This document shows, in pieces, positions 1 through 64,000 of a DNA stretch of 64,000 nucleotides. Position numbers and translations under genes: made by a program. This DNA is from Roseovarius sp. M141. GTDB lineage: Bacteria > Pseudomonadota > Alphaproteobacteria > Rhodobacterales > Rhodobacteraceae. Location: contig NZ_VCNH01000008.1 of the NCBI RefSeq assembly GCF_024355225.1, forward strand, positions 2,356,001-2,420,000, in the 5' to 3' direction. Every line of letters begins with the position of its first letter. The stretch's first letter is position 1. Under the pieces are notes generated by a model that saw only the letters and a list, made by a program, of their open reading frames with translations, ran no database searches and had not been told where the DNA came from.

Positions 1-99
1 CCTGAATTGCTGGAAATCGCCGATCTGGTGACGGAAATGAAGCTGATCAAGCACCCTTTCCGCGATGGTATCATGGCGCAAAATGGCGTCGAGATGTAG
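1..99 (+). CDS. cobO: Cob(I)yrinic acid a,c-diamide adenosyltransferase, C-terminal end (partial)
   Basis: The window opens inside a reading frame that ends at the TAG at 97-99. The last 32 residues include EIADLVTEM and KHPFRDGI, followed by a short AQNG tail. This matches the well-conserved C-terminus of CobO/BtuR adenosyltransferases, which move the adenosyl group of ATP onto the cobalt of corrinoids. The rest of the gene lies upstream of the window. cobQ starts 5 bp after the stop, so the two genes are almost certainly co-transcribed in a cobalamin operon. The identification rests on a short stretch, but the [12 protein letters not shown] pattern and the cobQ neighbour agree. Confidence 0.8.
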
Positions 100-103
100 C
101 GCC

Positions 104-1552
104 ATGCCGCGCGCGCTGATGATTCAGGGGACAGGCTCGAATGTGGGCAAGTCGATGCTGGTGGCGGGCCTGTGCCGGGCGGCGCTGCGGCGCGGCCTGT
201 CAGTGGCGCCGTTCAAGCCGCAGAACATGTCGAACAACGCCGCCGTCACCGCGGATGGCGGCGAGATCGGTCGCGCCCAGGCCTTGCAGGCGATGGCCTG
301 CGGGCTGGTGGCGCATACCGACATGAACCCTGTCCTGCTGAAACCCGAAAGCGAGACCGGCGCGCAGGTGATCGTGCAGGGCCAGCGCATCGGCACCACC
401 CGCGCGCGCGATTACGGCGCGCAGAAGGCCACATTGCTGCCGCCGGTTATGGATAGTTTTGCGCGCCTGTCGGCGCAGCACGATCTGTTGATCGTCGAAG
501 GCGCTGGCAGCCCGGCGGAAATTAATCTGCGCGCGCGTGATATCGCGAATATGGGCTTTGCGCGGGCGGCTGGCGTGCCGGTGGTTTTATGCGGCGACAT
601 TGACCGGGGCGGTGTGATCGCGCAGATCAAGGGCACGCAAGCGGTGATATCTGCCGAAGATGCAGAAGCTATAAAAGGATTTATCATCAATAAGTTTCGC
701 GGTGACCCCAAGCTTTTCAATGAAGGGTACGCCGCCATCGAACAGTTAACCGGCTGGCGCGGTTATGGCGTCGTCCCGTGGTTTCAGGATGCCTGGCGCC
801 TGCCGGCAGAGGATGCACTGGATATCGCGGACGCGCCCGGCAATGGTGGGCTGCATATCGTTTGCCTGCGCCTGCCGCGCATTGCCAATTTCGACGATCT
901 GGACCCGCTAAAGCAAGAGTCCGGCCTGCGGGTCACCATGCTGGAACCGGGCCAGCCCATCCCGGCGGATGCCGGGCTGGTTATTCTGCCCGGCACGAAA
1001 GCGACGCGCGCCGATCTGGCATTTTTGCGCGCCGAGGGGTGGGATATCGACCTGCTGGCCCATCATCGGCGTGGTGGGCGCATTCTGGGGATTTGTGGCG
1101 GCTATCAGATGCTGGGCCACTCCATATCGGACCCCCAAGGGATCGAGGGGCCGCCGGGCAGCAGCCCCGGTTTGGGCCTGCTGGACATCTCCACCATCAT
1201 GGGTGGCGACAAAAGCCTGACACAGGTGCAGGCAGTCCATGCCGGGCTGTCCGTGCCCTTCACCGGCTACGAGATTCATATCGGCCGCTCGGACGGGCCC
1301 GATTGCGCCCGTCCCTTTGCCCATGTGGGCATGCGCGCCGAAGGCGCGGTATCGGGCGACGGGCGGGTTGCCGGCAGTTATCTGCACGGCATGTTCGCGG
1401 ATGACAATTTTCGCCGCGCCTGGCTGGTGGGGCTGGGCGCCGCGCCCTCGCGCCTGAGCTATGGCGCGCGGGTCGAACAAACGCTGGATGCGCTTGCCGA
1501 CCATGTGGAGGCACATCTGGACGTGCCGGGCCTGCTGACGCTGGCCGGTTAA
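104..1552 (+). CDS. cobQ: Cobyric acid synthase (glutamine-hydrolysing)
   Basis: This 482-residue protein amidates adenosylcobyrinic acid a,c-diamide at four side chains to give adenosylcobyric acid. The N-terminus starts with the ATP-binding P-loop-like motif [11 protein letters not shown] of the DTBS-like synthetase domain. The C-terminal half is a class I (triad) glutamine amidotransferase domain with the nucleophilic Cys in [13 protein letters not shown] and the His in GSYLHGMF. I chose the ATG at 104 because it begins just after the cobO stop and gives the usual short N-terminus [12 protein letters not shown]; upstream in-frame starts would overlap cobO. Length is normal for the family. 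The gene sits in the cobalamin operon with cobO. Confidence 0.95.
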
Positions 1553-1564
1553 AAGCGGGTGGTG

Positions 1565-2176
1565 TCAGGAGGCGGCGACCCAGTCGGCCATTTCCGGCAA
1601 AAGCCTGTCCAGGATGGCCTGAAACGCCGCGACGATCGCAGTAGGTTCGTCATTGGCGGCGGTCACCTGATTGCGGAAAACGCGTGTCTTGATGACAGAT
1701 TGATCGCGGTCGCGCAGCAAGGTCAGGCTGATATCCACCCTTGCGGTTACCGCCGTGCCCGCCACATCGACCTGAAAACTATCGATACGCGTCAGCAATG
1801 CGTAATCGGGCACCGGTCCGCCCTCGCTGATGCCGACATATCCCATCCGGCCTGTCCCCGCGATGGACCGTATCAGCAGCGACTGCACGACGCTGGGTAG
1901 CTCGTCGGTCCAGCGGGCGTCGGGCAGATAGGCAATCGCGGCGCCGCTCGGTTTGACCATGATGCGGTCGGTGTTTATGCCGGCTGGCGCGTCGGCGCGG
2001 GCGACCAGCAGGGTGCGGCCAGATCGCCGCCCGGAGGTCGATCCGGGGGTCGGCGTCAGATCGTAGGTGTCCAGCGGCGTCGCCGCCGCGTTGAGGGACG
2101 ACAGCGCGCTGCATCCCCCAAGGCTGGCCGCGGCGCCCAGCATTGCAAATCGACGGGTCAGGTACAGGTCTTGCAT
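1565..2176 (-). CDS. ABC-type transport auxiliary lipoprotein (PqiC/YmbA-like)
   Basis: This is a 203-residue predicted outer-membrane lipoprotein. A twin-arginine-like segment (LTRRFAMLGAAASL) is followed by the lipobox GGCS, so Cys is the likely lipidated residue. The remainder resembles the ABC_trans_aux (DUF330/PqiC) family, which works with MCE proteins in lipid transport across the periplasm. The ATG at 2176 lies 4 bp after the mlaD stop, with GGAGATG overlapping that stop as ribosome binding site. It is the last gene of the mlaE-mlaF-mlaD operon. Family assignment is by pattern and by context, so it is a little less certain than its neighbours. Confidence 0.75.
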   Translation of the reverse strand: MQDLYLTRRFAMLGAAASLGGCSALSSLNAAATPLDTYDLTPTPGSTSGRRSGRTLLVARADAPAGINTDRIMVKPSGAAIAYLPDARWTDELPSVVQSLLIRSIAGTGRMGYVGISEGGPVPDYALLTRIDSFQVDVAGTAVTARVDISLTLLRDRDQSVIKTRVFRNQVTAANDEPTAIVAAFQAILDRLLPEMADWVAAS

Positions 2177-2180
2177 TTTA

Positions 2181-3896
2181 TCATCTCCGATATTCGGGCA
2201 CGCGGTCATCCAGCAGGAAACGTGCAGGGTCTTTTCCGATGCGGCGCACCAGACGCTCCAGTGATTGCACCAGGGTCCGTGCCTCGGCGCTGAGGCGGCC
2301 CAACTCGTTCAGGCCATTGCCGGTGAAATTGCGCAGGCCGGGGGCGGCATCGCTTGTGATGCCTTGAACCTGGGCCACGACCTTGTCGGCGCGGGCGATC
2401 AGGCCACGCAGGTCTGTGGTGATCTGCGGCAGATCGTCCGATACCTGCTGCGCCGCGCCACCGATCCGGTCGGTCGCCGTGCGAATATCGGCCAGGACCG
2501 GCCCCAGATCGGTCGATAGCGCGTCATCCGCGCTGTTGAACGCCCGTTCGGCAGAGCCAAGCGCGCGATCCGCCACGACAAGCGATCCGTCGATACCGTC
2601 CAGCGTCACTGTGGCACGCGTAAACAGATCCGTTGCCGCATTGACGGCAGTACGTGTATCGTTGGCCAGCGGGTCCAGCCGGTCGGTGAACCCGGCCAGA
2701 TCGCTTGCGACCTTGTCCACCGCCTGCGATGCAGCCGTCACGGCGCCGCGAATATCGCTAACGACAGTCGGCACATCGTCGTCGATGACCGTCTCGATTT
2801 TGGCTATGGCACTGCTGGCTGTAGCCAGCACGCCGCGCGCATCAGTCACCATTTGAGTGCCGTCACCCGCGACCAGCGTATAAACGCTGTCCGAGGCGGT
2901 CGTCACCGCATCAAAGCTGGTGCTTGCGTCGGCCAGTGTCTTTTCCAACTCAGTCAGGCGAGCGTTCAGCAGGGCTGCGGTCTTATCAAACCCGTCGAGC
3001 GTACCGACCGAATGGGCGGAGATATCGGCGACGGCGGTATTCAACGCAGCGATCATATCCGAGATTTGCGTCACGATGCCGGGCACTTGTTCGCGCATCA
3101 GCGTCTCGGCCTCGGCAAAGGCGGCGCCGGCGCTGTCGATGGCGGTGCTGGACTTATCGATAACCTCTTTGGCGGTGCCGAACGCGCCGGTTGCGGAGGT
3201 CAGCGTCTGGTCCGCATTGGTCAGCGTCACCTCTGCGGCGGCGCCCAGCATTTCCAGCCGCTTGCCAATGCCTGAGATCTGCGTCGTCGCCTGAGAGACG
3301 GTATTGGTAATGGTGGAAAAATCCGTCAGCGCCTGCTCCAGCCCGCCAGAGGCGTCGCTGAGGTTGGTCAGGATATTCTGGACCAAAGCCTGATTTTCCG
3401 GGCCGGCGATCTTCTGAAAGCGCTTGAGCAGATCTGTCGCCTCGGCGATCAGGTCCGGCGCGTCCTCGACCAGCTGCTGCACGGTCGACCGACGCGAGGG
3501 GATGATGGGCGGCGTGTCGTCGGGCGATGTCAGCGGCGCGGCATCGCCCCCTTTGCTGGTCAGCGAGATATAGGCGACCCCGGTCACACCCGACGAACTG
3601 AGCTGCGCCACCGTATTTTCGCGCACGGGCGTTTCAGCGTCCACTTCGATGCCGACATAGACCTTCGACGGGTCCGGATCGTAGATGTGCAATTCGATCA
3701 CGCGGCCTACGTTGATGCCGTTGAACACCACATCGCCCGAAGACGCGAGGCCCGAAACATCATCGAAAAGGATGCCGTAATAGGCGTATTGGCGATCCAA
3801 CTGCACGCTGGACAACCACACGGCAAAGCCAAGACTGCCGATGATCCCCAACAGGGTAAATGCGCCGATCAGGATAAAGTTTGCACGGGTTTCCAT
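2181..3896 (-). CDS. mlaD: MCE-domain lipid-binding protein, long MlaD type
   Basis: This inner-membrane-anchored periplasmic protein belongs to an Mla-type phospholipid transport system. Residues 1-30 contain one membrane segment (FILIGAFTLLGIIGSLGFAVW). The MCE domain follows at about 35-115, with SGLASSGDVVFNGINVGRV and ending in GVTGVAYISL. At 571 residues it is about three times the length of E. coli MlaD; the extra C-terminal 400 residues are Ala/Thr/Asp-rich, look helical or coiled-coil, and could form a periplasmic tunnel or needle as in PqiB/YebT-like proteins. The ATG at 3896 overlaps the mlaF TGA by one base (TGATG). It lies between the ATPase and the auxiliary lipoprotein. Confidence 0.85.
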   Translation of the reverse strand: METRANFILIGAFTLLGIIGSLGFAVWLSSVQLDRQYAYYGILFDDVSGLASSGDVVFNGINVGRVIELHIYDPDPSKVYVGIEVDAETPVRENTVAQLSSSGVTGVAYISLTSKGGDAAPLTSPDDTPPIIPSRRSTVQQLVEDAPDLIAEATDLLKRFQKIAGPENQALVQNILTNLSDASGGLEQALTDFSTITNTVSQATTQISGIGKRLEMLGAAAEVTLTNADQTLTSATGAFGTAKEVIDKSSTAIDSAGAAFAEAETLMREQVPGIVTQISDMIAALNTAVADISAHSVGTLDGFDKTAALLNARLTELEKTLADASTSFDAVTTASDSVYTLVAGDGTQMVTDARGVLATASSAIAKIETVIDDDVPTVVSDIRGAVTAASQAVDKVASDLAGFTDRLDPLANDTRTAVNAATDLFTRATVTLDGIDGSLVVADRALGSAERAFNSADDALSTDLGPVLADIRTATDRIGGAAQQVSDDLPQITTDLRGLIARADKVVAQVQGITSDAAPGLRNFTGNGLNELGRLSAEARTLVQSLERLVRRIGKDPARFLLDDRVPEYRR

Positions 3897-4696
3897 CACT
3901 GCACCTTTTCATCACTATCCAGCGCCGCGCGGGCGCGCGGGCCGTGAAAATATTCATGGACCCATGGGTGATCCACCTTCAGCATTTCCTGCATGGTGCC
4001 AACGGCCAGCACCTTTTTCTCGGCCAGCACGGCAATACGGTCACAGATTGCATGCAGCGAATCCAGATCATGCGTGACCAGAAACACCGTCAGCCCCAAC
4101 GCTGCCTGCAATTGCCGGATCAACGTATCGAACGCCGCCGCCCCGATCGGGTCCAGCCCGGCTGTCGGCTCGTCCAGAAACACGATTTCCGGGTCCAGTG
4201 CGATAGCGCGGGCGAACCCTGCCCGCTTGCGCATGCCGCCGGACAGCTCGGACGGGAATTTGGTCTGCGCGACCTCTTGCAGCCCGACCATGCGGACTTT
4301 GATCCCTGCCAGCGTCTCGCGCAGGTCGTCGGGCAGGTCTAGCTGCTCGCGCATGGGTGCCTCGACATTCTGGCGCACGGTCAGCGACGAAAACAGCGCA
4401 CCATCCTGAAACATCACGCCCCAGCGGCGGCGCAGTTGGCGGTATTCATCGGGCGCGGTGCCCTGAACGCTTTCGCCGAACACTTCGATACTGCCCGCGT
4501 CGGGCGTCAGCAGACCGACGATCTGTTGCAACAGCACCGATTTTCCGGTGCCCGATCCGCCAACGATGCCGATGATCTCGCCCCGGCGCACATCCAGATC
4601 CAGCCCGTCATGGACGCTGTGGCTGCCGAAGGATTTGACCAGCCCGCGCACCCGGATGATGGGCGGCTCTTCGGTCTGAACCATATCGTCCCTCAT
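3896..4696 (-). CDS. mlaF: Mla-type ABC transporter ATP-binding protein
   Basis: This cytoplasmic ATPase energises the MlaE permease for lipid movement between inner and outer membranes. It has Walker A GGSGTGKS, the signature ELSGGMRKR (the MlaF form LSGGM), Walker B IVFLDEPTAGLDP and the H-loop VTHD. The length of 266 residues is normal. The ATG at 4696 overlaps the mlaE stop as ATGA; a second ATG at 4684, preceded by AGGGA, is an alternative start that would remove four residues. The gene lies between mlaE and mlaD in the same operon. Confidence 0.92.
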   Translation of the reverse strand: MRDDMVQTEEPPIIRVRGLVKSFGSHSVHDGLDLDVRRGEIIGIVGGSGTGKSVLLQQIVGLLTPDAGSIEVFGESVQGTAPDEYRQLRRRWGVMFQDGALFSSLTVRQNVEAPMREQLDLPDDLRETLAGIKVRMVGLQEVAQTKFPSELSGGMRKRAGFARAIALDPEIVFLDEPTAGLDPIGAAAFDTLIRQLQAALGLTVFLVTHDLDSLHAICDRIAVLAEKKVLAVGTMQEMLKVDHPWVHEYFHGPRARAALDSDEKVQ

Positions 4697-5823
4697 ATTC
4701 CCACCAACGCAAATACGACCGAAAACAGCGCATCCGCCACGATCACCATGAAGATCGACAACACCACCGAGGTCGAGGTCAGCCGCCCCAGCGATTCCGC
4801 ATTGCCGCCCACTTTTAACCCCTCATAGCAGCCGATGATCCCGATAATCAGCGCAAAGAAAGGCGCCTTGATCATACCGACCAGAAAATGCCAGACATCC
4901 GTGTTGCTGACCAGCCGCGACTGGAACACGGCGGGCGAGACGCCCAATTCAATCCACGACATCATAGCGCCGCCAACCAGCCCTGCTATGTCCGAGATCA
5001 ATCCCAGCACCGGCAACATGATGACAAGGGCCAGAACCCGCGGCACCACAAGAATATCGATAGGATCAAGGCCAAGGGTGCGCATCGCGTCCACTTCTTC
5101 GCGCATTTTCATTGACCCGATGGCGGCGGTATAGGCCGACCCGGATCGCCCCGCGACGACGATGGACGTCAGCAGGATGCCCAATTCGCGCAGGACGGCA
5201 ATCGCGATCAGATCGACGACAAACACTTCGGCCCCGAATTGACGCAGCTGCACGGAGCCCTGAAACGCCAGCACCACGCCAATCAGGAATGACATCAGCG
5301 CCACGATGGGGATCGCGTTCCAGCCGACCTCCTGCATGTGATGCACCAGCGACGTCAGTCGCAAGCGCCGCGGATGCAGCAGCATGTACCCCAGCGCCGC
5401 AATCACCTGCCCCAGAAAGCTGGTCAGTTCGACCGCGGTATGGCCGGTCGCCGCCGTCTTGCGTCCCAGCCCCTCCAGCCGATCGGCCAGCGTGCGGCGT
5501 TTGTCCGCGGCTGCGTCCTGAGGTGGCATGTTGCGGCGCACGGTCTCCAGCAACTGGTGCTGGGCCTCATCCGCGCCGGTGATCGGCACATCGTCCGCGC
5601 CATGCGCCAGACGGGTCTGGATATCGACGATATACCACGCGCCCGCCGTATCCATGTGGCGCACCTGCGCGATGTCGATGGCGCGCGCATTGTCGAATGT
5701 CCGTGCCAGACCGGCGATATTTTCAATCAGAAGGCTACCCGACAGCATCAGGCAGCCGTCCGTAACCGCCGCTGCAGGCAGCCGCCTTTCGCTCATGTTG
5801 CCGTTCCGAGTGCCAGTCATCAT
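4693..5823 (-). CDS. mlaE: STAS domain-MlaE permease fusion
   Basis: This 376-residue inner-membrane permease belongs to the Mla-type lipid transporter. The N-terminal ~110 residues form a STAS-like domain (RAIDIAQVRHMDTAGAW, typical of MlaB) fused to the MlaE permease domain at about 120-376. The permease carries hydrophobic helices and the conserved stretches VALMSFLIGVVLAFQG and GRSGSAYTAAIGSMKMREEVDA. A separate mlaB is therefore not needed. The start at 5823 has AGGA five bases upstream; a second ATG at 5820 is equally possible. It is the first gene of the operon mlaE-mlaF-mlaD-lipoprotein; no mlaC-like periplasmic carrier is seen. Confidence 0.92.
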   Translation of the reverse strand: MMTGTRNGNMSERRLPAAAVTDGCLMLSGSLLIENIAGLARTFDNARAIDIAQVRHMDTAGAWYIVDIQTRLAHGADDVPITGADEAQHQLLETVRRNMPPQDAAADKRRTLADRLEGLGRKTAATGHTAVELTSFLGQVIAALGYMLLHPRRLRLTSLVHHMQEVGWNAIPIVALMSFLIGVVLAFQGSVQLRQFGAEVFVVDLIAIAVLRELGILLTSIVVAGRSGSAYTAAIGSMKMREEVDAMRTLGLDPIDILVVPRVLALVIMLPVLGLISDIAGLVGGAMMSWIELGVSPAVFQSRLVSNTDVWHFLVGMIKAPFFALIIGIIGCYEGLKVGGNAESLGRLTSTSVVLSIFMVIVADALFSVVFALVGI

Positions 5824-6039
5824 AACATTCCTGTGATCCCTCTGCCGCTCTAAACCTTTTTACGCAACAAATTCAAGCCGCTTGGCAGGCCGAAAGCCGC
5901 CGACGGCCCGCTCTGAGTCGCACAATGATCCCGTAATCGCATAGGTTGAGCAGTAACGGCGATCCTGTATTCTTTCACTCTTTGCATCGAAGAGCCACAG
6001 CTATGGCAAACCCGCCGGGAACCGCGATGGGCGCGCCAG

Positions 6040-6410
6040 AATCTACCGGAATTCATCGCGTGCCACTGGATCGGCTTCCGACGTCAGCGCGTCCGGAATC
6101 AGCATGTCGGGGCGGTGGATGATCGCGCAGGCCAGCGGCAGATCGGACGCGACCGCATCGGCATGGCGGTCAAGGTCGACATCGGCGAGCAACTGGGCGA
6201 TGCGGTCCGGAAGCTCATCGCTGGCCATATCAAAACAGCCTCGCCCTCGCTGGGGGGGCCAGAAGGCCGGTCAGCATCTTCATCGCCGGCGTCTTGCTGC
6301 AATCGTTGGGGCTTAGAGAGCCGAAAATTTCGCTGCTTTTGATCTCGAAACTGACATCGTGCACAGCGCATGAAATCGCCAAGGCGGCGGGTCGGGCGAG
6401 ACAACGCTGA
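6040..6410 (-). pseudogene. Degraded RbbA/YhiH-type ABC transporter ATP-binding protein
   Basis: On the minus strand, pieces of an ABC ATPase lie in order but in different frames. About 6401-6365 encodes RPTRRLGDF; the next segment encodes AVHDVSFEIKSSEIFG followed by a damaged Walker A (SPNDCSKTPAMKMLTGLL). A frame change leads to SEGEAVL. Another frame change and an apparent deletion of about 50 codons lead to RIAQLLADVDLD, IIHRPDMLI and a ruined Walker B (PDALTSEADPVARDEF), then a TAG. An intact homologue would read LGxNGCGKTTTMKMLTGLLPxSEGEA and LLILDEPTSGVDPVARDxFW. The signature LSGGQ-like region is missing. The remaining sequence between 5824 and 6533 shows nothing I recognise. Confidence 0.75.
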
Positions 6411-6533
6411 CATAGGCGGGAATGGCGTAAGGGATGCTGTCCAGCCTGATCCCAATCATTGGCATGCGGCAAACCCGCCTTGCGTCCAGCCCGCATGGCA
6501 GGGCTGGACGCGGGTGTTTGTCGCGGTTGCGTG

Positions 6534-7637
6534 TTATCCCATCATACCGCCGGCCTCGCCCAGGCCGTCATAATGCCGCTTGAGCCGCTGCAACGCGATG
6601 CGCAGCACAATCTTCCCAGAGCGCGCGGACCAGCCCATGCGTTTCTCGGCACGCTCCAGACCTTCCAGATGACAGCAGCAACGCAGCGCGATGTCCCCGA
6701 GACCCGGGCCCAGATCGTGCAGCGCGCCCTCGACCCGGCGGCGGGCCGCCTCAAAACCCCGCGCATGGCCACCAGTGCCGCCACCACCGGGGGCAGTCAG
6801 AAAGCGGCTCCAGTCCTGGGTGACGCGCGGGCCCATCTGGGACAGTTCGAAATCCTCGCGCAGACGCTCGCCCGCGCGCACCAGATCGTTGGGGATGAAC
6901 TGCGCCCCATCGCGGCCCTTGCGTCGCGCCAATGCAATCAGCGGGCTTTCGGCCACATTGTAGCGCATGCGGCGCGGCACGTCCTGCGCGTCCGCCTCAT
7001 CACCGACGGCAGAAAAAGCTGCCTGCGCATCGCCAAAGCCCGACGCGCGATTCTCGGCCTCGGCCAGCATCGTGGACAGCATCACGCGCCCCGCTTTGGT
7101 GATGTGATAGCGCGCAATGCGCCCCGGCTCGTCGCAGGCGATCCAGCCCTTCAGCGCCATCGCCTCGGCGACAGGCCTATCCACGACGGCGGTGCGCGTG
7201 GGATCGCCCTGATCGCCGTCGCGTACGACAACGGCCTTTTCCATCTGCGCCGCGACGGCCAGGACAGCGCCCGCCTCGCACAGGCGGCGCAAGATACGCA
7301 GTGCCTCGACGCGCAGTTGCGCCTCGGTTACTTCGGCAACGTTCGCCGTTAAGGTTTCAGACGTCATGGCAGTCTCCTGATGCAGAGAACCGGCCTTTTC
7401 TCGTGGGGCAACGCGGCATCCCAGACGGCGCAATGCCTCGTCCACCATGGGATCGTCGCGTCGGGCCTCATATGCTCGGATACGGCGCAGCACCGTTGAG
7501 GCATGACAGCCGCTGGCCCGTGCCAGCGCCCGTATAGATGAGCCCTGTTCGGTATGGGCGAGGTATAATTTCGCGCCCTGCGGCACCCAGGACGGCATAT
7601 TGCGCGCGCCGCTGGCGTCTGTTCCCCGATCCAACAT
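6534..7637 (-). CDS. DUF6456 domain protein with N-terminal helix-turn-helix
   Basis: This is a 367-residue protein of the Rhodobacterales. Near the N-terminus, residues ~15-60 (LYLAHTEQGSSIRALARASG, then HASTVLRRIR) look like a helix-turn-helix. Residues ~180-330 match what I know as DUF6456, including ESPLIALARRKGRDG, FIPNDLVRAGERLREDFELSQ and the late segment RMGWSARSGKIVLRIALQRL. It is probably a DNA-binding regulator; its target is not visible. I chose the ATG at 7637 because AGAAGGG lies five bases upstream; a longer frame exists back to 7736 but lacks a binding site and would cover the DnaA box. It is divergent from the DUF6477 gene. Confidence 0.75.
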   Translation of the reverse strand: MLDRGTDASGARNMPSWVPQGAKLYLAHTEQGSSIRALARASGCHASTVLRRIRAYEARRDDPMVDEALRRLGCRVAPREKAGSLHQETAMTSETLTANVAEVTEAQLRVEALRILRRLCEAGAVLAVAAQMEKAVVVRDGDQGDPTRTAVVDRPVAEAMALKGWIACDEPGRIARYHITKAGRVMLSTMLAEAENRASGFGDAQAAFSAVGDEADAQDVPRRMRYNVAESPLIALARRKGRDGAQFIPNDLVRAGERLREDFELSQMGPRVTQDWSRFLTAPGGGGTGGHARGFEAARRRVEGALHDLGPGLGDIALRCCCHLEGLERAEKRMGWSARSGKIVLRIALQRLKRHYDGLGEAGGMMG

Positions 7638-7701
7638 ATAGACCCTTCTTTTGCCTTGAGCGCAGCGGTTGATCCGAGGCAAGACCTCTGGCCGCTGCTG
7701 G

Positions 7702-7710
7702 TTATCCACA
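7702..7710 (+). promoter_or_regulatory. Consensus DnaA box
   Basis: TTATCCACA matches the DnaA-box consensus TTATNCACA exactly. A degenerate copy, TTATCCCTG, lies 3 bp further on (7714-7722). The site is 65-73 bp upstream of the DUF6456 start and inside the divergent intergenic region 7638-7901, so it could let DnaA regulate one or both genes. One perfect 9-mer can occur by chance, so the role is inferred. Confidence 0.5.
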
Positions 7711-7901
7711 GACTTATCCCTGTCTTTGAGATGCAACCTATGTGAGAAAAAGTTACCGGCTCGTTAATTGTCAACGTGTCGTCAACAATCGTTGCCAAAC
7801 TGTAAACAAAGACAAATACCAACGTCCGGTGACTCCGCCAATTGCGCAACACTCGCCATAGTTGTGGCATGACAAGGCCGTAATTCAGTTCGGAGACCAC
7901 A

Positions 7902-8192
7902 ATGAAAGATATCCTGAAAGCCCTCGACGGCCTGCGCCGACCCCACCTTTTGATCCGGGCCGCGCGGATCGGCGCCACCGAATATCGGCGCGATGCGCAT
8001 CTGCGCCGCCACCTGGGCTATGGCGCGCTGCCACGCAGCGCCGCGGCGCTGGCTCGACTGGTCGAAATGGAGGAAGAGCTGAATCAGCAAAGGCAAAGCG
8101 ATCGCACGCGGTATTCCGCGACGCGCCATGTCGAAATCCTGATCGCCATGATGGGCGAGGCGCGGATCCTGCGCAGCGCCCACGCGGCCTGA
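7902..8192 (+). CDS. DUF6477 family protein
   Basis: This 96-residue soluble, Arg-rich helical protein matches the small family common in Rhodobacteraceae that I know as DUF6477. The pattern includes LRRPHLLIRAARIG, YRRDAHLRRHLG, a LARLVEMEEELN segment and RHVEILIAMMGEARIL near the end. The function is unknown. The ATG at 7902 has GGAG at a good distance (GGAGACCACA). It is transcribed divergently from the DUF6456 gene and followed by a hairpin at 8206-8231. Confidence 0.75.
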   Translation: MKDILKALDGLRRPHLLIRAARIGATEYRRDAHLRRHLGYGALPRSAAALARLVEMEEELNQQRQSDRTRYSATRHVEILIAMMGEARILRSAHAA

Positions 8193-8205
8193 ATTCAGAG
8201 TTTCA

Positions 8206-8231
8206 CGAAAGACCTGCGGTGCAGGTTTTCG
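8206..8231 (+). terminator. Probable intrinsic terminator of the DUF6477 gene
   Basis: ACCTGC (8212-8217) and GCAGGT (8221-8226) form a perfect stem around a GGT loop. It is extended by CGAAA and TTTCG with one bulged G. The right arm ends in TTTTC. It starts 14 bp after the stop codon at 8192. The T-run is short, so this is a moderate call. Confidence 0.5.
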
Positions 8232-8316
8232 CGGAACGCCGCTATATCATCGCGCATCAAGCCAACTATGACTCTGGTGGCGATGGCAGCGGTAGCAGGC
8301 CGCGTGAGCAGGTAGT

Positions 8317-9861
8317 TTAAACGAAGGCGTCGGGCATCGACGCCTTCTTCTTTGCGATATATTCATCCAGAGCATCTCTGATACCCTGATCCAGCGCCGG
8401 GCGCTGATAGGTGTCCAGCATCCGGTGCATGCGCAGGTTCGCCAGCGTCATGGTATCGCGCGCGCCCTCCTCGTCCCAGGTCTCGAACGGCTTGTAATCC
8501 AGCAGTTCGGTGCGCCAGAACGCATCCTTGAAATTGGCCTGCGTATGGGCGCAGCCCAGATAATGCCCACCCGGACCGACCTCGCGGATGGCGTCCATCG
8601 CCTGCCCGTTCTCGTCATGGCTGACGCCGCGCGCCATGTTGTGCAGAACGCCCAGCTGATCGGCATCCATCACGAACTTCTCGAAGCCAGCGACAAGCCC
8701 GCCCTCCAGCCAGCCACAGCTATGCAGCATGAAGTTGACGCCGCCCATCAGCACCGCGTTCAGCGTATGCGCGGATTCGTAGGCCGCCTGAGCATCGGGC
8801 AGCTTCGATCCGCACAGCGCCCCGCCCGAGCGGAATGGCAGGTTCATTCGCCGCGCCAGTTGCCCCGCGCCGTACAGGATATGGCTTGCCTCGGGCGTGC
8901 CGAAGGTCGGAGCGCCCGAGTTCATATCGATGGACGTCACAAACGCACCAAAGATCACCGGGGCGCCGGGGCGGATCAGCTGGCTATAGGCGACGCCGGC
9001 CAGCACCTCGGCCAGAACTTGCGTCAGTGTGCCGATCACCGATACCGGCGCCATTGCACCGCCGACGATGAAGGGAGAGATGACGCAGGCCTGATTGTTG
9101 GTGGCGTAAACCTCCAGCGCGCCCATCATCACATCGTCGAAGGTCAGCGGCGAGTTGACGTTGATCAGTGAGGTCATCACCGTGTTATCCTGCACGAATT
9201 GCTCACCAAAGAGAATCCCGCACATGTCCACGCTGTCCTGCGCGCGGCTGGGATCGGTGACGGACCCCATGAAGGGCTTGTCCGACAGGGTCATGTGGGC
9301 GTGGAGCATGTCCAGATGCCGCTTGTTCACCGGAACATCTGTCGGCTCGCAAACCGTGCCGCCCGACATGTGCAGCCATTTGGACATATAGCCCAGCTTC
9401 ACGAATTTGCGGAAATCGTCCATCGTTGCATAGCGCCGTCCACCCTCCATGTCGCGCACGAAGGGCGGGCCGTAGACCGGTGCCGTGACCAGAGTGTTTC
9501 CGCCAATCTCGACGTTGCGGGCCGGGTTGCGCGCGTGTTGAGTATAGCGGCTGGGCGCGGTCGCGCAAAGCTTGCGGGCAAGGCCGCGGGGGATGCGCAC
9601 ACGCTCGCCATCGATCTCGGCGCCGGCGTCGCGCCAGCGCTCCAGCGCCTTGGGGTTGTCGACGACATTCACGCCGATCTCGGCCAACACCGTTTCGGCG
9701 TTTTCCTCGATGATCTCCAGCGCCTCATCGCTCAGCATGTTATAAATAGGGATATTGCGCTCAATATACTTGGCTGTTTCGATGCTCACAGCCGTGCGTT
9801 CGGCCCGCCGCGCTGCGCCGCCGCCACCCCGTGCGCGCCTTGGCGCCCCAACTTCTGCCAT
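8317..9861 (-). CDS. Trimethylamine methyltransferase (MttB) family protein, non-pyrrolysine
   Basis: This 514-residue TIM-barrel corrinoid-dependent methyltransferase homologue resembles the bacterial MttB superfamily. Members demethylate glycine betaine or other quaternary amines, passing the methyl group to a corrinoid protein. Motifs include SDEALEIIEENAETVLAEIG near the N-terminus, SGGTVCEPTDVP, GAPTFGTPEAS and NFMLHSCGWLEGGL. The frame is open throughout, so there is no in-frame amber (pyrrolysine) codon. AGGGG precedes the ATG at 9861. The leader carries a small hairpin (9886-9900). No corrinoid protein gene lies beside it. It faces guaA divergently. The substrate cannot be told from the sequence. 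Confidence 0.85.
   Translation of the reverse strand: MAEVGAPRRARGGGGAARRAERTAVSIETAKYIERNIPIYNMLSDEALEIIEENAETVLAEIGVNVVDNPKALERWRDAGAEIDGERVRIPRGLARKLCATAPSRYTQHARNPARNVEIGGNTLVTAPVYGPPFVRDMEGGRRYATMDDFRKFVKLGYMSKWLHMSGGTVCEPTDVPVNKRHLDMLHAHMTLSDKPFMGSVTDPSRAQDSVDMCGILFGEQFVQDNTVMTSLINVNSPLTFDDVMMGALEVYATNNQACVISPFIVGGAMAPVSVIGTLTQVLAEVLAGVAYSQLIRPGAPVIFGAFVTSIDMNSGAPTFGTPEASHILYGAGQLARRMNLPFRSGGALCGSKLPDAQAAYESAHTLNAVLMGGVNFMLHSCGWLEGGLVAGFEKFVMDADQLGVLHNMARGVSHDENGQAMDAIREVGPGGHYLGCAHTQANFKDAFWRTELLDYKPFETWDEEGARDTMTLANLRMHRMLDTYQRPALDQGIRDALDEYIAKKKASMPDAFV
8323..8347 (-). terminator. Hairpin overlapping the mttB-like stop codon region
   Basis: A perfect 9-bp stem, GAAGGCGTC (8323-8331) against GACGCCTTC (8339-8347) with a 7-nt loop, ends 3 bp before the stop of the minus-strand gene. 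In the direction of that gene it is followed by GTTTAAACT. The stem lies inside the last codons, so termination would be tightly coupled to the end of translation. The weak T-run makes this uncertain. Confidence 0.45.
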
Positions 9862-10024
9862 GATGTACCCCTTTGGAATTCTGTGGGTCCCTTCGGGACC
9901 AATGGATAGAATATTCATATCGCAGCGCTTATTCGTGTCGGCGCCAGTTTGCGCCACTTGAGGGGGGAAAGCGACACGCGCGCGCCCTCTTGCGCAAATG
10001 CGCGGTCCGTCCTACTAGGCGTTC

Positions 10025-11587
10025 ATGACCGAGATACATCACGAACGCCTTCTTATCATCGACTTCGGCAGTCAGGTAACGCAGCTTATTGCGCGTCGCC
10101 TGCGCGAGTTGGATGTCTATTGCGAAATCCACCCGTTTCAAAAGGTAACAGACGCCTTTCTGGACGATATGTGCCCGCGCGCCATCATCCTGTCAGGCGG
10201 CCCGGCCAGCGTTATCGACGACGGATCGCCCCGCCCGCCGAAACGCGTGTTTGAAATGGGCGTGCCCGTCCTTGGCATCTGCTACGGCCAGCAGGTGATG
10301 ATGCACATGCTGGGCGGTCGCGTGGAGCGCGGCGACGGCACCGCCGAATTCGGGCGTGCCTACGTGACGCCAACCGAAGAGCGGATAGACCTGCTGAACG
10401 GCTGGTTCCTTGAGCAGCGCGAGCAGGTCTGGATGAGTCATGGCGACCACGTCGCCGCCATCGCCCCCGGATTCGAGATCTACGGCACCTCCCCCGGCGC
10501 GCCCTTTGCCGTGACGGCAGATCTGGAGCGTCGGTTCTACGCGGTTCAGTTCCACCCCGAAGTGCATCACACCCCGAACGGCAAGACATTGTATCAGAAT
10601 TTCATTCAGGACGCCGGATTCACCGGCGACTGGACGATGGCCGCCTACCGCGAAGAGGCCGTGCGCCAGATTCGTGACCAAGTCGGCGACAAGCAGGTGA
10701 TTTGCGGCCTGTCAGGCGGCGTCGATAGTTCCGTTGCCGCCGTGCTCATCCACGAGGCCATCGGCGACCAACTGACATGCGTCTTTGTCGACCACGGCCT
10801 GCTGCGTCAGGGCGAGGCCGACGAGGTCGTCACCATGTTCCGCGACCATTACAACATCCCGCTGATCCATGCGGATGAGGCGGATCTGTTCCTGGGTGAG
10901 CTTGACGGCGTAAGTGACCCGGAAACCAAAAGAAAAATAATTGGTCGCCTGTTCATCGATGTGTTCCAGAAATACGCGAACGAAATCGACGGCGCTGAAT
11001 TTTTGGCTCAGGGTACGCTCTACCCCGATGTCATCGAATCTGTCAGCTTCTCTGGCGGACCGTCCGTTACGATCAAGTCGCACCACAATGTCGGCGGCCT
11101 GCCCGAGAAAATGGGGCTCAAACTGATCGAGCCGCTGCGCGAGTTGTTCAAGGACGAGGTCCGCGCTCTCGGAATAGAGCTGGGCCTGCCCGCCAGCTTC
11201 ATCGGGCGTCACCCCTTCCCCGGTCCCGGCCTCGCCATCCGCTGCCCCGGCGAGATCACCCGCGAGAAACTGGATATTCTGCGCAAGGCCGATGCCGTCT
11301 ACATTGACCAGATCCGCAAACATGGCCTGTATGACGATATCTGGCAGGCCTTCGTCGCAATTCTGCCCGTCCGCACGGTTGGCGTCATGGGCGACAGCCG
11401 CACCTATGATTTCGCCTGCGCCCTGCGCGCGGTGACGTCGGTCGACGGGATGACCGCCGATTACTACCCCTTCACCCATGATTTCCTTGGCGAAACGGCG
11501 ACGCGTATCATCAACGAGGTGCGCGGCATCAACCGCGTAACCTATGACATCACCAGCAAACCGCCGGGCACCATCGAGTGGGAGTGA
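10025..11587 (+). CDS. guaA: GMP synthase (glutamine-hydrolysing)
   Basis: This 520-residue enzyme converts XMP to GMP with glutamine and ATP. It is a fusion of a class I glutamine amidotransferase domain (nucleophile Cys86 in GICYGQQ, His/Glu in QFHPEVHHT) with an ATP-pyrophosphatase domain (PP-loop [10 protein letters not shown] at ~231) and the C-terminal dimerisation domain ending in PPGTIEWE. Length and ends are typical. The ATG at 10025 has AGG seven bases upstream. It is divergent from the mttB-like gene and followed 59 bp later by a P-loop ATPase gene. Confidence 0.98.
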
Positions 11588-11646
11588 GCGTTAGCGTTTG
11601 ACGCCGCCCGCCGGCCAGGCATCCGAGGCAATGTTCGAGGCCTACC

Positions 11647-12519
11647 ATGCTTTACTCCGACGCTGACACTTGGCGCGCCGCGCCCGAAAAACATGTGCTG
11701 TTTTACGGCATGTCAGGGCTGGGCAAGACGCATCTGTCGAACATGCTGCGTGCCTCCGGTGGCTGGTTTCACTACTCGATCGATTACCGTATCGGCACGC
11801 GTTATATGGGCGAGCTGATTGCCGACAACGCCAAGATGCATGCGATGCAGGTGCCCTTCCTGCGCGATCTTCTGTTGTCGGATTCGATCTATATCGGCTC
11901 CAACATCACCTTCAACAACCTCGCCCCTGTGTCGACCTATCTGGGAAAACCGGGCGATGTGGCCCGCGGCGGGATGCCCATCGACGACTACCGTACCCGG
12001 CAGGACCAGTTTCGCCGCGCCGAGATCGCCGCGCTGGAGGACACCGGATATTTCATCGACCGTGCGCGGCGCCTCTATAACTATCCCAATTTCATTTGCG
12101 ACACTGGCGGGTCGATCTGCGAATGGGTGGACGGCACCGACCCGAACGATCCGCTGCTGACCGAATTGTCACGCCAGTGCCTGCTGGTCCGGCTGGAGGG
12201 TAGCGAGACACACACTGCCGAATTGATCCGTCGCTTTGACCGCGCGCCGAAACCGATGGCCTACCAGCCCGAATTCCTGACTGCCGCATGGCTTGGGTAT
12301 TTGCGTGAAAACAATTACATAGAGGCCGATGTTAATCCTGACAGCTTCATCCGCTGGACGTATGCGCGCGCGCTGGCGCACCGCAAACCGCGGTACGAGG
12401 CCATGGCCCCTTGGGGCGTGACCCTATCGCCGCGCGATGTCGAGCGTATCACCGACGCCATCAGTTTCGAAGACGTGATCGCCGAGGCTATTGAGCGCCC
12501 CCGCCAGACGACTATCTAA
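11647..12519 (+). CDS. P-loop ATPase of unknown function
   Basis: This 290-residue protein carries a Walker A motif, FYGMSGLGKTH (residues ~19-29), soon after its start and a later ICDTGGSICEW segment. Nothing else gives a clear family. It resembles ATPase-annotated proteins conserved in Rhodobacteraceae. No membrane segments or signal peptide are seen, so it is likely cytoplasmic. GAGG precedes the ATG at 11647 with six-base spacing. It lies between guaA and metA on the same strand (gaps of 59 and 30 bp), suggesting possible co-transcription. I cannot assign a substrate. Confidence 0.7.
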   Translation: MLYSDADTWRAAPEKHVLFYGMSGLGKTHLSNMLRASGGWFHYSIDYRIGTRYMGELIADNAKMHAMQVPFLRDLLLSDSIYIGSNITFNNLAPVSTYLGKPGDVARGGMPIDDYRTRQDQFRRAEIAALEDTGYFIDRARRLYNYPNFICDTGGSICEWVDGTDPNDPLLTELSRQCLLVRLEGSETHTAELIRRFDRAPKPMAYQPEFLTAAWLGYLRENNYIEADVNPDSFIRWTYARALAHRKPRYEAMAPWGVTLSPRDVERITDAISFEDVIAEAIERPRQTTI

Positions 12520-12549
12520 GAGTTTTCTCAATCCACGGACCTAATCTTC

Positions 12550-13473
12550 ATGCCCATCAAGATCCCCTCCGACCTACCCGCCTATGACGTGCTAACGCAT
12601 GAGGGCGTCATGGTCATGGACGAGGATCAGGCGTCGCGTCAGGACATCCGCCCACTGCGCATCGGCCTGCTGAACCTGATGCCGAAAAAGATCCAGACCG
12701 AAAACCAGTTTGCCCGGCTGATCGGAGCCACCCCGCTCCAGATTGAGCTGAGCCTCATTCGCATGACCGAACATCAGGCGCGCAACACGGCGGCCGACCA
12801 CATGGAGAGCTTTTATCGGTCCTTCGCCGAAGTCTATGAAACCGATGAGAAATTCGACGGTCTCATCATTACCGGCGCGCCTATCGAACACCTGGATTTT
12901 GCGGACGTCACCTACTGGGACGAGATGCGCAGCGTGTTTGACTGGACGCAAAGCCACGTCCACTCCACGTTCGGGGTCTGCTGGGGCGGTATGGCGATGA
13001 TCAACCATTTTCACGGCGTGCAGAAGCATATTCTGGACGCCAAGGCTTTTGGCTGTTTTCGCCACGACAACATGGACCCCGCGTCACCCTACCTGCGCGG
13101 ATTTTCCGACGATATGGTGGTGCCGGTCAGTCGCTGGACCGAAATGCGCAAGGCTGAAATCGACGCCGCTCCGGGGCTGCAAACGCTGCTGCACAGCTCC
13201 GACGTCGGGCCCTGCCTGGTCGAGGACGCGCCGCACCGTGCGCTCTATGTCTTCAACCACTTCGAATATGACAGTGACACATTGAAACAGGAATATGACC
13301 GCGATATCGCGGCCGGAACGCCGATCAACGTGCCCGGCAACTACTATCCCGGCAACGATCCATCGCAGGCCCCGCGCAACCGCTGGCGCAGCCACGCGCA
13401 TCTGCTCTATGGCAACTGGATATCGCAAATCTACCAGACGACGCCTTACGACATCACCGCAATCGGCACGTGA
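12550..13473 (+). CDS. metA: Homoserine O-acetyltransferase (MetA family)
   Basis: This 307-residue MetA-family acyltransferase carries out the first step of methionine synthesis from homoserine. It starts with [15 protein letters not shown] and has [14 protein letters not shown], the catalytic Cys144 in [10 protein letters not shown], and NHFEYD near the end. The acyl-CoA specificity position (Gly111 in E. coli, the succinyl enzyme; Glu in the acetyl enzyme of Bacillus cereus) falls in ITGAPIE and is Glu113 here, which predicts acetyl-CoA as donor. The intergenic space of 30 bp leaves no room for a SAM riboswitch. The alpha/beta hydrolase gene starts 4 bp after the stop. Confidence 0.93.
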
Positions 13474-13477
13474 TCGG

Positions 13478-14425
13478 GTGCGCAAAGCATTGATATACAT
13501 CGCTTTCGCCATCGCCGTCTTTGTCGCCGTTGTGCAAATCGCGGCATCGATGCGCGAGGCGCAAGCAGTGCGAGACTTCCCCCCCGAGGGTCAGTTTCTG
13601 GACGTAGACGGCACGCAGGTTCACGTGGTGGTCATGGGTTCCGGCCCCGATCTGGTGCTGATCCACGGCGCCAGCGGCAACACGCGCGACATGACCTTTT
13701 CGCTGGCCCCGCGGCTGGCAGAGCGGTACCGGGTGATCGTTTTCGACCGGCCCGGGCTGGGCTATACCGAGCGGCTGAACAGCACTGGCGCAACGCTGCA
13801 ACAGCAGGCCCGGTTGCTGCGCGCCGCCGCGCGGCAGTTGGGCGCCAAGCGACCGATCGTGATGGGCCAAAGCTATGGCGGCGCAGTCGCGCTGGCATGG
13901 GCGGCGCATTACCCCGGCGATGTCGCGGCGCTTGTTCCGGTCGCGGCAGCATCCAACTCATGGGATGCGCCGCTGAGCACCTTTTACAGCGTCACCTCAT
14001 CGCGACTGGGTCAGGCATTGGTCGTGCCGCTCATCACCGCCTTTGTACCGAATTCGGTGGTCAAGGACGCGGTCGAGGCTGTCTTTGAACCCCAGAACGC
14101 GCCCGAGGGTTACGCAGACCACGTCGGGGCGCCGCTGACGCTACGCCGCGTGTCATTGCGCGCCAATGCAAATCAAAGAGCAAATATCCTGAATGAAATC
14201 AGGGAATTGATACCGCTCTACAAAAACATCATCGCCCCAACCGAAATCGTGCATGGCATTGCCGATACCACTGTGGGCCTCCAGATTCACTCCGCCAACC
14301 TGGTGGACCAGATAGATGGCGCTACTCTGACCCGCCTGCCCGGAATCGGGCACATGACCCACCATGCCGCGCAGGATGCGGTCGTCGCTGCCATTGACCG
14401 CGCTGCGAGGCGCGCCGGGCTATAG
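13478..14425 (+). CDS. Alpha/beta hydrolase, membrane-anchored
   Basis: This 315-residue hydrolase has an N-terminal hydrophobic segment (ALIYIAFAIAVFVAVVQIA, residues ~4-22) that acts as a membrane anchor or uncleaved signal. The alpha/beta fold follows: oxyanion region LIHGASGNTRD, nucleophile elbow GQSYGG (Ser), Asp in HGIADTTV and His in GIGHMTHH. The substrate is unknown. I chose the GTG at 13478, 4 bp after the metA stop, because it gives the anchor directly; a longer frame reaches back through metA but is a shadow there. It could be co-transcribed with metA, though no role in methionine synthesis is implied. Confidence 0.8.
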   Translation: MRKALIYIAFAIAVFVAVVQIAASMREAQAVRDFPPEGQFLDVDGTQVHVVVMGSGPDLVLIHGASGNTRDMTFSLAPRLAERYRVIVFDRPGLGYTERLNSTGATLQQQARLLRAAARQLGAKRPIVMGQSYGGAVALAWAAHYPGDVAALVPVAAASNSWDAPLSTFYSVTSSRLGQALVVPLITAFVPNSVVKDAVEAVFEPQNAPEGYADHVGAPLTLRRVSLRANANQRANILNEIRELIPLYKNIIAPTEIVHGIADTTVGLQIHSANLVDQIDGATLTRLPGIGHMTHHAAQDAVVAAIDRAARRAGL

Positions 14426-14497
14426 CACTGCGATTGCACCCGGCGGCATAGCGCCCCATACTGTGCTGACGAGCAGGCGCAGAAGGAAATGCGGCAA

Positions 14498-15385
14498 ATG
14501 AACCTCCCCTTCGATGGCGCGATCAGCGCATTCTTTCAGCACGGCGCGCCGGACGCGATCCGCGAGGCGATCCGCGCCGCGGGAAAGGACAATATTCTGG
14601 GCGATGATTACCCCTATTCCAAACGCATGGGGCGCAAGAAGTACGAGGCCAGTTTGACCGCCATGCAGATCGAACTGGTCAAGATGCAATCCTGGGCCAA
14701 GGCGTCGGGCGTGCGGATCGCCGTCGTATTCGAAGGTCGGGATGCTGCTGGAAAAGGCGGCACTATCAAACGCTTGCGCGAACACCTTAACCCGCGCGGC
14801 GCGCATGTCGTCGCCCTGCCCAAGCCCTCGGAAATCGAGCGCACCCAGTGGTATTTTCAGCGCTACATTCGGCATCTGCCTGCGGCTGGCGAAATCGTCT
14901 GCTATGATCGCAGCTGGTACAATCGCGGCGTGGTCGAAACAGTGTTCGGCTTTTGCACGGATGCCGAGCGCGCGCTGTTCTTCGATCAGGCCCCTGCATT
15001 CGAAAAGATGCTGGTGCAGGACGGGATCATCCTCATCAAGATCTGGTTGAACGTCGGGCGCGCGGAACAATTGCGCCGCATGCTGGGGCGCGAGGGCGAT
15101 CCGCTGAAACAGTGGAAGCTAAGCTGGATCGACGTCGAGGGCCTGAAGAAATGGGATGAATATTCCGCCGCCATCACCCGCATGCTGGAGCGCACGCACA
15201 GTGATCATGCGCCCTGGACGATCATCCGCTCTGACGACAAGCGGCGCGCGCGCCTCGCCGCGATCCGCCGGGTGCTGAGCGCCGTCCCCTATGACAACAA
15301 GGACGTAGACGCCATCGGCGATGTCGATCCGCTGGTCAGCGCCGGTCTCGAAATCTGGTCGCCTGCCGAGGGCACGGATGACTAA
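14498..15385 (+). CDS. ppk2: Polyphosphate kinase 2 family protein
   Basis: This 295-residue kinase uses polyphosphate to phosphorylate nucleotides, or the reverse. Walker A is [11 protein letters not shown] (~79-88), Walker B is CYDRSWYNR, and the lid segment includes [15 protein letters not shown]. This is the one-domain PPK2 form. The ATG at 14498 is preferred over the ATG at 14489 because GAAGGA is too close to the first. The final 8 bp overlap the start of the TetR-family gene. Confidence 0.9.
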
Positions 15386-15995
15386 ACGCGGCTATCACCA
15401 CGGCAATCTGCGACAAGCTCTGGTCGAGGCGGCGCTGGAACTTATCGAGGCCAAAGGTCCGACAGGATTTACGCTGTCTGAGGCGGCCAAGCAGGCCGGC
15501 GTCACGCCCGCCGCTGTCTACCGCCATTTTGCCGGTCGCGAGGATTTGATCGCCGAAGCCGCCCTGCAAGGCTATGAGATGTTCGGCGCGCTGATGGATT
15601 TCGCATATCGCTCGGGTCAGCCCTCGGCGCTGGCGGCGTTCGAGGCGACGGGGCGCGCCTATCTTGCCTTCGCGCGCAAGCATCCGGGCCATTATATCGC
15701 CATGTTCGAAAGCGGCATCTCAGTCAATCGCACGCCCGAGTTGTCCGCCGCCGCCCTCGCCGCGCGCCGGGTGCTAGAGCAGGCTGCGGCGCAACTCTCC
15801 GAACATATCCCGCAGGACAAACGTCCGCCGGCCGCAATGTTCTCGGCCCATATCTGGGCGATGAGCCACGGGGTGGTCGAGCTGTTTGCGCGCGGCGCAC
15901 CCGGCGCCGCCAGCCCCTTTGCCCCCGAGGATCTGTTGGAGAGCGGGATCGGGATCTATCTGCGCGGTCTCGGCCTGATCCCCCCGGACGACTGA
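15378..15995 (+). CDS. TetR family transcriptional regulator
   Basis: This 205-residue regulator has an N-terminal helix-turn-helix (residues ~8-50, with [22 protein letters not shown], shortened here) and a C-terminal TetR_C-type ligand domain ([13 protein letters not shown]). The ATG at 15378 lies inside the last codons of ppk2 (8-bp overlap), so the two are translationally coupled. The ligand and target are unknown. The stop TGA (15993-15995) abuts the stop of the convergent acyltransferase gene at a TGATCA palindrome. Confidence 0.88.
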
Positions 15996-17990
15996 TCAGC
16001 GCGGCGCATAGCTCTGCGCAAAGCGCGGCGCAAGATCCAGCGCGCCGCCCACCGACAGGTGATTGGTGTCACGGTATAGAACCTTGCCATCGCGGATCCA
16101 AACATAGCGATCCGCCTCGGCAAAGTGATCGGCCAGCATCAGCACGTCGGCGCCATGCTGCGCGGCGATCCGGCGCAAGATGTCATCGGCGCCTTCGACC
16201 AGCGCGTCATTCATCGATCGTGGCACATAGCTGTTTGTGAACTTGTCACCGCTCTGACCTGGATCCAAACCCATCAACATGGCTTGCTCGATCATGGTTT
16301 GGGCCATTACCAGTTGCAGCGGCACCTGCCCGACCAGCACGACCCGCACGCCCGCCTTTTGATAGAACTCCAGCGTTCGGCTCAGCGCCGACTCGAAGGT
16401 GGCAATCCGTTCGCGGCTGCGGACATGCCGCGCACCAAAGCTGTCGCTCAGCGCGTATGTCGCCTTGTCGTCGGCGTATTCGCCAGTGGTATAGAGGCTC
16501 CACCGGGCGACGAGGTAGACCGTACCGATGCCCTGATCGACGATATCCTGCGCCGCGCCTTGCACGAAATCGTGACACTCGCGCGCATAGTCGCCGCCCT
16601 TGGCCAGATAAACCCCCAACAGCGGCGGGCACGCCCCACGCGCCGCCGTCAGAACCTCGACGCCGTGCACATTGGACAGCATGGCAAAGCCCGGCATCAT
16701 CGCCTGACCGTGACTGTCCCCCAGAACGGCGATCTTGGGCGATGGCGGATCGCCGCGGTAAACGGTGCAGAGACGTTCCTCACCGCTTTTGGCACCATCG
16801 ATGCATCCGGATACGGGCGCGGCCTTGAATAGCTGATCGCGTAGGTCGGTCAGCATACCGGGAGTCTGCAGCTGGAGTCGCGAGGGAAAGCCGCCGGTCG
16901 CATCCCCGACAAAACCGAAGGCCGCAACCGCCGCTATGCCAGCCGCGCTTACCGTCAGCAGCCCGTTCCGCCCTGGCAACATGGTGCGGCGCCGGAATGG
17001 CGTCTCGACATAGCGCATCGTCAGATAGGCCAGCACGAGGGTTGCAACGGACAGCGCCGACATCAGCCATAGCGACGGTTCCCCGATGCTGCGAATACGT
17101 GCAAAGGCGAACAGCGGTTGATGCCACAAGTAGGCGCTGTAGCTGATGAGCCCGATCCACACTATAGGCGGTGCGCTGAGGGCGCGTGCTGTCCACGTGC
17201 CACGATCGGCAAAAAGGATGATCAGCATGGAACCGACGACAGGCACCAGCGTGTAGACCGACGGGAACGGCACCGCTTCGTTGTAGAAAAATATGCTGTA
17301 GATGATCAGCGCGAGACCGGTCAGGCCCATGATATCGCTGCGCATCTGCTTGCGGCCGAACAGGATGACCGCGCAGATAGATCCTGCCAGCAGCTCCCAG
17401 AGGCGCGAGAAGGTGAAATAGAAATTTTCGCCCGGATAGGTGCGCCACCCCCATTCAGCCAGCGCCAGCGATAGCGCCGACAGGATCAGGAACGTGACCA
17501 GAAACTTGCGGCGCGCGAAAAGGCCCAAGGGAAGCAGGACCAGCGGGAACAGCAGGTAGAACTGTTCCTCCACGGCCAGGCTCCATGTGTGCAGCAAAGG
17601 GCGCAACGCCGAACCTATATCGTAATAGGACGATTTTTCGAGGAAATGGAAATTGGACAGGAAAAGCGCGGCAAAGGCCTGACTGCGCGCGTAATCCTCA
17701 AACGGATCGGGCGCCAGCCACCGCCAGGCAAAAGGAATGGTGCAGAGCAGTACCAGAAACAGCGCCGGCAGGATGCGGCGCGCGCGGCGTTCATAAAAGC
17801 CCAGCAATGAATAAGTGCCGGCCTCGCGCTCTCCGATGAGGATGGTCGTGATCAGGTAGCCGCTGATGACGAAAAAGACATCAACGCCGACATACCCGCC
17901 TGCGAACGCCGAGAATCCGGCGTGAAACAAAATGACCGGAACAACCGCGACCGCGCGCAATCCATCAATTTCAGGCCGATAGTGCATCAT
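15996..17990 (-). CDS. OafA/YrhL-type acyltransferase with C-terminal SGNH domain
   Basis: This 664-residue integral membrane protein probably O-acetylates an envelope polysaccharide (O-antigen, exopolysaccharide or peptidoglycan). Residues 1-~360 form the acyltransferase-3 domain with ten or so helices; YRPEIDGLRAVAVVPVILFHAGF (shortened) begins it, and FFVISGYLIT follows. The C-terminal periplasmic SGNH hydrolase-like domain has the GDSH block (VLGDSHGQAM) and the late DTNHLS block, so the catalytic Ser, His and Asp are present. Tandem starts at 17990 and 17987 cannot be distinguished. It is convergent with the TetR gene with no gap between the stops. Confidence 0.9.
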   Translation of the reverse strand: MMHYRPEIDGLRAVAVVPVILFHAGFSAFAGGYVGVDVFFVISGYLITTILIGEREAGTYSLLGFYERRARRILPALFLVLLCTIPFAWRWLAPDPFEDYARSQAFAALFLSNFHFLEKSSYYDIGSALRPLLHTWSLAVEEQFYLLFPLVLLPLGLFARRKFLVTFLILSALSLALAEWGWRTYPGENFYFTFSRLWELLAGSICAVILFGRKQMRSDIMGLTGLALIIYSIFFYNEAVPFPSVYTLVPVVGSMLIILFADRGTWTARALSAPPIVWIGLISYSAYLWHQPLFAFARIRSIGEPSLWLMSALSVATLVLAYLTMRYVETPFRRRTMLPGRNGLLTVSAAGIAAVAAFGFVGDATGGFPSRLQLQTPGMLTDLRDQLFKAAPVSGCIDGAKSGEERLCTVYRGDPPSPKIAVLGDSHGQAMMPGFAMLSNVHGVEVLTAARGACPPLLGVYLAKGGDYARECHDFVQGAAQDIVDQGIGTVYLVARWSLYTTGEYADDKATYALSDSFGARHVRSRERIATFESALSRTLEFYQKAGVRVVLVGQVPLQLVMAQTMIEQAMLMGLDPGQSGDKFTNSYVPRSMNDALVEGADDILRRIAAQHGADVLMLADHFAEADRYVWIRDGKVLYRDTNHLSVGGALDLAPRFAQSYAPR

Positions 17991-18047
17991 TTTTCTCGGC
18001 TACTGGGAAGAGCCTGCCCGTACAGTGCCACCGCTGCCGGACGGACA

Positions 18048-18078
18048 AAGGGCGCGACGGATATGCCGCCGCGCCCTT
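18048..18078 (-). terminator. Intrinsic terminator of rplM-rpsI
   Basis: AAGGGCGCG (18048-18056) pairs perfectly with CGCGCCCTT (18070-18078). On the minus strand the stem ends in CCCTTTG. It starts 26 bp after the rpsI stop (18105). The stem is strong; the T-run is short. Confidence 0.6.
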
Positions 18079-18104
18079 CTGTATCGTGGTTGTCCAGAGG
18101 CGGC

Positions 18105-18590
18105 TTAGCGCTTGGAGAACTGGAAGCTCTTACGCGCCTTGGCACGACCGTATTTCTTGCGCTCGACGACGCGGCTGTCGCGGGTCAGGAAACCTGCCGC
18201 TTTCAGCGCACCGCGCAGGCTGGGATCATACAGCTGCAATGCCTTCGAGATGCCGTGCTTGACCGCGCCGGCCTGACCCGAAAGGCCCCCGCCGACGACT
18301 GTCGCCATCACGTCAAATTGGTCTTCGGTGCCCGAAATGGTGAAGGGCTGGCGCAGAATCATCTGTAGGACCGGACGTGCGAAATACACGCTCATTTCCT
18401 TGCCATTCACGACGACCTTGCCCGAACCCGGCTTGATCCAGACGCGGGCGACCGCGTCTTTGCGCTTGCCTGTGGCGTAGGAGCGGCCCAGTGCATCGCG
18501 GACCGGCTCGCGCGGGGCGGCGGCTTCGACGTTGGTCGTGCCCGATGTGATCGCCTCGAGATCTTCGAGGGAGTTGATTTCGTCAGCCAT
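18105..18590 (-). CDS. rpsI: 30S ribosomal protein S9
   Basis: This 161-residue small-subunit protein has the S9 core [14 protein letters not shown], the [19 protein letters not shown] block and the invariant C-terminal tail FQFSKR that reaches the P site. An N-terminal extension of about 35 acidic residues ([17 protein letters not shown], then [10 protein letters not shown]) is usual in alphaproteobacteria. The ATG overlaps the rplM stop by one base (TGATG), giving translational coupling in the rplM-rpsI operon. Confidence 0.98.
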
Positions 18591-19054
18591 CAGTGAGCCA
18601 CCCGCGTATTCTTGGAGTTCATGTTCTTGACATCCAGCACCTCGGGGCTCTGGGCCTCGTGGGGGTGCTCGGTGCCGGCGTAGACGCGCAGATTGGTCAT
18701 CTGCGTGCGGCTCAGGCGGTTGCCCGGCAGCATGCGCTTGACCGCTTGCATGACGACGCGCTCGGGGTATTTGCCCTCGAGGATCTCGCCTGTTGTGCGG
18801 GACTTGATGCCGCCCGGATGGCCGGTGTGCCAATAGTTCGGCTTGTCACGCTTCTTGCCGGTCAACTGGACCTTGTCGGCATTGATCACGATGACGTTGT
18901 CACCCATGTCCATGTGAGGGGTAAAGCTGGCCTTGTGCTTGCCGCGCAGGCGCATGGCGATGATCGACGCAAGACGGCCAAGAACGACGCCTTCGGCGTC
19001 GATCATGATCCATTTCTTGTCGATATCTGCCGGTGTCGCAGAGAATGTCTTCAT
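18590..19054 (-). CDS. rplM: 50S ribosomal protein L13
   Basis: This 154-residue large-subunit protein starts [20 protein letters not shown] and has [17 protein letters not shown] and the conserved [16 protein letters not shown] segment. Length is normal. It is the first gene of the rplM-rpsI operon. A good sigma-70-type promoter lies at 19119-19146, giving a leader of about 55 nt. Confidence 0.98.
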
Positions 19055-19118
19055 GTGAGGAGAACCCTATTTTGCCGCATTGGGACGGCGCAATGGCCAG
19101 CCCGGTGGTGATGGGCGG

Positions 19119-19146
19119 GTTATATAGGCTGGTTGCGCCGCGTCAA
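19119..19146 (-). promoter_or_regulatory. rplM-rpsI promoter, with flanking inverted repeat
   Basis: On the minus strand, TTGACG (19146-19141) is followed after 16 bp by TATAAC (19124-19119), a good -35/-10 pair about 65-92 bp upstream of the rplM ATG. An interrupted inverted repeat, GGCGCAA..CCAGCC (19087-19102) and GGCTGGTTGCGCC (19127-19139), flanks the -10 with 13 matched positions and a 3-nt bulge. It could be an operator or part of a leader structure. Confidence 0.55.
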
Positions 19147-19261
19147 TCCGCGTTTTTTCAAGTTTTCCCTGCAATTACATGTGGTTAAAAATTAGGTATA
19201 TAGATACCCCACAAAATACAAGCCGAAATCGGCACGTTCGGCCCAGATGTCGCTAGGCGTG

Positions 19262-19690
19262 TCAGGACTGCCGCGCAGGCGGAATCGAATAGGTCATGTT
19301 GGCGCGGGCCACAGGCGCGGGCGATCCGTGTGAATATATCAGGACGTCGCCCACCGCCAGAACGCGCCCCAGCTTGAGCAGGCGCACCTGTGCGATCAGG
19401 TCCGCATCCGCTGCGGGCTTGCGCATGAAATCAAGGCTGCAATTCGTCGTCACCGCCAGCGCCTGCGGGCCGATCATGCTGAGCACGGCCAGATAGACCC
19501 CGACATCGGCCAGCGCGAAAATCGCCGGCCCGGCCACCGTCCCGCCGGGGCGCAGGTGGCGGTCCGTCACGTTTAAACGCAAGGTCAATTGCATCGGCGC
19601 CGCCGAAACCACTGTGAAATCCCGCGCGACCTGTGCAAATTCGGCTGCCATGAAAGCCTCCAGATCGGCGACCGACATCTTCAACGACAT
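19262..19690 (-). CDS. PaaI-type hot-dog thioesterase
   Basis: This 142-residue hot-dog fold protein is a probable acyl-CoA thioesterase. The conserved pattern DRHLRPGGTVAGPAIFALADVG (shortened) contains the Gly-Gly and Asp residues of the PaaI/YdiI group; later NCSLDFMRKP and ARANMTYSIP end the domain. GAGGAG lies five bases before the ATG at 19690. It follows rplM-rpsI in the same direction upstream of their promoter and is likely a separate unit; a weak hairpin with a T-run (19195-19208) lies past its stop. The substrate is unknown. Confidence 0.82.
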   Translation of the reverse strand: MSLKMSVADLEAFMAAEFAQVARDFTVVSAAPMQLTLRLNVTDRHLRPGGTVAGPAIFALADVGVYLAVLSMIGPQALAVTTNCSLDFMRKPAADADLIAQVRLLKLGRVLAVGDVLIYSHGSPAPVARANMTYSIPPARQS

Positions 19691-19862
19691 ACTCGCTCCT
19701 CACTTCGCTGCCGTTACAGATGATCCGATCAGGGCGGGAGTGGCAAGATGGTGATATCCGCGGGCCGGTGCTGCGGCACAACTTCCACGCCTAGGGCTTG
19801 GCTCCTATCCCCCATCACCCCATCCCTTTCCAAAGCGCTGGGGATGCACTATCTGCCGCACA

Positions 19863-21209
19863 ATGACACATGTACTCAACATCGTAGGCGGCGGCATGGC
19901 CGGGGCCGAAGCCGCATGGCAAGCCGCCCATATGGGCGTCCAAGTCGTCATCCACGAAATGCGCCCGCAGGTCGGCACCTTTGCGCATCGCACGGGTGAT
20001 CTGGCGGAAATGGTCTGCTCCAATTCCTTTCGCTCGGATGATGATGAACAAAACGCCGTCGGTCTGCTGCATTGGGAAATGCGCGCCGCGAATGGCCTGA
20101 TCATGCAAACGGCGCACAAGCATCGCCTGCCCGCCGGCGGTGCGCTGGCGGTCGACCGGGATCCCTTTGCCGCGTCCGTCACAGCCGCCCTCTGTGCGCA
20201 CCCCAACATAACGGTTTCCGGCGCCGAGATCACCGAACTGCCCAAGGATGGCCATTGGATCATCGCCACCGGCCCGCTGACCTCCGCCGCGCTTGGTCAG
20301 GCCATCGCGGCCGAGACGGGCAGTGACGCGCTGGCCTTCTTCGATGCCATCGCGCCCATTATCCACCACGACAGCATCGACATGTCGCGCGCCTGGATGC
20401 AGTCCCGATATGACAAGGGCGAGACAGAGGATGAGCGCACCGCCTATCTGAACTGCCCGATGGACCGCGAGACCTACGACGCTTTCATTGACGCGCTGCT
20501 CGCCGCCGACAAGACCGAGTTTCATGAGGGTGAAACCGCCGGGTACTTCGACGGCTGCCTACCGATCGAAGTCATGGCCGAACGGGGCCGCGAAACCCTG
20601 CGCCACGGCCCGATGAAGCCGGTCGGCCTGACCAACCCCCACCAGCCTGAAGTAAAGCCATGGGCCGTCGTCCAACTGCGCCGTGATAATGCATTAGGAA
20701 CACTCTATAACATCGTCGGATTTCAGACAAAAATGAAATACGGTGCACAAGCCGACGTCCTGCGTATGATCCCCGGTCTGGAAAATGCACGCTTCGCGAG
20801 ATTGGGCGGCATTCACCGCAACACCTTCCTGAATTCACCTACCTTGCTGGACGACCAGATGCGCTGGCGCGCGCACCCCCACATCCGCTTTGCCGGTCAG
20901 ATCACCGGCGTCGAGGGCTACGTTGAATCCGCCGCGATGGGCCTTCTGGCCGGCCGGTTTGCCGCATCCAACCTCCTGGGCCACCCCCTGCCCAGCCCCC
21001 CGCAAGACAGCGCCATGGGGGCGTTGATCCACCATATTACCGGGGGCGCCGAGGCCAAGACATTCCAGCCGATGAACATCAATTTCGGCCTTTTTCGCGC
21101 GGTCGAAGGCCTCAAGGGCGGGCGCCGTGGCCGCACGGAGCGCTACAAAGCCTATACGGATCGGGCCAAGACGGCATGGCAGGACTGGCTAGATCAATGC
21201 CCCACTTGA
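19863..21209 (+). CDS. trmFO: Methylenetetrahydrofolate-tRNA-(uracil-5-)-methyltransferase
   Basis: This 448-residue flavoenzyme makes 5-methyluridine at position 54 of tRNA, with methylene-tetrahydrofolate as carbon donor and FAD as reductant. The FAD-binding start [12 protein letters not shown], the EMRP motif and CSNSFRSDD are characteristic, as are the late PMNINFG and GRRGRTERY segments. gluQ follows 40 bp downstream, so two tRNA modification genes sit side by side. Confidence 0.97.
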
Positions 21210-21249
21210 CTTTCCGCATGAAGGTCAAGTCGCATCGCATTGATAAAAT

Positions 21250-22128
21250 ATGACTTTCACTACACGCTTCGCTCCCTCGCCAACCGGCCCCCTACATCTG
21301 GGCCATGCCTATTCAGCGATGCTGGCGCATGATATGGCCGCGGCGGAAAACGGCCAGTTCTTGCTGCGCATTGAGGATATCGACCAATCTCGCAGCCGCC
21401 CCGAATGGGAGGCACAGATTCTCAGTGACCTCACGTGGCTCGGCCTTTCCTGGCCTCAGCCGGTAATGCGCCAGTCGGACAGGATGCCGATATACCAAGC
21501 TGCCCTTAGTGCCCTCTGGCGCCACGGCCTGCTCTATCCCTGCACCTGCACCCGCCGCGACATCGCCGCCGCCGCCGCCGCGCCGCAAGAAGGGGCCCCA
21601 CTGACGGGCCCGGATGGCACGATCTACCCCGGAACATGCCGCCCCGATAAGCCGCTAGAACCAATTACGCCCAGCCCGCCAGTCGGGACCGCCCTGCGCC
21701 TAGATATACGCGCCGCGCAGCATGCTCTGGACAACGTGCCGCTGACATTCCTCGAAACCGGCGCCGCAATCGACGGCCGCACGGGGACGATCAGCACGAC
21801 ATGGAGCGAGGTCCAGACAAATATCGGCGACATCGTCCTTGCGCGCCCGGCGATGGGCACCTCCTATCATCTGTCTGTCGTCCTGGATGATGCGGATCAG
21901 CACATCACATTGGTTCCGCGCGGCGCCGATCTGTTCGATGCAACCGTGATTCATGTCATCCTGCAGCACCTGCTGAATCTGCCCACGCCGACCTACCACC
22001 ACCACCGCCTGATCCGCGACGACACAGGTAAGCGTCTGGCCAAACGCGACGACGCCCGCGCCATCGCCAAGTACCGCGAAGACGGCGCAACCCCGCAGGA
22101 TATTCGCCGGTTGCTGGCTTTAACCTAG
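21250..22128 (+). CDS. gluQ: Glutamyl-Q tRNA(Asp) synthetase
   Basis: This 292-residue truncated GluRS-like enzyme charges glutamate onto queuosine of tRNA(Asp). It has the class I HIGH-type motif SPTGPLHLGHAYSA, a Zn-binding region with CTCTRRD and PGTCR, and the KMSKS-type GKRLAKRD near the end. It lacks the anticodon-binding domain of full GluRS, as expected. It is co-directional with trmFO and convergent with hisI. Confidence 0.95.
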   Translation: MTFTTRFAPSPTGPLHLGHAYSAMLAHDMAAAENGQFLLRIEDIDQSRSRPEWEAQILSDLTWLGLSWPQPVMRQSDRMPIYQAALSALWRHGLLYPCTCTRRDIAAAAAAPQEGAPLTGPDGTIYPGTCRPDKPLEPITPSPPVGTALRLDIRAAQHALDNVPLTFLETGAAIDGRTGTISTTWSEVQTNIGDIVLARPAMGTSYHLSVVLDDADQHITLVPRGADLFDATVIHVILQHLLNLPTPTYHHHRLIRDDTGKRLAKRDDARAIAKYREDGATPQDIRRLLALT

Positions 22129-22160
22129 TGTTTTTTCTTGGTGAAAATACCCGGAATCCC

Positions 22161-22523
22161 TTACTCTGCCATGGGCGCCATCACGATATTTTCCATGCCA
22201 TCCTCGACAACGGTATAAAAACAGCTGCGCCGGTTGGTGTGGCAGGCCGGGCCTGTCTGCTCGATCCTCAGCAGCACGCAGTCGCGGTCACAATCGACGC
22301 GGAACTCCACCAGAGACTGCACATGGCCCGATGTCTCGCCCTTGATCCAGAATGCCCGGCGCGAGCGGGACCAATAGGTGACGCGTCCCGTTTCCAGCGT
22401 GCGCGCAACGGCCTCGGCGTTCATCCATGCCATCATCAGCACCTCGCCCGATATGGCGTCCTGTGCGATCGCGGGGATGAGGCCTGCCTCATTATATGTC
22501 AAACTGGCGGGATCGAAGCGCAT
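22161..22523 (-). CDS. hisI: Phosphoribosyl-AMP cyclohydrolase
   Basis: This 120-residue enzyme opens the ring of phosphoribosyl-AMP in histidine synthesis. It is the monofunctional form without the HisE domain. Metal-binding residues appear in DCDRDCVLL and [13 protein letters not shown], and the core [14 protein letters not shown] and TYWSRSR are present. The ATG at 22523 has AAAGGA upstream; the frame upstream of it is not gene-like. It is divergent from the Fe-S scaffold gene, with 67 bp between the two starts. Confidence 0.97.
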
Positions 22524-22590
22524 CGGGCTTTTCCTTTTGCATCTGGCAATTCGCGCCTTATCTAGGGGCAGAGCGACCGAAGGACCAGCC

Positions 22591-23028
22591 ATGACCGCCA
22601 ATACCGACATGATCAAACTTTACTCATCGCGCATATTGGCGCTTGCCGCCGATATCCCCCGGCTCCAGCGGCTCGAATCTCCCGGCGCCACGGTCCGGCG
22701 GCGCGCGCCGCTTTGCGGGTCGACCGTAACGGTGGATCTAACCTGCGAGGGCGGCAAAGTGGCCGACTACGGCCAAGACGTGAAGGCCTGCGCATTGGGC
22801 CAGGCGGCGGCCAGCGTGGTTGGCGCGCACATCGTCGGCTGCACCGGCGATCAGGTGCGCGCGGGGCGCGATGCGCTGAAGTTGATGCTGACCGAGGACG
22901 GGCCGACCCCGCCCGCACCCTTTGACGGGCTCGAAGTGTTACGCCCCGCACAGGATTACAAGAACCGGCACGCGTCGATCATGCTGGCGCTCGATGCTGC
23001 GGTCGAGGCGATGGACGCCGCCTGCTAA
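22591..23028 (+). CDS. IscU/SufU-like iron-sulfur cluster scaffold protein
   Basis: This 145-residue protein resembles the NifU N-terminal/SufU scaffold family. Three cysteines lie where cluster ligands are expected or close by ([37 protein letters not shown]). The [15 protein letters not shown] block is characteristic. It is not the housekeeping IscU, whose motifs differ, and may be a dedicated scaffold or carrier. AAGGA is six bases before the ATG at 22591. It stands alone, divergent from hisI. Confidence 0.75.
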
Positions 23029-23041
23029 GTGATAACCCCAT

Positions 23042-23077
23042 AAAAAACCGCCGCACATCCGGTATGGATGGCGGCGG
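23042..23077 (-). terminator. Intrinsic terminator downstream of the 43-aa membrane protein gene
   Basis: On the minus strand GCCGCC..ATCC loops back to GGAT..GCGGCGG (outer stem 23071-23077 with 23048-23054; inner stem 23066-23069 with 23057-23060). It is followed by a clean TTTTTT tract (23047-23042). This is the best terminator between the end of recG and the convergent scaffold gene, and it shows that a minus-strand transcript crosses 23080-23470. Confidence 0.75.
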
Positions 23078-23242
23078 AAGGTTGCGTATTCCCGTGAAGG
23101 ACCCTGTGTGCGCCAACCGCAGGTTTGAGATCAAACCCGGGCGCGAACTGTGACAGGCAATATCATTCGCCAAGCATCATGTTTGGGGTCGGTTGATGCG
23201 ACGCGCGAACAGGCACGGAATATCGCAGGCAGAAACGGTTCG

Positions 23243-23374
23243 TCAAAAACCCTGAGCAAGTCCGGGCAAGTATAGGCAGCCCATCAGGATCACCATCAGC
23301 GCTGCAGCGCCGACCGCATCGCCAAGCAGAGTTTCATGCGAGCGGGCGGCGGCGGTTTTGATCTGGTGTATCAT
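23243..23374 (-). CDS. Small membrane protein (43 aa), probably SOS-induced
   Basis: The ORF runs ATG (23374-23372) to TGA (23245-23243). It encodes 43 residues: a basic/polar start (MIHQIKTAAARSHETLLGD) then a hydrophobic helix at about 20-38 (VGAAALMVILMGCLYLPGLA), ending QGF. The predicted topology is one inner-membrane helix with a short cytoplasmic N-terminus. AAGGGAG lies six bases before the ATG, and a clear terminator follows at 23042-23077. A perfect LexA box (23435-23449) and an 8-bp palindrome (23416-23434) precede it. I do not recognise a named family. By size, topology and regulation it resembles SOS cell-division inhibitors such as Caulobacter SidA, but there is no visible sequence match. 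Confidence 0.65.
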   Translation of the reverse strand: MIHQIKTAAARSHETLLGDAVGAAALMVILMGCLYLPGLAQGF

Positions 23375-23415
23375 CTCGGCTCCCTTCGGGCTACTTGTTG
23401 CCTCTTTGTTCTTAT

Positions 23416-23434
23416 TTTACAAAGGGTTTGTAAA
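23416..23434. promoter_or_regulatory. Perfect palindrome TTTACAAA-GGG-TTTGTAAA
   Basis: Two perfectly matched 8-bp arms around GGG lie 42-60 bp upstream of the small membrane protein start and directly abut the LexA box. The AT-rich arms make it unlikely to be a terminator; it looks like a dimeric repressor or activator site. On the minus strand the right end contains TAAAAT, a possible -10 element, so a bound protein would overlap the core promoter. Confidence 0.5.
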
Positions 23435-23449
23435 GAACTTTATGAGAAC
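23435..23449 (-). promoter_or_regulatory. LexA (SOS) box
   Basis: On the minus strand this reads GTTC-TCATAAA-GTTC, an exact match to the alphaproteobacterial LexA operator GTTC-N7-GTTC. It is 61-75 bp upstream of the 43-aa membrane protein ATG and in the same orientation. The recA gene in this window carries the same type of site (53280-53294), supporting a functional LexA regulon. Confidence 0.75.
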
Positions 23450-23476
23450 ACTTGGGCTGAATGTGGGAACAAACAA

Positions 23477-27960
<4,484 letters not shown>

Positions 27961-27999
27961 TCACGCGGCGCAGCCCCTGCAAGGCCGGTACGCGTCGTC

Positions 28000-28716
28000 T
28001 CAGGCGCCGACTGCCAGTCGTTGTTCGTCCAGTTCGGACGGCTCGGGATCGCGCAAGACATAGCCACGGCCCCAGACAGTTTCGATATGGCTTTCGCCGC
28101 CCGTCGCCACGCTCAACTTCTTGCGCAGCTTGCAGATAAAGACGTCGATGATCTTCAGCTCGGGTTCGTCCATGCCGCCATAGAGATGATTCAGGAACAT
28201 CTCCTTGGTCAGGGTCGTGCCCTTGCGCAAGCTCAGCAATTCCAGCATCTGGTATTCCTTGCCCGTCAGATGCACGGTCTTGCCGCCGACTTCGACCGTT
28301 TTGGCGTCGAGGTTGACGTTGATCAGCCCTGTGCGAATGATCGACTGCGAGTGACCCTTGGACCGCCGGATGATGGCGTGAATTCGCGCAACCAATTCCT
28401 CGCGGTGGAAGGGCTTGGTCAGGTAGTCATCGGCGCCGAACCCGAAGCCTTTGATCTTGCTTTCGGTATCGTCGGCCCCCGACAGGATCAGAATGGGCGT
28501 CTCGATCCGCTCAAGGCGCAGTTGGCGCAGCACATCGTGCCCGGTCATATCTGGCAGTCCGATATCCAGCAGGATCAGATCATAATCATACAGCTTGGCC
28601 AGATCGATACCCTCCTCGCCAAACGCGGTCGTATAGACGTTGAGATTGGCATGTGTCAGCATCAGTTCGATGCTTTTCGATGTCGTCGGATCATCTTCAA
28701 CCAGAAGGATACGCAT
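28000..28716 (-). CDS. ctrA: Cell cycle response regulator CtrA
   Basis: This 238-residue OmpR-type response regulator is the alphaproteobacterial master regulator; in Rhodobacterales it controls motility, gene transfer agent and cell-cycle genes. The receiver domain starts [20 protein letters not shown] (phospho-acceptor Asp51 in [11 protein letters not shown], Lys in YLTKPF). The DNA-binding winged helix includes [29 protein letters not shown] and [18 protein letters not shown] precedes the ATG at 28716. sciP lies directly upstream in the same direction, and a TTAA/TTAAC pair in the gap suggests autoregulation. Confidence 0.98.
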
Positions 28717-28758
28717 TCGCTTTTCTCCGCAAGTAAGATCTGTTCGAGCCAACCTTGC

Positions 28759-28773
28759 TTAAAATTGGTTAAC
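28759..28773. promoter_or_regulatory. Candidate CtrA binding site upstream of ctrA
   Basis: TTAA (28759-28762) and TTAAC (28769-28773) are separated by 6 bp, one less than the full TTAA-N7-TTAAC consensus. On the minus strand the site reads GTTAACCAAT, close to the half-site TTAACC. It is 43-57 bp upstream of the ctrA ATG, where autoregulation is expected. The short spacing lowers confidence. Confidence 0.45.
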
Positions 28774-28810
28774 TACAAGTTACCGTAGGCGAACATTTAG
28801 CGAATTCAAC

Positions 28811-29092
28811 TCAGGGTTGTCTATAGTTTTTCAACGCAGTCACCTTGAGCGCCTCTTCGCCATGCAGTGATACGGCGCGCACCCATTCGACAAATTCCTC
28901 TTCGCTGAGTTGGTATCGCGCGCAGGCCTCATCCTGGGTGACCAGCCCGTAGAGTACGCCGCGCACCACCGCCAGCTTGCGCGACGCGACCCATCGGGAG
29001 GTGTTCACAGGCGGCAGGTCGGCCTGCGTCATCACCTGCCCGTCCGGCAGCGTCACAGCGCGCACCCCCTCGATTTTTTTCAGATACATCAT
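28811..29092 (-). CDS. sciP: SciP-like CtrA inhibitory protein (DUF1153)
   Basis: This 93-residue helix-turn-helix protein matches DUF1153/SciP. Key blocks are LPDGQVMTQADLPP, SRWVASRKLAVV, DEACARYQLSEEEFVEWV and the terminal KNYRQP. In Caulobacter, SciP binds CtrA and blocks its activation of target promoters late in the cycle. GAGGG precedes the start at 29092 (a second ATG follows at once). The gene is 94 bp upstream of ctrA in the same direction, so the regulator and its inhibitor are physically linked. Confidence 0.85.
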   Translation of the reverse strand: MMYLKKIEGVRAVTLPDGQVMTQADLPPVNTSRWVASRKLAVVRGVLYGLVTQDEACARYQLSEEEFVEWVRAVSLHGEEALKVTALKNYRQP

Positions 29093-29189
29093 CCAAACCC
29101 TCGTTACATCGAAGGCTAGGATGCGGTTGTTATCCTTAACGGCTTCTGAAACCGCACCGGCGAAATACCTTGGATTTACCTAAACCGTT

Positions 29190-29218
29190 TTGCGTTTTCC
29201 ACGTCGCGCCCCTATATC
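29190..29218 (+). promoter_or_regulatory. Candidate mnmA promoter
   Basis: TTGCGT (29190-29195) and TATATC (29213-29218) are spaced 17 bp apart, 31 bp before the mnmA ATG. It is a reasonable sigma-70-like pair in the 156-bp divergent region between sciP and mnmA. Confidence 0.4.
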
Positions 29219-29248
29219 ACGATCACACCTTGGCAAACGGATGCTCTC

Positions 29249-30394
29249 ATGGCCCTTGACACTGCCCCCCGGATCAATTCGCTCGGCTTTGCCAAGCCGG
29301 AAGCGCAGACGCGCGTCGTGGTTGCCATGTCGGGCGGCGTCGACAGTTCGGTCGTGGCCGCCCAACTGGCCGAGGAAGGCTATGACGTCGTCGGCGTCAC
29401 CCTGCAACTTTATGATCACGGCGCGGCGCTGGCGAAAAAGGGCGCCTGCTGCGCGGGGCTTGATATCCATGACGCGCGCCGCGTAGCCGAAGAGATGGGC
29501 TTCCCGCATTATGTGCTGGACTACGAGAACGTCTTTAAGGAGGCGGTGATCGACGAATTTGCCGACAGCTATCTGGCCGGCGCTACGCCCGTGCCCTGCA
29601 TCCGCTGCAATGAGCGGGTCAAATTCAAGGACCTGCTGCAAACCGCCCGCGATTTGGACGCAGATTGCATGGCCACCGGACACTATATCCAGCGCAAGGT
29701 GGGCGACCACGGGCCGGAATTGCATTCAGCGGCGGATGCGAACCGGGACCAATCCTATTTCCTCTTTTCCACCACGCCCGAGCAGCTGGATTATCTGCGG
29801 TTCCCCCTGGGGCACCTGCCGTCAAAGGACGCCACCCGCGCGCTGGCCGCGAAATACGGGCTGAGCGTGGCAGACAAGCCCGACAGTCAGGACATCTGCT
29901 TTGTTCCCAACGGGAATTACGCGTCCGTCATCGAAAAACTGCGCCCCGGCGCGGCCGAGCCGGGCGAGATCGTCGATCCTGAGGGCCGCGTTCTGGGCCA
30001 GCACAATGGCGTGCTGCACTACACCGTTGGCCAGCGCCGCGGCCTTGGTATCGGCGGACTTGAGACACCCTTATATGTCGTGAAACTGGACGTCGATGCG
30101 CGGCAGGTTATCGTCGGGCCCAAGGAAATGCTCAGCACCGCCATTGTCCCAGTACGCGAGATCAACTGGCTGGGTGATGACGCCTTCGACGCCGTCCCCG
30201 AGCGGCATGTTTCGGTCAAGGTCCGCTCTACCCGCCCGCCGCGCCAGGCGGTGATCCGGCCGTTGTCAGCCACCACGGCCGAGGTTGAGCTATTGACACC
30301 CGAGGAGGGCGTTTCGCCCGGTCAGGCCTGCGTATTTTACGAAAACGACGGCACCCGCATCTTGGGTGGCGGCTGGATCTGGCGCGGATACTGA
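29249..30394 (+). CDS. mnmA: tRNA-specific 2-thiouridylase MnmA
   Basis: This 381-residue enzyme puts sulfur on U34 of tRNAs for Lys, Glu and Gln. The PP-loop is [13 protein letters not shown], the catalytic Cys117 is in PVPCIRCN and the second Cys217 in [18 protein letters not shown] and the C-terminal PRILGG-like end ([10 protein letters not shown]) are present. A short N-terminal extension precedes the PP-loop. It is divergent from sciP and convergent with lpxB, 8 bp apart. Confidence 0.97.
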
Positions 30395-30402
30395 CGAGAG
30401 AT

Positions 30403-31557
30403 TCAGCCGTTTATCCCGGCCAAGACAGCACGCGCGGCACGTAGCCCCGGCGCGTCGCCGCCCTTGCCCAGACGCTGCATCGTCACCTGCATTGCCTCCA
30501 ACTGCGCCTCTGGCGCCGCCAGCATCTTCAAAAGCGCCGCGCTGATTTCGGGCGGATTGCAATGCTTGCCGTTGCACTCGGGGATGGCGCGGGTTTCGCT
30601 GACGAGGTTAACCAACGTCAGAGTGTCGATCTTCAGCAAGGCCGCGATAATCTGGCGGCTGATCCAACTGACATCATAGGCGATGACCATGGGTGTTTCG
30701 CTGGCCGCCAACTCCAACGAGACCGTGCCCGAGGCCGCCAGCGCGCTGGACGCCGCGCCAAAAGAACACATTTTTTCATGCTTATATGCGCCGCTCTTCA
30801 TGTTCTTTGGGTCAATGATGATCGGCGGCGCGGGCCAGTCCGCCACGACGCCGCGCAGCACCGGTGCGACATGGGCGGTCGTCGGCACGACCAGCCTCAA
30901 ATCCGGGTGCCGCACCAGCACAGGCGTCAGCGCCTTGCCAAAGATCGGGCCAAGCCTCGCGACCTCGCCCTTGCGCGATCCGGGCAGAACCATGAGGATC
31001 GGCGCATCGCCCAGATCATGGCGGGCCCGGAAATCGGCGATCTCGGCAGCGCTCGCCTGCGGCTCGGCCACCACGGGGTGACCGACAAAATCACACTCCA
31101 TCCCGGTGGCCCGCATATAGGGTGGCTCGAATGGCAGGAGGGCCAGAACGTGATTGATCACCTTGGCCATTTTCGCCGCGCGCCCCGCGCGCCACGCCCA
31201 GACCGACGGCGCGACGTAATGCACCGTCCGGATATCGCTGCGCGCCTTGACCAATCCCGCCACGCGTAGCGAAAAATCAGGGCTGTCGATGGTAATCAGA
31301 ACATCCGCGCCACTGACCAGAACCGCCTCGGCGGTCTGGCGAATGCGGCGTTTCAGATGACGGTATTTCGGCAGCACTTCGGTGATGCCCATGACGCTGA
31401 GTTCGTCCATCGGGAACAGGCTGTCCAGCCCCTCGGCCTGCATCAAGGGACCACCGATGCCTTCGAACTGTACATCAGTCAACTGCGTGAGACCCGCCAT
31501 CAGCGCCGCGCCGAGCCGGTCGCCAGATGCCTCACCTGCGAGGATGAAGACCTTCAT
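30403..31557 (-). CDS. lpxB: Lipid-A-disaccharide synthase
   Basis: This 384-residue GT19 enzyme condenses UDP-2,3-diacylglucosamine with lipid X to the lipid A disaccharide. It starts MKVFILAGEASGDRLGAAL, with GIGGPLM, YVAPSVWAWR, ILMVLPGSRKGEV and the SGTVSLELA segment. The ATG overlaps the lpxI stop (ATGA). It is the last gene of the envelope operon that begins at pyrH. Confidence 0.97.
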   Translation of the reverse strand: MKVFILAGEASGDRLGAALMAGLTQLTDVQFEGIGGPLMQAEGLDSLFPMDELSVMGITEVLPKYRHLKRRIRQTAEAVLVSGADVLITIDSPDFSLRVAGLVKARSDIRTVHYVAPSVWAWRAGRAAKMAKVINHVLALLPFEPPYMRATGMECDFVGHPVVAEPQASAAEIADFRARHDLGDAPILMVLPGSRKGEVARLGPIFGKALTPVLVRHPDLRLVVPTTAHVAPVLRGVVADWPAPPIIIDPKNMKSGAYKHEKMCSFGAASSALAASGTVSLELAASETPMVIAYDVSWISRQIIAALLKIDTLTLVNLVSETRAIPECNGKHCNPPEISAALLKMLAAPEAQLEAMQVTMQRLGKGGDAPGLRAARAVLAGING

Positions 31558-32363
31558 TCAAATGCCTGAGATATCAGAAATACCCCGCGCTTCCGGGCCA
31601 AGGAAATCGTCTCGTCACGCTGCATCAATACCACCTTGCCTGCAGCGATCATCAGTCCCGCCAGCCCCGCGTCGGCCACTGCCGTGACGGTGTTCGGCCC
31701 GACAGTCGGCATGTCGATGCGCAGATCCTGCCCCACCTTCGGCGTCTTGACATAAACGCCGCGCTGGCCCCGCCGCAACGCGCCGGGCGCCTGCGCCACA
31801 TAGGCCAGCAGCGCATCGGTGCCCTGCACCGTCTCAATCCCCAGACATTGTCCGCCCGCCACGACGCAGCCCTGCCCGATATCGAGCAGCGATATTTCAG
31901 TCAGTATATGTGCGGCGCGTGCGGCATCAGCCAGATCGGCCTCGGACGGTGGCGGTCCGGCAGCCAGCCCCGCCTCGGCGGTCAGGCCCGGCAACAGGTC
32001 ATGCGCGCCCAGCACAGCGAATCCCTGCTCTTCGAACATGGTAATCACGAAGCGTAGCAGTGCATCGTCGCCTTGCGGGATCGAGGCCATCAGGCCGGGC
32101 GCAAGGCGCATCATCTCGGTATCAAAATCGGCCGGGTTCAACGCCGGTCGCGTCAATGTCCCCGCGAATACCATGCGGGTGACACCAGCGTCCTTCATCG
32201 CTGCGAACAGCGCACCGATCCGCTCCAGCGGGTATTCCTGGGCCGTTGCTGACAGTTCACTTGGCACGCCGCGCAACGTAAAGTGCAACGCATCCGGGTG
32301 CGCGCGCGCCAGCATGACGGGCAAGGCGCCGCCGCAGGCGAGGATGGCCAGACGCCCCGCCAC
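31554..32363 (-). CDS. lpxI: UDP-2,3-diacylglucosamine pyrophosphatase LpxI
   Basis: This 269-residue enzyme hydrolyses UDP-2,3-diacylglucosamine to lipid X. It is the alphaproteobacterial replacement of LpxH and unrelated to it. It begins GRLAILACGGALPVMLA and has FAGTLTRPAL, LLPGLTAEAG, RGVYVKTPKVGQDLRIDMPT (shortened) and GPNTV. The start is GTG at 32363, 3 bp after the lpxA stop. It lies between lpxA and lpxB, the usual alphaproteobacterial position. Confidence 0.93.
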   Translation of the reverse strand: MAGRLAILACGGALPVMLARAHPDALHFTLRGVPSELSATAQEYPLERIGALFAAMKDAGVTRMVFAGTLTRPALNPADFDTEMMRLAPGLMASIPQGDDALLRFVITMFEEQGFAVLGAHDLLPGLTAEAGLAAGPPPSEADLADAARAAHILTEISLLDIGQGCVVAGGQCLGIETVQGTDALLAYVAQAPGALRRGQRGVYVKTPKVGQDLRIDMPTVGPNTVTAVADAGLAGLMIAAGKVVLMQRDETISLARKRGVFLISQAFE

Positions 32364-32366
32364 GGC

Positions 32367-33161
32367 CTATCCCTGCCCCGGTGTCAGGAAGGACCGGTCG
32401 CTGGCGCCGGTGACAAACTCCACGATTTGCGCGACATAGACGCTGTCGGTTTCGCCGCCCATGCGCCGGGCGCGCTCCTGAAAGGTGCCCTCACCCTGCG
32501 CCAGCATCTGGAACGCCGCTCGCAGAGCGGTAATATCCGCCCGGCCCACGCCGCGGCGTTTCAGCCCAACCAGGTTCAGCCCATCCAGCACCCCGCGCGG
32601 CGCCTGTACCAGACCGTAGGGAATGACGTCGTTCGTGACCATCGTCACAGCGCCGATGATGGCACCCTGACCGATTCGCACAAATTGATGAACGCCCGAC
32701 AATCCGCCGATGATCACGTCATCCTCGACAACGCAATGCCCGGCCAATGCTGCGTTGTTAACCACGATCACACGGTTGCCCACATGCACGTCATGCGCGA
32801 TATGGCAGCCCGCCATCAGCAGGCAATCATCGCCCACCTGCGTCAGGCCACCACCGCCCGCCGTGCCGGTATTGATCGTCACATGTTCGCGGATCCGTGC
32901 GCGTGCGCCAATCTCGAGTCGGGTCTTTTCGCCTTGAAATTTCAGATCCTGCGGAATTTCCCCAATGCAGGCAAAGGAATAGATCGTGCTGTCCGCCCCT
33001 ATGGTCGTATCGCCAGTAACAACAACATGGCTTTTCAGTGTCACGCCGTCGCCCAGCCGCACGTCGGGACCGACATGACAGAACGGACCGATCACGCAGT
33101 CCGCACCGATCTGCGCGCCCTCCTCGATGACGGCGCCGGGATGGATGCCGCTGCTGCTCAT
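32367..33161 (-). CDS. lpxA: UDP-N-acetylglucosamine acyltransferase
   Basis: This 264-residue left-handed beta-helix enzyme adds the first 3-hydroxyacyl chain of lipid A. The hexapeptide repeats run from [14 protein letters not shown] on, the catalytic His lies in [15 protein letters not shown], and the C-terminal helical domain follows [11 protein letters not shown]. The ATG overlaps the fabZ stop (ATGA). Operon context fabZ-lpxA-lpxI-lpxB supports the call. Confidence 0.97.
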
Positions 33162-33631
33162 CCCGCCGTGGCTCCGCCCAGATCCATCATCGCGGTAAAC
33201 GCGGCCTCGCAGGCCATCTCGCCATCCACCGTGGCCACCCCCGAAAATTTCCAGACCTTGCCGCCCGGCTTGCCGCGCTGGGTCGTCAGCCGCATTTCCA
33301 GCACATCGCCGGGTACGACCATGCGGCGAAACTTGCAGATCTCAATGGCCATGAAATAGACCAGCATGTTTTTGTCCTGCATCTCCAGCGCCGTGCCGAC
33401 CATGACGGCAGCGGTCTGGGCCATCGCCTCGATGATGGTGACGCCGGGCATTATCGGCTTGCCCGGAAAATGGCCCTGAAAATGCGGCTCGTTCATGGTC
33501 ACGTTCTTGATGCCCGTGGCGGTGTGATAGCTGTCGATATCACGCACCTTGTCGATCAGCAAAAAGGGGTAGCGATGCGGGATCAACCGCTGGATCATAT
33601 GAATGTCGGCGGTTTGCAGCGGCTGAGTCAT
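33158..33631 (-). CDS. fabZ: (3R)-hydroxyacyl-ACP dehydratase
   Basis: This 157-residue hot-dog fold dehydratase acts in fatty acid elongation. [13 protein letters not shown] starts the core, the catalytic His is in [14 protein letters not shown] and the Glu in [16 protein letters not shown] lies six bases before the ATG at 33631; an upstream in-frame start has no support. It sits between skp and lpxA. The 132-bp gap to skp holds no further gene. Confidence 0.97.
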
Positions 33632-33763
33632 CTTTATCCTTTCAGGCGCCGCAGGGGCGCTGTTCGTTCCGGGCACCGCGCTGGAAACATGCAGGCAGCC
33701 ACGGCCGAGGCCAAGTCGTGCAAATCTGTAGCAATTCAGCCCGCGCGGAGCAAGGCGGCGCCG

Positions 33764-34462
33764 CTATTCTGCCGTCTGCGTATCGCCAGAGGGCACTGGC
33801 GCGTTATCTGCGGGGCTTTCCTCATCGCTGCCCGGCACGGCGGCCTCGGGCAGCGCGGCGGCGCCATCTTCGACAGTCAGGCCCGATCCGTCGCCAATGG
33901 TTGCATCGACACGCGCGACGGCCAAATCGGTAATGTCTATCGTATCTGCGCGCAGCAGCACCTGCCGGTTGTCCAGAATGATCTTGCCCCCGGTCTCGCG
34001 CATCAGCTGCACCAGAATCGGCTCGGCCATGCGCATCAGCGACAGCGGCGCGATCTCGCGGCCCCGTTCCAGGTCGCGGGCCTTGCTATCATTCTCCTGC
34101 CGGATCGAGCGGACCTTGGCGTCAAACGCATCCGCCTTGGTGCGAAACTGTTTCGGCGTCATATCCTCGCGCGCGTCGGTCAGGGCCTGTTCTTCTGCGC
34201 GCAGCTCTGCTTCCAGTTCGCGGTTGCTGGCAATCAGGCGGTCACGCTCGGCCTCGTATTGCGTGGTCAGGCGCTGGCCAACCATAGTGTTGGCAAACAG
34301 GCGGTCGGGATCCAGCGTCAGAATCTCGCTCTGGACAGTGCCGACATCCTGCACCTGCGCCTCTGCGGCACCGCCGGACGCGATAACGCCGGGGCCAGCA
34401 AAAAGAGCCAGCGCACCCATCAGTACGCTGGCCCATGAATTTCCTGCCGTAGCGTCCCGCAT
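33764..34462 (-). CDS. skp: Skp/OmpH-like periplasmic chaperone
   Basis: This 232-residue secreted protein has an N-terminal signal sequence (ASVLMGALALFAGPG) and a coiled-coil-rich middle (EAERDRLIASNRELEAEL and following), as in Skp, which holds outer-membrane proteins on the way to BamA. The C-terminal 30 residues are acidic and Pro/Ala-rich. The start overlaps the bamA stop by one base (TGATG). It is longer than E. coli Skp (161), as is usual in Rhodobacterales. Confidence 0.85.
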   Translation of the reverse strand: MRDATAGNSWASVLMGALALFAGPGVIASGGAAEAQVQDVGTVQSEILTLDPDRLFANTMVGQRLTTQYEAERDRLIASNRELEAELRAEEQALTDAREDMTPKQFRTKADAFDAKVRSIRQENDSKARDLERGREIAPLSLMRMAEPILVQLMRETGGKIILDNRQVLLRADTIDITDLAVARVDATIGDGSGLTVEDGAAALPEAAVPGSDEESPADNAPVPSGDTQTAE

Positions 34463-36789
34463 CAGAAGGTCGAGGCGATGGACAGGTCGAAGGATTGGGT
34501 CTTGTCGCCCGGCTCTTTCATGAGGGCGTGCGAAAAGTTGAAGCGCAGCGGGCCAAAAGGCGATGTCCAGATAACTGACACACCGACCGCCGAGCGCGGC
34601 TCAAACCCGATGGACGATACTGGCTGGGTCGCGGCAGAAGTATCCACATTCCAGATGCTGCCGAAGTCCAGAAAAGCGCCGCCGGTGATACCGTATTCCT
34701 CGGGCAGGCCCAGCGGAAACTCCGCGTCCAGCTTGAGCGCGGCAAAATAGTTACCGCCCAGCTGCTCGGTTCCCTCCAAGGGGCCCATGCCGTTCGGCTC
34801 GAAGCCACGGATGATCTGGCCGGAGTACCGATCAACCGCGCGGCTGTCCTGGCTGCCTGTGAAGTTTACCGCGCCACCCTCTAACGTGGCGCGCAGCGTC
34901 ACTTCCTCATTCAGGATTCTGGTCTGTGCAATAGCGCGTGCCGTGGTCTGAATGTATTCCTGATCGCCGCCAAGACCGTAAAAATCCTGCCCAAATGACA
35001 GAAGAACGCCGGCATTGGGATTCAGGCCGGTACGGCGCGTATCATAGGTATAGTTGTACCCTACTCCGCTTTCGTATTCGCCACCACGAGCCGTTTCGCT
35101 CGCCAATATGCCGCTGGTGCCCGTATAGTTTCTCATATCCTTGTAGCCAGCGCTGTAGAGCACCGCCAGACGGCCATTCTCGCTGATCGGGAAGGTCAGG
35201 CTGGGCCGGAACTTGCCAATCGTGGTGTCGTAGAGCGAGAAATCATCGGTCGTCTCGATCAGAGCGAAGTCCAGCCCGAAGGCCACATCGCGACTGAGAA
35301 AGGCAGGTTCGACAAAGCTGATGTTGTAGTTGGCGCGATCGGCGCTGGCCGCGATTTGTGCGGACAGCCTTTGCCCCCGGCCCAAGAAGTTACGCTCGGA
35401 AAAACCGATGGCGAATCCGATGCCGGCGCTGGTCGAGTAGGACGCCCCGAAGGAAAGCGAGCCGGTGCTTTTCTCTACGACATCCACGTCGACGACCACC
35501 TGATCGGGGCGTGATCCTTCACGCGCTTCAACCTCGGCGGTTTCAAAGAAATCCAGCGCGCGGATACGCTCGGCCGACTCGCGGATCTCGCGCGGGTTGA
35601 ACGGATCACCCTCGACCGTGTCGAACTGGCGGCGAATAACCCGATCCAGCGTTGTGGTGTTGCCCTCGATGTCGATCCGCTCGACGAAAATCCGCGGCCC
35701 GCGCACCAACGCGAATTCCACATCCAGCGACAGATTGCGGTCGTTGCGGGTGATACGCGGCTCTACCCGCAGGAAATCGACGCCGTTGCGCACGCCCAGC
35801 CGCTCCATCCGGGCAATCGAATTCTCGATCTTCATCGGCGAATAAATCTCGCCCGGCTTGATTTTGAGCGCGGCCTGATATTCGGCCGCATTCACGCCCG
35901 TCAATTCGCTGACCGTGGTGACGCGGCCAACTCGGAATTGCTGACCTTCCTGTACATTGAAGGTGATGAAATAGGTGTCCCGCTCTCGCGCCAATTCGGC
36001 GTTGACGCCGGTCACGCGGAAATCGACATAGCCGCGCGCTGAATAGAAATCGGCCAGCACCTGCTTGTCAAACTCGATACGGTCCTCGACAAACGTGTCG
36101 CGGTTGACCAGTGCCCGGAAAAGACCGGCCTGTTTGGAGCCGACGACGCGGCGCAGGCGACTGTCTGAATAGGCACGGTTGCCAACAAAGCTGACGCGCT
36201 GCACCTCGATCTTCTTGCCTTCGAAAATTTCGAACACCAGATCCACGCGATTGTCGCTGCGGCGGATGACCTTGGCGCTGACGCGCGCGGCGCTGCGGCC
36301 GGTTTCGGCGTAGGCGGCGACGATGTTGGCCGCGTCACGCTCGGCCGTGGCAGGGTTGAACACCTTGCGCGAAGCGCTCTCGACGATGCCGAACAGAGCC
36401 TCGTCCTTGATTTTGGAATTGCCCTCGAAGGAAATCTTGGAAATGGTCGGGTATTCCGTGACCTTGATTTCCAGCGTGTTACCGCGCGGATTGATCGAAA
36501 CTTCCTCGAACAGGCCGCTGGCGAGGATTCGCTGATAGGCATCGTTCAATTCGGCTGCCGATACGGTCTGCCCGCGCCCGATGCCCGCGTATGTCAGGAT
36601 CGTGCCCGCCTCAATCCGCTGGTTGCCCGCAATGGCCACATCGGTAAAGCGATAGGACTGGGCCTGCGCAGGCAGCGGTGCCATGGAAAACGCGAGGGAA
36701 ACCAGACAGGCAGTGCCAAAACTGGCCTTGGCCCGCTGGTATGCCGAAGTGCGAATGCGCGGAGCGCGCAGGAATTTCGGATGATTCAT
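34462..36789 (-). CDS. bamA: Outer membrane protein assembly factor BamA
   Basis: This 775-residue Omp85 protein folds outer-membrane barrels. A signal peptide ending PAQAQS is followed by five POTRA domains (residues ~45-430; first one FTDVAIAGNQRIEAGTILTY) and the 16-strand barrel, which contains NFLGRGQRLSAQ. It ends in a typical aromatic C-terminus (DLSIASTF). The ATG at 36789 has GGA upstream; an in-frame ATG at 36822 lacks a site. The operon context rseP-bamA-skp is classic. Confidence 0.96.
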   Translation of the reverse strand: MNHPKFLRAPRIRTSAYQRAKASFGTACLVSLAFSMAPLPAQAQSYRFTDVAIAGNQRIEAGTILTYAGIGRGQTVSAAELNDAYQRILASGLFEEVSINPRGNTLEIKVTEYPTISKISFEGNSKIKDEALFGIVESASRKVFNPATAERDAANIVAAYAETGRSAARVSAKVIRRSDNRVDLVFEIFEGKKIEVQRVSFVGNRAYSDSRLRRVVGSKQAGLFRALVNRDTFVEDRIEFDKQVLADFYSARGYVDFRVTGVNAELARERDTYFITFNVQEGQQFRVGRVTTVSELTGVNAAEYQAALKIKPGEIYSPMKIENSIARMERLGVRNGVDFLRVEPRITRNDRNLSLDVEFALVRGPRIFVERIDIEGNTTTLDRVIRRQFDTVEGDPFNPREIRESAERIRALDFFETAEVEAREGSRPDQVVVDVDVVEKSTGSLSFGASYSTSAGIGFAIGFSERNFLGRGQRLSAQIAASADRANYNISFVEPAFLSRDVAFGLDFALIETTDDFSLYDTTIGKFRPSLTFPISENGRLAVLYSAGYKDMRNYTGTSGILASETARGGEYESGVGYNYTYDTRRTGLNPNAGVLLSFGQDFYGLGGDQEYIQTTARAIAQTRILNEEVTLRATLEGGAVNFTGSQDSRAVDRYSGQIIRGFEPNGMGPLEGTEQLGGNYFAALKLDAEFPLGLPEEYGITGGAFLDFGSIWNVDTSAATQPVSSIGFEPRSAVGVSVIWTSPFGPLRFNFSHALMKEPGDKTQSFDLSIASTF

Positions 36790-36824
36790 AAATCCAACCC
36801 AGTCTGACAAGCCAATATGCATGT

Positions 36825-36853
36825 TCAGTAACGGGTCGAGGGGGCCTTGTCAA
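36825..36853 (-). promoter_or_regulatory. Candidate bamA promoter in the rseP-bamA gap
   Basis: The 323-bp gap 36790-37112 holds no gene I can support. On the minus strand a perfect -35 TTGACA (36853-36848) stands 17 bp from TACTGA (36830-36825), a poor -10. It would start transcription about 30 nt before the bamA ATG and could give bamA-skp-lpx expression independent of the upstream part of the operon. Confidence 0.35.
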
Positions 36854-37112
36854 AACGCCTGTTTCGCCAAATCGAGACGCATCGTGCCTGTGTTAAAGGG
36901 CGCACACTTACCGACCCGCCCGCCCTGAAACGATGCGGTGAAAGCTGCCCCTAAAAAGCGCCGGAACGATTGCACCTGAAAACAACACGCTCTCCAGATG
37001 GACGTCGATCAGCGCGCTATTGCGGCAGGATCAGTGCAGCCCCCATCCCTGCCCTCATTTTTGGACGATGGGCACCTCCCCTATATCTGGGGGCCAGTGG
37101 CCGCCACGCGAA

Positions 37113-38459
37113 TCACGGGCACCAGATATCGTTGAACAGTGCGAACAGCATCAGACCCAGTATCAGCGTCAGGCCGATGGTCATCATCACCCGCAACGCG
37201 CCGTCGCTGGGCGGTTTGCGGAACACCGCCTCGTAGGCGTAGAACACCAGATGCCCGCCATCCAGAACAGGGATCGGGAACAGATTCAGCAGGCCGACCG
37301 CCGTCGATAGCACCGCGATGAACCAGATGAAATTTTCCGCCCCTTGGCTGGCCATCGCACCCGATGTCTGCGCTATGCCCAAAGGCCCTGACATGTTGCA
37401 GCTGCTGATTGCACCCGTGATCATGTAATACAGCCCCGAGACCGAGCTGGCCGCGACCGCATAGGTCTGCCGCACGCCATCGCCGAGCGCGCTCAGCGGA
37501 CCGACGCGCTCTGTGCCCGGCTCAAAAGCCCAGCCGCCGGCGATTCCGATCCGCCACTGGGTGGCAAAGCCGCCATCCGCCTGCGGCTCGTCCATGCGGC
37601 GCGGTGTCAGGCTCAGTTGTTCTTGGGCGCCGCCGCGCCAGACATCCAGTTGCAGCGTGGCCCCGTCCGAGGCCTCGACGAAATTCTTGAGCTGGGTAAA
37701 GGACGAGATAGGTGTGCCATTCACCGCAGAAATGACATCCCCCGCCTTCATTCCGGCGCGGTATGCTGCCGATTGCGGCGCCAGCGCCGTCACGATCGGC
37801 GGCAAGGGATGCGGGCCGGGCACGGTCATCTGCTGGCCATCGCGCAGCACGCGGTAGTCCATGACCTGCTGGTCCGGCAGCGCAGAGGTGAACGCATCGA
37901 ACGCGCCGCGATCCTCATAGCCCGGCATATCGGTGCCTGCGATATCCAGCACGGTATCGCCGGGTTGCAACGCAATCCCTTGCGCTGGCAGGGGTTTAAG
38001 CGACCCCACCTGAAGCGGCTCGGCCATCTTGCCCTGCGCCAGGATCACGCCGGCAAAAATCGCGATCGACAGGATGAAATTGAACACCGGTCCCGCCGCC
38101 ACCGTCGCCGTGCGCGCCCAGAGCGGTGCGCCATGCATTGTCTGGCGCAGCCGTTCGGGCGGGGTAGCGGCCATGGCCGCGCTATCCTTGCCACTGGCGG
38201 GGTCCGCGTCGCCCAGAAACTTGACATACCCACCAAACGGCAGCGCCGCGACCTGCCAGCGCGTGCCATGCCGGTCGACGCGCGAATACAGCACCGGGCC
38301 GAACCCGAGCGAGAAGACCTCGGCCTTGATGCCGGACCAGCGCCCGACGATGTAATGCCCGTATTCATGGATTGCGACGATGACCGACAAGGCAACGACA
38401 AAGGCGGCAATCGTGCCCAAGGCACTGCCGAATTGCGGGAGGAGCGCTGAAATATCCAA
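37113..38459 (-). CDS. rseP: RIP metalloprotease RseP
   Basis: This 448-residue site-2 intramembrane protease has the HExxH zinc motif in VAIHEYGHYIVGR, a PDZ domain (~residues 200-290, with AGMKAGDVISAVNG) and the second catalytic motif LNLFPIPVLDGGHL near the C-terminus. It probably cleaves anti-sigma factors after a first cut. It is placed between dxr (41 bp gap) and bamA, as in many proteobacteria. Confidence 0.96.
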   Translation of the reverse strand: MDISALLPQFGSALGTIAAFVVALSVIVAIHEYGHYIVGRWSGIKAEVFSLGFGPVLYSRVDRHGTRWQVAALPFGGYVKFLGDADPASGKDSAAMAATPPERLRQTMHGAPLWARTATVAAGPVFNFILSIAIFAGVILAQGKMAEPLQVGSLKPLPAQGIALQPGDTVLDIAGTDMPGYEDRGAFDAFTSALPDQQVMDYRVLRDGQQMTVPGPHPLPPIVTALAPQSAAYRAGMKAGDVISAVNGTPISSFTQLKNFVEASDGATLQLDVWRGGAQEQLSLTPRRMDEPQADGGFATQWRIGIAGGWAFEPGTERVGPLSALGDGVRQTYAVAASSVSGLYYMITGAISSCNMSGPLGIAQTSGAMASQGAENFIWFIAVLSTAVGLLNLFPIPVLDGGHLVFYAYEAVFRKPPSDGALRVMMTIGLTLILGLMLFALFNDIWCP

Positions 38460-38500
38460 AAACCGTCCTATTCTGTCGAATATGGCACCGCTGAACCGCC

Positions 38501-39658
38501 TCAGGCGGCGATCAGGCGATCCATCTGTTGCCGTGTAAGGTGGTCGCAGCGGCGCACGCTTTCAAGCGTGATCTCACCTGTCTGCGCATCGCGCAGGCCG
38601 TTATCCAGAGTGCGGGCGACCAGCGCGCTCATCTCAAGGAATCCGATGTGCCCGGCGATGAAATGGTCCAGCGCGCGCTCCTTGGCCGCGTTGAAGATGG
38701 CACCGGCATGTCCACCGACATGCATCACCTGCCACGCCAGCGCCAGCGCGGGATAGCGCGCCGGGTCCGGCAACGCGAAATCCAGCCGACCGATGGCGGC
38801 AAGGTCCAGCCGCGCTACCGGCAGATCTCGGCGATCCGGCCAATTCAGCGCATACCCGATGGCGTGGCGCATATCTGGTGGGCCGACATGCGCCATCAGC
38901 GCGCCGTCACGAAACCCTACCAGCGCATGCACAGTACTTTGCGGATGCACCAACACCTCGATTTGGTCAGGATCAAGAGCGAAGAATTCCTTGGCCTCAA
39001 TGACTTCCAGCGCCTTGTTAAACATAGAGGCGCTGTCGATGGTGATACGCTGGCCCATGTCCCAGTTGGGGTGGGTCGACGCCTCGGCGACGCCGGCATG
39101 CGCCAGATCACCTAAGGGCCGGTCGCGGAAGGCACCGCCCGAGGCAGTGATGATCACCCGCTCGACCGCCGCGCGATCCTCACCGATCAGCGCTTGAAAG
39201 ATGGCTGAATGTTCGCTGTCTACCGGCAGGATGCGCGCGCCATGGCGCGCTGCCGTGGCTAGCAGCAAGGGGCCGGCCGTGACCAGCGATTCCTTGTTGG
39301 CCAATGCCAGCGTACCACCCTGCTCGAGCGCCGCCAGCCCGGGGGCAAGGCCCGCCACCCCGACGATGGCCGACATGATCCAATCCGCCGGGCGCTGCGC
39401 TGCCTCGATCAGCGCGGCTTTGCCCGCCGCCACTTGGATACCGCTACCGGCAAGCGCCGCTTGCAAATCTTCCAGCAGTTCAGGATAGGCCGTCGCGGCG
39501 AATTCTGCGCGAGATTGCCGTGCATCCTCGGCCAGCTGCGCGATATTGTGGCCCCCGGTCAGCGCCACCACCTGAAATTCGCCCGGCGCCCGTCGGATCA
39601 GATCCAGCGTATTCTGCCCGATAGAACCTGTCGCGCCCAGAATACTGACACGCCTCAT
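38501..39658 (-). CDS. dxr: 1-deoxy-D-xylulose 5-phosphate reductoisomerase
   Basis: This 385-residue NADPH enzyme forms methylerythritol phosphate, the committed step of the non-mevalonate isoprenoid route. The NADP-binding start is RRVSILGATGSIGQNTLDL, with ALANKESLVTAG, LPVDSEHSAIFQAL (metal and substrate binding) and ASGGAFRD. The ATG overlaps the cdsA stop (ATGA). It feeds isoprenoid precursors that UppS, two genes upstream, elongates. Confidence 0.97.
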   Translation of the reverse strand: MRRVSILGATGSIGQNTLDLIRRAPGEFQVVALTGGHNIAQLAEDARQSRAEFAATAYPELLEDLQAALAGSGIQVAAGKAALIEAAQRPADWIMSAIVGVAGLAPGLAALEQGGTLALANKESLVTAGPLLLATAARHGARILPVDSEHSAIFQALIGEDRAAVERVIITASGGAFRDRPLGDLAHAGVAEASTHPNWDMGQRITIDSASMFNKALEVIEAKEFFALDPDQIEVLVHPQSTVHALVGFRDGALMAHVGPPDMRHAIGYALNWPDRRDLPVARLDLAAIGRLDFALPDPARYPALALAWQVMHVGGHAGAIFNAAKERALDHFIAGHIGFLEMSALVARTLDNGLRDAQTGEITLESVRRCDHLTRQQMDRLIAA

Positions 39659-40437
39659 AGGATCCCCGGCAGCATCCTGAAGAGCCACAGCGCCCCGACC
39701 AGCAGCATCGCGCCCAGCATCGCATCGAACCGGTCCATCACGCCCCCATGGCCCGGGATCAGATTCGAGCTGTCCTTGACCCCGACGCTCCGCTTGATCC
39801 AGCTTTCCCAGATGTCGCCGGCTTGCCCGGTGATCGCGATCAGTACGGACAGAACCATCAGCTGCGCGCCGACATTCAGGTATAGACCAAAGGCAAGCCC
39901 CATGACAGCGCCGGCCAGCCAGCCTGCAAGGGTACCCGACCATGTCTTCTTGGGGCTGATCGCAGGCCATAATTTCGGCCCGCCCATGGCGCGGCCCGCA
40001 AAATATCCCGCAGCATCAACCGATACGACGACACAGATCACCCAAAGAATCCACGTCAGACCAGCATCGACGCGCAGCAATGTCGCCGTGTAGCAAGCCA
40101 ACAGAATGCCTGCTGCGTAGATGCCAAACAGAACCCGTCGCTCCGGCAATTGCCACGCACCAAAGCCCGCGACGAACACCAGCCCCGGCAGCGCCAGCCA
40201 CACCGGCAACGCCCACGCCGCGGCCAGCGCAAGCCCCGCAATCACACCCATGCCCGGCGCCCATGCGCGCCCGCCCAGCATGCGCGAAAGCTCCCATACC
40301 AACGCGCCGCCAATCACCCACAGCGTGGCGGCAAAGATCACCCCCCCCGCCCAAAGCAGCAAGGCCCCGGCAACGACCATCACCACGGCCGAGATCATCC
40401 GAGCATTCAGATCGCTCCAGCGTGCAGGCAGGCTCAT
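39655..40437 (-). CDS. cdsA: Phosphatidate cytidylyltransferase
   Basis: This 260-residue multi-pass membrane enzyme makes CDP-diacylglycerol from phosphatidate and CTP. About seven hydrophobic helices are visible. The signature near the C-terminus is intact: SPKKTWSGTLAGWLAG, then SWIKRSVGVKDSSNLIPGHG and GVMDRFDA. The ATG overlaps the uppS stop (ATGA). Confidence 0.96.
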   Translation of the reverse strand: MSLPARWSDLNARMISAVVMVVAGALLLWAGGVIFAATLWVIGGALVWELSRMLGGRAWAPGMGVIAGLALAAAWALPVWLALPGLVFVAGFGAWQLPERRVLFGIYAAGILLACYTATLLRVDAGLTWILWVICVVVSVDAAGYFAGRAMGGPKLWPAISPKKTWSGTLAGWLAGAVMGLAFGLYLNVGAQLMVLSVLIAITGQAGDIWESWIKRSVGVKDSSNLIPGHGGVMDRFDAMLGAMLLVGALWLFRMLPGIL

Positions 40438-41195
40438 GGCTTGGCTCCTCCATATCGGCGGTCGCGTCCGCCATATCCCGATACGATACCGGCAAAGATC
40501 TGCTTGGTGAAATCGGGCCAGAGCGTTTCGACAAACTCGTATTCCGCATAGGCCGACTGCCACAGCAAAAAGTTGGAAATCCGCGCCTCGCCCGAGGTGC
40601 GGATGACCAGATCAGGATCTGGCAAAACCCTTGTATCCAAGTACCTTGTCAGCGTTTCCTCATCCACATCTGTCGGGCTAAGCTCGCCCGAAGCGACATC
40701 CTCGGCCAGATGTTTGATCGCGCGGCTCACCTCGTCGCGGCTGCCATAGTTCAACGCGATGGTCAGATGGATGCGGTCATTGCCTTCGGTAATGCTCTCC
40801 AGCTCGTCCATCAGGCCGATCAACTTGGCATCCAGACGCACGCGGTCCCCGATGAAACGCACGCGCACGCCCTCATCCCGTAGCGCGCGTGCCTCTTTCG
40901 AAATGTAGCGGCGAAACAGGCTCATCAGGCCGGCCACTTCGGACTGGGTGCGCTTCCAGTTCTCGGTAGAAAAGGCAAACACCGTCAGATACTTGACCCC
41001 CAGATCAGGGCAGGCATTGACGATCTCGCGCACCCGTTTGGCACCTGCGTGATGGCCAAAAAGGCGCGGGCGACCACGCGCCTGTGCCCAACGGCCATTG
41101 CCGTCCATGATCACGGCCACATGGCGCGGACCCTGATGCGCCTCGGGGGCCGGCGTGGCCGCCCCCGCGCTGTCTTTGCCCTTGCGCCGAAACAT
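40434..41195 (-). CDS. uppS: Undecaprenyl diphosphate synthase (isoprenyl transferase)
   Basis: This 253-residue cis-prenyltransferase makes the C55 carrier for cell-wall and O-antigen synthesis. It has HVAVIMDGNGRWAQARG (catalytic Asp), FAFSTENWKR, and the late DLVIRTSGEARISNFLLWQ block. The ATG at 41195 follows the frr stop by one base. Confidence 0.97.
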   Translation of the reverse strand: MFRRKGKDSAGAATPAPEAHQGPRHVAVIMDGNGRWAQARGRPRLFGHHAGAKRVREIVNACPDLGVKYLTVFAFSTENWKRTQSEVAGLMSLFRRYISKEARALRDEGVRVRFIGDRVRLDAKLIGLMDELESITEGNDRIHLTIALNYGSRDEVSRAIKHLAEDVASGELSPTDVDEETLTRYLDTRVLPDPDLVIRTSGEARISNFLLWQSAYAEYEFVETLWPDFTKQIFAGIVSGYGGRDRRYGGAKP

Positions 41196-41196
41196 A

Positions 41197-41766
41197 TCAG
41201 ACCTGCATGATTTCTGCCTGCTTGGTCTCAAGCGACTCGTCGACGCGTGTGATGAAGCGGTCGGTCAGATCCTGAACTTCAGTTTCCCAGAACTTCTGAT
41301 CATCCTCGGACATACCGTCATTCTTGGCCTTCTTGATCTGGTCCATGCCGTCGCGGCGCACGTTGCGCACTGCGACGCGCGCATGTTCGGCGTATTGCGA
41401 GGCGACCTTGGTCAGATCGCGGCGGCGCTCTTCGTTCAATTCGGGGATGGGCAGCATGATGATGGTGCCGTTCATCTGCGGATTGATGCCCAGACCGCTA
41501 TTGCGGATGGCCTTTTCAACCTTGTTCACAAGGCCCTTATCCCAGACGTTGATCGTGACCATCCGCGGCTCGGGCACGTTGACGGTGCCGACCTGATTGA
41601 TCGGGGTCATCTGGCCATAGGCGTCGACCATCACCGGCTCGAGGATCGACGCGCTGGCGCGGCCCGTGCGCAAAGACGCGAATTCGGTCCTGAGCGAGGC
41701 AATCGCCCCTTCCATCCGCCGTTCCAGATCGGCGGTGTCGATTTCGATATCGTCGGCCATAGTCAT
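41197..41766 (-). CDS. frr: Ribosome recycling factor
   Basis: This 189-residue factor splits post-termination ribosomes with EF-G. The pattern is typical: [74 protein letters not shown] precedes the start at 41766; the ATG at 41760 is an alternative. The pyrH-frr pair is conserved. Confidence 0.97.
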
Positions 41767-41811
41767 ACTTCCTCTGCGGTCTGTCGCCCGGCGCTGCGCA
41801 TTCTATTAGCG

Positions 41812-42543
41812 TCAGGCGTGCACGATTGTATAGGTGCCTTCCCCGGCCAGGATACCGCGAAAGCCTCCCGGCTCGTCCAGACTAAAGACGATGATCGGCA
41901 GGCTGTTGTCGCGCGCCAGTGCAATGGCGCTGGCATCCATCACCTTCAGGTGCTTGGCCAGCACATCGTCATAGCTGATGCGATCATAGCGCACGGCGTC
42001 GGTATTCGTCATCGGGTCTTTGTCGTAGACGCCGTCGACCTTGGTGCCTTTCAGGATCGCCTCGCAGGCCATTTCATTGGCGCGCAGCGTCGCGGCGGTA
42101 TCGGTGGTGAAATAGGGGTTGCCCGTGCCGGCGGCAAAGATGCAGACGCGTTTTTTCTCCAAATGACGCACGGCGCGGCGGCGAATGTAGGGCTCGGCCA
42201 CCTCGTCCATGCGGATGGCGGAAATCACCCGGCAGAACACGCCCAGCTTTTCCAGTGCGCTCTGCATTGCCAGCGCGTTCATCACGGTGGCCAGCATGCC
42301 CATGTAATCCGCTGTCGTGCGCTCCATCCCCTGCGCGCTGCCCTGAAGCCCGCGGAAAATGTTGCCGCCGCCGATCACCATGCAGATCTCGACGCCCAGA
42401 TCGTGAACGACCTTCACTTCACGGGCGATCCGTTCAACTGTCGGGGGGTGCAGGCCGTAGGCGGTGTCGCCCATCAGCGCCTCCCCCGAGATTTTCAGCA
42501 TCACGCGCTGAAAGGTCGTCTTGGGGGTGTCGCTGTCCGTCAT
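41812..42543 (-). CDS. pyrH: UMP kinase
   Basis: This 243-residue amino-acid-kinase-family enzyme phosphorylates UMP. It has [12 protein letters not shown], the glycine-rich [27 protein letters not shown] and [21 protein letters not shown] (shortened). I chose the ATG at 42543 ([10 protein letters not shown]); upstream in-frame starts would run into the promoter region. It is the first gene of the long envelope operon ending at lpxB. Confidence 0.97.
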
Positions 42544-42581
42544 GGCTGGCTCCGTCCTGGCGCTGGGGCTGTCTGGCGCGC

Positions 42582-42610
42582 AAAATGTCGCAAACGGCGG
42601 CAAAGTTCAA
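42582..42610 (-). promoter_or_regulatory. Candidate pyrH operon promoter
   Basis: On the minus strand TTGAAC (42610-42605) stands 17 bp from CATTTT (42587-42582). Transcription would start about 30 nt before the pyrH ATG. The -10 matches only half of the consensus. Confidence 0.35.
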
Positions 42611-42654
42611 TCGCTTAAACCGCGCCCACGCTGCCAAGACGGCACGAAAGCGCC

Positions 42655-42670
42655 GCGCGAGGCCTCGCGC
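42655..42670. repeat. 16-bp perfect palindrome upstream of miaA
   Basis: GCGCGAGGCCTCGCGC is a perfect palindrome ending 29 bp before the miaA ATG, in the 156-bp divergent region with pyrH. It could be an operator, but GC-rich palindromes are frequent in this genome. Confidence 0.4.
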
Positions 42671-42699
42671 CTGCCGCCGCACCGCGTTAGAACGCCGCC

Positions 42700-43575
42700 A
42701 TGCTGGAGCATTTGAACATATCGACGGGCGCACCTGTGCTGATTGCCGGACCGACTGCGTCGGGAAAATCCGCGCTGGCGCTGGAGATTGCACAGCGTTT
42801 GGGCGGCGTGATCATCAACGCCGATTCCATGCAGGTCTACGAGGGCTGGCGCGTCCTGACCGCGCGCCCCTCGCCCGAGGATGAGGCGCGTGCGCCGCAT
42901 ATGCTGTACGGCCATGTGGCACAGGAGGCCGCGTATTCCGTCGGTCATTGGCTGCGCGACGTCGCCCCGTTGCTGGAGGGCGGCGCGCGGCCCATCATCG
43001 TCGGCGGCACCGGCCTGTATTTCAGTGCCCTGACCGAAGGTCTGGCCGAGATTCCGCCGACCCCCGCCGCAATCCGGGCCGAGGCGGACAGCCTGCGCAC
43101 CAGCGGCGCATTGCAGCGGATGATTGATGCATTGGACGAAGCAACCCGCGCGCGCATAGATCTGCGCAATCCCATGCGCGTGCAGCGCGCGTGGGAGGTG
43201 CAGCGCACCACCGGGCGCGGACTGGCCGACTGGCAGGACGCGACGCCGCCGCCGTTGCTGCCCCGCGCAGATGCCCATGCGCTGCTGCTGGATGCGGACC
43301 CGGCTTGGCTGAACGCGCGGATCGCAGGCAGGCTGGGCGCGATGCTGGAGGCCGGCGCACTGGGCGAGGTGCGCGCAAACATGGCCCATCTGGCGGCCGC
43401 GCGCCCCAGCGCAAGGGCGATCGGCGCGCCCGAGCTTGCTGCGCATCTGCGCGGCGAAATCAGCCTGACCGCGGCGCAGGAGGCGGCCACCATCGCCACA
43501 CGCCAGTTTGCCAAGCGGCAGCGCACATGGTTTCGGGCCCGGATGAGCGGCTGGCAGCGCATTGCACTGCCCTAA
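42700..43575 (+). CDS. miaA: tRNA dimethylallyltransferase
   Basis: This 291-residue enzyme adds the isopentenyl group to A37 of UNN-reading tRNAs. The P-loop is [17 protein letters not shown], followed by [20 protein letters not shown] (shortened) and [17 protein letters not shown]; the C-terminal [14 protein letters not shown] is typical. It is divergent from the pyrH operon. Confidence 0.96.
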
Positions 43576-43668
43576 GCTGGCTGATTTTCACTTTCGCAAC
43601 ATTTAGCGGTTTCAACTGGCTGCACAGTCGCAGTACCTTGCCGCAATAGCACCAGAGGGACGTAAGCC

Positions 43669-44457
43669 GTGACAACCGCGCCCGAAATCCTGACGATTGC
43701 ACAATGGGCGCATGGCGCCCCGTGGCGCCTGACCCTGCCGCACAGCCAGACACGTCACGCGCTGATCTGGATCACACGCGGACAGGCGCGCGCGGCGGTT
43801 GGCGGGCTGCGCCGGGGCATCGGGGCGCATAATGCGCTGGTAGTGCCGGCCGGCACGCTGTTTTCATTGGATATAGGTCCGGGCTGTTATGGCCAGGTCT
43901 GCCTGATCCCACCGGGCGGCCCTGCCCTGATGCAAGACGAGCCGGAGCATCTGCGCATCCGCGAGGCGCAGGCGCAGGGCGAACTGACGGCGCTGCTTGA
44001 GGCGATGATGCGCGAGACCTCACAGGCCCGGCCCTTCGCGGACGAATCGGCGCAGGCACTGGCGATCATGATCTCTGTCTGGTTGCGCCGCGCGTTGATC
44101 GGTCAGGACCCCGTACCGCGCCTGACAGCGGCGCAGCGTCTGGTCGTCGCCTATGCGGCCCTGGTCGAGCAAAGCCATGCATCAGGACAGCCGATGGCCG
44201 CCTATGCCCGCGATCTGGGGGTGACGCCCACGCATCTGGGGCGCAGTTGCAAGGCCTGCTGCGGGCTAACCGCTGCCGATCTTCTGGTGCAACGCACGCT
44301 GCATGCCGCGCGCGTGTTACTGGAGGATGGAGATGACGCGATCCGCCACGTCGCGGCGCAGCTGGGGTTCGGCAGCGCGGCCTATTTTTCGCGCTTCATA
44401 CAGGCCCATACCGGCGCCAGCCCGTCGACATTGCGCCGCAAGGCACAGGCGGCGTAA
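43669..44457 (+). CDS. AraC family transcriptional regulator
   Basis: This 262-residue regulator has an AraC-like cupin N-terminal domain (WITRGQARAAVGGLRRGIG) and two C-terminal helix-turn-helix motifs (residues ~165-255; YARDLGVTPTHLGRSCKACCG and IRHVAAQLGFGSAAYFSRFI, shortened). The start is GTG at 43669 with GGGA upstream. The effector and target are unknown. It is convergent with the transglycosylase gene. Confidence 0.88.
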   Translation: MTTAPEILTIAQWAHGAPWRLTLPHSQTRHALIWITRGQARAAVGGLRRGIGAHNALVVPAGTLFSLDIGPGCYGQVCLIPPGGPALMQDEPEHLRIREAQAQGELTALLEAMMRETSQARPFADESAQALAIMISVWLRRALIGQDPVPRLTAAQRLVVAYAALVEQSHASGQPMAAYARDLGVTPTHLGRSCKACCGLTAADLLVQRTLHAARVLLEDGDDAIRHVAAQLGFGSAAYFSRFIQAHTGASPSTLRRKAQAA

Positions 44458-44464
44458 GGTGCGC

Positions 44465-45058
44465 CTAGTTGCCCCAGATCACGCGGACGTAATTGGTGGT
44501 TTCCTTATAGGGCGGCACGTCGCCGTATTTCTTGACCGCTGCGGGACCGGCATTATAGGCCGCCAGCGCCAGCCGCCACGATCCGAATTCGCGGTATTGC
44601 ATCGCCAGATAGCGCGCGCCGCCTTCCAGATTCTGTCGGGGATCGTGCGGGTCGACCCGCAGCACCGCCGCTGTGCCCGGCATCAGCTGCGCTAGGCCAA
44701 TCGCGCCCTTGTGCGACCGCGCCGCCGCCTTCCAACCGCTTTCCTGCTGGATGAGGCGCAAAAAAAGATCCTCGGGCACCGAATACTTGCGCGCCGCCGC
44801 CTTGGCCAATTTCAGGAATTGGCCGCGATAGGCGCCGCGATAGGCCTTGGCGCTGCCCCATTTGGTGGGCGTATTGATGCGTTCGGGTTGCAGGCGCACG
44901 GATGCCTTGTATTGCGACGACGCGCGGTTATCCAGAACGCCGGTCTGCGACTTGAACAAATGACCGCGATTCTTGGTTGACAGAACCTCGGCATGGGCAG
45001 CCTGCGCCACGATAACTGTCGTTGCAAACGTCAGTACCGCGCTGAAAAATCGCTTCAT
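44465..45058 (-). CDS. Lytic transglycosylase, SLT domain
   Basis: This 197-residue exported enzyme cleaves peptidoglycan to anhydromuropeptides. A signal peptide ([20 protein letters not shown]) precedes a C-terminal SLT domain with the catalytic Glu in [14 protein letters not shown], then [13 protein letters not shown] and [17 protein letters not shown]. Only the SLT domain is present, so it is a short, MltE/Slt-like form. It is divergent from ssb and overlaps no other gene. Confidence 0.9.
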
Positions 45059-45246
45059 ATGAATACCCGGTCCTGTCCCAATAGAACCCGGTTACCCGAT
45101 TCCGTCCACGATTTCCAGCTTTGCGCGCGCATCCCGCGCCGGATCTTGCCATTCAGCGCCTCCGTCCAACCATTTTGGGCTGGCATTAACGCTGTTCAGA
45201 TGATGTAACACGAAGTCAAATTCCAAGCCCTATCAGGAGGACGCGC

Positions 45247-45756
45247 ATGGCCGGGTCGGTTAACAAAGTCATCATCATCGGTAATCTGGGCCGCGATCCC
45301 GAGGTGCGCACGTTCCAGAACGGCGGTAAGGTGTGCAACCTGCGCATCGCCACTTCCGAGACGTGGAAGGACAAAAGCACCGGCGAGCGGCGCGAAAAGA
45401 CCGAATGGCATTCCATCGCCATCTTTCAGGAAGGGCTGGTGCGCATCGCCGAGCAATACCTGCGCAAGGGCTCCAAGGTCTATATCGAAGGCCAGCTGCA
45501 AACCCGCAAATGGCAGGACCAGTCCGGTCAGGACCGCTATTCAACTGAGGTGGTCCTTCAAGGTTTCAACGGCACGCTCACCATGCTTGACGGCCGCAGC
45601 GAAGGCGGCGGTAGTGGTGGCGGCGGCGGATATTCCGGCGGCGGTGGCGGTGGCGGCTACGGCGGTCCGGATGATCGCGGCGGACCGTCCTCGGGCGGAT
45701 CTTCTGGTGGCGGCAGCGCGCCCTCGCGCGATTTCGACGACGAAATCCCGTTCTGA
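45247..45756 (+). CDS. ssb: Single-stranded DNA-binding protein
   Basis: This 169-residue OB-fold protein begins [20 protein letters not shown] and has [20 protein letters not shown] Gly/Ser-rich linker of about 45 residues precedes the conserved acidic tip DDEIPF that recruits repair and replication proteins. AGGAGG is six bases before the ATG. The 188-bp divergent region with the transglycosylase gene holds no LexA box. Confidence 0.97.
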
Positions 45757-45803
45757 TCGGAAATTAACGATACCTTAGCCATGCGCGCTGTTCACTGGCG
45801 CGC

Positions 45804-46682
45804 ATGGATATCGACTTTGGCCCGCCGGACAGGCATGGCGATCTGCCCGGCACCCCGCTACAGCAATGCGGCACCTATGCGGCTGTCATGGCGGCGTTCG
45901 GCTGTAATCCCGTATTGGCCGATATCCACGATGGCAGCGTGTTGCTTGGCCGCGCGCGCGTCCATGTACGCCGCGTCGGCCCGCTGCGCATGGCATGGCT
46001 GCCGCGTGGACCTGTCTGGACGGATGCCGCGACACCTATCCTGCAACATCGCGCACTCGCGGCGCTGCCCCGCGCCGCGCCATGGCGTGCACTATGGGCG
46101 ATAGGCTGCGATAGTGCCGGTATCCGGCGCGGCCTACAGGCGGCAAAAGGCCTTGAAATGGCCGAACTCGACCTCGCGCCATGCGCCACTGCTCGCCGCG
46201 CGGCCCAACATGGGAAATGGCGCAACCGGCTGAAGCGCGCTGAAGCCTCCGACCTTAACGTCACCGCACGCCCCCTGCTGCTGCCGCAAGACGCCCCGCT
46301 GCTGGCGCAGGAAACCGCTCAGCGGCGCAGGCGCGGTTATGCAGCCCTGCCCCATGCATTTACCGAAAAATGGACCAAACTTGCACCCGACAGCACCCTG
46401 CTGCTGACAGCAAGGGAAAACGGCACGCCGGTCGGCTTCATGCTGATGCTGCTGCACGCGCCGGTCGCGACCTATCACATCGGCTGGAGCGGACCGCGCG
46501 GCCGGGCGCTGAACGTGCACAACCTGCTGCTGTGGCGCGCGTCTCAGGACCTGGCCGCGCGCGGTTATACACGGCTGGATCTGGGTCGCACGGATACGGC
46601 GCGCACGCCGGGTATTGCGCGGTTCAAAATGGGGACCGGCGCCGCGCCGCGTGCGGTGGGGCCGACCACGCTTTGCCTGTGA
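45804..46682 (+). CDS. FemAB-like/GNAT acyltransferase
   Basis: This 292-residue protein looks like a GNAT-fold acyltransferase of the FemAB-like (Acetyltransf_6) group. It contains LAQETAQRRRRGY, LTARENGTPVGFMLML (the GNAT core strand) and late YHIGWSGPRGRALNVHNLLLW followed by LDLGRTD (shortened), typical of FemAB-like proteins. The substrate is unknown; peptidoglycan or lipopeptide aminoacylation would be possible. It lies 47 bp after ssb and has no clear ribosome binding site, so the start is less certain. Confidence 0.65.
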   Translation: MDIDFGPPDRHGDLPGTPLQQCGTYAAVMAAFGCNPVLADIHDGSVLLGRARVHVRRVGPLRMAWLPRGPVWTDAATPILQHRALAALPRAAPWRALWAIGCDSAGIRRGLQAAKGLEMAELDLAPCATARRAAQHGKWRNRLKRAEASDLNVTARPLLLPQDAPLLAQETAQRRRRGYAALPHAFTEKWTKLAPDSTLLLTARENGTPVGFMLMLLHAPVATYHIGWSGPRGRALNVHNLLLWRASQDLAARGYTRLDLGRTDTARTPGIARFKMGTGAAPRAVGPTTLCL

Positions 46683-46779
46683 CATCAGCCACCCAATCCC
46701 GCTTGCGCGCCCATTTGCCTCTGGTAAAATGCGCGCGCAGCCTGTAGGGCGCCAGAAAAAACCCCAAGGATTGACCCGA

Positions 46780-48600
46780 ATGGACCTTCGCAATATCGCG
46801 ATCATCGCCCACGTTGACCACGGCAAGACGACGCTTGTGGACGAGCTACTGAAACAATCGGGCGCCTTCCGCGCCAATCAGGCCGTGGACGAGCGTGCGA
46901 TGGACAGCAACGATCTGGAGCGCGAACGCGGTATCACGATCTTTGCCAAGCCGACTTCGGTCGAGTGGAAGGGCAAGCGCATCAACATCGTAGACACCCC
47001 CGGCCACGCCGATTTCGGCGGCGAGGTCGAGCGTATCCTGAGCATGGTCGACGGTGTCGTTCTGCTGGTCGACGCCGCCGAAGGCCCGATGCCACAGACC
47101 AAATTCGTGACGTCCAAGGCTCTGGCCCTCGGTCTGCGCCCAATCGTGGTGCTGAACAAGGTCGACAAGGCTGACGCCGAACCCGACCGCGCACTGAACG
47201 AATGTTTTGATCTGTTCGCCAGCCTCGGCGCTGACGACGATCAGCTGGATTTCCCGCATATGTACGCCTCCGGTCGATCAGGCTGGGCCGATCACAAGCT
47301 GGACGGACCGCGCAAGGATCTGAGCGCACTCTATCAGTTGATCGTCGACCACGTCCCCGCCCCCAAGCAGGTCAAACGGCAGGGCGAAGATTTCCGCATG
47401 CTGGCCACGACGCTTGGCGCCGATCCCTTCGTCGGCCGTCTGCTGACAGGCCGCGTGGAATCGGGCAAACTGAAGGTCGGCGCGACCGTGCAGGCCCTCA
47501 GTCGCATCGGCCAGAAGATCGAGCAGTTCCGCGTCACCCGTATCCAGGCCTTCCGTGGCCTTGCAAGTCAGGACATCGAAGAAGCCCAGGCCGGCGATAT
47601 CGTCAGCCTTGCCGGCATGTCCAAGGCGACTGTGGCCGACACGATCTGCGCGCTGGCCGTGGATGAACCGCTGGAAGCCCGCCCGATTGATCCGCCCACC
47701 ATCACAGTCACCTTCGGCATCAACGACAGCCCCCTTGCCGGGCGCGACGGCAAGAAAGTGCAAAGCCGTGTCATCCGCGATCGCCTGATGAAAGAGGCCG
47801 AATCGAACGTCGCCATCAAGATCTCCGACACTCCCGGCGGCGAGGCCTTCGAGGTGGCCGGGCGCGGCGAATTGCAGATGGGCGTTCTGATCGAGAACAT
47901 GCGCCGCGAGGGTTTCGAGTTGAGCATCAGCCGCCCTCAGGTCGTCATGCGCGAGGGCGAGAATGGCGAACGGCTGGAGCCGATCGAAGAGGTCACGATC
48001 GACGTCGACGACGAGTACTCGGGCGCGGTCATCGAGAAACTTACCGGCGTCCGCAAGGGTGAGATGACCGAAATGAAGCCGGCCGGCGCGGGCAAGACCC
48101 GTATAATCGCGCATATCCCGTCGCGCGGTCTGATCGGCTATCACGGCGAATTCCTGACCGACACACGCGGCACCGGTGTGTTGAACCGCGTTTTCCACAG
48201 CTGGGCTCCTCACAAGGGGTCGATTCCAGGTCGCCGCGCAGGTGTGCTGATTTCGATGGAAAACGGCGAGTCGGTCGCCTATGCCCTGTGGAACCTTGAG
48301 GATCGCGGCCGTATGTTCATTGGCCCGCAGGCCAAGATCTACACCGGCATGATCATCGGCGAGCACAGCCGCGAAAACGATCTGGAAGTGAACCCGCTCA
48401 AAGGCAAGAAGCTGACCAACGTGCGCGCCTCCGGCACGGACGAGGCGGTGCGCCTGACCACGCCCATCGAGATGAGCCTGGAACAGGCCATCGCCTATAT
48501 CGACGATGATGAGTTGGTCGAGGTCACGCCGAACGCAATCCGGCTGCGCAAGCGCCATCTTGATCCGCACGAACGCAAGCGTGCGACAAAAGCGAACTGA
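46780..48600 (+). CDS. typA: Ribosome-associated GTPase TypA/BipA
   Basis: This 606-residue translational GTPase is active in ribosome assembly and stress. G motifs are AHVDHGKTTLVDELL, DTPGHADFGGEVERIL and NKVDKADAEP. The EF-G-like domains III/V and the BipA C-terminal domain (KGKKLTNVRASGTDEAVRL, shortened) are complete. AAGGA precedes the ATG at 46780; the frame upstream belongs to the preceding gene region. A terminator follows at 48643-48679. Confidence 0.97.
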   Translation: MDLRNIAIIAHVDHGKTTLVDELLKQSGAFRANQAVDERAMDSNDLERERGITIFAKPTSVEWKGKRINIVDTPGHADFGGEVERILSMVDGVVLLVDAAEGPMPQTKFVTSKALALGLRPIVVLNKVDKADAEPDRALNECFDLFASLGADDDQLDFPHMYASGRSGWADHKLDGPRKDLSALYQLIVDHVPAPKQVKRQGEDFRMLATTLGADPFVGRLLTGRVESGKLKVGATVQALSRIGQKIEQFRVTRIQAFRGLASQDIEEAQAGDIVSLAGMSKATVADTICALAVDEPLEARPIDPPTITVTFGINDSPLAGRDGKKVQSRVIRDRLMKEAESNVAIKISDTPGGEAFEVAGRGELQMGVLIENMRREGFELSISRPQVVMREGENGERLEPIEEVTIDVDDEYSGAVIEKLTGVRKGEMTEMKPAGAGKTRIIAHIPSRGLIGYHGEFLTDTRGTGVLNRVFHSWAPHKGSIPGRRAGVLISMENGESVAYALWNLEDRGRMFIGPQAKIYTGMIIGEHSRENDLEVNPLKGKKLTNVRASGTDEAVRLTTPIEMSLEQAIAYIDDDELVEVTPNAIRLRKRHLDPHERKRATKAN

Positions 48601-48642
48601 TTTCTGATCGTTATCAACCGATCTTCATCCGCTACTTCAATG

Positions 48643-48679
48643 GTGTCCGGGATAGGAAACTCGGGCACTATTTTCTTCT
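48643..48679 (+). terminator. Probable intrinsic terminator of typA
   Basis: GTGTCCGGG (48643-48651) pairs with CTCGGGCAC (48660-48668) over nine positions including two G-U wobbles. It is followed by TATTTTCTTCT. It begins 42 bp after the typA stop. Confidence 0.6.
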
Positions 48680-49055
48680 GGGGCGCAGTCTTGCGAATGG
48701 CGGGGTACCTTGCCTGCCTAAGCCCCAGCGTACTGCCAAGCAGCGCGAGATAGGCGGCAATCCTGATTCAGACACTGTTCAAACCTCTGCCCTTGAGGGG
48801 CAGAGGTTGCGTCGATTACGACATAAATGGGCGGGGATATATCGATGATACAGACACTGCGCCCTGCGGATTAGGCAAGACCATAACCGCAGGGCTGCCC
48901 ATCCGATCATCTCGCGGCACAGCGGCAAGCAATCATGGCAAGTCGTCAGGTATTGAACGCCGCCTCGAAGGAGGCATAATCCACCCGACGCCAGGGGCAA
49001 AGTTCTGCCGGACAGCCCAAGAGCGCCGCACAAATTCTGCCACCGTTTGGGTATA
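48680..49055. other. Gene-poor stretch with a strong hairpin at 48782-48808
   Basis: I see no supported gene here; open frames on both strands look random. The one marked element is AACCTCTGCCC-TTGAG-GGGCAGAGGTT (48782-48808), a perfect 11-bp stem with a 5-nt loop. No T-run follows, so it is not a simple terminator. It could be a processed RNA end, a protein-binding site or a remnant of a mobile element. Confidence 0.4.
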
Positions 49056-49343
49056 TCATTCGGTCGTTTCGACGATCAGTAACTCGCGCTCTGACGCGCC
49101 ACGCGCATGGTTCAGCGCCTCTTGGTATTCCGGCGAGTGGTAGCAGGCCTCGGCCGCCTCGACACTGTCGAACCGCGCGACCACATTGCGAGGACGCTCG
49201 CGCCCTTCCAGCTGAACAAAACGGCCACCGCGCGCGATAAAACTGCCGCCGTGTTTGGCGATGGCCGGGCCGGCCAGCGTGGCATATTTTCCGTAGGCGT
49301 CCTCGTCGGTGACGGTGACATGGGCGATCCAAAGTGCGGGCAT
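49056..49343 (-). CDS. DUF1330 family protein
   Basis: This 95-residue protein has the ferredoxin-like DUF1330 pattern: DEDAYGKYATLAGPAIAKHGGSFIARGG (shortened), then NVVARFDSVEAAEACYHSPEYQEA. The function is unknown. The start at 49343 lies 3 bp after the alaS stop and uses AAAGGA in the alaS end as binding site, so it is translated from the alaS transcript. Confidence 0.85.
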   Translation of the reverse strand: MPALWIAHVTVTDEDAYGKYATLAGPAIAKHGGSFIARGGRFVQLEGRERPRNVVARFDSVEAAEACYHSPEYQEALNHARGASERELLIVETTE

Positions 49344-49346
49344 GAT

Positions 49347-52010
49347 TTATCCTTTCAACAGATTTCTTGCGGCATCGATGGCGGCTTCGGCCTTGGACGC
49401 ATCGGCGCCGCCGCCCTGCGCCATGTCAGGGCGGCCACCGCCGCCCTTGCCGCCCAGCTGCGCGACAGCCGCGCGTACCAGATCCACCGCCGAGATGGTT
49501 CCGGTCTTGTCCTCGGTCACGCCTGCGGCAACGGCAGCCTTGCCGCCCGTGTCCGCGATCAGCACGACCGCACCGCTGCCGATGCGCGCCTTGTGTTCGT
49601 CGACAAGGGCGGGCAGCTCCTTGCCCGATACGCCGCTCAGCACCTGCGCAAAAAACTTCGTGCCGCCGATCTCCTCGGTCTCGGCATCAGCGCCCTGCCC
49701 CGCGCCGCCGCCCATGGCCAGCTCGCGCCTTAGCTGCGCCACCTCGTTTACCAATCCGCGACGTTCGTCAATCAGCGCACGTACCCGCGCCTGCGCATCA
49801 TCCGGGCGCACCTTGAGCGCGCCGGCAATCTCGGTCAGGGTCTTGGAGTGACCACCCAGATGGCGCAGCGCGGCCTCACCGGTCAGCGCTTCGATCCGGC
49901 GCACCCCGGCGCTGGAGGCAGCATCGCCCAGCAACACGAACAAACCAATATCGCCTGTGCCCGCCACATGCGTGCCGCCGCACAGTTCGATCGAATAGGT
50001 GCGCTGATCCGTGCCCTTGCCCGAGCCATCCTGCCAACCCATCGACACGACGCGCACCTCGTCGCCGTATTTTTCACCGAACAGCGCCTGCGCGCCAAGA
50101 TCACGCGCCTCGTCCGGCGTCATGATACGCGTCTCGACCGGAGTGTTCTGGCGGATATAGGCGTTTACATCCGCCTCGACGCGGGCCAGTTCGTCTGTCG
50201 TCAATGCCTTGGTATGGCTGAAGTCGAAGCGCAGGCGGTCATCCGCATTCAGGCTGCCGCGCTGCGCCACGTGATCCCCCAGCGCCTCGCGCAGCGCCTC
50301 GTGCAGGAGGTGCGTCGCAGAATGGTTCGCGCGGATTGCGCTGCGGCGGTCGTGATCGACAGCCATCTGGACGGCGGCGCCCTTGGCCAATGCGCCTTGC
50401 GTCACTTCGGCGAAATGGATGAAAACGCCCGCCACCTTGCGCGTGTCCGTGATGCGCGCGGCGCCACCGTCACAGGTCAACGTGCCGGAATCGCCCACCT
50501 GACCACCTGATTCGGCATAAAATGGCGTCTGGTTCAGCACAATCTGCACCGTCTCACCCTCCGCCGCGCTGCCGGTCACCTCGCCGTTCCGTACCAGTGC
50601 GACGATCTGCGCCTCGGCGATCTCGGTGTCATACCCCAGAAAGTCGGTGACGCCGCTCGTCTCGGCAATGTCGTACCAGACATCCGCATCCGCCGCCTCG
50701 CCACTGCCGGACCATGCCGCGCGGGCCTTGGCCTTCTGCGCAGCCATGGCCGCGTCGAACCCGGCGGTGTCAACACCGCGGCCCTTTTCGCGCAGCGCAT
50801 CCTGCGTCAGGTCCAGCGGAAAACCGAAGGTGTCATACAGCTTGAACGCCGTCTCGCCGGGCAGGTCGGCGCCGTCGTCCAGTTCATTCAGCGCGTCGTC
50901 CAGAAGGCCCAGCCCCCGGTCCAGCGTCTGCTTAAAGCGTGTCTCCTCCAGCCGCAGAGTTTCCTCGATCATGCCCTGCGCGCGGCCCAGTTCAGGGAAC
51001 GCCTGCCCCATCTGAGTGACCAGCGACGGCACAAGGCGGTACATCACCGGGTCCTTGGCGCCCAGCAGATGCGCATGACGCATGGCGCGCCGCATGATTC
51101 GGCGCAGCACATAGCCGCGCCCCTCATTCGACGGCATCACGCCATCGGCCATCAGGAACGAGGTCGAGCGCAGATGATCCGCGATCACGCGGTGATGCAC
51201 ATTGCCCGGCCCGTCCGCATCAGTGCTGGTGGCATGCGCGCTGGCCTCGATCAGGGCGCGCATGACGTCGGTGTCGTAATTATCGTGCTTGCCCTGTAGC
51301 AGCGCGCCGATCCGTTCCAGCCCCATGCCGGTGTCGATCGACTGCATGTCCAGATCGCGCTGTGTGCCGTCCTCGAACCGCTCGTTCTGCATGAAAACAA
51401 GGTTCCAGATTTCGATAAAGCGGTCGCCATCCTCCTCCGGGCTGCCCGGAGGGCCACCCCAGATTTCGGGCCCGTGATCGTAGAAAATTTCCGAGCAGGG
51501 CCCGCAAGGACCAGTGGCGCCCATCGACCAGAAGTTATCGTCCGTGGCGATGCGGATAATCCGCTCGTCCGGCAGGCCCGCCACCTTCTTCCAGAGGTCT
51601 GCGGCTTCTTCGTCGGTATGGTAAACGGTGACCAGCAGCTTGGATTTATCCAGCCCGAAATCGCGCGTCAGCAGTTCCCAAGCAAAGCGGATCGCATCGT
51701 CCTTGAAATAGTCGCCAAAGCTGAAATTGCCCATCATCTCGAAAAACGTGTGATGGCGTGCGGTGTAACCGACATTGTCCAGATCGTTGTGTTTGCCGCC
51801 CGCGCGCACGCATTTCTGGCTGGAGGTGGCGCGCACGTAGTCGCGCTTTTCCAGCCCGGTAAACAGGTTCTTGAACTGAACCATGCCGGAATTGGTGAAC
51901 ATCAGCGTCGGGTCGTTGCGCGGCACCAGCGGCGAGCTGTCGACAACCCGGTGATCGTTACGGTCGAAATAGCTCAGGAAAGTCGAGCGGATGTCGTTCA
52001 GCGTCGCCAT
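49347..52010 (-). CDS. alaS: Alanine-tRNA ligase
   Basis: This 887-residue class II synthetase starts [17 protein letters not shown]. The aminoacylation core has [14 protein letters not shown] and [18 protein letters not shown]; the editing domain has [12 protein letters not shown] and the CGGTHV zinc motif; the C-Ala oligomerisation domain ends in [12 protein letters not shown]. Length is normal. It is followed by the DUF1330 gene and lies downstream of recA, separated by the recA terminator. Confidence 0.98.
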
Positions 52011-52092
52011 GTTAGGTCTCTTTTCGCGGGATTTTCAGGATACTCGGGCGCTCTAGTGATTATCCGCCCCTGCCGCCCCTGTCTACCGCAAG

Positions 52093-52124
52093 AAAAAGGC
52101 CCGGCGCGCGTGGCGGCCGGGCCT
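52093..52124 (-). terminator. Intrinsic terminator of recA
   Basis: On the minus strand AGGCCCGGC (52124-52116) pairs perfectly with GCCGGGCCT (52105-52097), followed by TTTTT. It starts 22 bp after the recA stop at 52146. Confidence 0.75.
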
Positions 52125-52145
52125 GTCATCTTCATGCGCGCACCC

Positions 52146-53228
52146 TCACGCCTCCATCAGGTCGTCATCGCCGCCGCTACTGCCCTCGGGGCCGCTCATA
52201 TCGAAATCCAAACCATGCGCCGCGCGGATCTTGTCTTCGATCTCCAGCGCCATCTTGCTGTTTTCCTTCAGGAAGGTCTTGGCGTTCTCACGCCCCTGAC
52301 CGATCCGCTCGTCGCCATAGCTGAACCAACTGCCGGATTTCTCGACCACGCCCGCCTTGACGCCCAGATCCAGAATCTCGCCCATCTTGGAAATGCCTTC
52401 GCCATACATGATGTCGAATTCCACCTGCTTGAAGGGCGGCGCAACCTTGTTCTTGACCACCTTGACGCGGGTCGCGTTACCGACGATTTCGTCGCGGTCC
52501 TTGAGCGCGCCGATACGGCGAATATCCAGACGCACAGAGCTGTAGAATTTCAATGCGTTACCACCCGTCGTCGTTTCGGGGCTACCGAACATGACGCCGA
52601 TTTTCATGCGGATCTGGTTAATGAAGATCACGGTGCATTTCGTACGGCTGATCGAGCCGGTCAGCTTGCGCATTGCCTGACTCATCAGGCGGGCATGTAC
52701 GCCGACGCTGCTGTCGCCCATGTCCCCTTCAAGCTCGGATTTGGGCGTCAGGGCAGCAACCGAATCGACCACGATCATGCTGACCGCGCCCGAACGCACC
52801 AGCGTGTCGACAATCTCCAGCGCCTGTTCGCCCGTGTCGGGCTGCGAAATCAGCAATTCGTCCAGATCGACACCCAGCCTGCGCGCATATTGCGGATCCA
52901 GCGCGTGCTCGGCATCGACAAAGGCGCAAACGCCGCCTTTTTTCTGCTCTTCCGCGACGCAATGCAGCGTCAGCGTGGTCTTGCCTGAGCTTTCGGGGCC
53001 GTAAATCTCGACAACGCGGCCCTTGGGAATGCCGCCGATGCCAAGGGCAATATCGAGGCCCAGCGATCCGGTCGAGGTCGACTCGATATCCTGAATCGGG
53101 TTATCGCCCAGCTTCATGATCGAGCCCTTGCCGAACTGCCGTTCGATCTGCGCAAGCGCGCTATCGAGGGCCTTCTGCTTGTCTGCGCTTTTTTTATTGT
53201 CCATGCTCAAAAGATCTGCCGTTGCCAT
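52146..53228 (-). CDS. recA: Recombinase A
   Basis: This 360-residue protein drives strand exchange and LexA self-cleavage. It has Walker [13 protein letters not shown], the [10 protein letters not shown] and [14 protein letters not shown] blocks and the [14 protein letters not shown] loop, with an acidic C-terminus (GGDDDLMEA). The start [14 protein letters not shown] is typical of Rhodobacteraceae, and AAGGA is eight bases upstream. A LexA box at 53280-53294 lies 52-66 bp before the ATG. Confidence 0.98.
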
Positions 53229-53279
53229 TGCGTTTCGTCCTTATTCCACACCCTGCCTCTAGCGGCAATTGCTGCGTTT

Positions 53280-53294
53280 GTTCGCCACTTGTTC
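53280..53294 (+). promoter_or_regulatory. LexA (SOS) box upstream of recA
   Basis: GTTC-GCCACTT-GTTC is an exact GTTC-N7-GTTC operator; seen from the recA strand it is GAAC-N7-GAAC. It lies in the divergent region between recA and the sulfotransferase gene. A further inverted pair, GAACA (53319-53323) and TGTTC (53336-53340), lies close by. Confidence 0.8.
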
Positions 53295-53408
53295 CCACTA
53301 CACATGAAGACAAAGCGAGAACATTTCAAGATAATTGTTCACATCTTCACTTTTACGCAGAAGTGTTAAAGAAGGGTTACGCATATCCCGGCGGGGGCGG
53401 AGTAAGTC

Positions 53409-54047
53409 ATGTTGGTGTTTTCCAAGCATAAACTGGTATTTCTATCGGTCCCCAAGACCGGCACGACGGCGTGGCAGGCGGCGCTGGGGCCGCACGCGTC
53501 AATGATCATTACCGACCCGCCCGAGCTGAAACATGCGCCGATTTTCCGCTACAATCGGTTTTTCCGCCCTGCGCTGGAGAAATTCATCGGCGATGATCTG
53601 CACGTCATCGCGGTAATGCGTCATCCCATCGATTGGCTGGGCAGTTGGTATCGCTACCGCCAGCGCCCATTTTTGCACGGCAAGCCAACCAGCACGGCGG
53701 GCCTCAGCTTTGACGCATTCGTGCTGGATTATCTGCAAGACAAACAGCCACGCCATGCCAACGTAGGTTCGCAATCGAAATTTCTCGAGCCACAGCGCAA
53801 CGGGACGGCGGCGACGCACCTCTTTCGCTACGAAGATCAGCCGACGCTGGAGCGGTATCTGGAGGGGCGCATGGGCTTTGCGGTCAAGGCCGACAGGAAA
53901 AACACGTCGCCCGTAGCCGCCCTGCCGCTGACCCGCGAAACCGAGGCGCAACTGCGACGAAAATATGCGCCCGACTTCCGGCTATATGACAGTATTGGCG
54001 ACGATGGCCGCTACACGCCCGAACCTGTTCCCTCGCCCGTGGAGTAA
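53409..54047 (+). CDS. Sulfotransferase family protein
   Basis: This 212-residue protein has the two PAPS-binding elements of sulfotransferases: the 5'-phosphosulfate loop FLSVPKTGTTAWQAAL near the N-terminus and the 3'-phosphate region VIAVMRHPIDWLGSWY. It is short compared with the family (250-300) but has the core. The acceptor is unknown; a surface sugar or lipid would be usual. GGAG precedes the ATG at 53409 (GGAGTAAGTC). It stands alone, divergent from recA. Confidence 0.8.
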   Translation: MLVFSKHKLVFLSVPKTGTTAWQAALGPHASMIITDPPELKHAPIFRYNRFFRPALEKFIGDDLHVIAVMRHPIDWLGSWYRYRQRPFLHGKPTSTAGLSFDAFVLDYLQDKQPRHANVGSQSKFLEPQRNGTAATHLFRYEDQPTLERYLEGRMGFAVKADRKNTSPVAALPLTRETEAQLRRKYAPDFRLYDSIGDDGRYTPEPVPSPVE

Positions 54048-54172
54048 GGTCGGGCCCAGGGCGAGGTGCCCAATGTGTCCAGCCAGGCTAAACTGGCGGC
54101 GATCCACGCATATATTATTTGCAATATTCACGCCATGATCTGCGATGATCGGGGGCGGCGCGACCATCTCTG

Positions 54173-54184
54173 CCCCCCCCCCCC
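54173..54184 (+). repeat. C12 homopolymer in the Rieske operon leader
   Basis: Twelve consecutive C residues lie 28-39 bp upstream of the Rieske oxygenase ATG, within the 165-bp gap after the sulfotransferase gene. Such a tract may slip during replication and alter promoter spacing or leader structure. It may also be a sequencing length error. Confidence 0.6.
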
Positions 54185-54212
54185 GTGCCTCTTTGATATT
54201 TGGAGCGATGCC

Positions 54213-55361
54213 ATGACCCAGTTTCCATCAGCAGGCGAATTTGCCGACATTCGGCGCGGCTATGACGCTGACAGCAACCGCTCTCTGTCGCTGCGCAGCG
54301 ACGCCTATACCGAGGCCAAATGGTTTGACGCCGACCTGCGCGCCATCATGGCAATGCACTGGCAATGGGTCTGTCACGTTGAAAAACTGCGCGCGCCGGG
54401 CAACTACATTGCGCTTCAGGTCGCGGGCCAGCCGATAGCCATCGTGCGCGACCGCGACGGGATTCTGCGCGCCTTCTACAACGTCTGCAAGCACCGCGCG
54501 CATGAGTTGCTGAGCGGCGAAGGTGTGACCAGCCGCATCATGTGCCCCTATCATGCGTGGGTCTACAAGCTGGACGGCCAGTTGGTGCGCGCCCCCGAAA
54601 CAGAACATCTGGAGGATTTCACCCCATCCGATATCTGCCTTGACGAGGTGCAGGTCGAAGAATTTTGCGGGTTTATCTATGTCAATCTCGACCCGCAGGC
54701 GACATCGCTGGCCAAACAAACCGGCGATCTGGAGACCGAGATCCGCCACTGGGCGCCCGATATCGAGAACCTGACCTTTGGCCGCCGTCTGACCTATGAT
54801 ATCAAATCGAACTGGAAGAATGTCGTGGACAACTTCCTCGAATGTTATCACTGCCCGACAGCGCACAAGGATTTCTGCGATCTGGTCGACATGGACACCT
54901 ACAAGGTCACGACCTATGGCATCTATTCGTCGCACATGGCCGAGGCCGGGACGTCACCCAACAGCGCCTATGATGTGTCCAACGCCACGGTGAAAACCCA
55001 CGCCGTCTGGTGGCTGTGGCCGACGACCTGCCTGATGCGCTATCCGGGCCGCTCCAGCATGATCGTGCTGAACGTGATCCCGATGGGGCCTGATCGCACG
55101 CTGGAAACGTATGATTTCTACCTCGAGACGCCCGACCCCGACCCGATGGAGGTCGACGCGATGCGCTATATCGACGAGGTTCTGCAACCCGAGGATATCG
55201 GACTGGTCGAAAGCGTCCAGCGCGGCATGAGCACGCCCGCCTTTACCCAAGGGCGCATCGTCAACGACCCCTCAGGCTCGGGCAAATCGGAACATGCGGT
55301 GCATCACTTCCACGGGCTGGTGCTGGACGCCTACGCCAAGGCCGCCGAGGAGGCCGCATGA
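54213..55361 (+). CDS. Rieske non-haem iron oxygenase, CntA/quaternary-amine type
   Basis: This 382-residue oxygenase alpha subunit has a Rieske [2Fe-2S] motif with Cys92, His94, Cys111 and His114 (NVCKHRAHELL, IMCPYHAWVY). The mononuclear iron site is in NVVDNFLECYHCPTAHKDF (His213, His218). The residue that normally bridges the two centres is Asp in most family members but is Glu210 here, as in carnitine monooxygenase CntA. It probably hydroxylates or demethylates a quaternary ammonium compound. GGAG precedes the ATG at 54213. It is the first gene of an operon with two SDRs and a 3-hydroxyacyl-CoA dehydrogenase-like gene. No reductase partner is encoded nearby. Confidence 0.85.
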   Translation: MTQFPSAGEFADIRRGYDADSNRSLSLRSDAYTEAKWFDADLRAIMAMHWQWVCHVEKLRAPGNYIALQVAGQPIAIVRDRDGILRAFYNVCKHRAHELLSGEGVTSRIMCPYHAWVYKLDGQLVRAPETEHLEDFTPSDICLDEVQVEEFCGFIYVNLDPQATSLAKQTGDLETEIRHWAPDIENLTFGRRLTYDIKSNWKNVVDNFLECYHCPTAHKDFCDLVDMDTYKVTTYGIYSSHMAEAGTSPNSAYDVSNATVKTHAVWWLWPTTCLMRYPGRSSMIVLNVIPMGPDRTLETYDFYLETPDPDPMEVDAMRYIDEVLQPEDIGLVESVQRGMSTPAFTQGRIVNDPSGSGKSEHAVHHFHGLVLDAYAKAAEEAA

Positions 55362-56149
55362 AGCTGCAAGGCAAGACCGCCCTCGTCACCGGCGGGCGCG
55401 GCGGTATCGGGCGCGCCATCTGTGCGCGGCTTCTGGCCGAAGGCGCGCGCGTCTATGCGGCGGATCTCAGCGAAGGTGGATCGCTGGACGCGCCCGGCGG
55501 CGCCGCTGAATTTATCCGCTTGGATGTCAGCAGCGAGGATGAGGTGCGCGAAGCGATGGACCGCATCGCAGATGAGGCAGGCAAGCTGGACATTCTGGTG
55601 AACGCCGCCGGTATCGAGATCGAGAAAACCATCGAGGATACCACGCTCGACGAATGGAACCGCAGCTTTGCCGTCAACGTCACTGGCACGTTCCTGACGT
55701 CCAAATACGCCCTGCCCCTGATGCGCAAGGCAGCAACGAACGGTACCACCGCATCGCTGATCAACTTCGGCTCCTATGACGGGTTCATCGCCGATCCGGG
55801 CCTGGCAGTCTATTGCGCGACCAAGGGCGCGGTGCATGCGCTGACCCGCGCGATGGCCTGCGATCATGGTCCAGAGGGTATCCGCGTCAACGCGATCTGC
55901 CCCGGCTATATAGATACGCCAATGCTGCAAAGCTTCTTTACCGGAGATGGTTCGGGCGCGGGCGGCAAGGACATCGGCGAACTGCAACAGGCTGTGCGCG
56001 ATGTGCATCCCATGCGTAACTATGGCACGCCCGAGGATGTCGCCAATCTGGTCAATTGGTTGGCCAGCGACGAGGCGCGCTATGCGTCCGGTCAGCTGTG
56101 GGTCCTGGATGGCGGGCTCAGCGCGCAAGTCCAGCAGATGAAGCTGTGA
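55358..56149 (+). CDS. SDR family oxidoreductase (first)
   Basis: This 263-residue NAD(P)-dependent short-chain dehydrogenase has the cofactor motif TGGRGGIGRAI, the NAAG motif (LVNAAGIEIE), the active-site Ser in NFGSYDG, and Tyr/Lys in YCATKGA. The substrate is unknown. The ATG overlaps the stop of the Rieske gene (ATGA), so the products are made together. It probably oxidises an alcohol formed by the pathway. Confidence 0.9.
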   Translation: MKLQGKTALVTGGRGGIGRAICARLLAEGARVYAADLSEGGSLDAPGGAAEFIRLDVSSEDEVREAMDRIADEAGKLDILVNAAGIEIEKTIEDTTLDEWNRSFAVNVTGTFLTSKYALPLMRKAATNGTTASLINFGSYDGFIADPGLAVYCATKGAVHALTRAMACDHGPEGIRVNAICPGYIDTPMLQSFFTGDGSGAGGKDIGELQQAVRDVHPMRNYGTPEDVANLVNWLASDEARYASGQLWVLDGGLSAQVQQMKL

Positions 56150-56892
56150 GCGCGCGCGTCGCAATCGTCACCGGCGCCGGACGCGGCATTGGCCGCGCCA
56201 TTGCGGTGCGGTTGATGGCGGATGGCTACACCGTGCTTGGATGCGGGCGCAGCGCGCGCGGCGGTGATTTCCCCGAGGGCGCGGAATGGACACAGGCCAG
56301 CGTGGCCGAGACATCGGGCGTTGACAAGATTTCAGCCGCGGCGCAGGCCTTGGGCCGCATCGCCCTTCTCGTCAACAATGCCGGCGTGCAGGTTGAAAAA
56401 ACGACCATGGACAGCACCGATGCCGACTGGGATCTGGTAATCGGCGCCAATTGCCGGGGTGTGTTCAACATGTGTCGCGCCGTTCTGCCGATGATGGAGC
56501 AATCGGGCGGCGTTATCGTCAATATCGGCTCGATCTCGGCCACGGCGGCGGACCCGTCCATGGCGCTTTACAACGCCTCGAAGGCCTTCGTACATGGCCT
56601 CACTCGCTCCATCGCCATCGATCACGGGCCGAATGTGCGCTGCAACGCCATCGCGCCCGGCTGGATCCTGACGGAGATGGCCGATGACGCCTTCGCACTG
56701 GCAAATGACCCCGAGGCGGCCAAGCGCGACGCCCTCGCCCGCCACCCCGTGGGCCGCATGGGGACGCCCGAGGATATCGCCAATATGGTGTCTTGGCTGG
56801 CCTCCGATCAGGCGGCCTATATCAGCGGTGCCAGCTTTACCGTGGATGGCGGCATGACCGCCGCCTCCCCGCTCAATCCGGGATTGTTCTGA
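56146..56892 (+). CDS. SDR family oxidoreductase (second)
   Basis: This 248-residue SDR has TGAGRGIGRAI, LVNNAGVQVE, Ser in IGSISATA and YNASKAF. The start is GTG at 56146, overlapping the previous stop as GTGA. It is clearly related to the preceding SDR but not a recent duplicate, since most positions differ. The substrate is unknown. Confidence 0.9.
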   Translation: MSARVAIVTGAGRGIGRAIAVRLMADGYTVLGCGRSARGGDFPEGAEWTQASVAETSGVDKISAAAQALGRIALLVNNAGVQVEKTTMDSTDADWDLVIGANCRGVFNMCRAVLPMMEQSGGVIVNIGSISATAADPSMALYNASKAFVHGLTRSIAIDHGPNVRCNAIAPGWILTEMADDAFALANDPEAAKRDALARHPVGRMGTPEDIANMVSWLASDQAAYISGASFTVDGGMTAASPLNPGLF

Positions 56893-57827
56893 TGGATCAT
56901 GCACGTACCGCCTGCCTTGGCGCTGGTGTCATCGGCGCCAGCTGGGCGGCGCTGTTTCTGGCCTCTGGCCGCTCGGTCGCCGTTTACGACCCTTCGCCCG
57001 AGGCCGAGGCTCAGACCCGCGCCTATGTCGAAACCGCATGGCCGACCCTGACCCGGCTGGGCCTGACCGTGCATGGCACCCCGGACGCGCTCTCCTTTCA
57101 CACCAGCGCCGCCGCTGCGGTAGAGGGCGCAACTTTCGTACAGGAAAACGTGCCCGAACGACTGGCGATCAAGCATGCCGTCTTTGCCGAGATCGAACCG
57201 GCGCTGGCGCCCGGCGCCATTGTCGCCAGTTCCGCGTCGGGGCTGACGCTGGGCCAGATGCAGGACGGCTGGGCCGATCCGGCGCCGCTGGTGCTGGGAC
57301 ATCCGTTCAATCCGCCGCATCTGGTGCCGCTGGTCGAGGTGATGGGAAACGCGCGCACAGGCCCCGGTGTGGCCGATGCCACCGCCGCATTTTATGAGAG
57401 CATCGGCAAGGTGACGATTCGCGTCACCAAGGAAGTGCCCGGCCATGTCGCCAACCGCCTCCAAGCCGCCGTCTGGCGCGAGGCGATCCATCTGGCCAAG
57501 GAAGGCGTCGCCAGCGTCGGCGACATAGACAAGGCGATGTGGGCCGGTCCCGGCCTGCGGTGGGCGGCGATGGGGCCGACGGCGTGTTTCAGCCTAGGCG
57601 CCGGGGCGGGCGGATTGCAGGCGTTCTGCAATCATTTTCGTGATACGTTCAACGGCTGGTGGGATGACATGGGGCGCCCCTATCTGGATGACGACACGAT
57701 CACGATGCTGGTCGACGGCGCCGACGACGCGGCGGATGGCATAAGCCACGACGAGATGCTGGCGCGCCGCGATGCGATGATCACCGTCATGCAAGAGGCC
57801 CTGCGCCCGCATCGCAAGGGCAGATAG
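56892..57827 (+). CDS. 3-hydroxyacyl-CoA dehydrogenase family protein (L-carnitine dehydrogenase-like)
   Basis: This 311-residue NAD-dependent enzyme starts with a Rossmann fold, ACLGAGVIGASWAALFL, and carries the conserved VLGHPFNPPHLVPLVEV. Domain order and size fit the group that includes L-carnitine dehydrogenase, L-gulonate dehydrogenase and lambda-crystallin rather than multifunctional FadB. The ATG overlaps the previous stop by one base. With a CntA-like oxygenase in the operon, carnitine or a related betaine is a reasonable but unproven substrate. A 13-bp hairpin follows. Confidence 0.8.
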   Translation: MDHARTACLGAGVIGASWAALFLASGRSVAVYDPSPEAEAQTRAYVETAWPTLTRLGLTVHGTPDALSFHTSAAAAVEGATFVQENVPERLAIKHAVFAEIEPALAPGAIVASSASGLTLGQMQDGWADPAPLVLGHPFNPPHLVPLVEVMGNARTGPGVADATAAFYESIGKVTIRVTKEVPGHVANRLQAAVWREAIHLAKEGVASVGDIDKAMWAGPGLRWAAMGPTACFSLGAGAGGLQAFCNHFRDTFNGWWDDMGRPYLDDDTITMLVDGADDAADGISHDEMLARRDAMITVMQEALRPHRKGR

Positions 57828-57839
57828 CCTCGCAAGGAA

Positions 57840-57869
57840 ACGCGGCGCACCCGGATGGGTGCGCCGCGT
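57840..57869. terminator. Bidirectional terminator between the Rieske operon and the tup genes
   Basis: ACGCGGCGCACCC (57840-57852) pairs perfectly with GGGTGCGCCGCGT (57857-57869) around GGAT. This 13-bp stem lies between two convergent stop codons (57827 and 57892). T-runs are weak on both sides, but the stem is very strong. Confidence 0.7.
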
Positions 57870-57891
57870 CAATCTTCGACAAAAGCCGTGC

Positions 57892-58716
57892 CTACTCAGC
57901 CGCCTTCGACATGTCGGTCATCGTGGCGTTGAAGGTGAAAAGCTGCTCGCCGTTGATGCGGTAGCCGTCGATCAGCTCCTTGGCGCGGGCGCTGGTCAGC
58001 CAGACTTCCAACTCTTCGGCCAGATCGCTTTTGACATGATCACCCTTGTCCGGGTTTACGGGCAGATAGGCGTATTGGTTGAACAGCGCCGGATCCCCGG
58101 CATATAGCAGTGCCAGATCGCCCTTGTTGCCGAAATTCAGCCAGCTGGCGCGATCCGACATGATATAGGCATCCATACCGGCGGCGGTGTTCAGCGATGC
58201 GCCCATGCCAGCGCCGACGGCCTTGTACCAGTCACCCTGCGCCGCGACGTCGATATCGGCGACTTTCCACAGGCTAAGTTCCTTTTTATTTGTGCCGCTG
58301 TCATCGCCGCGGCTGACAAACGGCGCCTCGGCAGCCGCGATGGCGCTGAGGGCGGCGGCGGCGCTATCGGCACTGCCGACGCCTGCGGGATCACCGTTCG
58401 GGCCGATGATGACGAAATCATTATACATAATCTCGCGCCGGTGGGTGCCGTGCCCGGCGGTCACGAATTTTTCCTCGGCAGCCTTGGCATGGACGAGCAC
58501 CGCATCGACATCGCCTGCCTCGCCCAGCTTGATCGCTTGACCTGTGCCAACGACCAGCAACTGCACGTCGATATTCGTGTCCTTCTTGATTTCCGGCAGC
58601 AGAACCTCGGCCAGGCCCGAATTGTGAAAGCTGGTCGTCACGGCCATCTTCATCTCTTCGGCATTGGCGGCTGCGCCGGTCAGGGCGACGGCCATGGCAA
58701 GTGTCAGTCTACGCAT
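57892..58716 (-). CDS. tupA: Tungstate ABC transporter substrate-binding protein
   Basis: This 274-residue periplasmic protein has a signal peptide (LTLAMAVALTGAAANAEE) and the TupA-type anion-binding start VTTSFHNSGLAEVLL. The blocks VGTGQAIKLGEAGDVDAVLV and SRGDDSGTNKKEL are characteristic of TupA. It would capture tungstate (possibly molybdate). It is the last gene of the tupB-tupC-tupA operon, 34 bp after tupC. Confidence 0.88.
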   Translation of the reverse strand: MRRLTLAMAVALTGAAANAEEMKMAVTTSFHNSGLAEVLLPEIKKDTNIDVQLLVVGTGQAIKLGEAGDVDAVLVHAKAAEEKFVTAGHGTHRREIMYNDFVIIGPNGDPAGVGSADSAAAALSAIAAAEAPFVSRGDDSGTNKKELSLWKVADIDVAAQGDWYKAVGAGMGASLNTAAGMDAYIMSDRASWLNFGNKGDLALLYAGDPALFNQYAYLPVNPDKGDHVKSDLAEELEVWLTSARAKELIDGYRINGEQLFTFNATMTDMSKAAE

Positions 58717-58750
58717 TTGAATAGCTCCTGTTACTTAGAGTTTGGGGGGT

Positions 58751-59464
58751 TCAATCTACGATGTCGCCTGCCAGAAACGCGGTGGCAGCGTCCGTGGCGG
58801 GTGCATCAAAAAACGTGGCGGCGGCAGCGATTTCATGCACTTCGCCCCTGCGCAGGAATACGACCTCGCGGGCCAGGCGCCTTGCCTGCCCCATGTCGTG
58901 CGTGGCCATGACGATACGGGTTCCAGCACCCGTTGCAAGGCGCAAAATCGCCTCGATCTCGCGCGTGGCGCGTCCGTCCAGTGATGCGGACGGCTCGTCC
59001 AGGAACAACACTTCGGGCCGGGTGATCAGCGCGCGGGCCATCGCCAGCTTTTGCTTCTCGCCGCCCGACAGGACGGTGGCGGGGCGCCCCTCCAGCCCCT
59101 CAAGGCCGATACGCGCACACCACTCGGCTGCCGCCTCGCGCGCGGTGGCGCGGGGGGTTCGCACCAAACGCAAAGGATAGGTCAGATTGTCCAGCACCGA
59201 TCGGCGCAGCATCACCGGCGTCTGAAACACAAACGCCTGCCGCTGCTCGGCCTGGCTCTGTGGGCAGCCCCATTCGATACGCCCGGCGCTCAGCCGCTCC
59301 AGCCCGTGCAGCGCCTTCAGCAGGGTTGACTTGCCCGCGCCGTTGGGACCGATCAGCGCGGTGATTCCGTGCCCGTCCAGCACCAGATCTATTGGCCCGA
59401 TCAGGCGCTTGCCGCGCCTGTGCACGCAGGCGCCACAGGCGCGCATGGGCAAAAGCGCGCTCAC
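58751..59464 (-). CDS. tupC: Tungstate ABC transporter ATP-binding protein
   Basis: This 237-residue ATPase has Walker A ALIGPNGAGKSTLL, signature VLSGGEKQKLAMARAL, Walker B LFLDEPSASLDG and the ATHD switch. The start is GTG at 59464, overlapping the tupB stop (GTGA) and preceded by a perfect AGGAGG at six bases; the next ATG is at 59446. It lies between the permease and the binding protein. Confidence 0.9.
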   Translation of the reverse strand: MSALLPMRACGACVHRRGKRLIGPIDLVLDGHGITALIGPNGAGKSTLLKALHGLERLSAGRIEWGCPQSQAEQRQAFVFQTPVMLRRSVLDNLTYPLRLVRTPRATAREAAAEWCARIGLEGLEGRPATVLSGGEKQKLAMARALITRPEVLFLDEPSASLDGRATREIEAILRLATGAGTRIVMATHDMGQARRLAREVVFLRRGEVHEIAAAATFFDAPATDAATAFLAGDIVD

Positions 59465-60165
59465 CACCGGCCTCCTGTTTCGGTCCGGCTGAGCCAGTGG
59501 ATCGCAAGGTTCACCATGATCGACAGTGCGATCAGGATGAACCCCAGCCCCAACGCCAGCGCGAAATTGCCCTTGCCCGTCTCCAGCGCGATGGCAGTCG
59601 TCATCACGCGCGTCAGATGGTCGATATTGCCACCGACGACCATGATCGCGCCCACCTCGCCCACGCCGCGCCCGAATCCGGCCAGCGCGGCGGTCAGCAG
59701 CGCACGGCGACCGTCCCACAGCAGCGTGGTGATCCGCTGAAGCCGGCCAGCATTCATCGAGATCAGCAGATCGTGATATTCGGCCCATAGCTCGCGCAGG
59801 GATTGATGTGCGATGGACGCGATCAGCGGCACGATGATGATGACCTGCGCGATTACCATGGCAGTCGGAGTGAAAAGCAACCCAAGCACACCCAACGGGC
59901 CGCTGCGCGACAGCAGCACATAGACGACAAGGCCCACCACGACAGGCGGCAGCCCCATCAGCGCGTTCAACACCGCAATGGTCGCCCGGCGAAAACGAAA
60001 CCGCTGCACCGCCAACAGCGCCGCCAACGGTAGCGCAATCGCCGAGGCGATCAGCAATGCGCAAAGCGTCACGCGCAGGCTGCGCCCGGCAATCTCGTAA
60101 AGATCAGGATCAAGGCAGACCACCAGCCATGCCGCCTGCAACAGGCCATCCAAAAGGTCATTCAT
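59461..60165 (-). CDS. tupB: Tungstate ABC transporter permease
   Basis: This 234-residue inner-membrane permease has about five helices and the permease motif GFGRGVGEVGAIMVVGGN (the EAA-like loop). It is the first gene of the tup operon, starting at 60165. The 282-bp divergent region to the hydroxylase genes contains TTGCGG-GGG-CCGCAA (60195-60209) as a possible operator. Confidence 0.88.
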   Translation of the reverse strand: MNDLLDGLLQAAWLVVCLDPDLYEIAGRSLRVTLCALLIASAIALPLAALLAVQRFRFRRATIAVLNALMGLPPVVVGLVVYVLLSRSGPLGVLGLLFTPTAMVIAQVIIIVPLIASIAHQSLRELWAEYHDLLISMNAGRLQRITTLLWDGRRALLTAALAGFGRGVGEVGAIMVVGGNIDHLTRVMTTAIALETGKGNFALALGLGFILIALSIMVNLAIHWLSRTETGGRW

Positions 60166-60194
60166 GGCAAAGGCTCGGTCATTCTGGCATCACA

Positions 60195-60209
60195 TTGCGG
60201 GGGCCGCAA
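60195..60209. repeat. Inverted repeat TTGCGG-GGG-CCGCAA between tup and hydroxylase genes
   Basis: Two perfect 6-bp arms with a 3-bp spacer lie 30-44 bp upstream of the tupB start. The rest of the 282-bp gap 60166-60447 shows no gene. A site here could coordinate the transporter and the divergent hydroxylase operon, but it does not match a known ModE or TunR site that I can recall. Confidence 0.35.
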
Positions 60210-60447
60210 ATGCGCGCACCGGTCATTGGCGCAAGTTGGCCGACGTGGCGCCGCGCCGCAACCCATCAAATGCGCCGTGACGGCAGCATCTTGTGTGGTG
60301 GGTCGCGACGGCCCCGGCCCTAGGGTCGCGCATGAACCGATTGCGGGCGGGCGCGGTTTCAGGTTTACTCGCGCACAACTGCCCGCATCCCGGCGGCTCT
60401 GGCGCAGGACGCCGGATCTGGGCGCCGCGCAAGCCATGGAGCGACAA

Positions 60448-61311
60448 ATGCAATACATGAAACCGCAAACCGCGGCCGAGGTGTCAGATATCCTCGCCCG
60501 TAGCGAGGGCGCGGCGCGCATCCTCGGTGGCGGCACCGACCTGCTGGTGCAACTGCGCTCCGGCATGATCGAGCCCGAGACGATCGTGGACATCAAGCAT
60601 CTCAGCGGCATTGCCGACATCACCGCCGAGGATGGCGGCCTGCGCATTGGCGCTGCCGTTTCCGGCCAGAAACTGGGCGAACACGAAGGCGCCTGCGCCA
60701 TGTGGCCCGGCGTGGTCGAGGCGTGCGAGCTGATCGGCTCGACCCAAGTGCAGGGGCGCTGCACCATGGTCGGCAATCTGTGCAACGGATCGCCCGCCGC
60801 CGATAGCGTGCCAGCGATGATCGCCGCAGGCGCTGTGGTGCGGATCGAGGGGCCGGACGGCCCCCGCGACTGCGCCGTCGAGGATATCCCGGTCAGCCCC
60901 GGCAAGACATCGCTGGGCAAGGGCGAATTCGTGTCGTCCGTCTTCCTTCCCGCCCGGCCAAAGGGTGCAGCAGACGCCTATCTACGGTTCATCCCGCGCA
61001 CCGAAATGGACATCGCCGTCGCCTCGGCCGCGGTAAATATCGAACTGGCCGAGGATCGCACGATCAAATCCGCGCGCATTGCCCTTGGCGCCGTCGGCCC
61101 CAAGGTGGTGCTGGTCCCAGACGCCGCCGACGCCATCATCGGATCAAAGCTGGAGGATCCCGCCATCGCCGCGCTGGTGCGCGCCTGCGAAGCCGCCTGC
61201 AACCCGATCGATGATAAGCGCGGCACCGCCGAATTCCGCACCACCGTCGCAGGCGTGCTGGCCAAACGCGCCGCGCGCATCGCCATGACACGCGCAGGAG
61301 AAAACGCATGA
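60448..61311 (+). CDS. Xanthine dehydrogenase-family FAD-binding (medium) subunit
   Basis: This 287-residue CoxM-like subunit carries electrons between the [2Fe-2S] subunit and the acceptor. The FAD-binding motifs are RILGGGTDLLVQLR and CTMVGNLCNGSPAADSVPA (the TxGGN-like loop reads MVGNLCNGSPAAD). GGAG lies six bases before the ATG at 60448; an in-frame ATG at 60436 is an alternative. The order medium-small-large is the usual cox-like arrangement. Confidence 0.9.
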   Translation: MQYMKPQTAAEVSDILARSEGAARILGGGTDLLVQLRSGMIEPETIVDIKHLSGIADITAEDGGLRIGAAVSGQKLGEHEGACAMWPGVVEACELIGSTQVQGRCTMVGNLCNGSPAADSVPAMIAAGAVVRIEGPDGPRDCAVEDIPVSPGKTSLGKGEFVSSVFLPARPKGAADAYLRFIPRTEMDIAVASAAVNIELAEDRTIKSARIALGAVGPKVVLVPDAADAIIGSKLEDPAIAALVRACEAACNPIDDKRGTAEFRTTVAGVLAKRAARIAMTRAGENA

Positions 61312-61784
61312 AAAATATCCACGTCTCCACCACCATCAACGGCGATGACGCCGAATTTGTCTGCGCGCCCGAGGAAACCCTGCTGGACGCATTGCGAAAC
61401 CGCCTCGGCCTGAGCGGCGCCAAGGAGGGCTGCGGCACCGGCGATTGCGGCGCCTGCACTGTGGAAATGGACGGGCGGCTGGTCTGCTCCTGTCTGGTCC
61501 TTGGCGCCGAGGTGCAGGATGCCCAGATCAAGACGGTCGAAGGCATGGCCATCGGCGAGGCGCTGCACCCCTTGCAGCAGGCGTTTATCGACCACGCGGC
61601 GCTGCAATGCGGCATCTGCACCCCCGGCATTCTGGTCGCGGCGAAAACCCTGCTGGAGCGTAACCCCGACCCGAGTGATACCGAAATCCGCTATTGGCTG
61701 GCCGGCAATCTGTGCCGCTGCACCGGCTATGACAAGATCATCAAGGCTGTCCAGATCGCAGCCGCCGACATGAGAGGCGCATGA
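61308..61784 (+). CDS. Xanthine dehydrogenase-family [2Fe-2S] (small) subunit
   Basis: This 158-residue subunit binds two [2Fe-2S] clusters. The N-terminal plant-ferredoxin-type cluster uses Cys42, Cys47, Cys50 and Cys62 (EGCGTGDCGACTVEM and CSCL). The C-terminal cluster uses cysteines in LQCGICTPGIL and GNLCRCTGYDKI. The start overlaps the previous stop (ATGA) and the large-subunit gene follows one base after the stop. Confidence 0.95.
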   Translation: MKNIHVSTTINGDDAEFVCAPEETLLDALRNRLGLSGAKEGCGTGDCGACTVEMDGRLVCSCLVLGAEVQDAQIKTVEGMAIGEALHPLQQAFIDHAALQCGICTPGILVAAKTLLERNPDPSDTEIRYWLAGNLCRCTGYDKIIKAVQIAAADMRGA

Positions 61785-61785
61785 T

Positions 61786-64000
61786 ATGAACGTCGTTTCC
61801 AAAACCAAAGCGGACTTCAAGGTCGTCGGCACCCGCGTTGCGCGCCCCGATGGCGTGGACAAGGTGACGGGCCGCGCGCTCTATGGCGCTGACTTCTCGG
61901 TGCCGGGGATGCAGGTCGGTCTGATCCTGCGCAGCCCGCACGCCCATGCGATCATCAACAGCATCGACGCGTCCGACGCACTGGCCCTGCCCGGCGTCAA
62001 GGCGGTCGTGACCTCCGCCGATCTGGGCCTTCCCGAGGACGAAAGCCTGCGCGACGTGCAGGACAACTGCATGGCGCGCGGCAAGGTGCTGTATGACGGC
62101 CACGCCGTCGCCGCCGTCGCCGCCAAGGACATGGTGACCGCCAAGGCCGCGCTGAAACTGATCAAGGTGGACTACACACCCCTGCCCCATGTCACCGAGG
62201 TAGACGAGGCTATAAAGGTAGACGCGCCCGTGGTCCAAGAAGCGCGCGCCGACGACTCCGTGCCCGAGGGTAGCAGCCCCAACGTCACGCATTATTGCGA
62301 ATTCGGGCATGGCGATCTGGAGGCCGGTTTTGCCAGCGCCGACAAGATCATCGAGCGCAGCTTTACCACAGCCGCAACCCATCAGGGGTATATCGAGCCG
62401 CACGCCTGCCTTGCCACCTTCGGCAATGACGGCAAGGCCGATCTGTGGTGCTGCACCCAAGGTCAGTTTTTTGTGCGCGAGCTGTGCGCCGGCATCATGG
62501 AGATGGAAGCCAGCCAACTGCGCGTGACAGCCTCCGAAATCGGTGGCGGCTTCGGCGGCAAGACGACGGTGTTCATCGAACCTGTCGCGCTGGCCCTGTC
62601 CCGCAAGGCCGGCCGCCCGGTCAAGATCGTAATGAGCCGCGTCGACGTCTTTCGCGCCACCGGACCCACCGTGTCGTCCTCGATGGATGTGCGCATCGGC
62701 ATGACCAAGGATGGCCGCATCACCGCAGGCGAGGCCAAGCTGCGCTATCAGGGCGGCGCGTTTCCCTGCGTCACCGTCGATATGGGCGCCCAAGCTGCCT
62801 TTGCCGCCTACGACATGGAGGCTGTGCGCACCCAGGGCTGGAACGCGCTGACCAACCGCCCCAAGGAGGCCGCATACCGCGCACCCGGCGCACCGATGGC
62901 GATCTACGCGGTGGAAAGCGTGGTCGACGAACTGTGCCAGGAATTGGATCTGGACCCGCTGGACGTGCGCCTGAAAAACGCCGCCGACGCGGGCACCAAA
63001 GCCTCCTACGGCGTAACCTTCGACCAGATCGGCCTGCGCGCCACGCTGGAAGCCGCCAAGGAGCACGCGCACTACCACGCGCCGCTGGGCGAAAATCAGG
63101 GCCGCGGCCTTAGCTGTGGGTTCTGGTTCAACTTCGGCGGCAACACCTGCGTATCGCTGAACGTCAACAGCGACGGCACAGTCGGCGTGACCGAGGGCAA
63201 CCCCGATATCGGAGGCAGTCGCGCGTCGATCTCGATGATGGCCGCCGAAGAGATGGGCATCCCCTACGAAAAGGTCCGCACCGTCATCACTGACACCAAC
63301 AGCCTTGGTCACAACGACGTCACCGACGGCAGCCGCGTGACCTTTGCCGTGGGCCTTGCCACAATCGAGGCCGCGCGCGCCGCGATCCGCGTGATGTGCA
63401 GCCGCGTGGCGAAAATCTGGGGCATCGACGAGGATGCGGTCGTCTGGGAGGATGGCGCCGCCAAACCTTCTGGCCCGAACGCGGGCGATTTCGAGCCGAT
63501 GACACTGGCCGACATCGCCGCCATCGCGTCTGAAACCGGCGGGCCGATCGCGGGCCATCACGAGGTCAACGCCGAGGGCGCGGGCGTCAGCTTTGGTGTG
63601 CATCTGGCCGATGTGGAGGTCGATCCCGAGACAGGCGCGACGCAGGTATTGCGCTACACCGTCTTTCAGGACGCGGGCAAGGCCGTGCATCCCGACTATG
63701 TCGAAGGCCAGATGCAGGGCGGCGCGGTTCAGGGCATTGGCTGGGCGCTGAACGAGGAATATATCTATGGCGAGGATGGCCGCCTGCAAAACGCGGGCTT
63801 TCTCGATTATCGCATTCCGGTGGCCTCGGACCTACCCAATATCGACACGGTAATCCTGGAGATCCCCAACCCCGGCCACCCCTACGGCGTGCGCGGTGTG
63901 GGCGAAACACCGATTGTCCCGCCCCTCGCCGCCCTGTCGAACGCGGTCAGCCGCGCGGTGGGCGTGCGCCTGCACGAATTGCCGATGTCGCCGCCCAAGA
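61786..64000 (+). CDS. Xanthine dehydrogenase-family Mo/W-binding (large) subunit (partial)
   Basis: The frame is open from the ATG at 61786 to the end of the window (738 codons); only the C-terminal tail is missing. It carries the molybdopterin-cytosine-dinucleotide-type active site: ASEIGGGFGGKT, EAAYRAPGAP (Tyr364-Arg365-Ala366) and the conserved active-site Glu707 in GVGETPIVPP. The loop is not AYxCSFR, so this is not a form I CO dehydrogenase. The substrate is more likely an aldehyde, a purine or an aromatic/heterocyclic compound. It forms an operon with the medium and small subunits and is divergent from the tungstate transporter. Confidence 0.92.
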   Translation, partial: MNVVSKTKADFKVVGTRVARPDGVDKVTGRALYGADFSVPGMQVGLILRSPHAHAIINSIDASDALALPGVKAVVTSADLGLPEDESLRDVQDNCMARGKVLYDGHAVAAVAAKDMVTAKAALKLIKVDYTPLPHVTEVDEAIKVDAPVVQEARADDSVPEGSSPNVTHYCEFGHGDLEAGFASADKIIERSFTTAATHQGYIEPHACLATFGNDGKADLWCCTQGQFFVRELCAGIMEMEASQLRVTASEIGGGFGGKTTVFIEPVALALSRKAGRPVKIVMSRVDVFRATGPTVSSSMDVRIGMTKDGRITAGEAKLRYQGGAFPCVTVDMGAQAAFAAYDMEAVRTQGWNALTNRPKEAAYRAPGAPMAIYAVESVVDELCQELDLDPLDVRLKNAADAGTKASYGVTFDQIGLRATLEAAKEHAHYHAPLGENQGRGLSCGFWFNFGGNTCVSLNVNSDGTVGVTEGNPDIGGSRASISMMAAEEMGIPYEKVRTVITDTNSLGHNDVTDGSRVTFAVGLATIEAARAAIRVMCSRVAKIWGIDEDAVVWEDGAAKPSGPNAGDFEPMTLADIAAIASETGGPIAGHHEVNAEGAGVSFGVHLADVEVDPETGATQVLRYTVFQDAGKAVHPDYVEGQMQGGAVQGIGWALNEEYIYGEDGRLQNAGFLDYRIPVASDLPNIDTVILEIPNPGHPYGVRGVGETPIVPPLAALSNAVSRAVGVRLHELPMSPPK

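Follow-up and report, generated by a model that had tools for sequence, protein, structure and literature searches.

The locus lies on the minus strand of the window, by which is meant the whole 64,000-nucleotide stretch of Roseovarius sp. M141 DNA analysed here. It comprises a very small open reading frame (ORF) behind the DNA-repair gene recG, a promoter region with two LexA-type boxes, and a conserved 3' untranslated region (UTR) that ends in a terminator. In the direction of transcription, the features are:

23477..25579, minus: recG, the conserved 5' neighbour, identified by Pfam
23449-23435, minus: LexA box A, GTTC-N7-GTTC, GTTCTCATAAAGTTC, perfect in 121 of 122 distinct loci
23429..23434, minus: -35-like TTTACA abutting box A, a putative promoter element
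23411-23397, minus: inverted LexA-like box B, GAAC-N7-CAAC, GAACAAAGAGGCAAC, exact in 115 of 122 loci, a presumed LexA site
First six bases of box B: GAACAA, the probable -10 element
23380..23387, minus: ribosome binding site GAAGGGAG, with GGGAG 5 nt 5' of the ATG
23374-23243, minus: the 43-aa ORF, 43 codons from ATG to TGA
23042..23242, minus: conserved 3'UTR, a candidate 3'UTR-derived small RNA (sRNA), with GTTTCTGCCTGCGA at 23236-23223
23077-23042, minus: intrinsic terminator, CCGCCGCC...GGCGGCGG-TTTTTT, whose stem covaries in relatives

The first-pass annotation of this DNA had described an ORF at 23374-23243 with a good ribosome binding site, a single hydrophobic helix, a terminator at 23042-23077 and a position just after recG, and each of these elements was recovered. 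It did not include the inverted box B, the TTTACA next to box A or the conserved 3'UTR. The 43-aa product has a positively charged N-terminal segment, a conserved D19, one transmembrane (TM) helix and an LPG motif close to its C-terminus. There is one hydrophobic stretch, with the best 19-residue window at residues 16-34 (mean hydropathy 2.14); K6 and R11 precede it, and no lysine or arginine follows. Lysines and arginines before the TM segment outnumber those after it in all 157 distinct homologous proteins (mean 2.54 versus 0), so an orientation with the N-terminus inside is predicted. AlphaFold2 models the peptide as a single helix over residues 2-41 (mean pLDDT 82.5, pTM 0.44). The peptide is thus predicted to share the SidA-like traits of a single TM segment, an N-in orientation and very small size.

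Residues D19, G22, L26 and L34 each reach a weighted frequency of at least 87% among the 157 proteins. Conservation along the helix is periodic: in a scan of angles from 80 to 180 degrees over three windows, the maximum falls at 100 degrees per residue in two windows and at 95 in the third. Permutation tests give p values of 0.013, 0.022 and 0.076, the signal being not significant in one of the three. Such periodicity argues moderately for one conserved face making a specific helix-helix contact, rather than for a generic pore.

The gene is real, family-wide and mostly unannotated, judging from its distribution and sequence conservation. A first homologue search matched 34 of 60 genomes, comprising 34 of the 36 from its own genus (the source included) and none of the 24 from other families. 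Another search, using 54 alignment rows, covered 149 genomes taken from the order, all of them Rhodobacteraceae, and matched 139. A search with a 25-row alignment (E<=0.01) across 394 Rhodobacteraceae genomes, about one per genus, found relatives in 332 and no protein match in the remaining 62. The collected set comprises 157 distinct proteins from 191 loci, of which 152 are 38-45 residues long; the five shorter lengths come from the script picking a later methionine. When 20 duplicates are dropped from 142 loci found by protein search, 122 distinct loci remain, all beginning with ATG and all 39-43 codons long. Hosts among 62 of the loci include Roseovarius, Pelagivirga, Limimaricola, Loktanella, Thalassovita and Yoonia. 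Among 42 sequences of the genus and its closest named relatives, 435 of 860 pairs fell in the usable range and gave a median dN/dS of about 0.28; the ORF is evidently under purifying selection.

The neighbourhood is similarly stable. In 141 of 142 loci, or 121 of the 122 distinct ones, the micropeptide gene follows a recG that is read in its own direction; the one remaining locus is at a contig end. The distance from recG to the ATG has a median of 114 nt (range 81-586). The next gene in the window, which has no Pfam family, has a convergent homologue near the locus in 126 of 142 cases. Among the 120 database matches listed, most are nameless, and those with names are called hypothetical or uncharacterized. 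Pfam, NCBIfam, PHROGs and PDB searches gave nothing convincing; isolated weak matches, such as EccD at E 0.008 with a single member out of 25, are taken as an effect of TM composition. A plasmid- or phage-borne origin was considered and rejected, the window's peptide having no match there. In the open-licence literature, the gene family is absent among the matches listed.

Conservation of the ORF together with its box in relatives had been set beforehand as the sequence test of the first-pass annotation, which clearly withstands it. The ORF recurs in the 332 genomes mentioned, and all 122 distinct homologues, chosen by protein alone, are preceded by a composite element. This consists of GTTC-N7-GTTC, a spacer of 22-24 bp starting mostly with TTTAC, and an inverted GAAC-N7-CAAC, with at most one mismatch allowed. 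Both boxes are perfect in 114 loci, one mismatch occurs in box B in seven and in box A in one, and the spacer is 23 nt in 113 loci, 24 nt in five and 22 nt in four. The recA operator has the form GAAC-N7-GAAC, from which box B departs at one of eight half-site bases. The consensus of 113 aligned promoters is GTTCnCaaATGTTCtYAwAAAGTTCTTTACa-N11-AwaTGAGAACAAAGrGGCAACA, and TTTAC stands directly 3' of box A in 104 of them. In the window the gap between TTTACA and GAACAA is 17 nt; a TG lies ahead of the second hexamer in 111 of the 113 relatives, with TA in the window. The 17-nt gap and the frequent TG point to an extended -10 promoter, which is likely covered by box B. Of the 113 promoters, 96 have a third exact GTTC half site 10 bp 5' of box A.

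The composite carries weight that a single box does not. The perfect GTTC-N7-GTTC box on which the first-pass annotation relied is indeed present at 23449-23435, but taken alone it is at chance level: the window holds two matches against 1.45 expected, 44 of 100 shuffles reach at least two, and a lone box is therefore not significant and was discarded as evidence. Across the source genome, 68 + 68 boxes were counted versus 47 + 46 for the reversed pattern. A looser form of the composite occurs in that genome only at the micropeptide gene and in the recA region, where it has the opposite orientation to recA and another spacing. Searched as bare DNA, the composite is found in 300 of the 394 family genomes, and one match to the reversed pattern was seen by eye. 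Among 385 genomes drawn from the class, seven match, namely all five Rhodobacteraceae and two of the 380 others.

As the promoter is more constant than the protein, it also serves to find micropeptides that protein searches miss. By reading the tables by eye, the composite promoter was found in 19 of the 62 genomes that the protein search had missed, bringing the genomes with one or the other to 351 of 394 and leaving 43 with neither. Nine of these 19 were inspected, and in eight an ORF of 38-45 aa with a single helix lies directly behind the promoter (for example MKTVAHVILHHPHRTLIEDALGVIALFAGLFTGLHLAF), two of them without a recognisable box B. Of 50 loci chosen by promoter (48 genomes, two of them represented twice), 49 are followed by a TM ORF of 38-45 aa. 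The ninth of the inspected genomes (G113), with an atypical promoter match, has no micropeptide ORF behind it.

A perfect box elsewhere in the window provides an internal positive control, as it lies upstream of recA:

53280-53294: LexA box of recA, perfect, the sole other perfect box in the window, with an extra GTTC half site
52389-53174, minus: recA, with a Pfam RecA match

GTTC-N7-GTTC is the LexA box of Caulobacter as given in PMC12700426, and in Dinoroseobacter LexA sites are predicted at lexA, recA, dprA and other genes (PMC6473078). In the source genome such boxes lie 5' of lexA (GTTCTACGCATGTTC), uvrA (GTTCCTCATCTGTTC), a uvrD/pcrA-type helicase gene (GTTCAGCCTATGTTC) and recA (GTTCGCCACTTGTTC); NCBIfam confirms LexA, and also UvrA and the PcrA/UvrD helicase from their N-terminal parts. 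The micropeptide gene, with a conserved operator at its promoter, has the mark of a member of the alphaproteobacterial LexA/SOS regulon, and LexA control of it is very likely from these sequence patterns. That the locus encodes a LexA-controlled, conserved membrane micropeptide can be held with high confidence. The double box suggests that the product is kept silent unless DNA is damaged.

The function that best fits these features is a division checkpoint of the SidA kind, a reading, drawn by analogy, to which a probability of about 0.6 may be assigned. LexA would bracket the promoter, with box A set against the -35 element and the inverted box B over the -10 element and the start, and occupancy of both boxes would keep the gene tightly off. 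DNA damage would then remove LexA and release a short transcript, from which a peptide of some 40 residues would be made and inserted into the inner membrane, its N-terminus on the inner side and one face of its helix conserved. Its partner in the membrane would, by analogy, most likely be the FtsW/FtsI/FtsN complex of septal wall synthesis, and by binding it the peptide would delay division until repair is complete, as SidA does in Caulobacter. Were this so, the peptide would be the missing division brake of Rhodobacteraceae after DNA damage. Weighing against this reading are the 62 genomes without a protein match, 43 of which also lack the promoter, the helix periodicity that falls short of significance in one window, and the weak or missing matches to the SidA model described below. 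In any case, this mostly unannotated gene keeps an SOS promoter that hardly varies across the family.

SidA of Caulobacter crescentus is a LexA-regulated, tiny inner-membrane protein, according to PMC4211646 and PMC12700426, and the recG-site peptide resembles it both in its size class and predicted membrane location and in its probable control through GTTC-N7-GTTC. The two differ in length (29 residues in SidA versus 40-43) and in place, as the recG-site gene follows recG whereas the SidA-like member described below precedes dnaE. They differ also in regulation: about 97% of Caulobacter SOS promoters carry one box (PMC12700426), in contrast to the two boxes and conserved 3'UTR of the recG-site gene. 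The SidA model NF033228 matched none of 25 family members at E up to 1 and none of four recG-site peptides at E up to 10. The first-pass annotation had seen no sequence similarity to SidA, and direct searches bear this out; micropeptides before dnaE do, however, suggest a remote connection at the profile level.

Other division inhibitors are less close. YneA, SosA and ChiZ of Gram-positive bacteria are described in PMC13396833 as SOS-induced small membrane proteins acting on late septal synthesis, YneA binding FtsW and the others being predicted to. They are of a similar SOS type, but the recG-site peptide has no extracellular domain, few residues after the helix and no Pfam match. A LysM domain after the TM segment, as in YneA and ChiZ, is absent from an ORF that ends just past its helix. 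The Caulobacter protein DidA, a damage-induced division inhibitor (PMC4211646), is likewise small with a single TM segment, but it has 71 aa, is independent of SOS and is driven by DriD. SulA, which acts on FtsZ polymerisation according to the same source, is similar only in concept as an SOS division inhibitor, and recG-site peptides gave no Pfam or NCBIfam match to it.

The link to SidA comes from a second genomic site. In the two alphaproteobacterial genomes from outside the family that carry the composite promoter (G614 and G805, both of one family), it lies between dnaE and an ABC ATPase gene, which Pfam assigns to ABC transporters and which appears lolD-like by eye. There the promoters (L275/L282 and L276/L283) drive different TM ORFs of 34-37 aa. 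Among 60 genomes of other families, the 590 bp 5' of the dnaE match hold a perfect box in 16; leaving out G614, which was already known, removes this bias and gives 15 of 59. A control stretch of equal length inside dnaE has one in 3 of 90, and the same 590 bp in Rhodobacteraceae (the source genome and 29 genomes without a recG-site match) have one in 0 of 30. By a lenient criterion applied without a control, 11 of the 16 boxed sites have a TM ORF of 24-60 aa, and one more has a 29-aa ORF of weaker hydropathy. The other four boxes are close to the dnaE match and lack such an ORF. LexA-boxed TM micropeptides before dnaE, spread over many families, are found at L284, L285, L291, L292, L299, L304, L311, L350, L351, L357 and L365.

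The 29-aa peptide of one such locus (L299) is the sole match to the SidA model among the 12 dnaE-site peptides, covering 27 of 29 positions at 20.5 bits, which is below the curated cut-off of 35 bits. This match makes the position before dnaE probably a SidA site. When recG-site and dnaE-site profiles are compared by hhalign, the probability is 43%, with the conserved aspartate and the helix aligned, for a class of segment (TM) that aligns easily. The profile score is 18.9, which none of 150 column shuffles reaches; the best of them scores 11.9, and the reversed alignment scores 8.7. Distant homology of the two groups is possible on this basis, and SidA-type peptides, instead of being peculiar to Caulobacter, may form a rapidly evolving lineage that spans the class.

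The peptide might instead belong with TisB and DinQ, SOS-induced dormancy peptides that act on the membrane, and would then depolarise it without blocking the divisome. Small size, a single helix and a tight double operator would all suit a toxic product. The helix, however, is hydrophobic with a conserved face and an aspartate at its inner end, and is not plainly amphipathic. The tisB gene has a long 5' leader, but here box A starts 70-110 nt 5' of the ATG, which leaves no room for one. The gene is also present in most genera of the family, a distribution that, to our knowledge, is unlike that of type I toxins. Such a toxin is thus unlikely.

The 3'UTR raises a different question for the checkpoint reading, since its conservation leaves room for a transcript whose effect comes in part or entirely from the RNA, which counts against a peptide acting alone. 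A terminator-like hairpin follows the ORF in 118 of 119 loci, mostly 120-180 nt past the stop, the hairpins picked being earlier and doubtful in eight (L034, L037, L043, L105, L134, L136, L138 and L153). A simple terminator scan did not pick up the 23077-23042 hairpin of the window. Repeated CTGCCTG/CCTGTCCC motifs occur in the UTR; CTGCCT lies ahead of the hairpin in 102 of 119 loci and CTGTCC in 96. Among 44 diverse UTRs that end in a GC-rich terminator, CTGCCT is found in 39, CTGTCC in 38 and TGTCCC in 39, against 6.2, 4.3 and 5.3 expected from dinucleotide shuffles. The UTR of the window, terminator included, folds with a z score of -3.68, and none of 200 shuffles is as stable.

RNAalifold supports the terminator only, with two-sided changes in 5 of its 12 stem pairs. 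A GCATC/GATGC hairpin around CTGTCCC was tried and rejected: 60.7% of alignment cells are paired in the tested register versus 70.7% when it is slid by +2, so the result depends on the alignment. In an alignment-free test for stems of at least 5 pairs, set against mononucleotide-shuffled flanks only, TGTCCC is enclosed in 82% versus 41% and TGCCTC in 89% versus 36%; stems around CTGCCTG were not favoured. Rfam 15 gave no UTR match on the transcript strand for the window region (E up to 1) or eight loci (E up to 0.5); its lone match, Hrs1 (E 0.24), is on the opposite strand over the UTR end of one locus (L168) and is taken as chance. Rhodobacter sphaeroides makes several 3'UTR-derived sRNAs, as PMC8625941 and PMC9779115 report, and a processed sRNA from the micropeptide 3'UTR is by analogy a fair guess. 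One of that species' RNAs, UdsC, was rejected as the counterpart, the promoter of its parent transcript being reported as RpoHII-dependent.

It could even be that the locus acts chiefly through an SOS-induced sRNA derived from its conserved 3'UTR and that the peptide is of lesser importance. The motif excess, the near-universal hairpin, the stable fold and the R. sphaeroides precedent (PMC8625941) would agree with this. Against it, the ORF itself is under purifying selection, with its ATG, length and residues fixed, and the conserved structure found by RNAalifold is the terminator, the GCATC/GATGC helix being unsupported in the tested register; an RNA acting in the main by itself is accordingly quite improbable. 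More plausible, if still tentative, is a transcript that does both family-wide. It would encode a checkpoint peptide of about 40 aa and yield from its 3'UTR an sRNA, at most about 200 nt long, in which CUGCCUG/CCUGUCCC seeds recur, as the Rhodobacteraceae branch of a class-wide SidA-like lineage also found in the lolD-dnaE gap. A single switch with a double LexA box would then stop division and retune translation together.

Rhodobacteraceae are rich in gene transfer agents (GTAs), and the phyletic range of the micropeptide gene is this same family. That the peptide regulates a membrane process other than division, such as GTA release, a membrane protease or envelope stress, would accord with the contact of LexA with GTA/CckA control in Rhodobacter capsulatus and Dinoroseobacter (PMC6473078 and PMC9638019), but the conserved neighbour is recG and no GTA or envelope gene, and this synteny and the SidA-type precedent at dnaE make it very unlikely.

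Beyond the window's two boxes, 50 of the 136 in the source genome were examined by script, 20 of them picked by look. Most of those not mentioned above are within genes or before unrelated genes, as chance predicts. The lexA promoter (L187, 1180-1240) has closely spaced GAAC repeats, GAAC-N7-GAAC and GAAC-N6-GAAC. The box GTTCTTGTTCTGTTC occurs three times with identical flanks (L003, L189 and L190), probably within a repeated mobile element. A 97-aa ORF (MESTTYALPATPKQ...) on contig C4 begins 35 nt after a perfect LexA box (L023), and may be an SOS gene carried by an extrachromosomal replicon.
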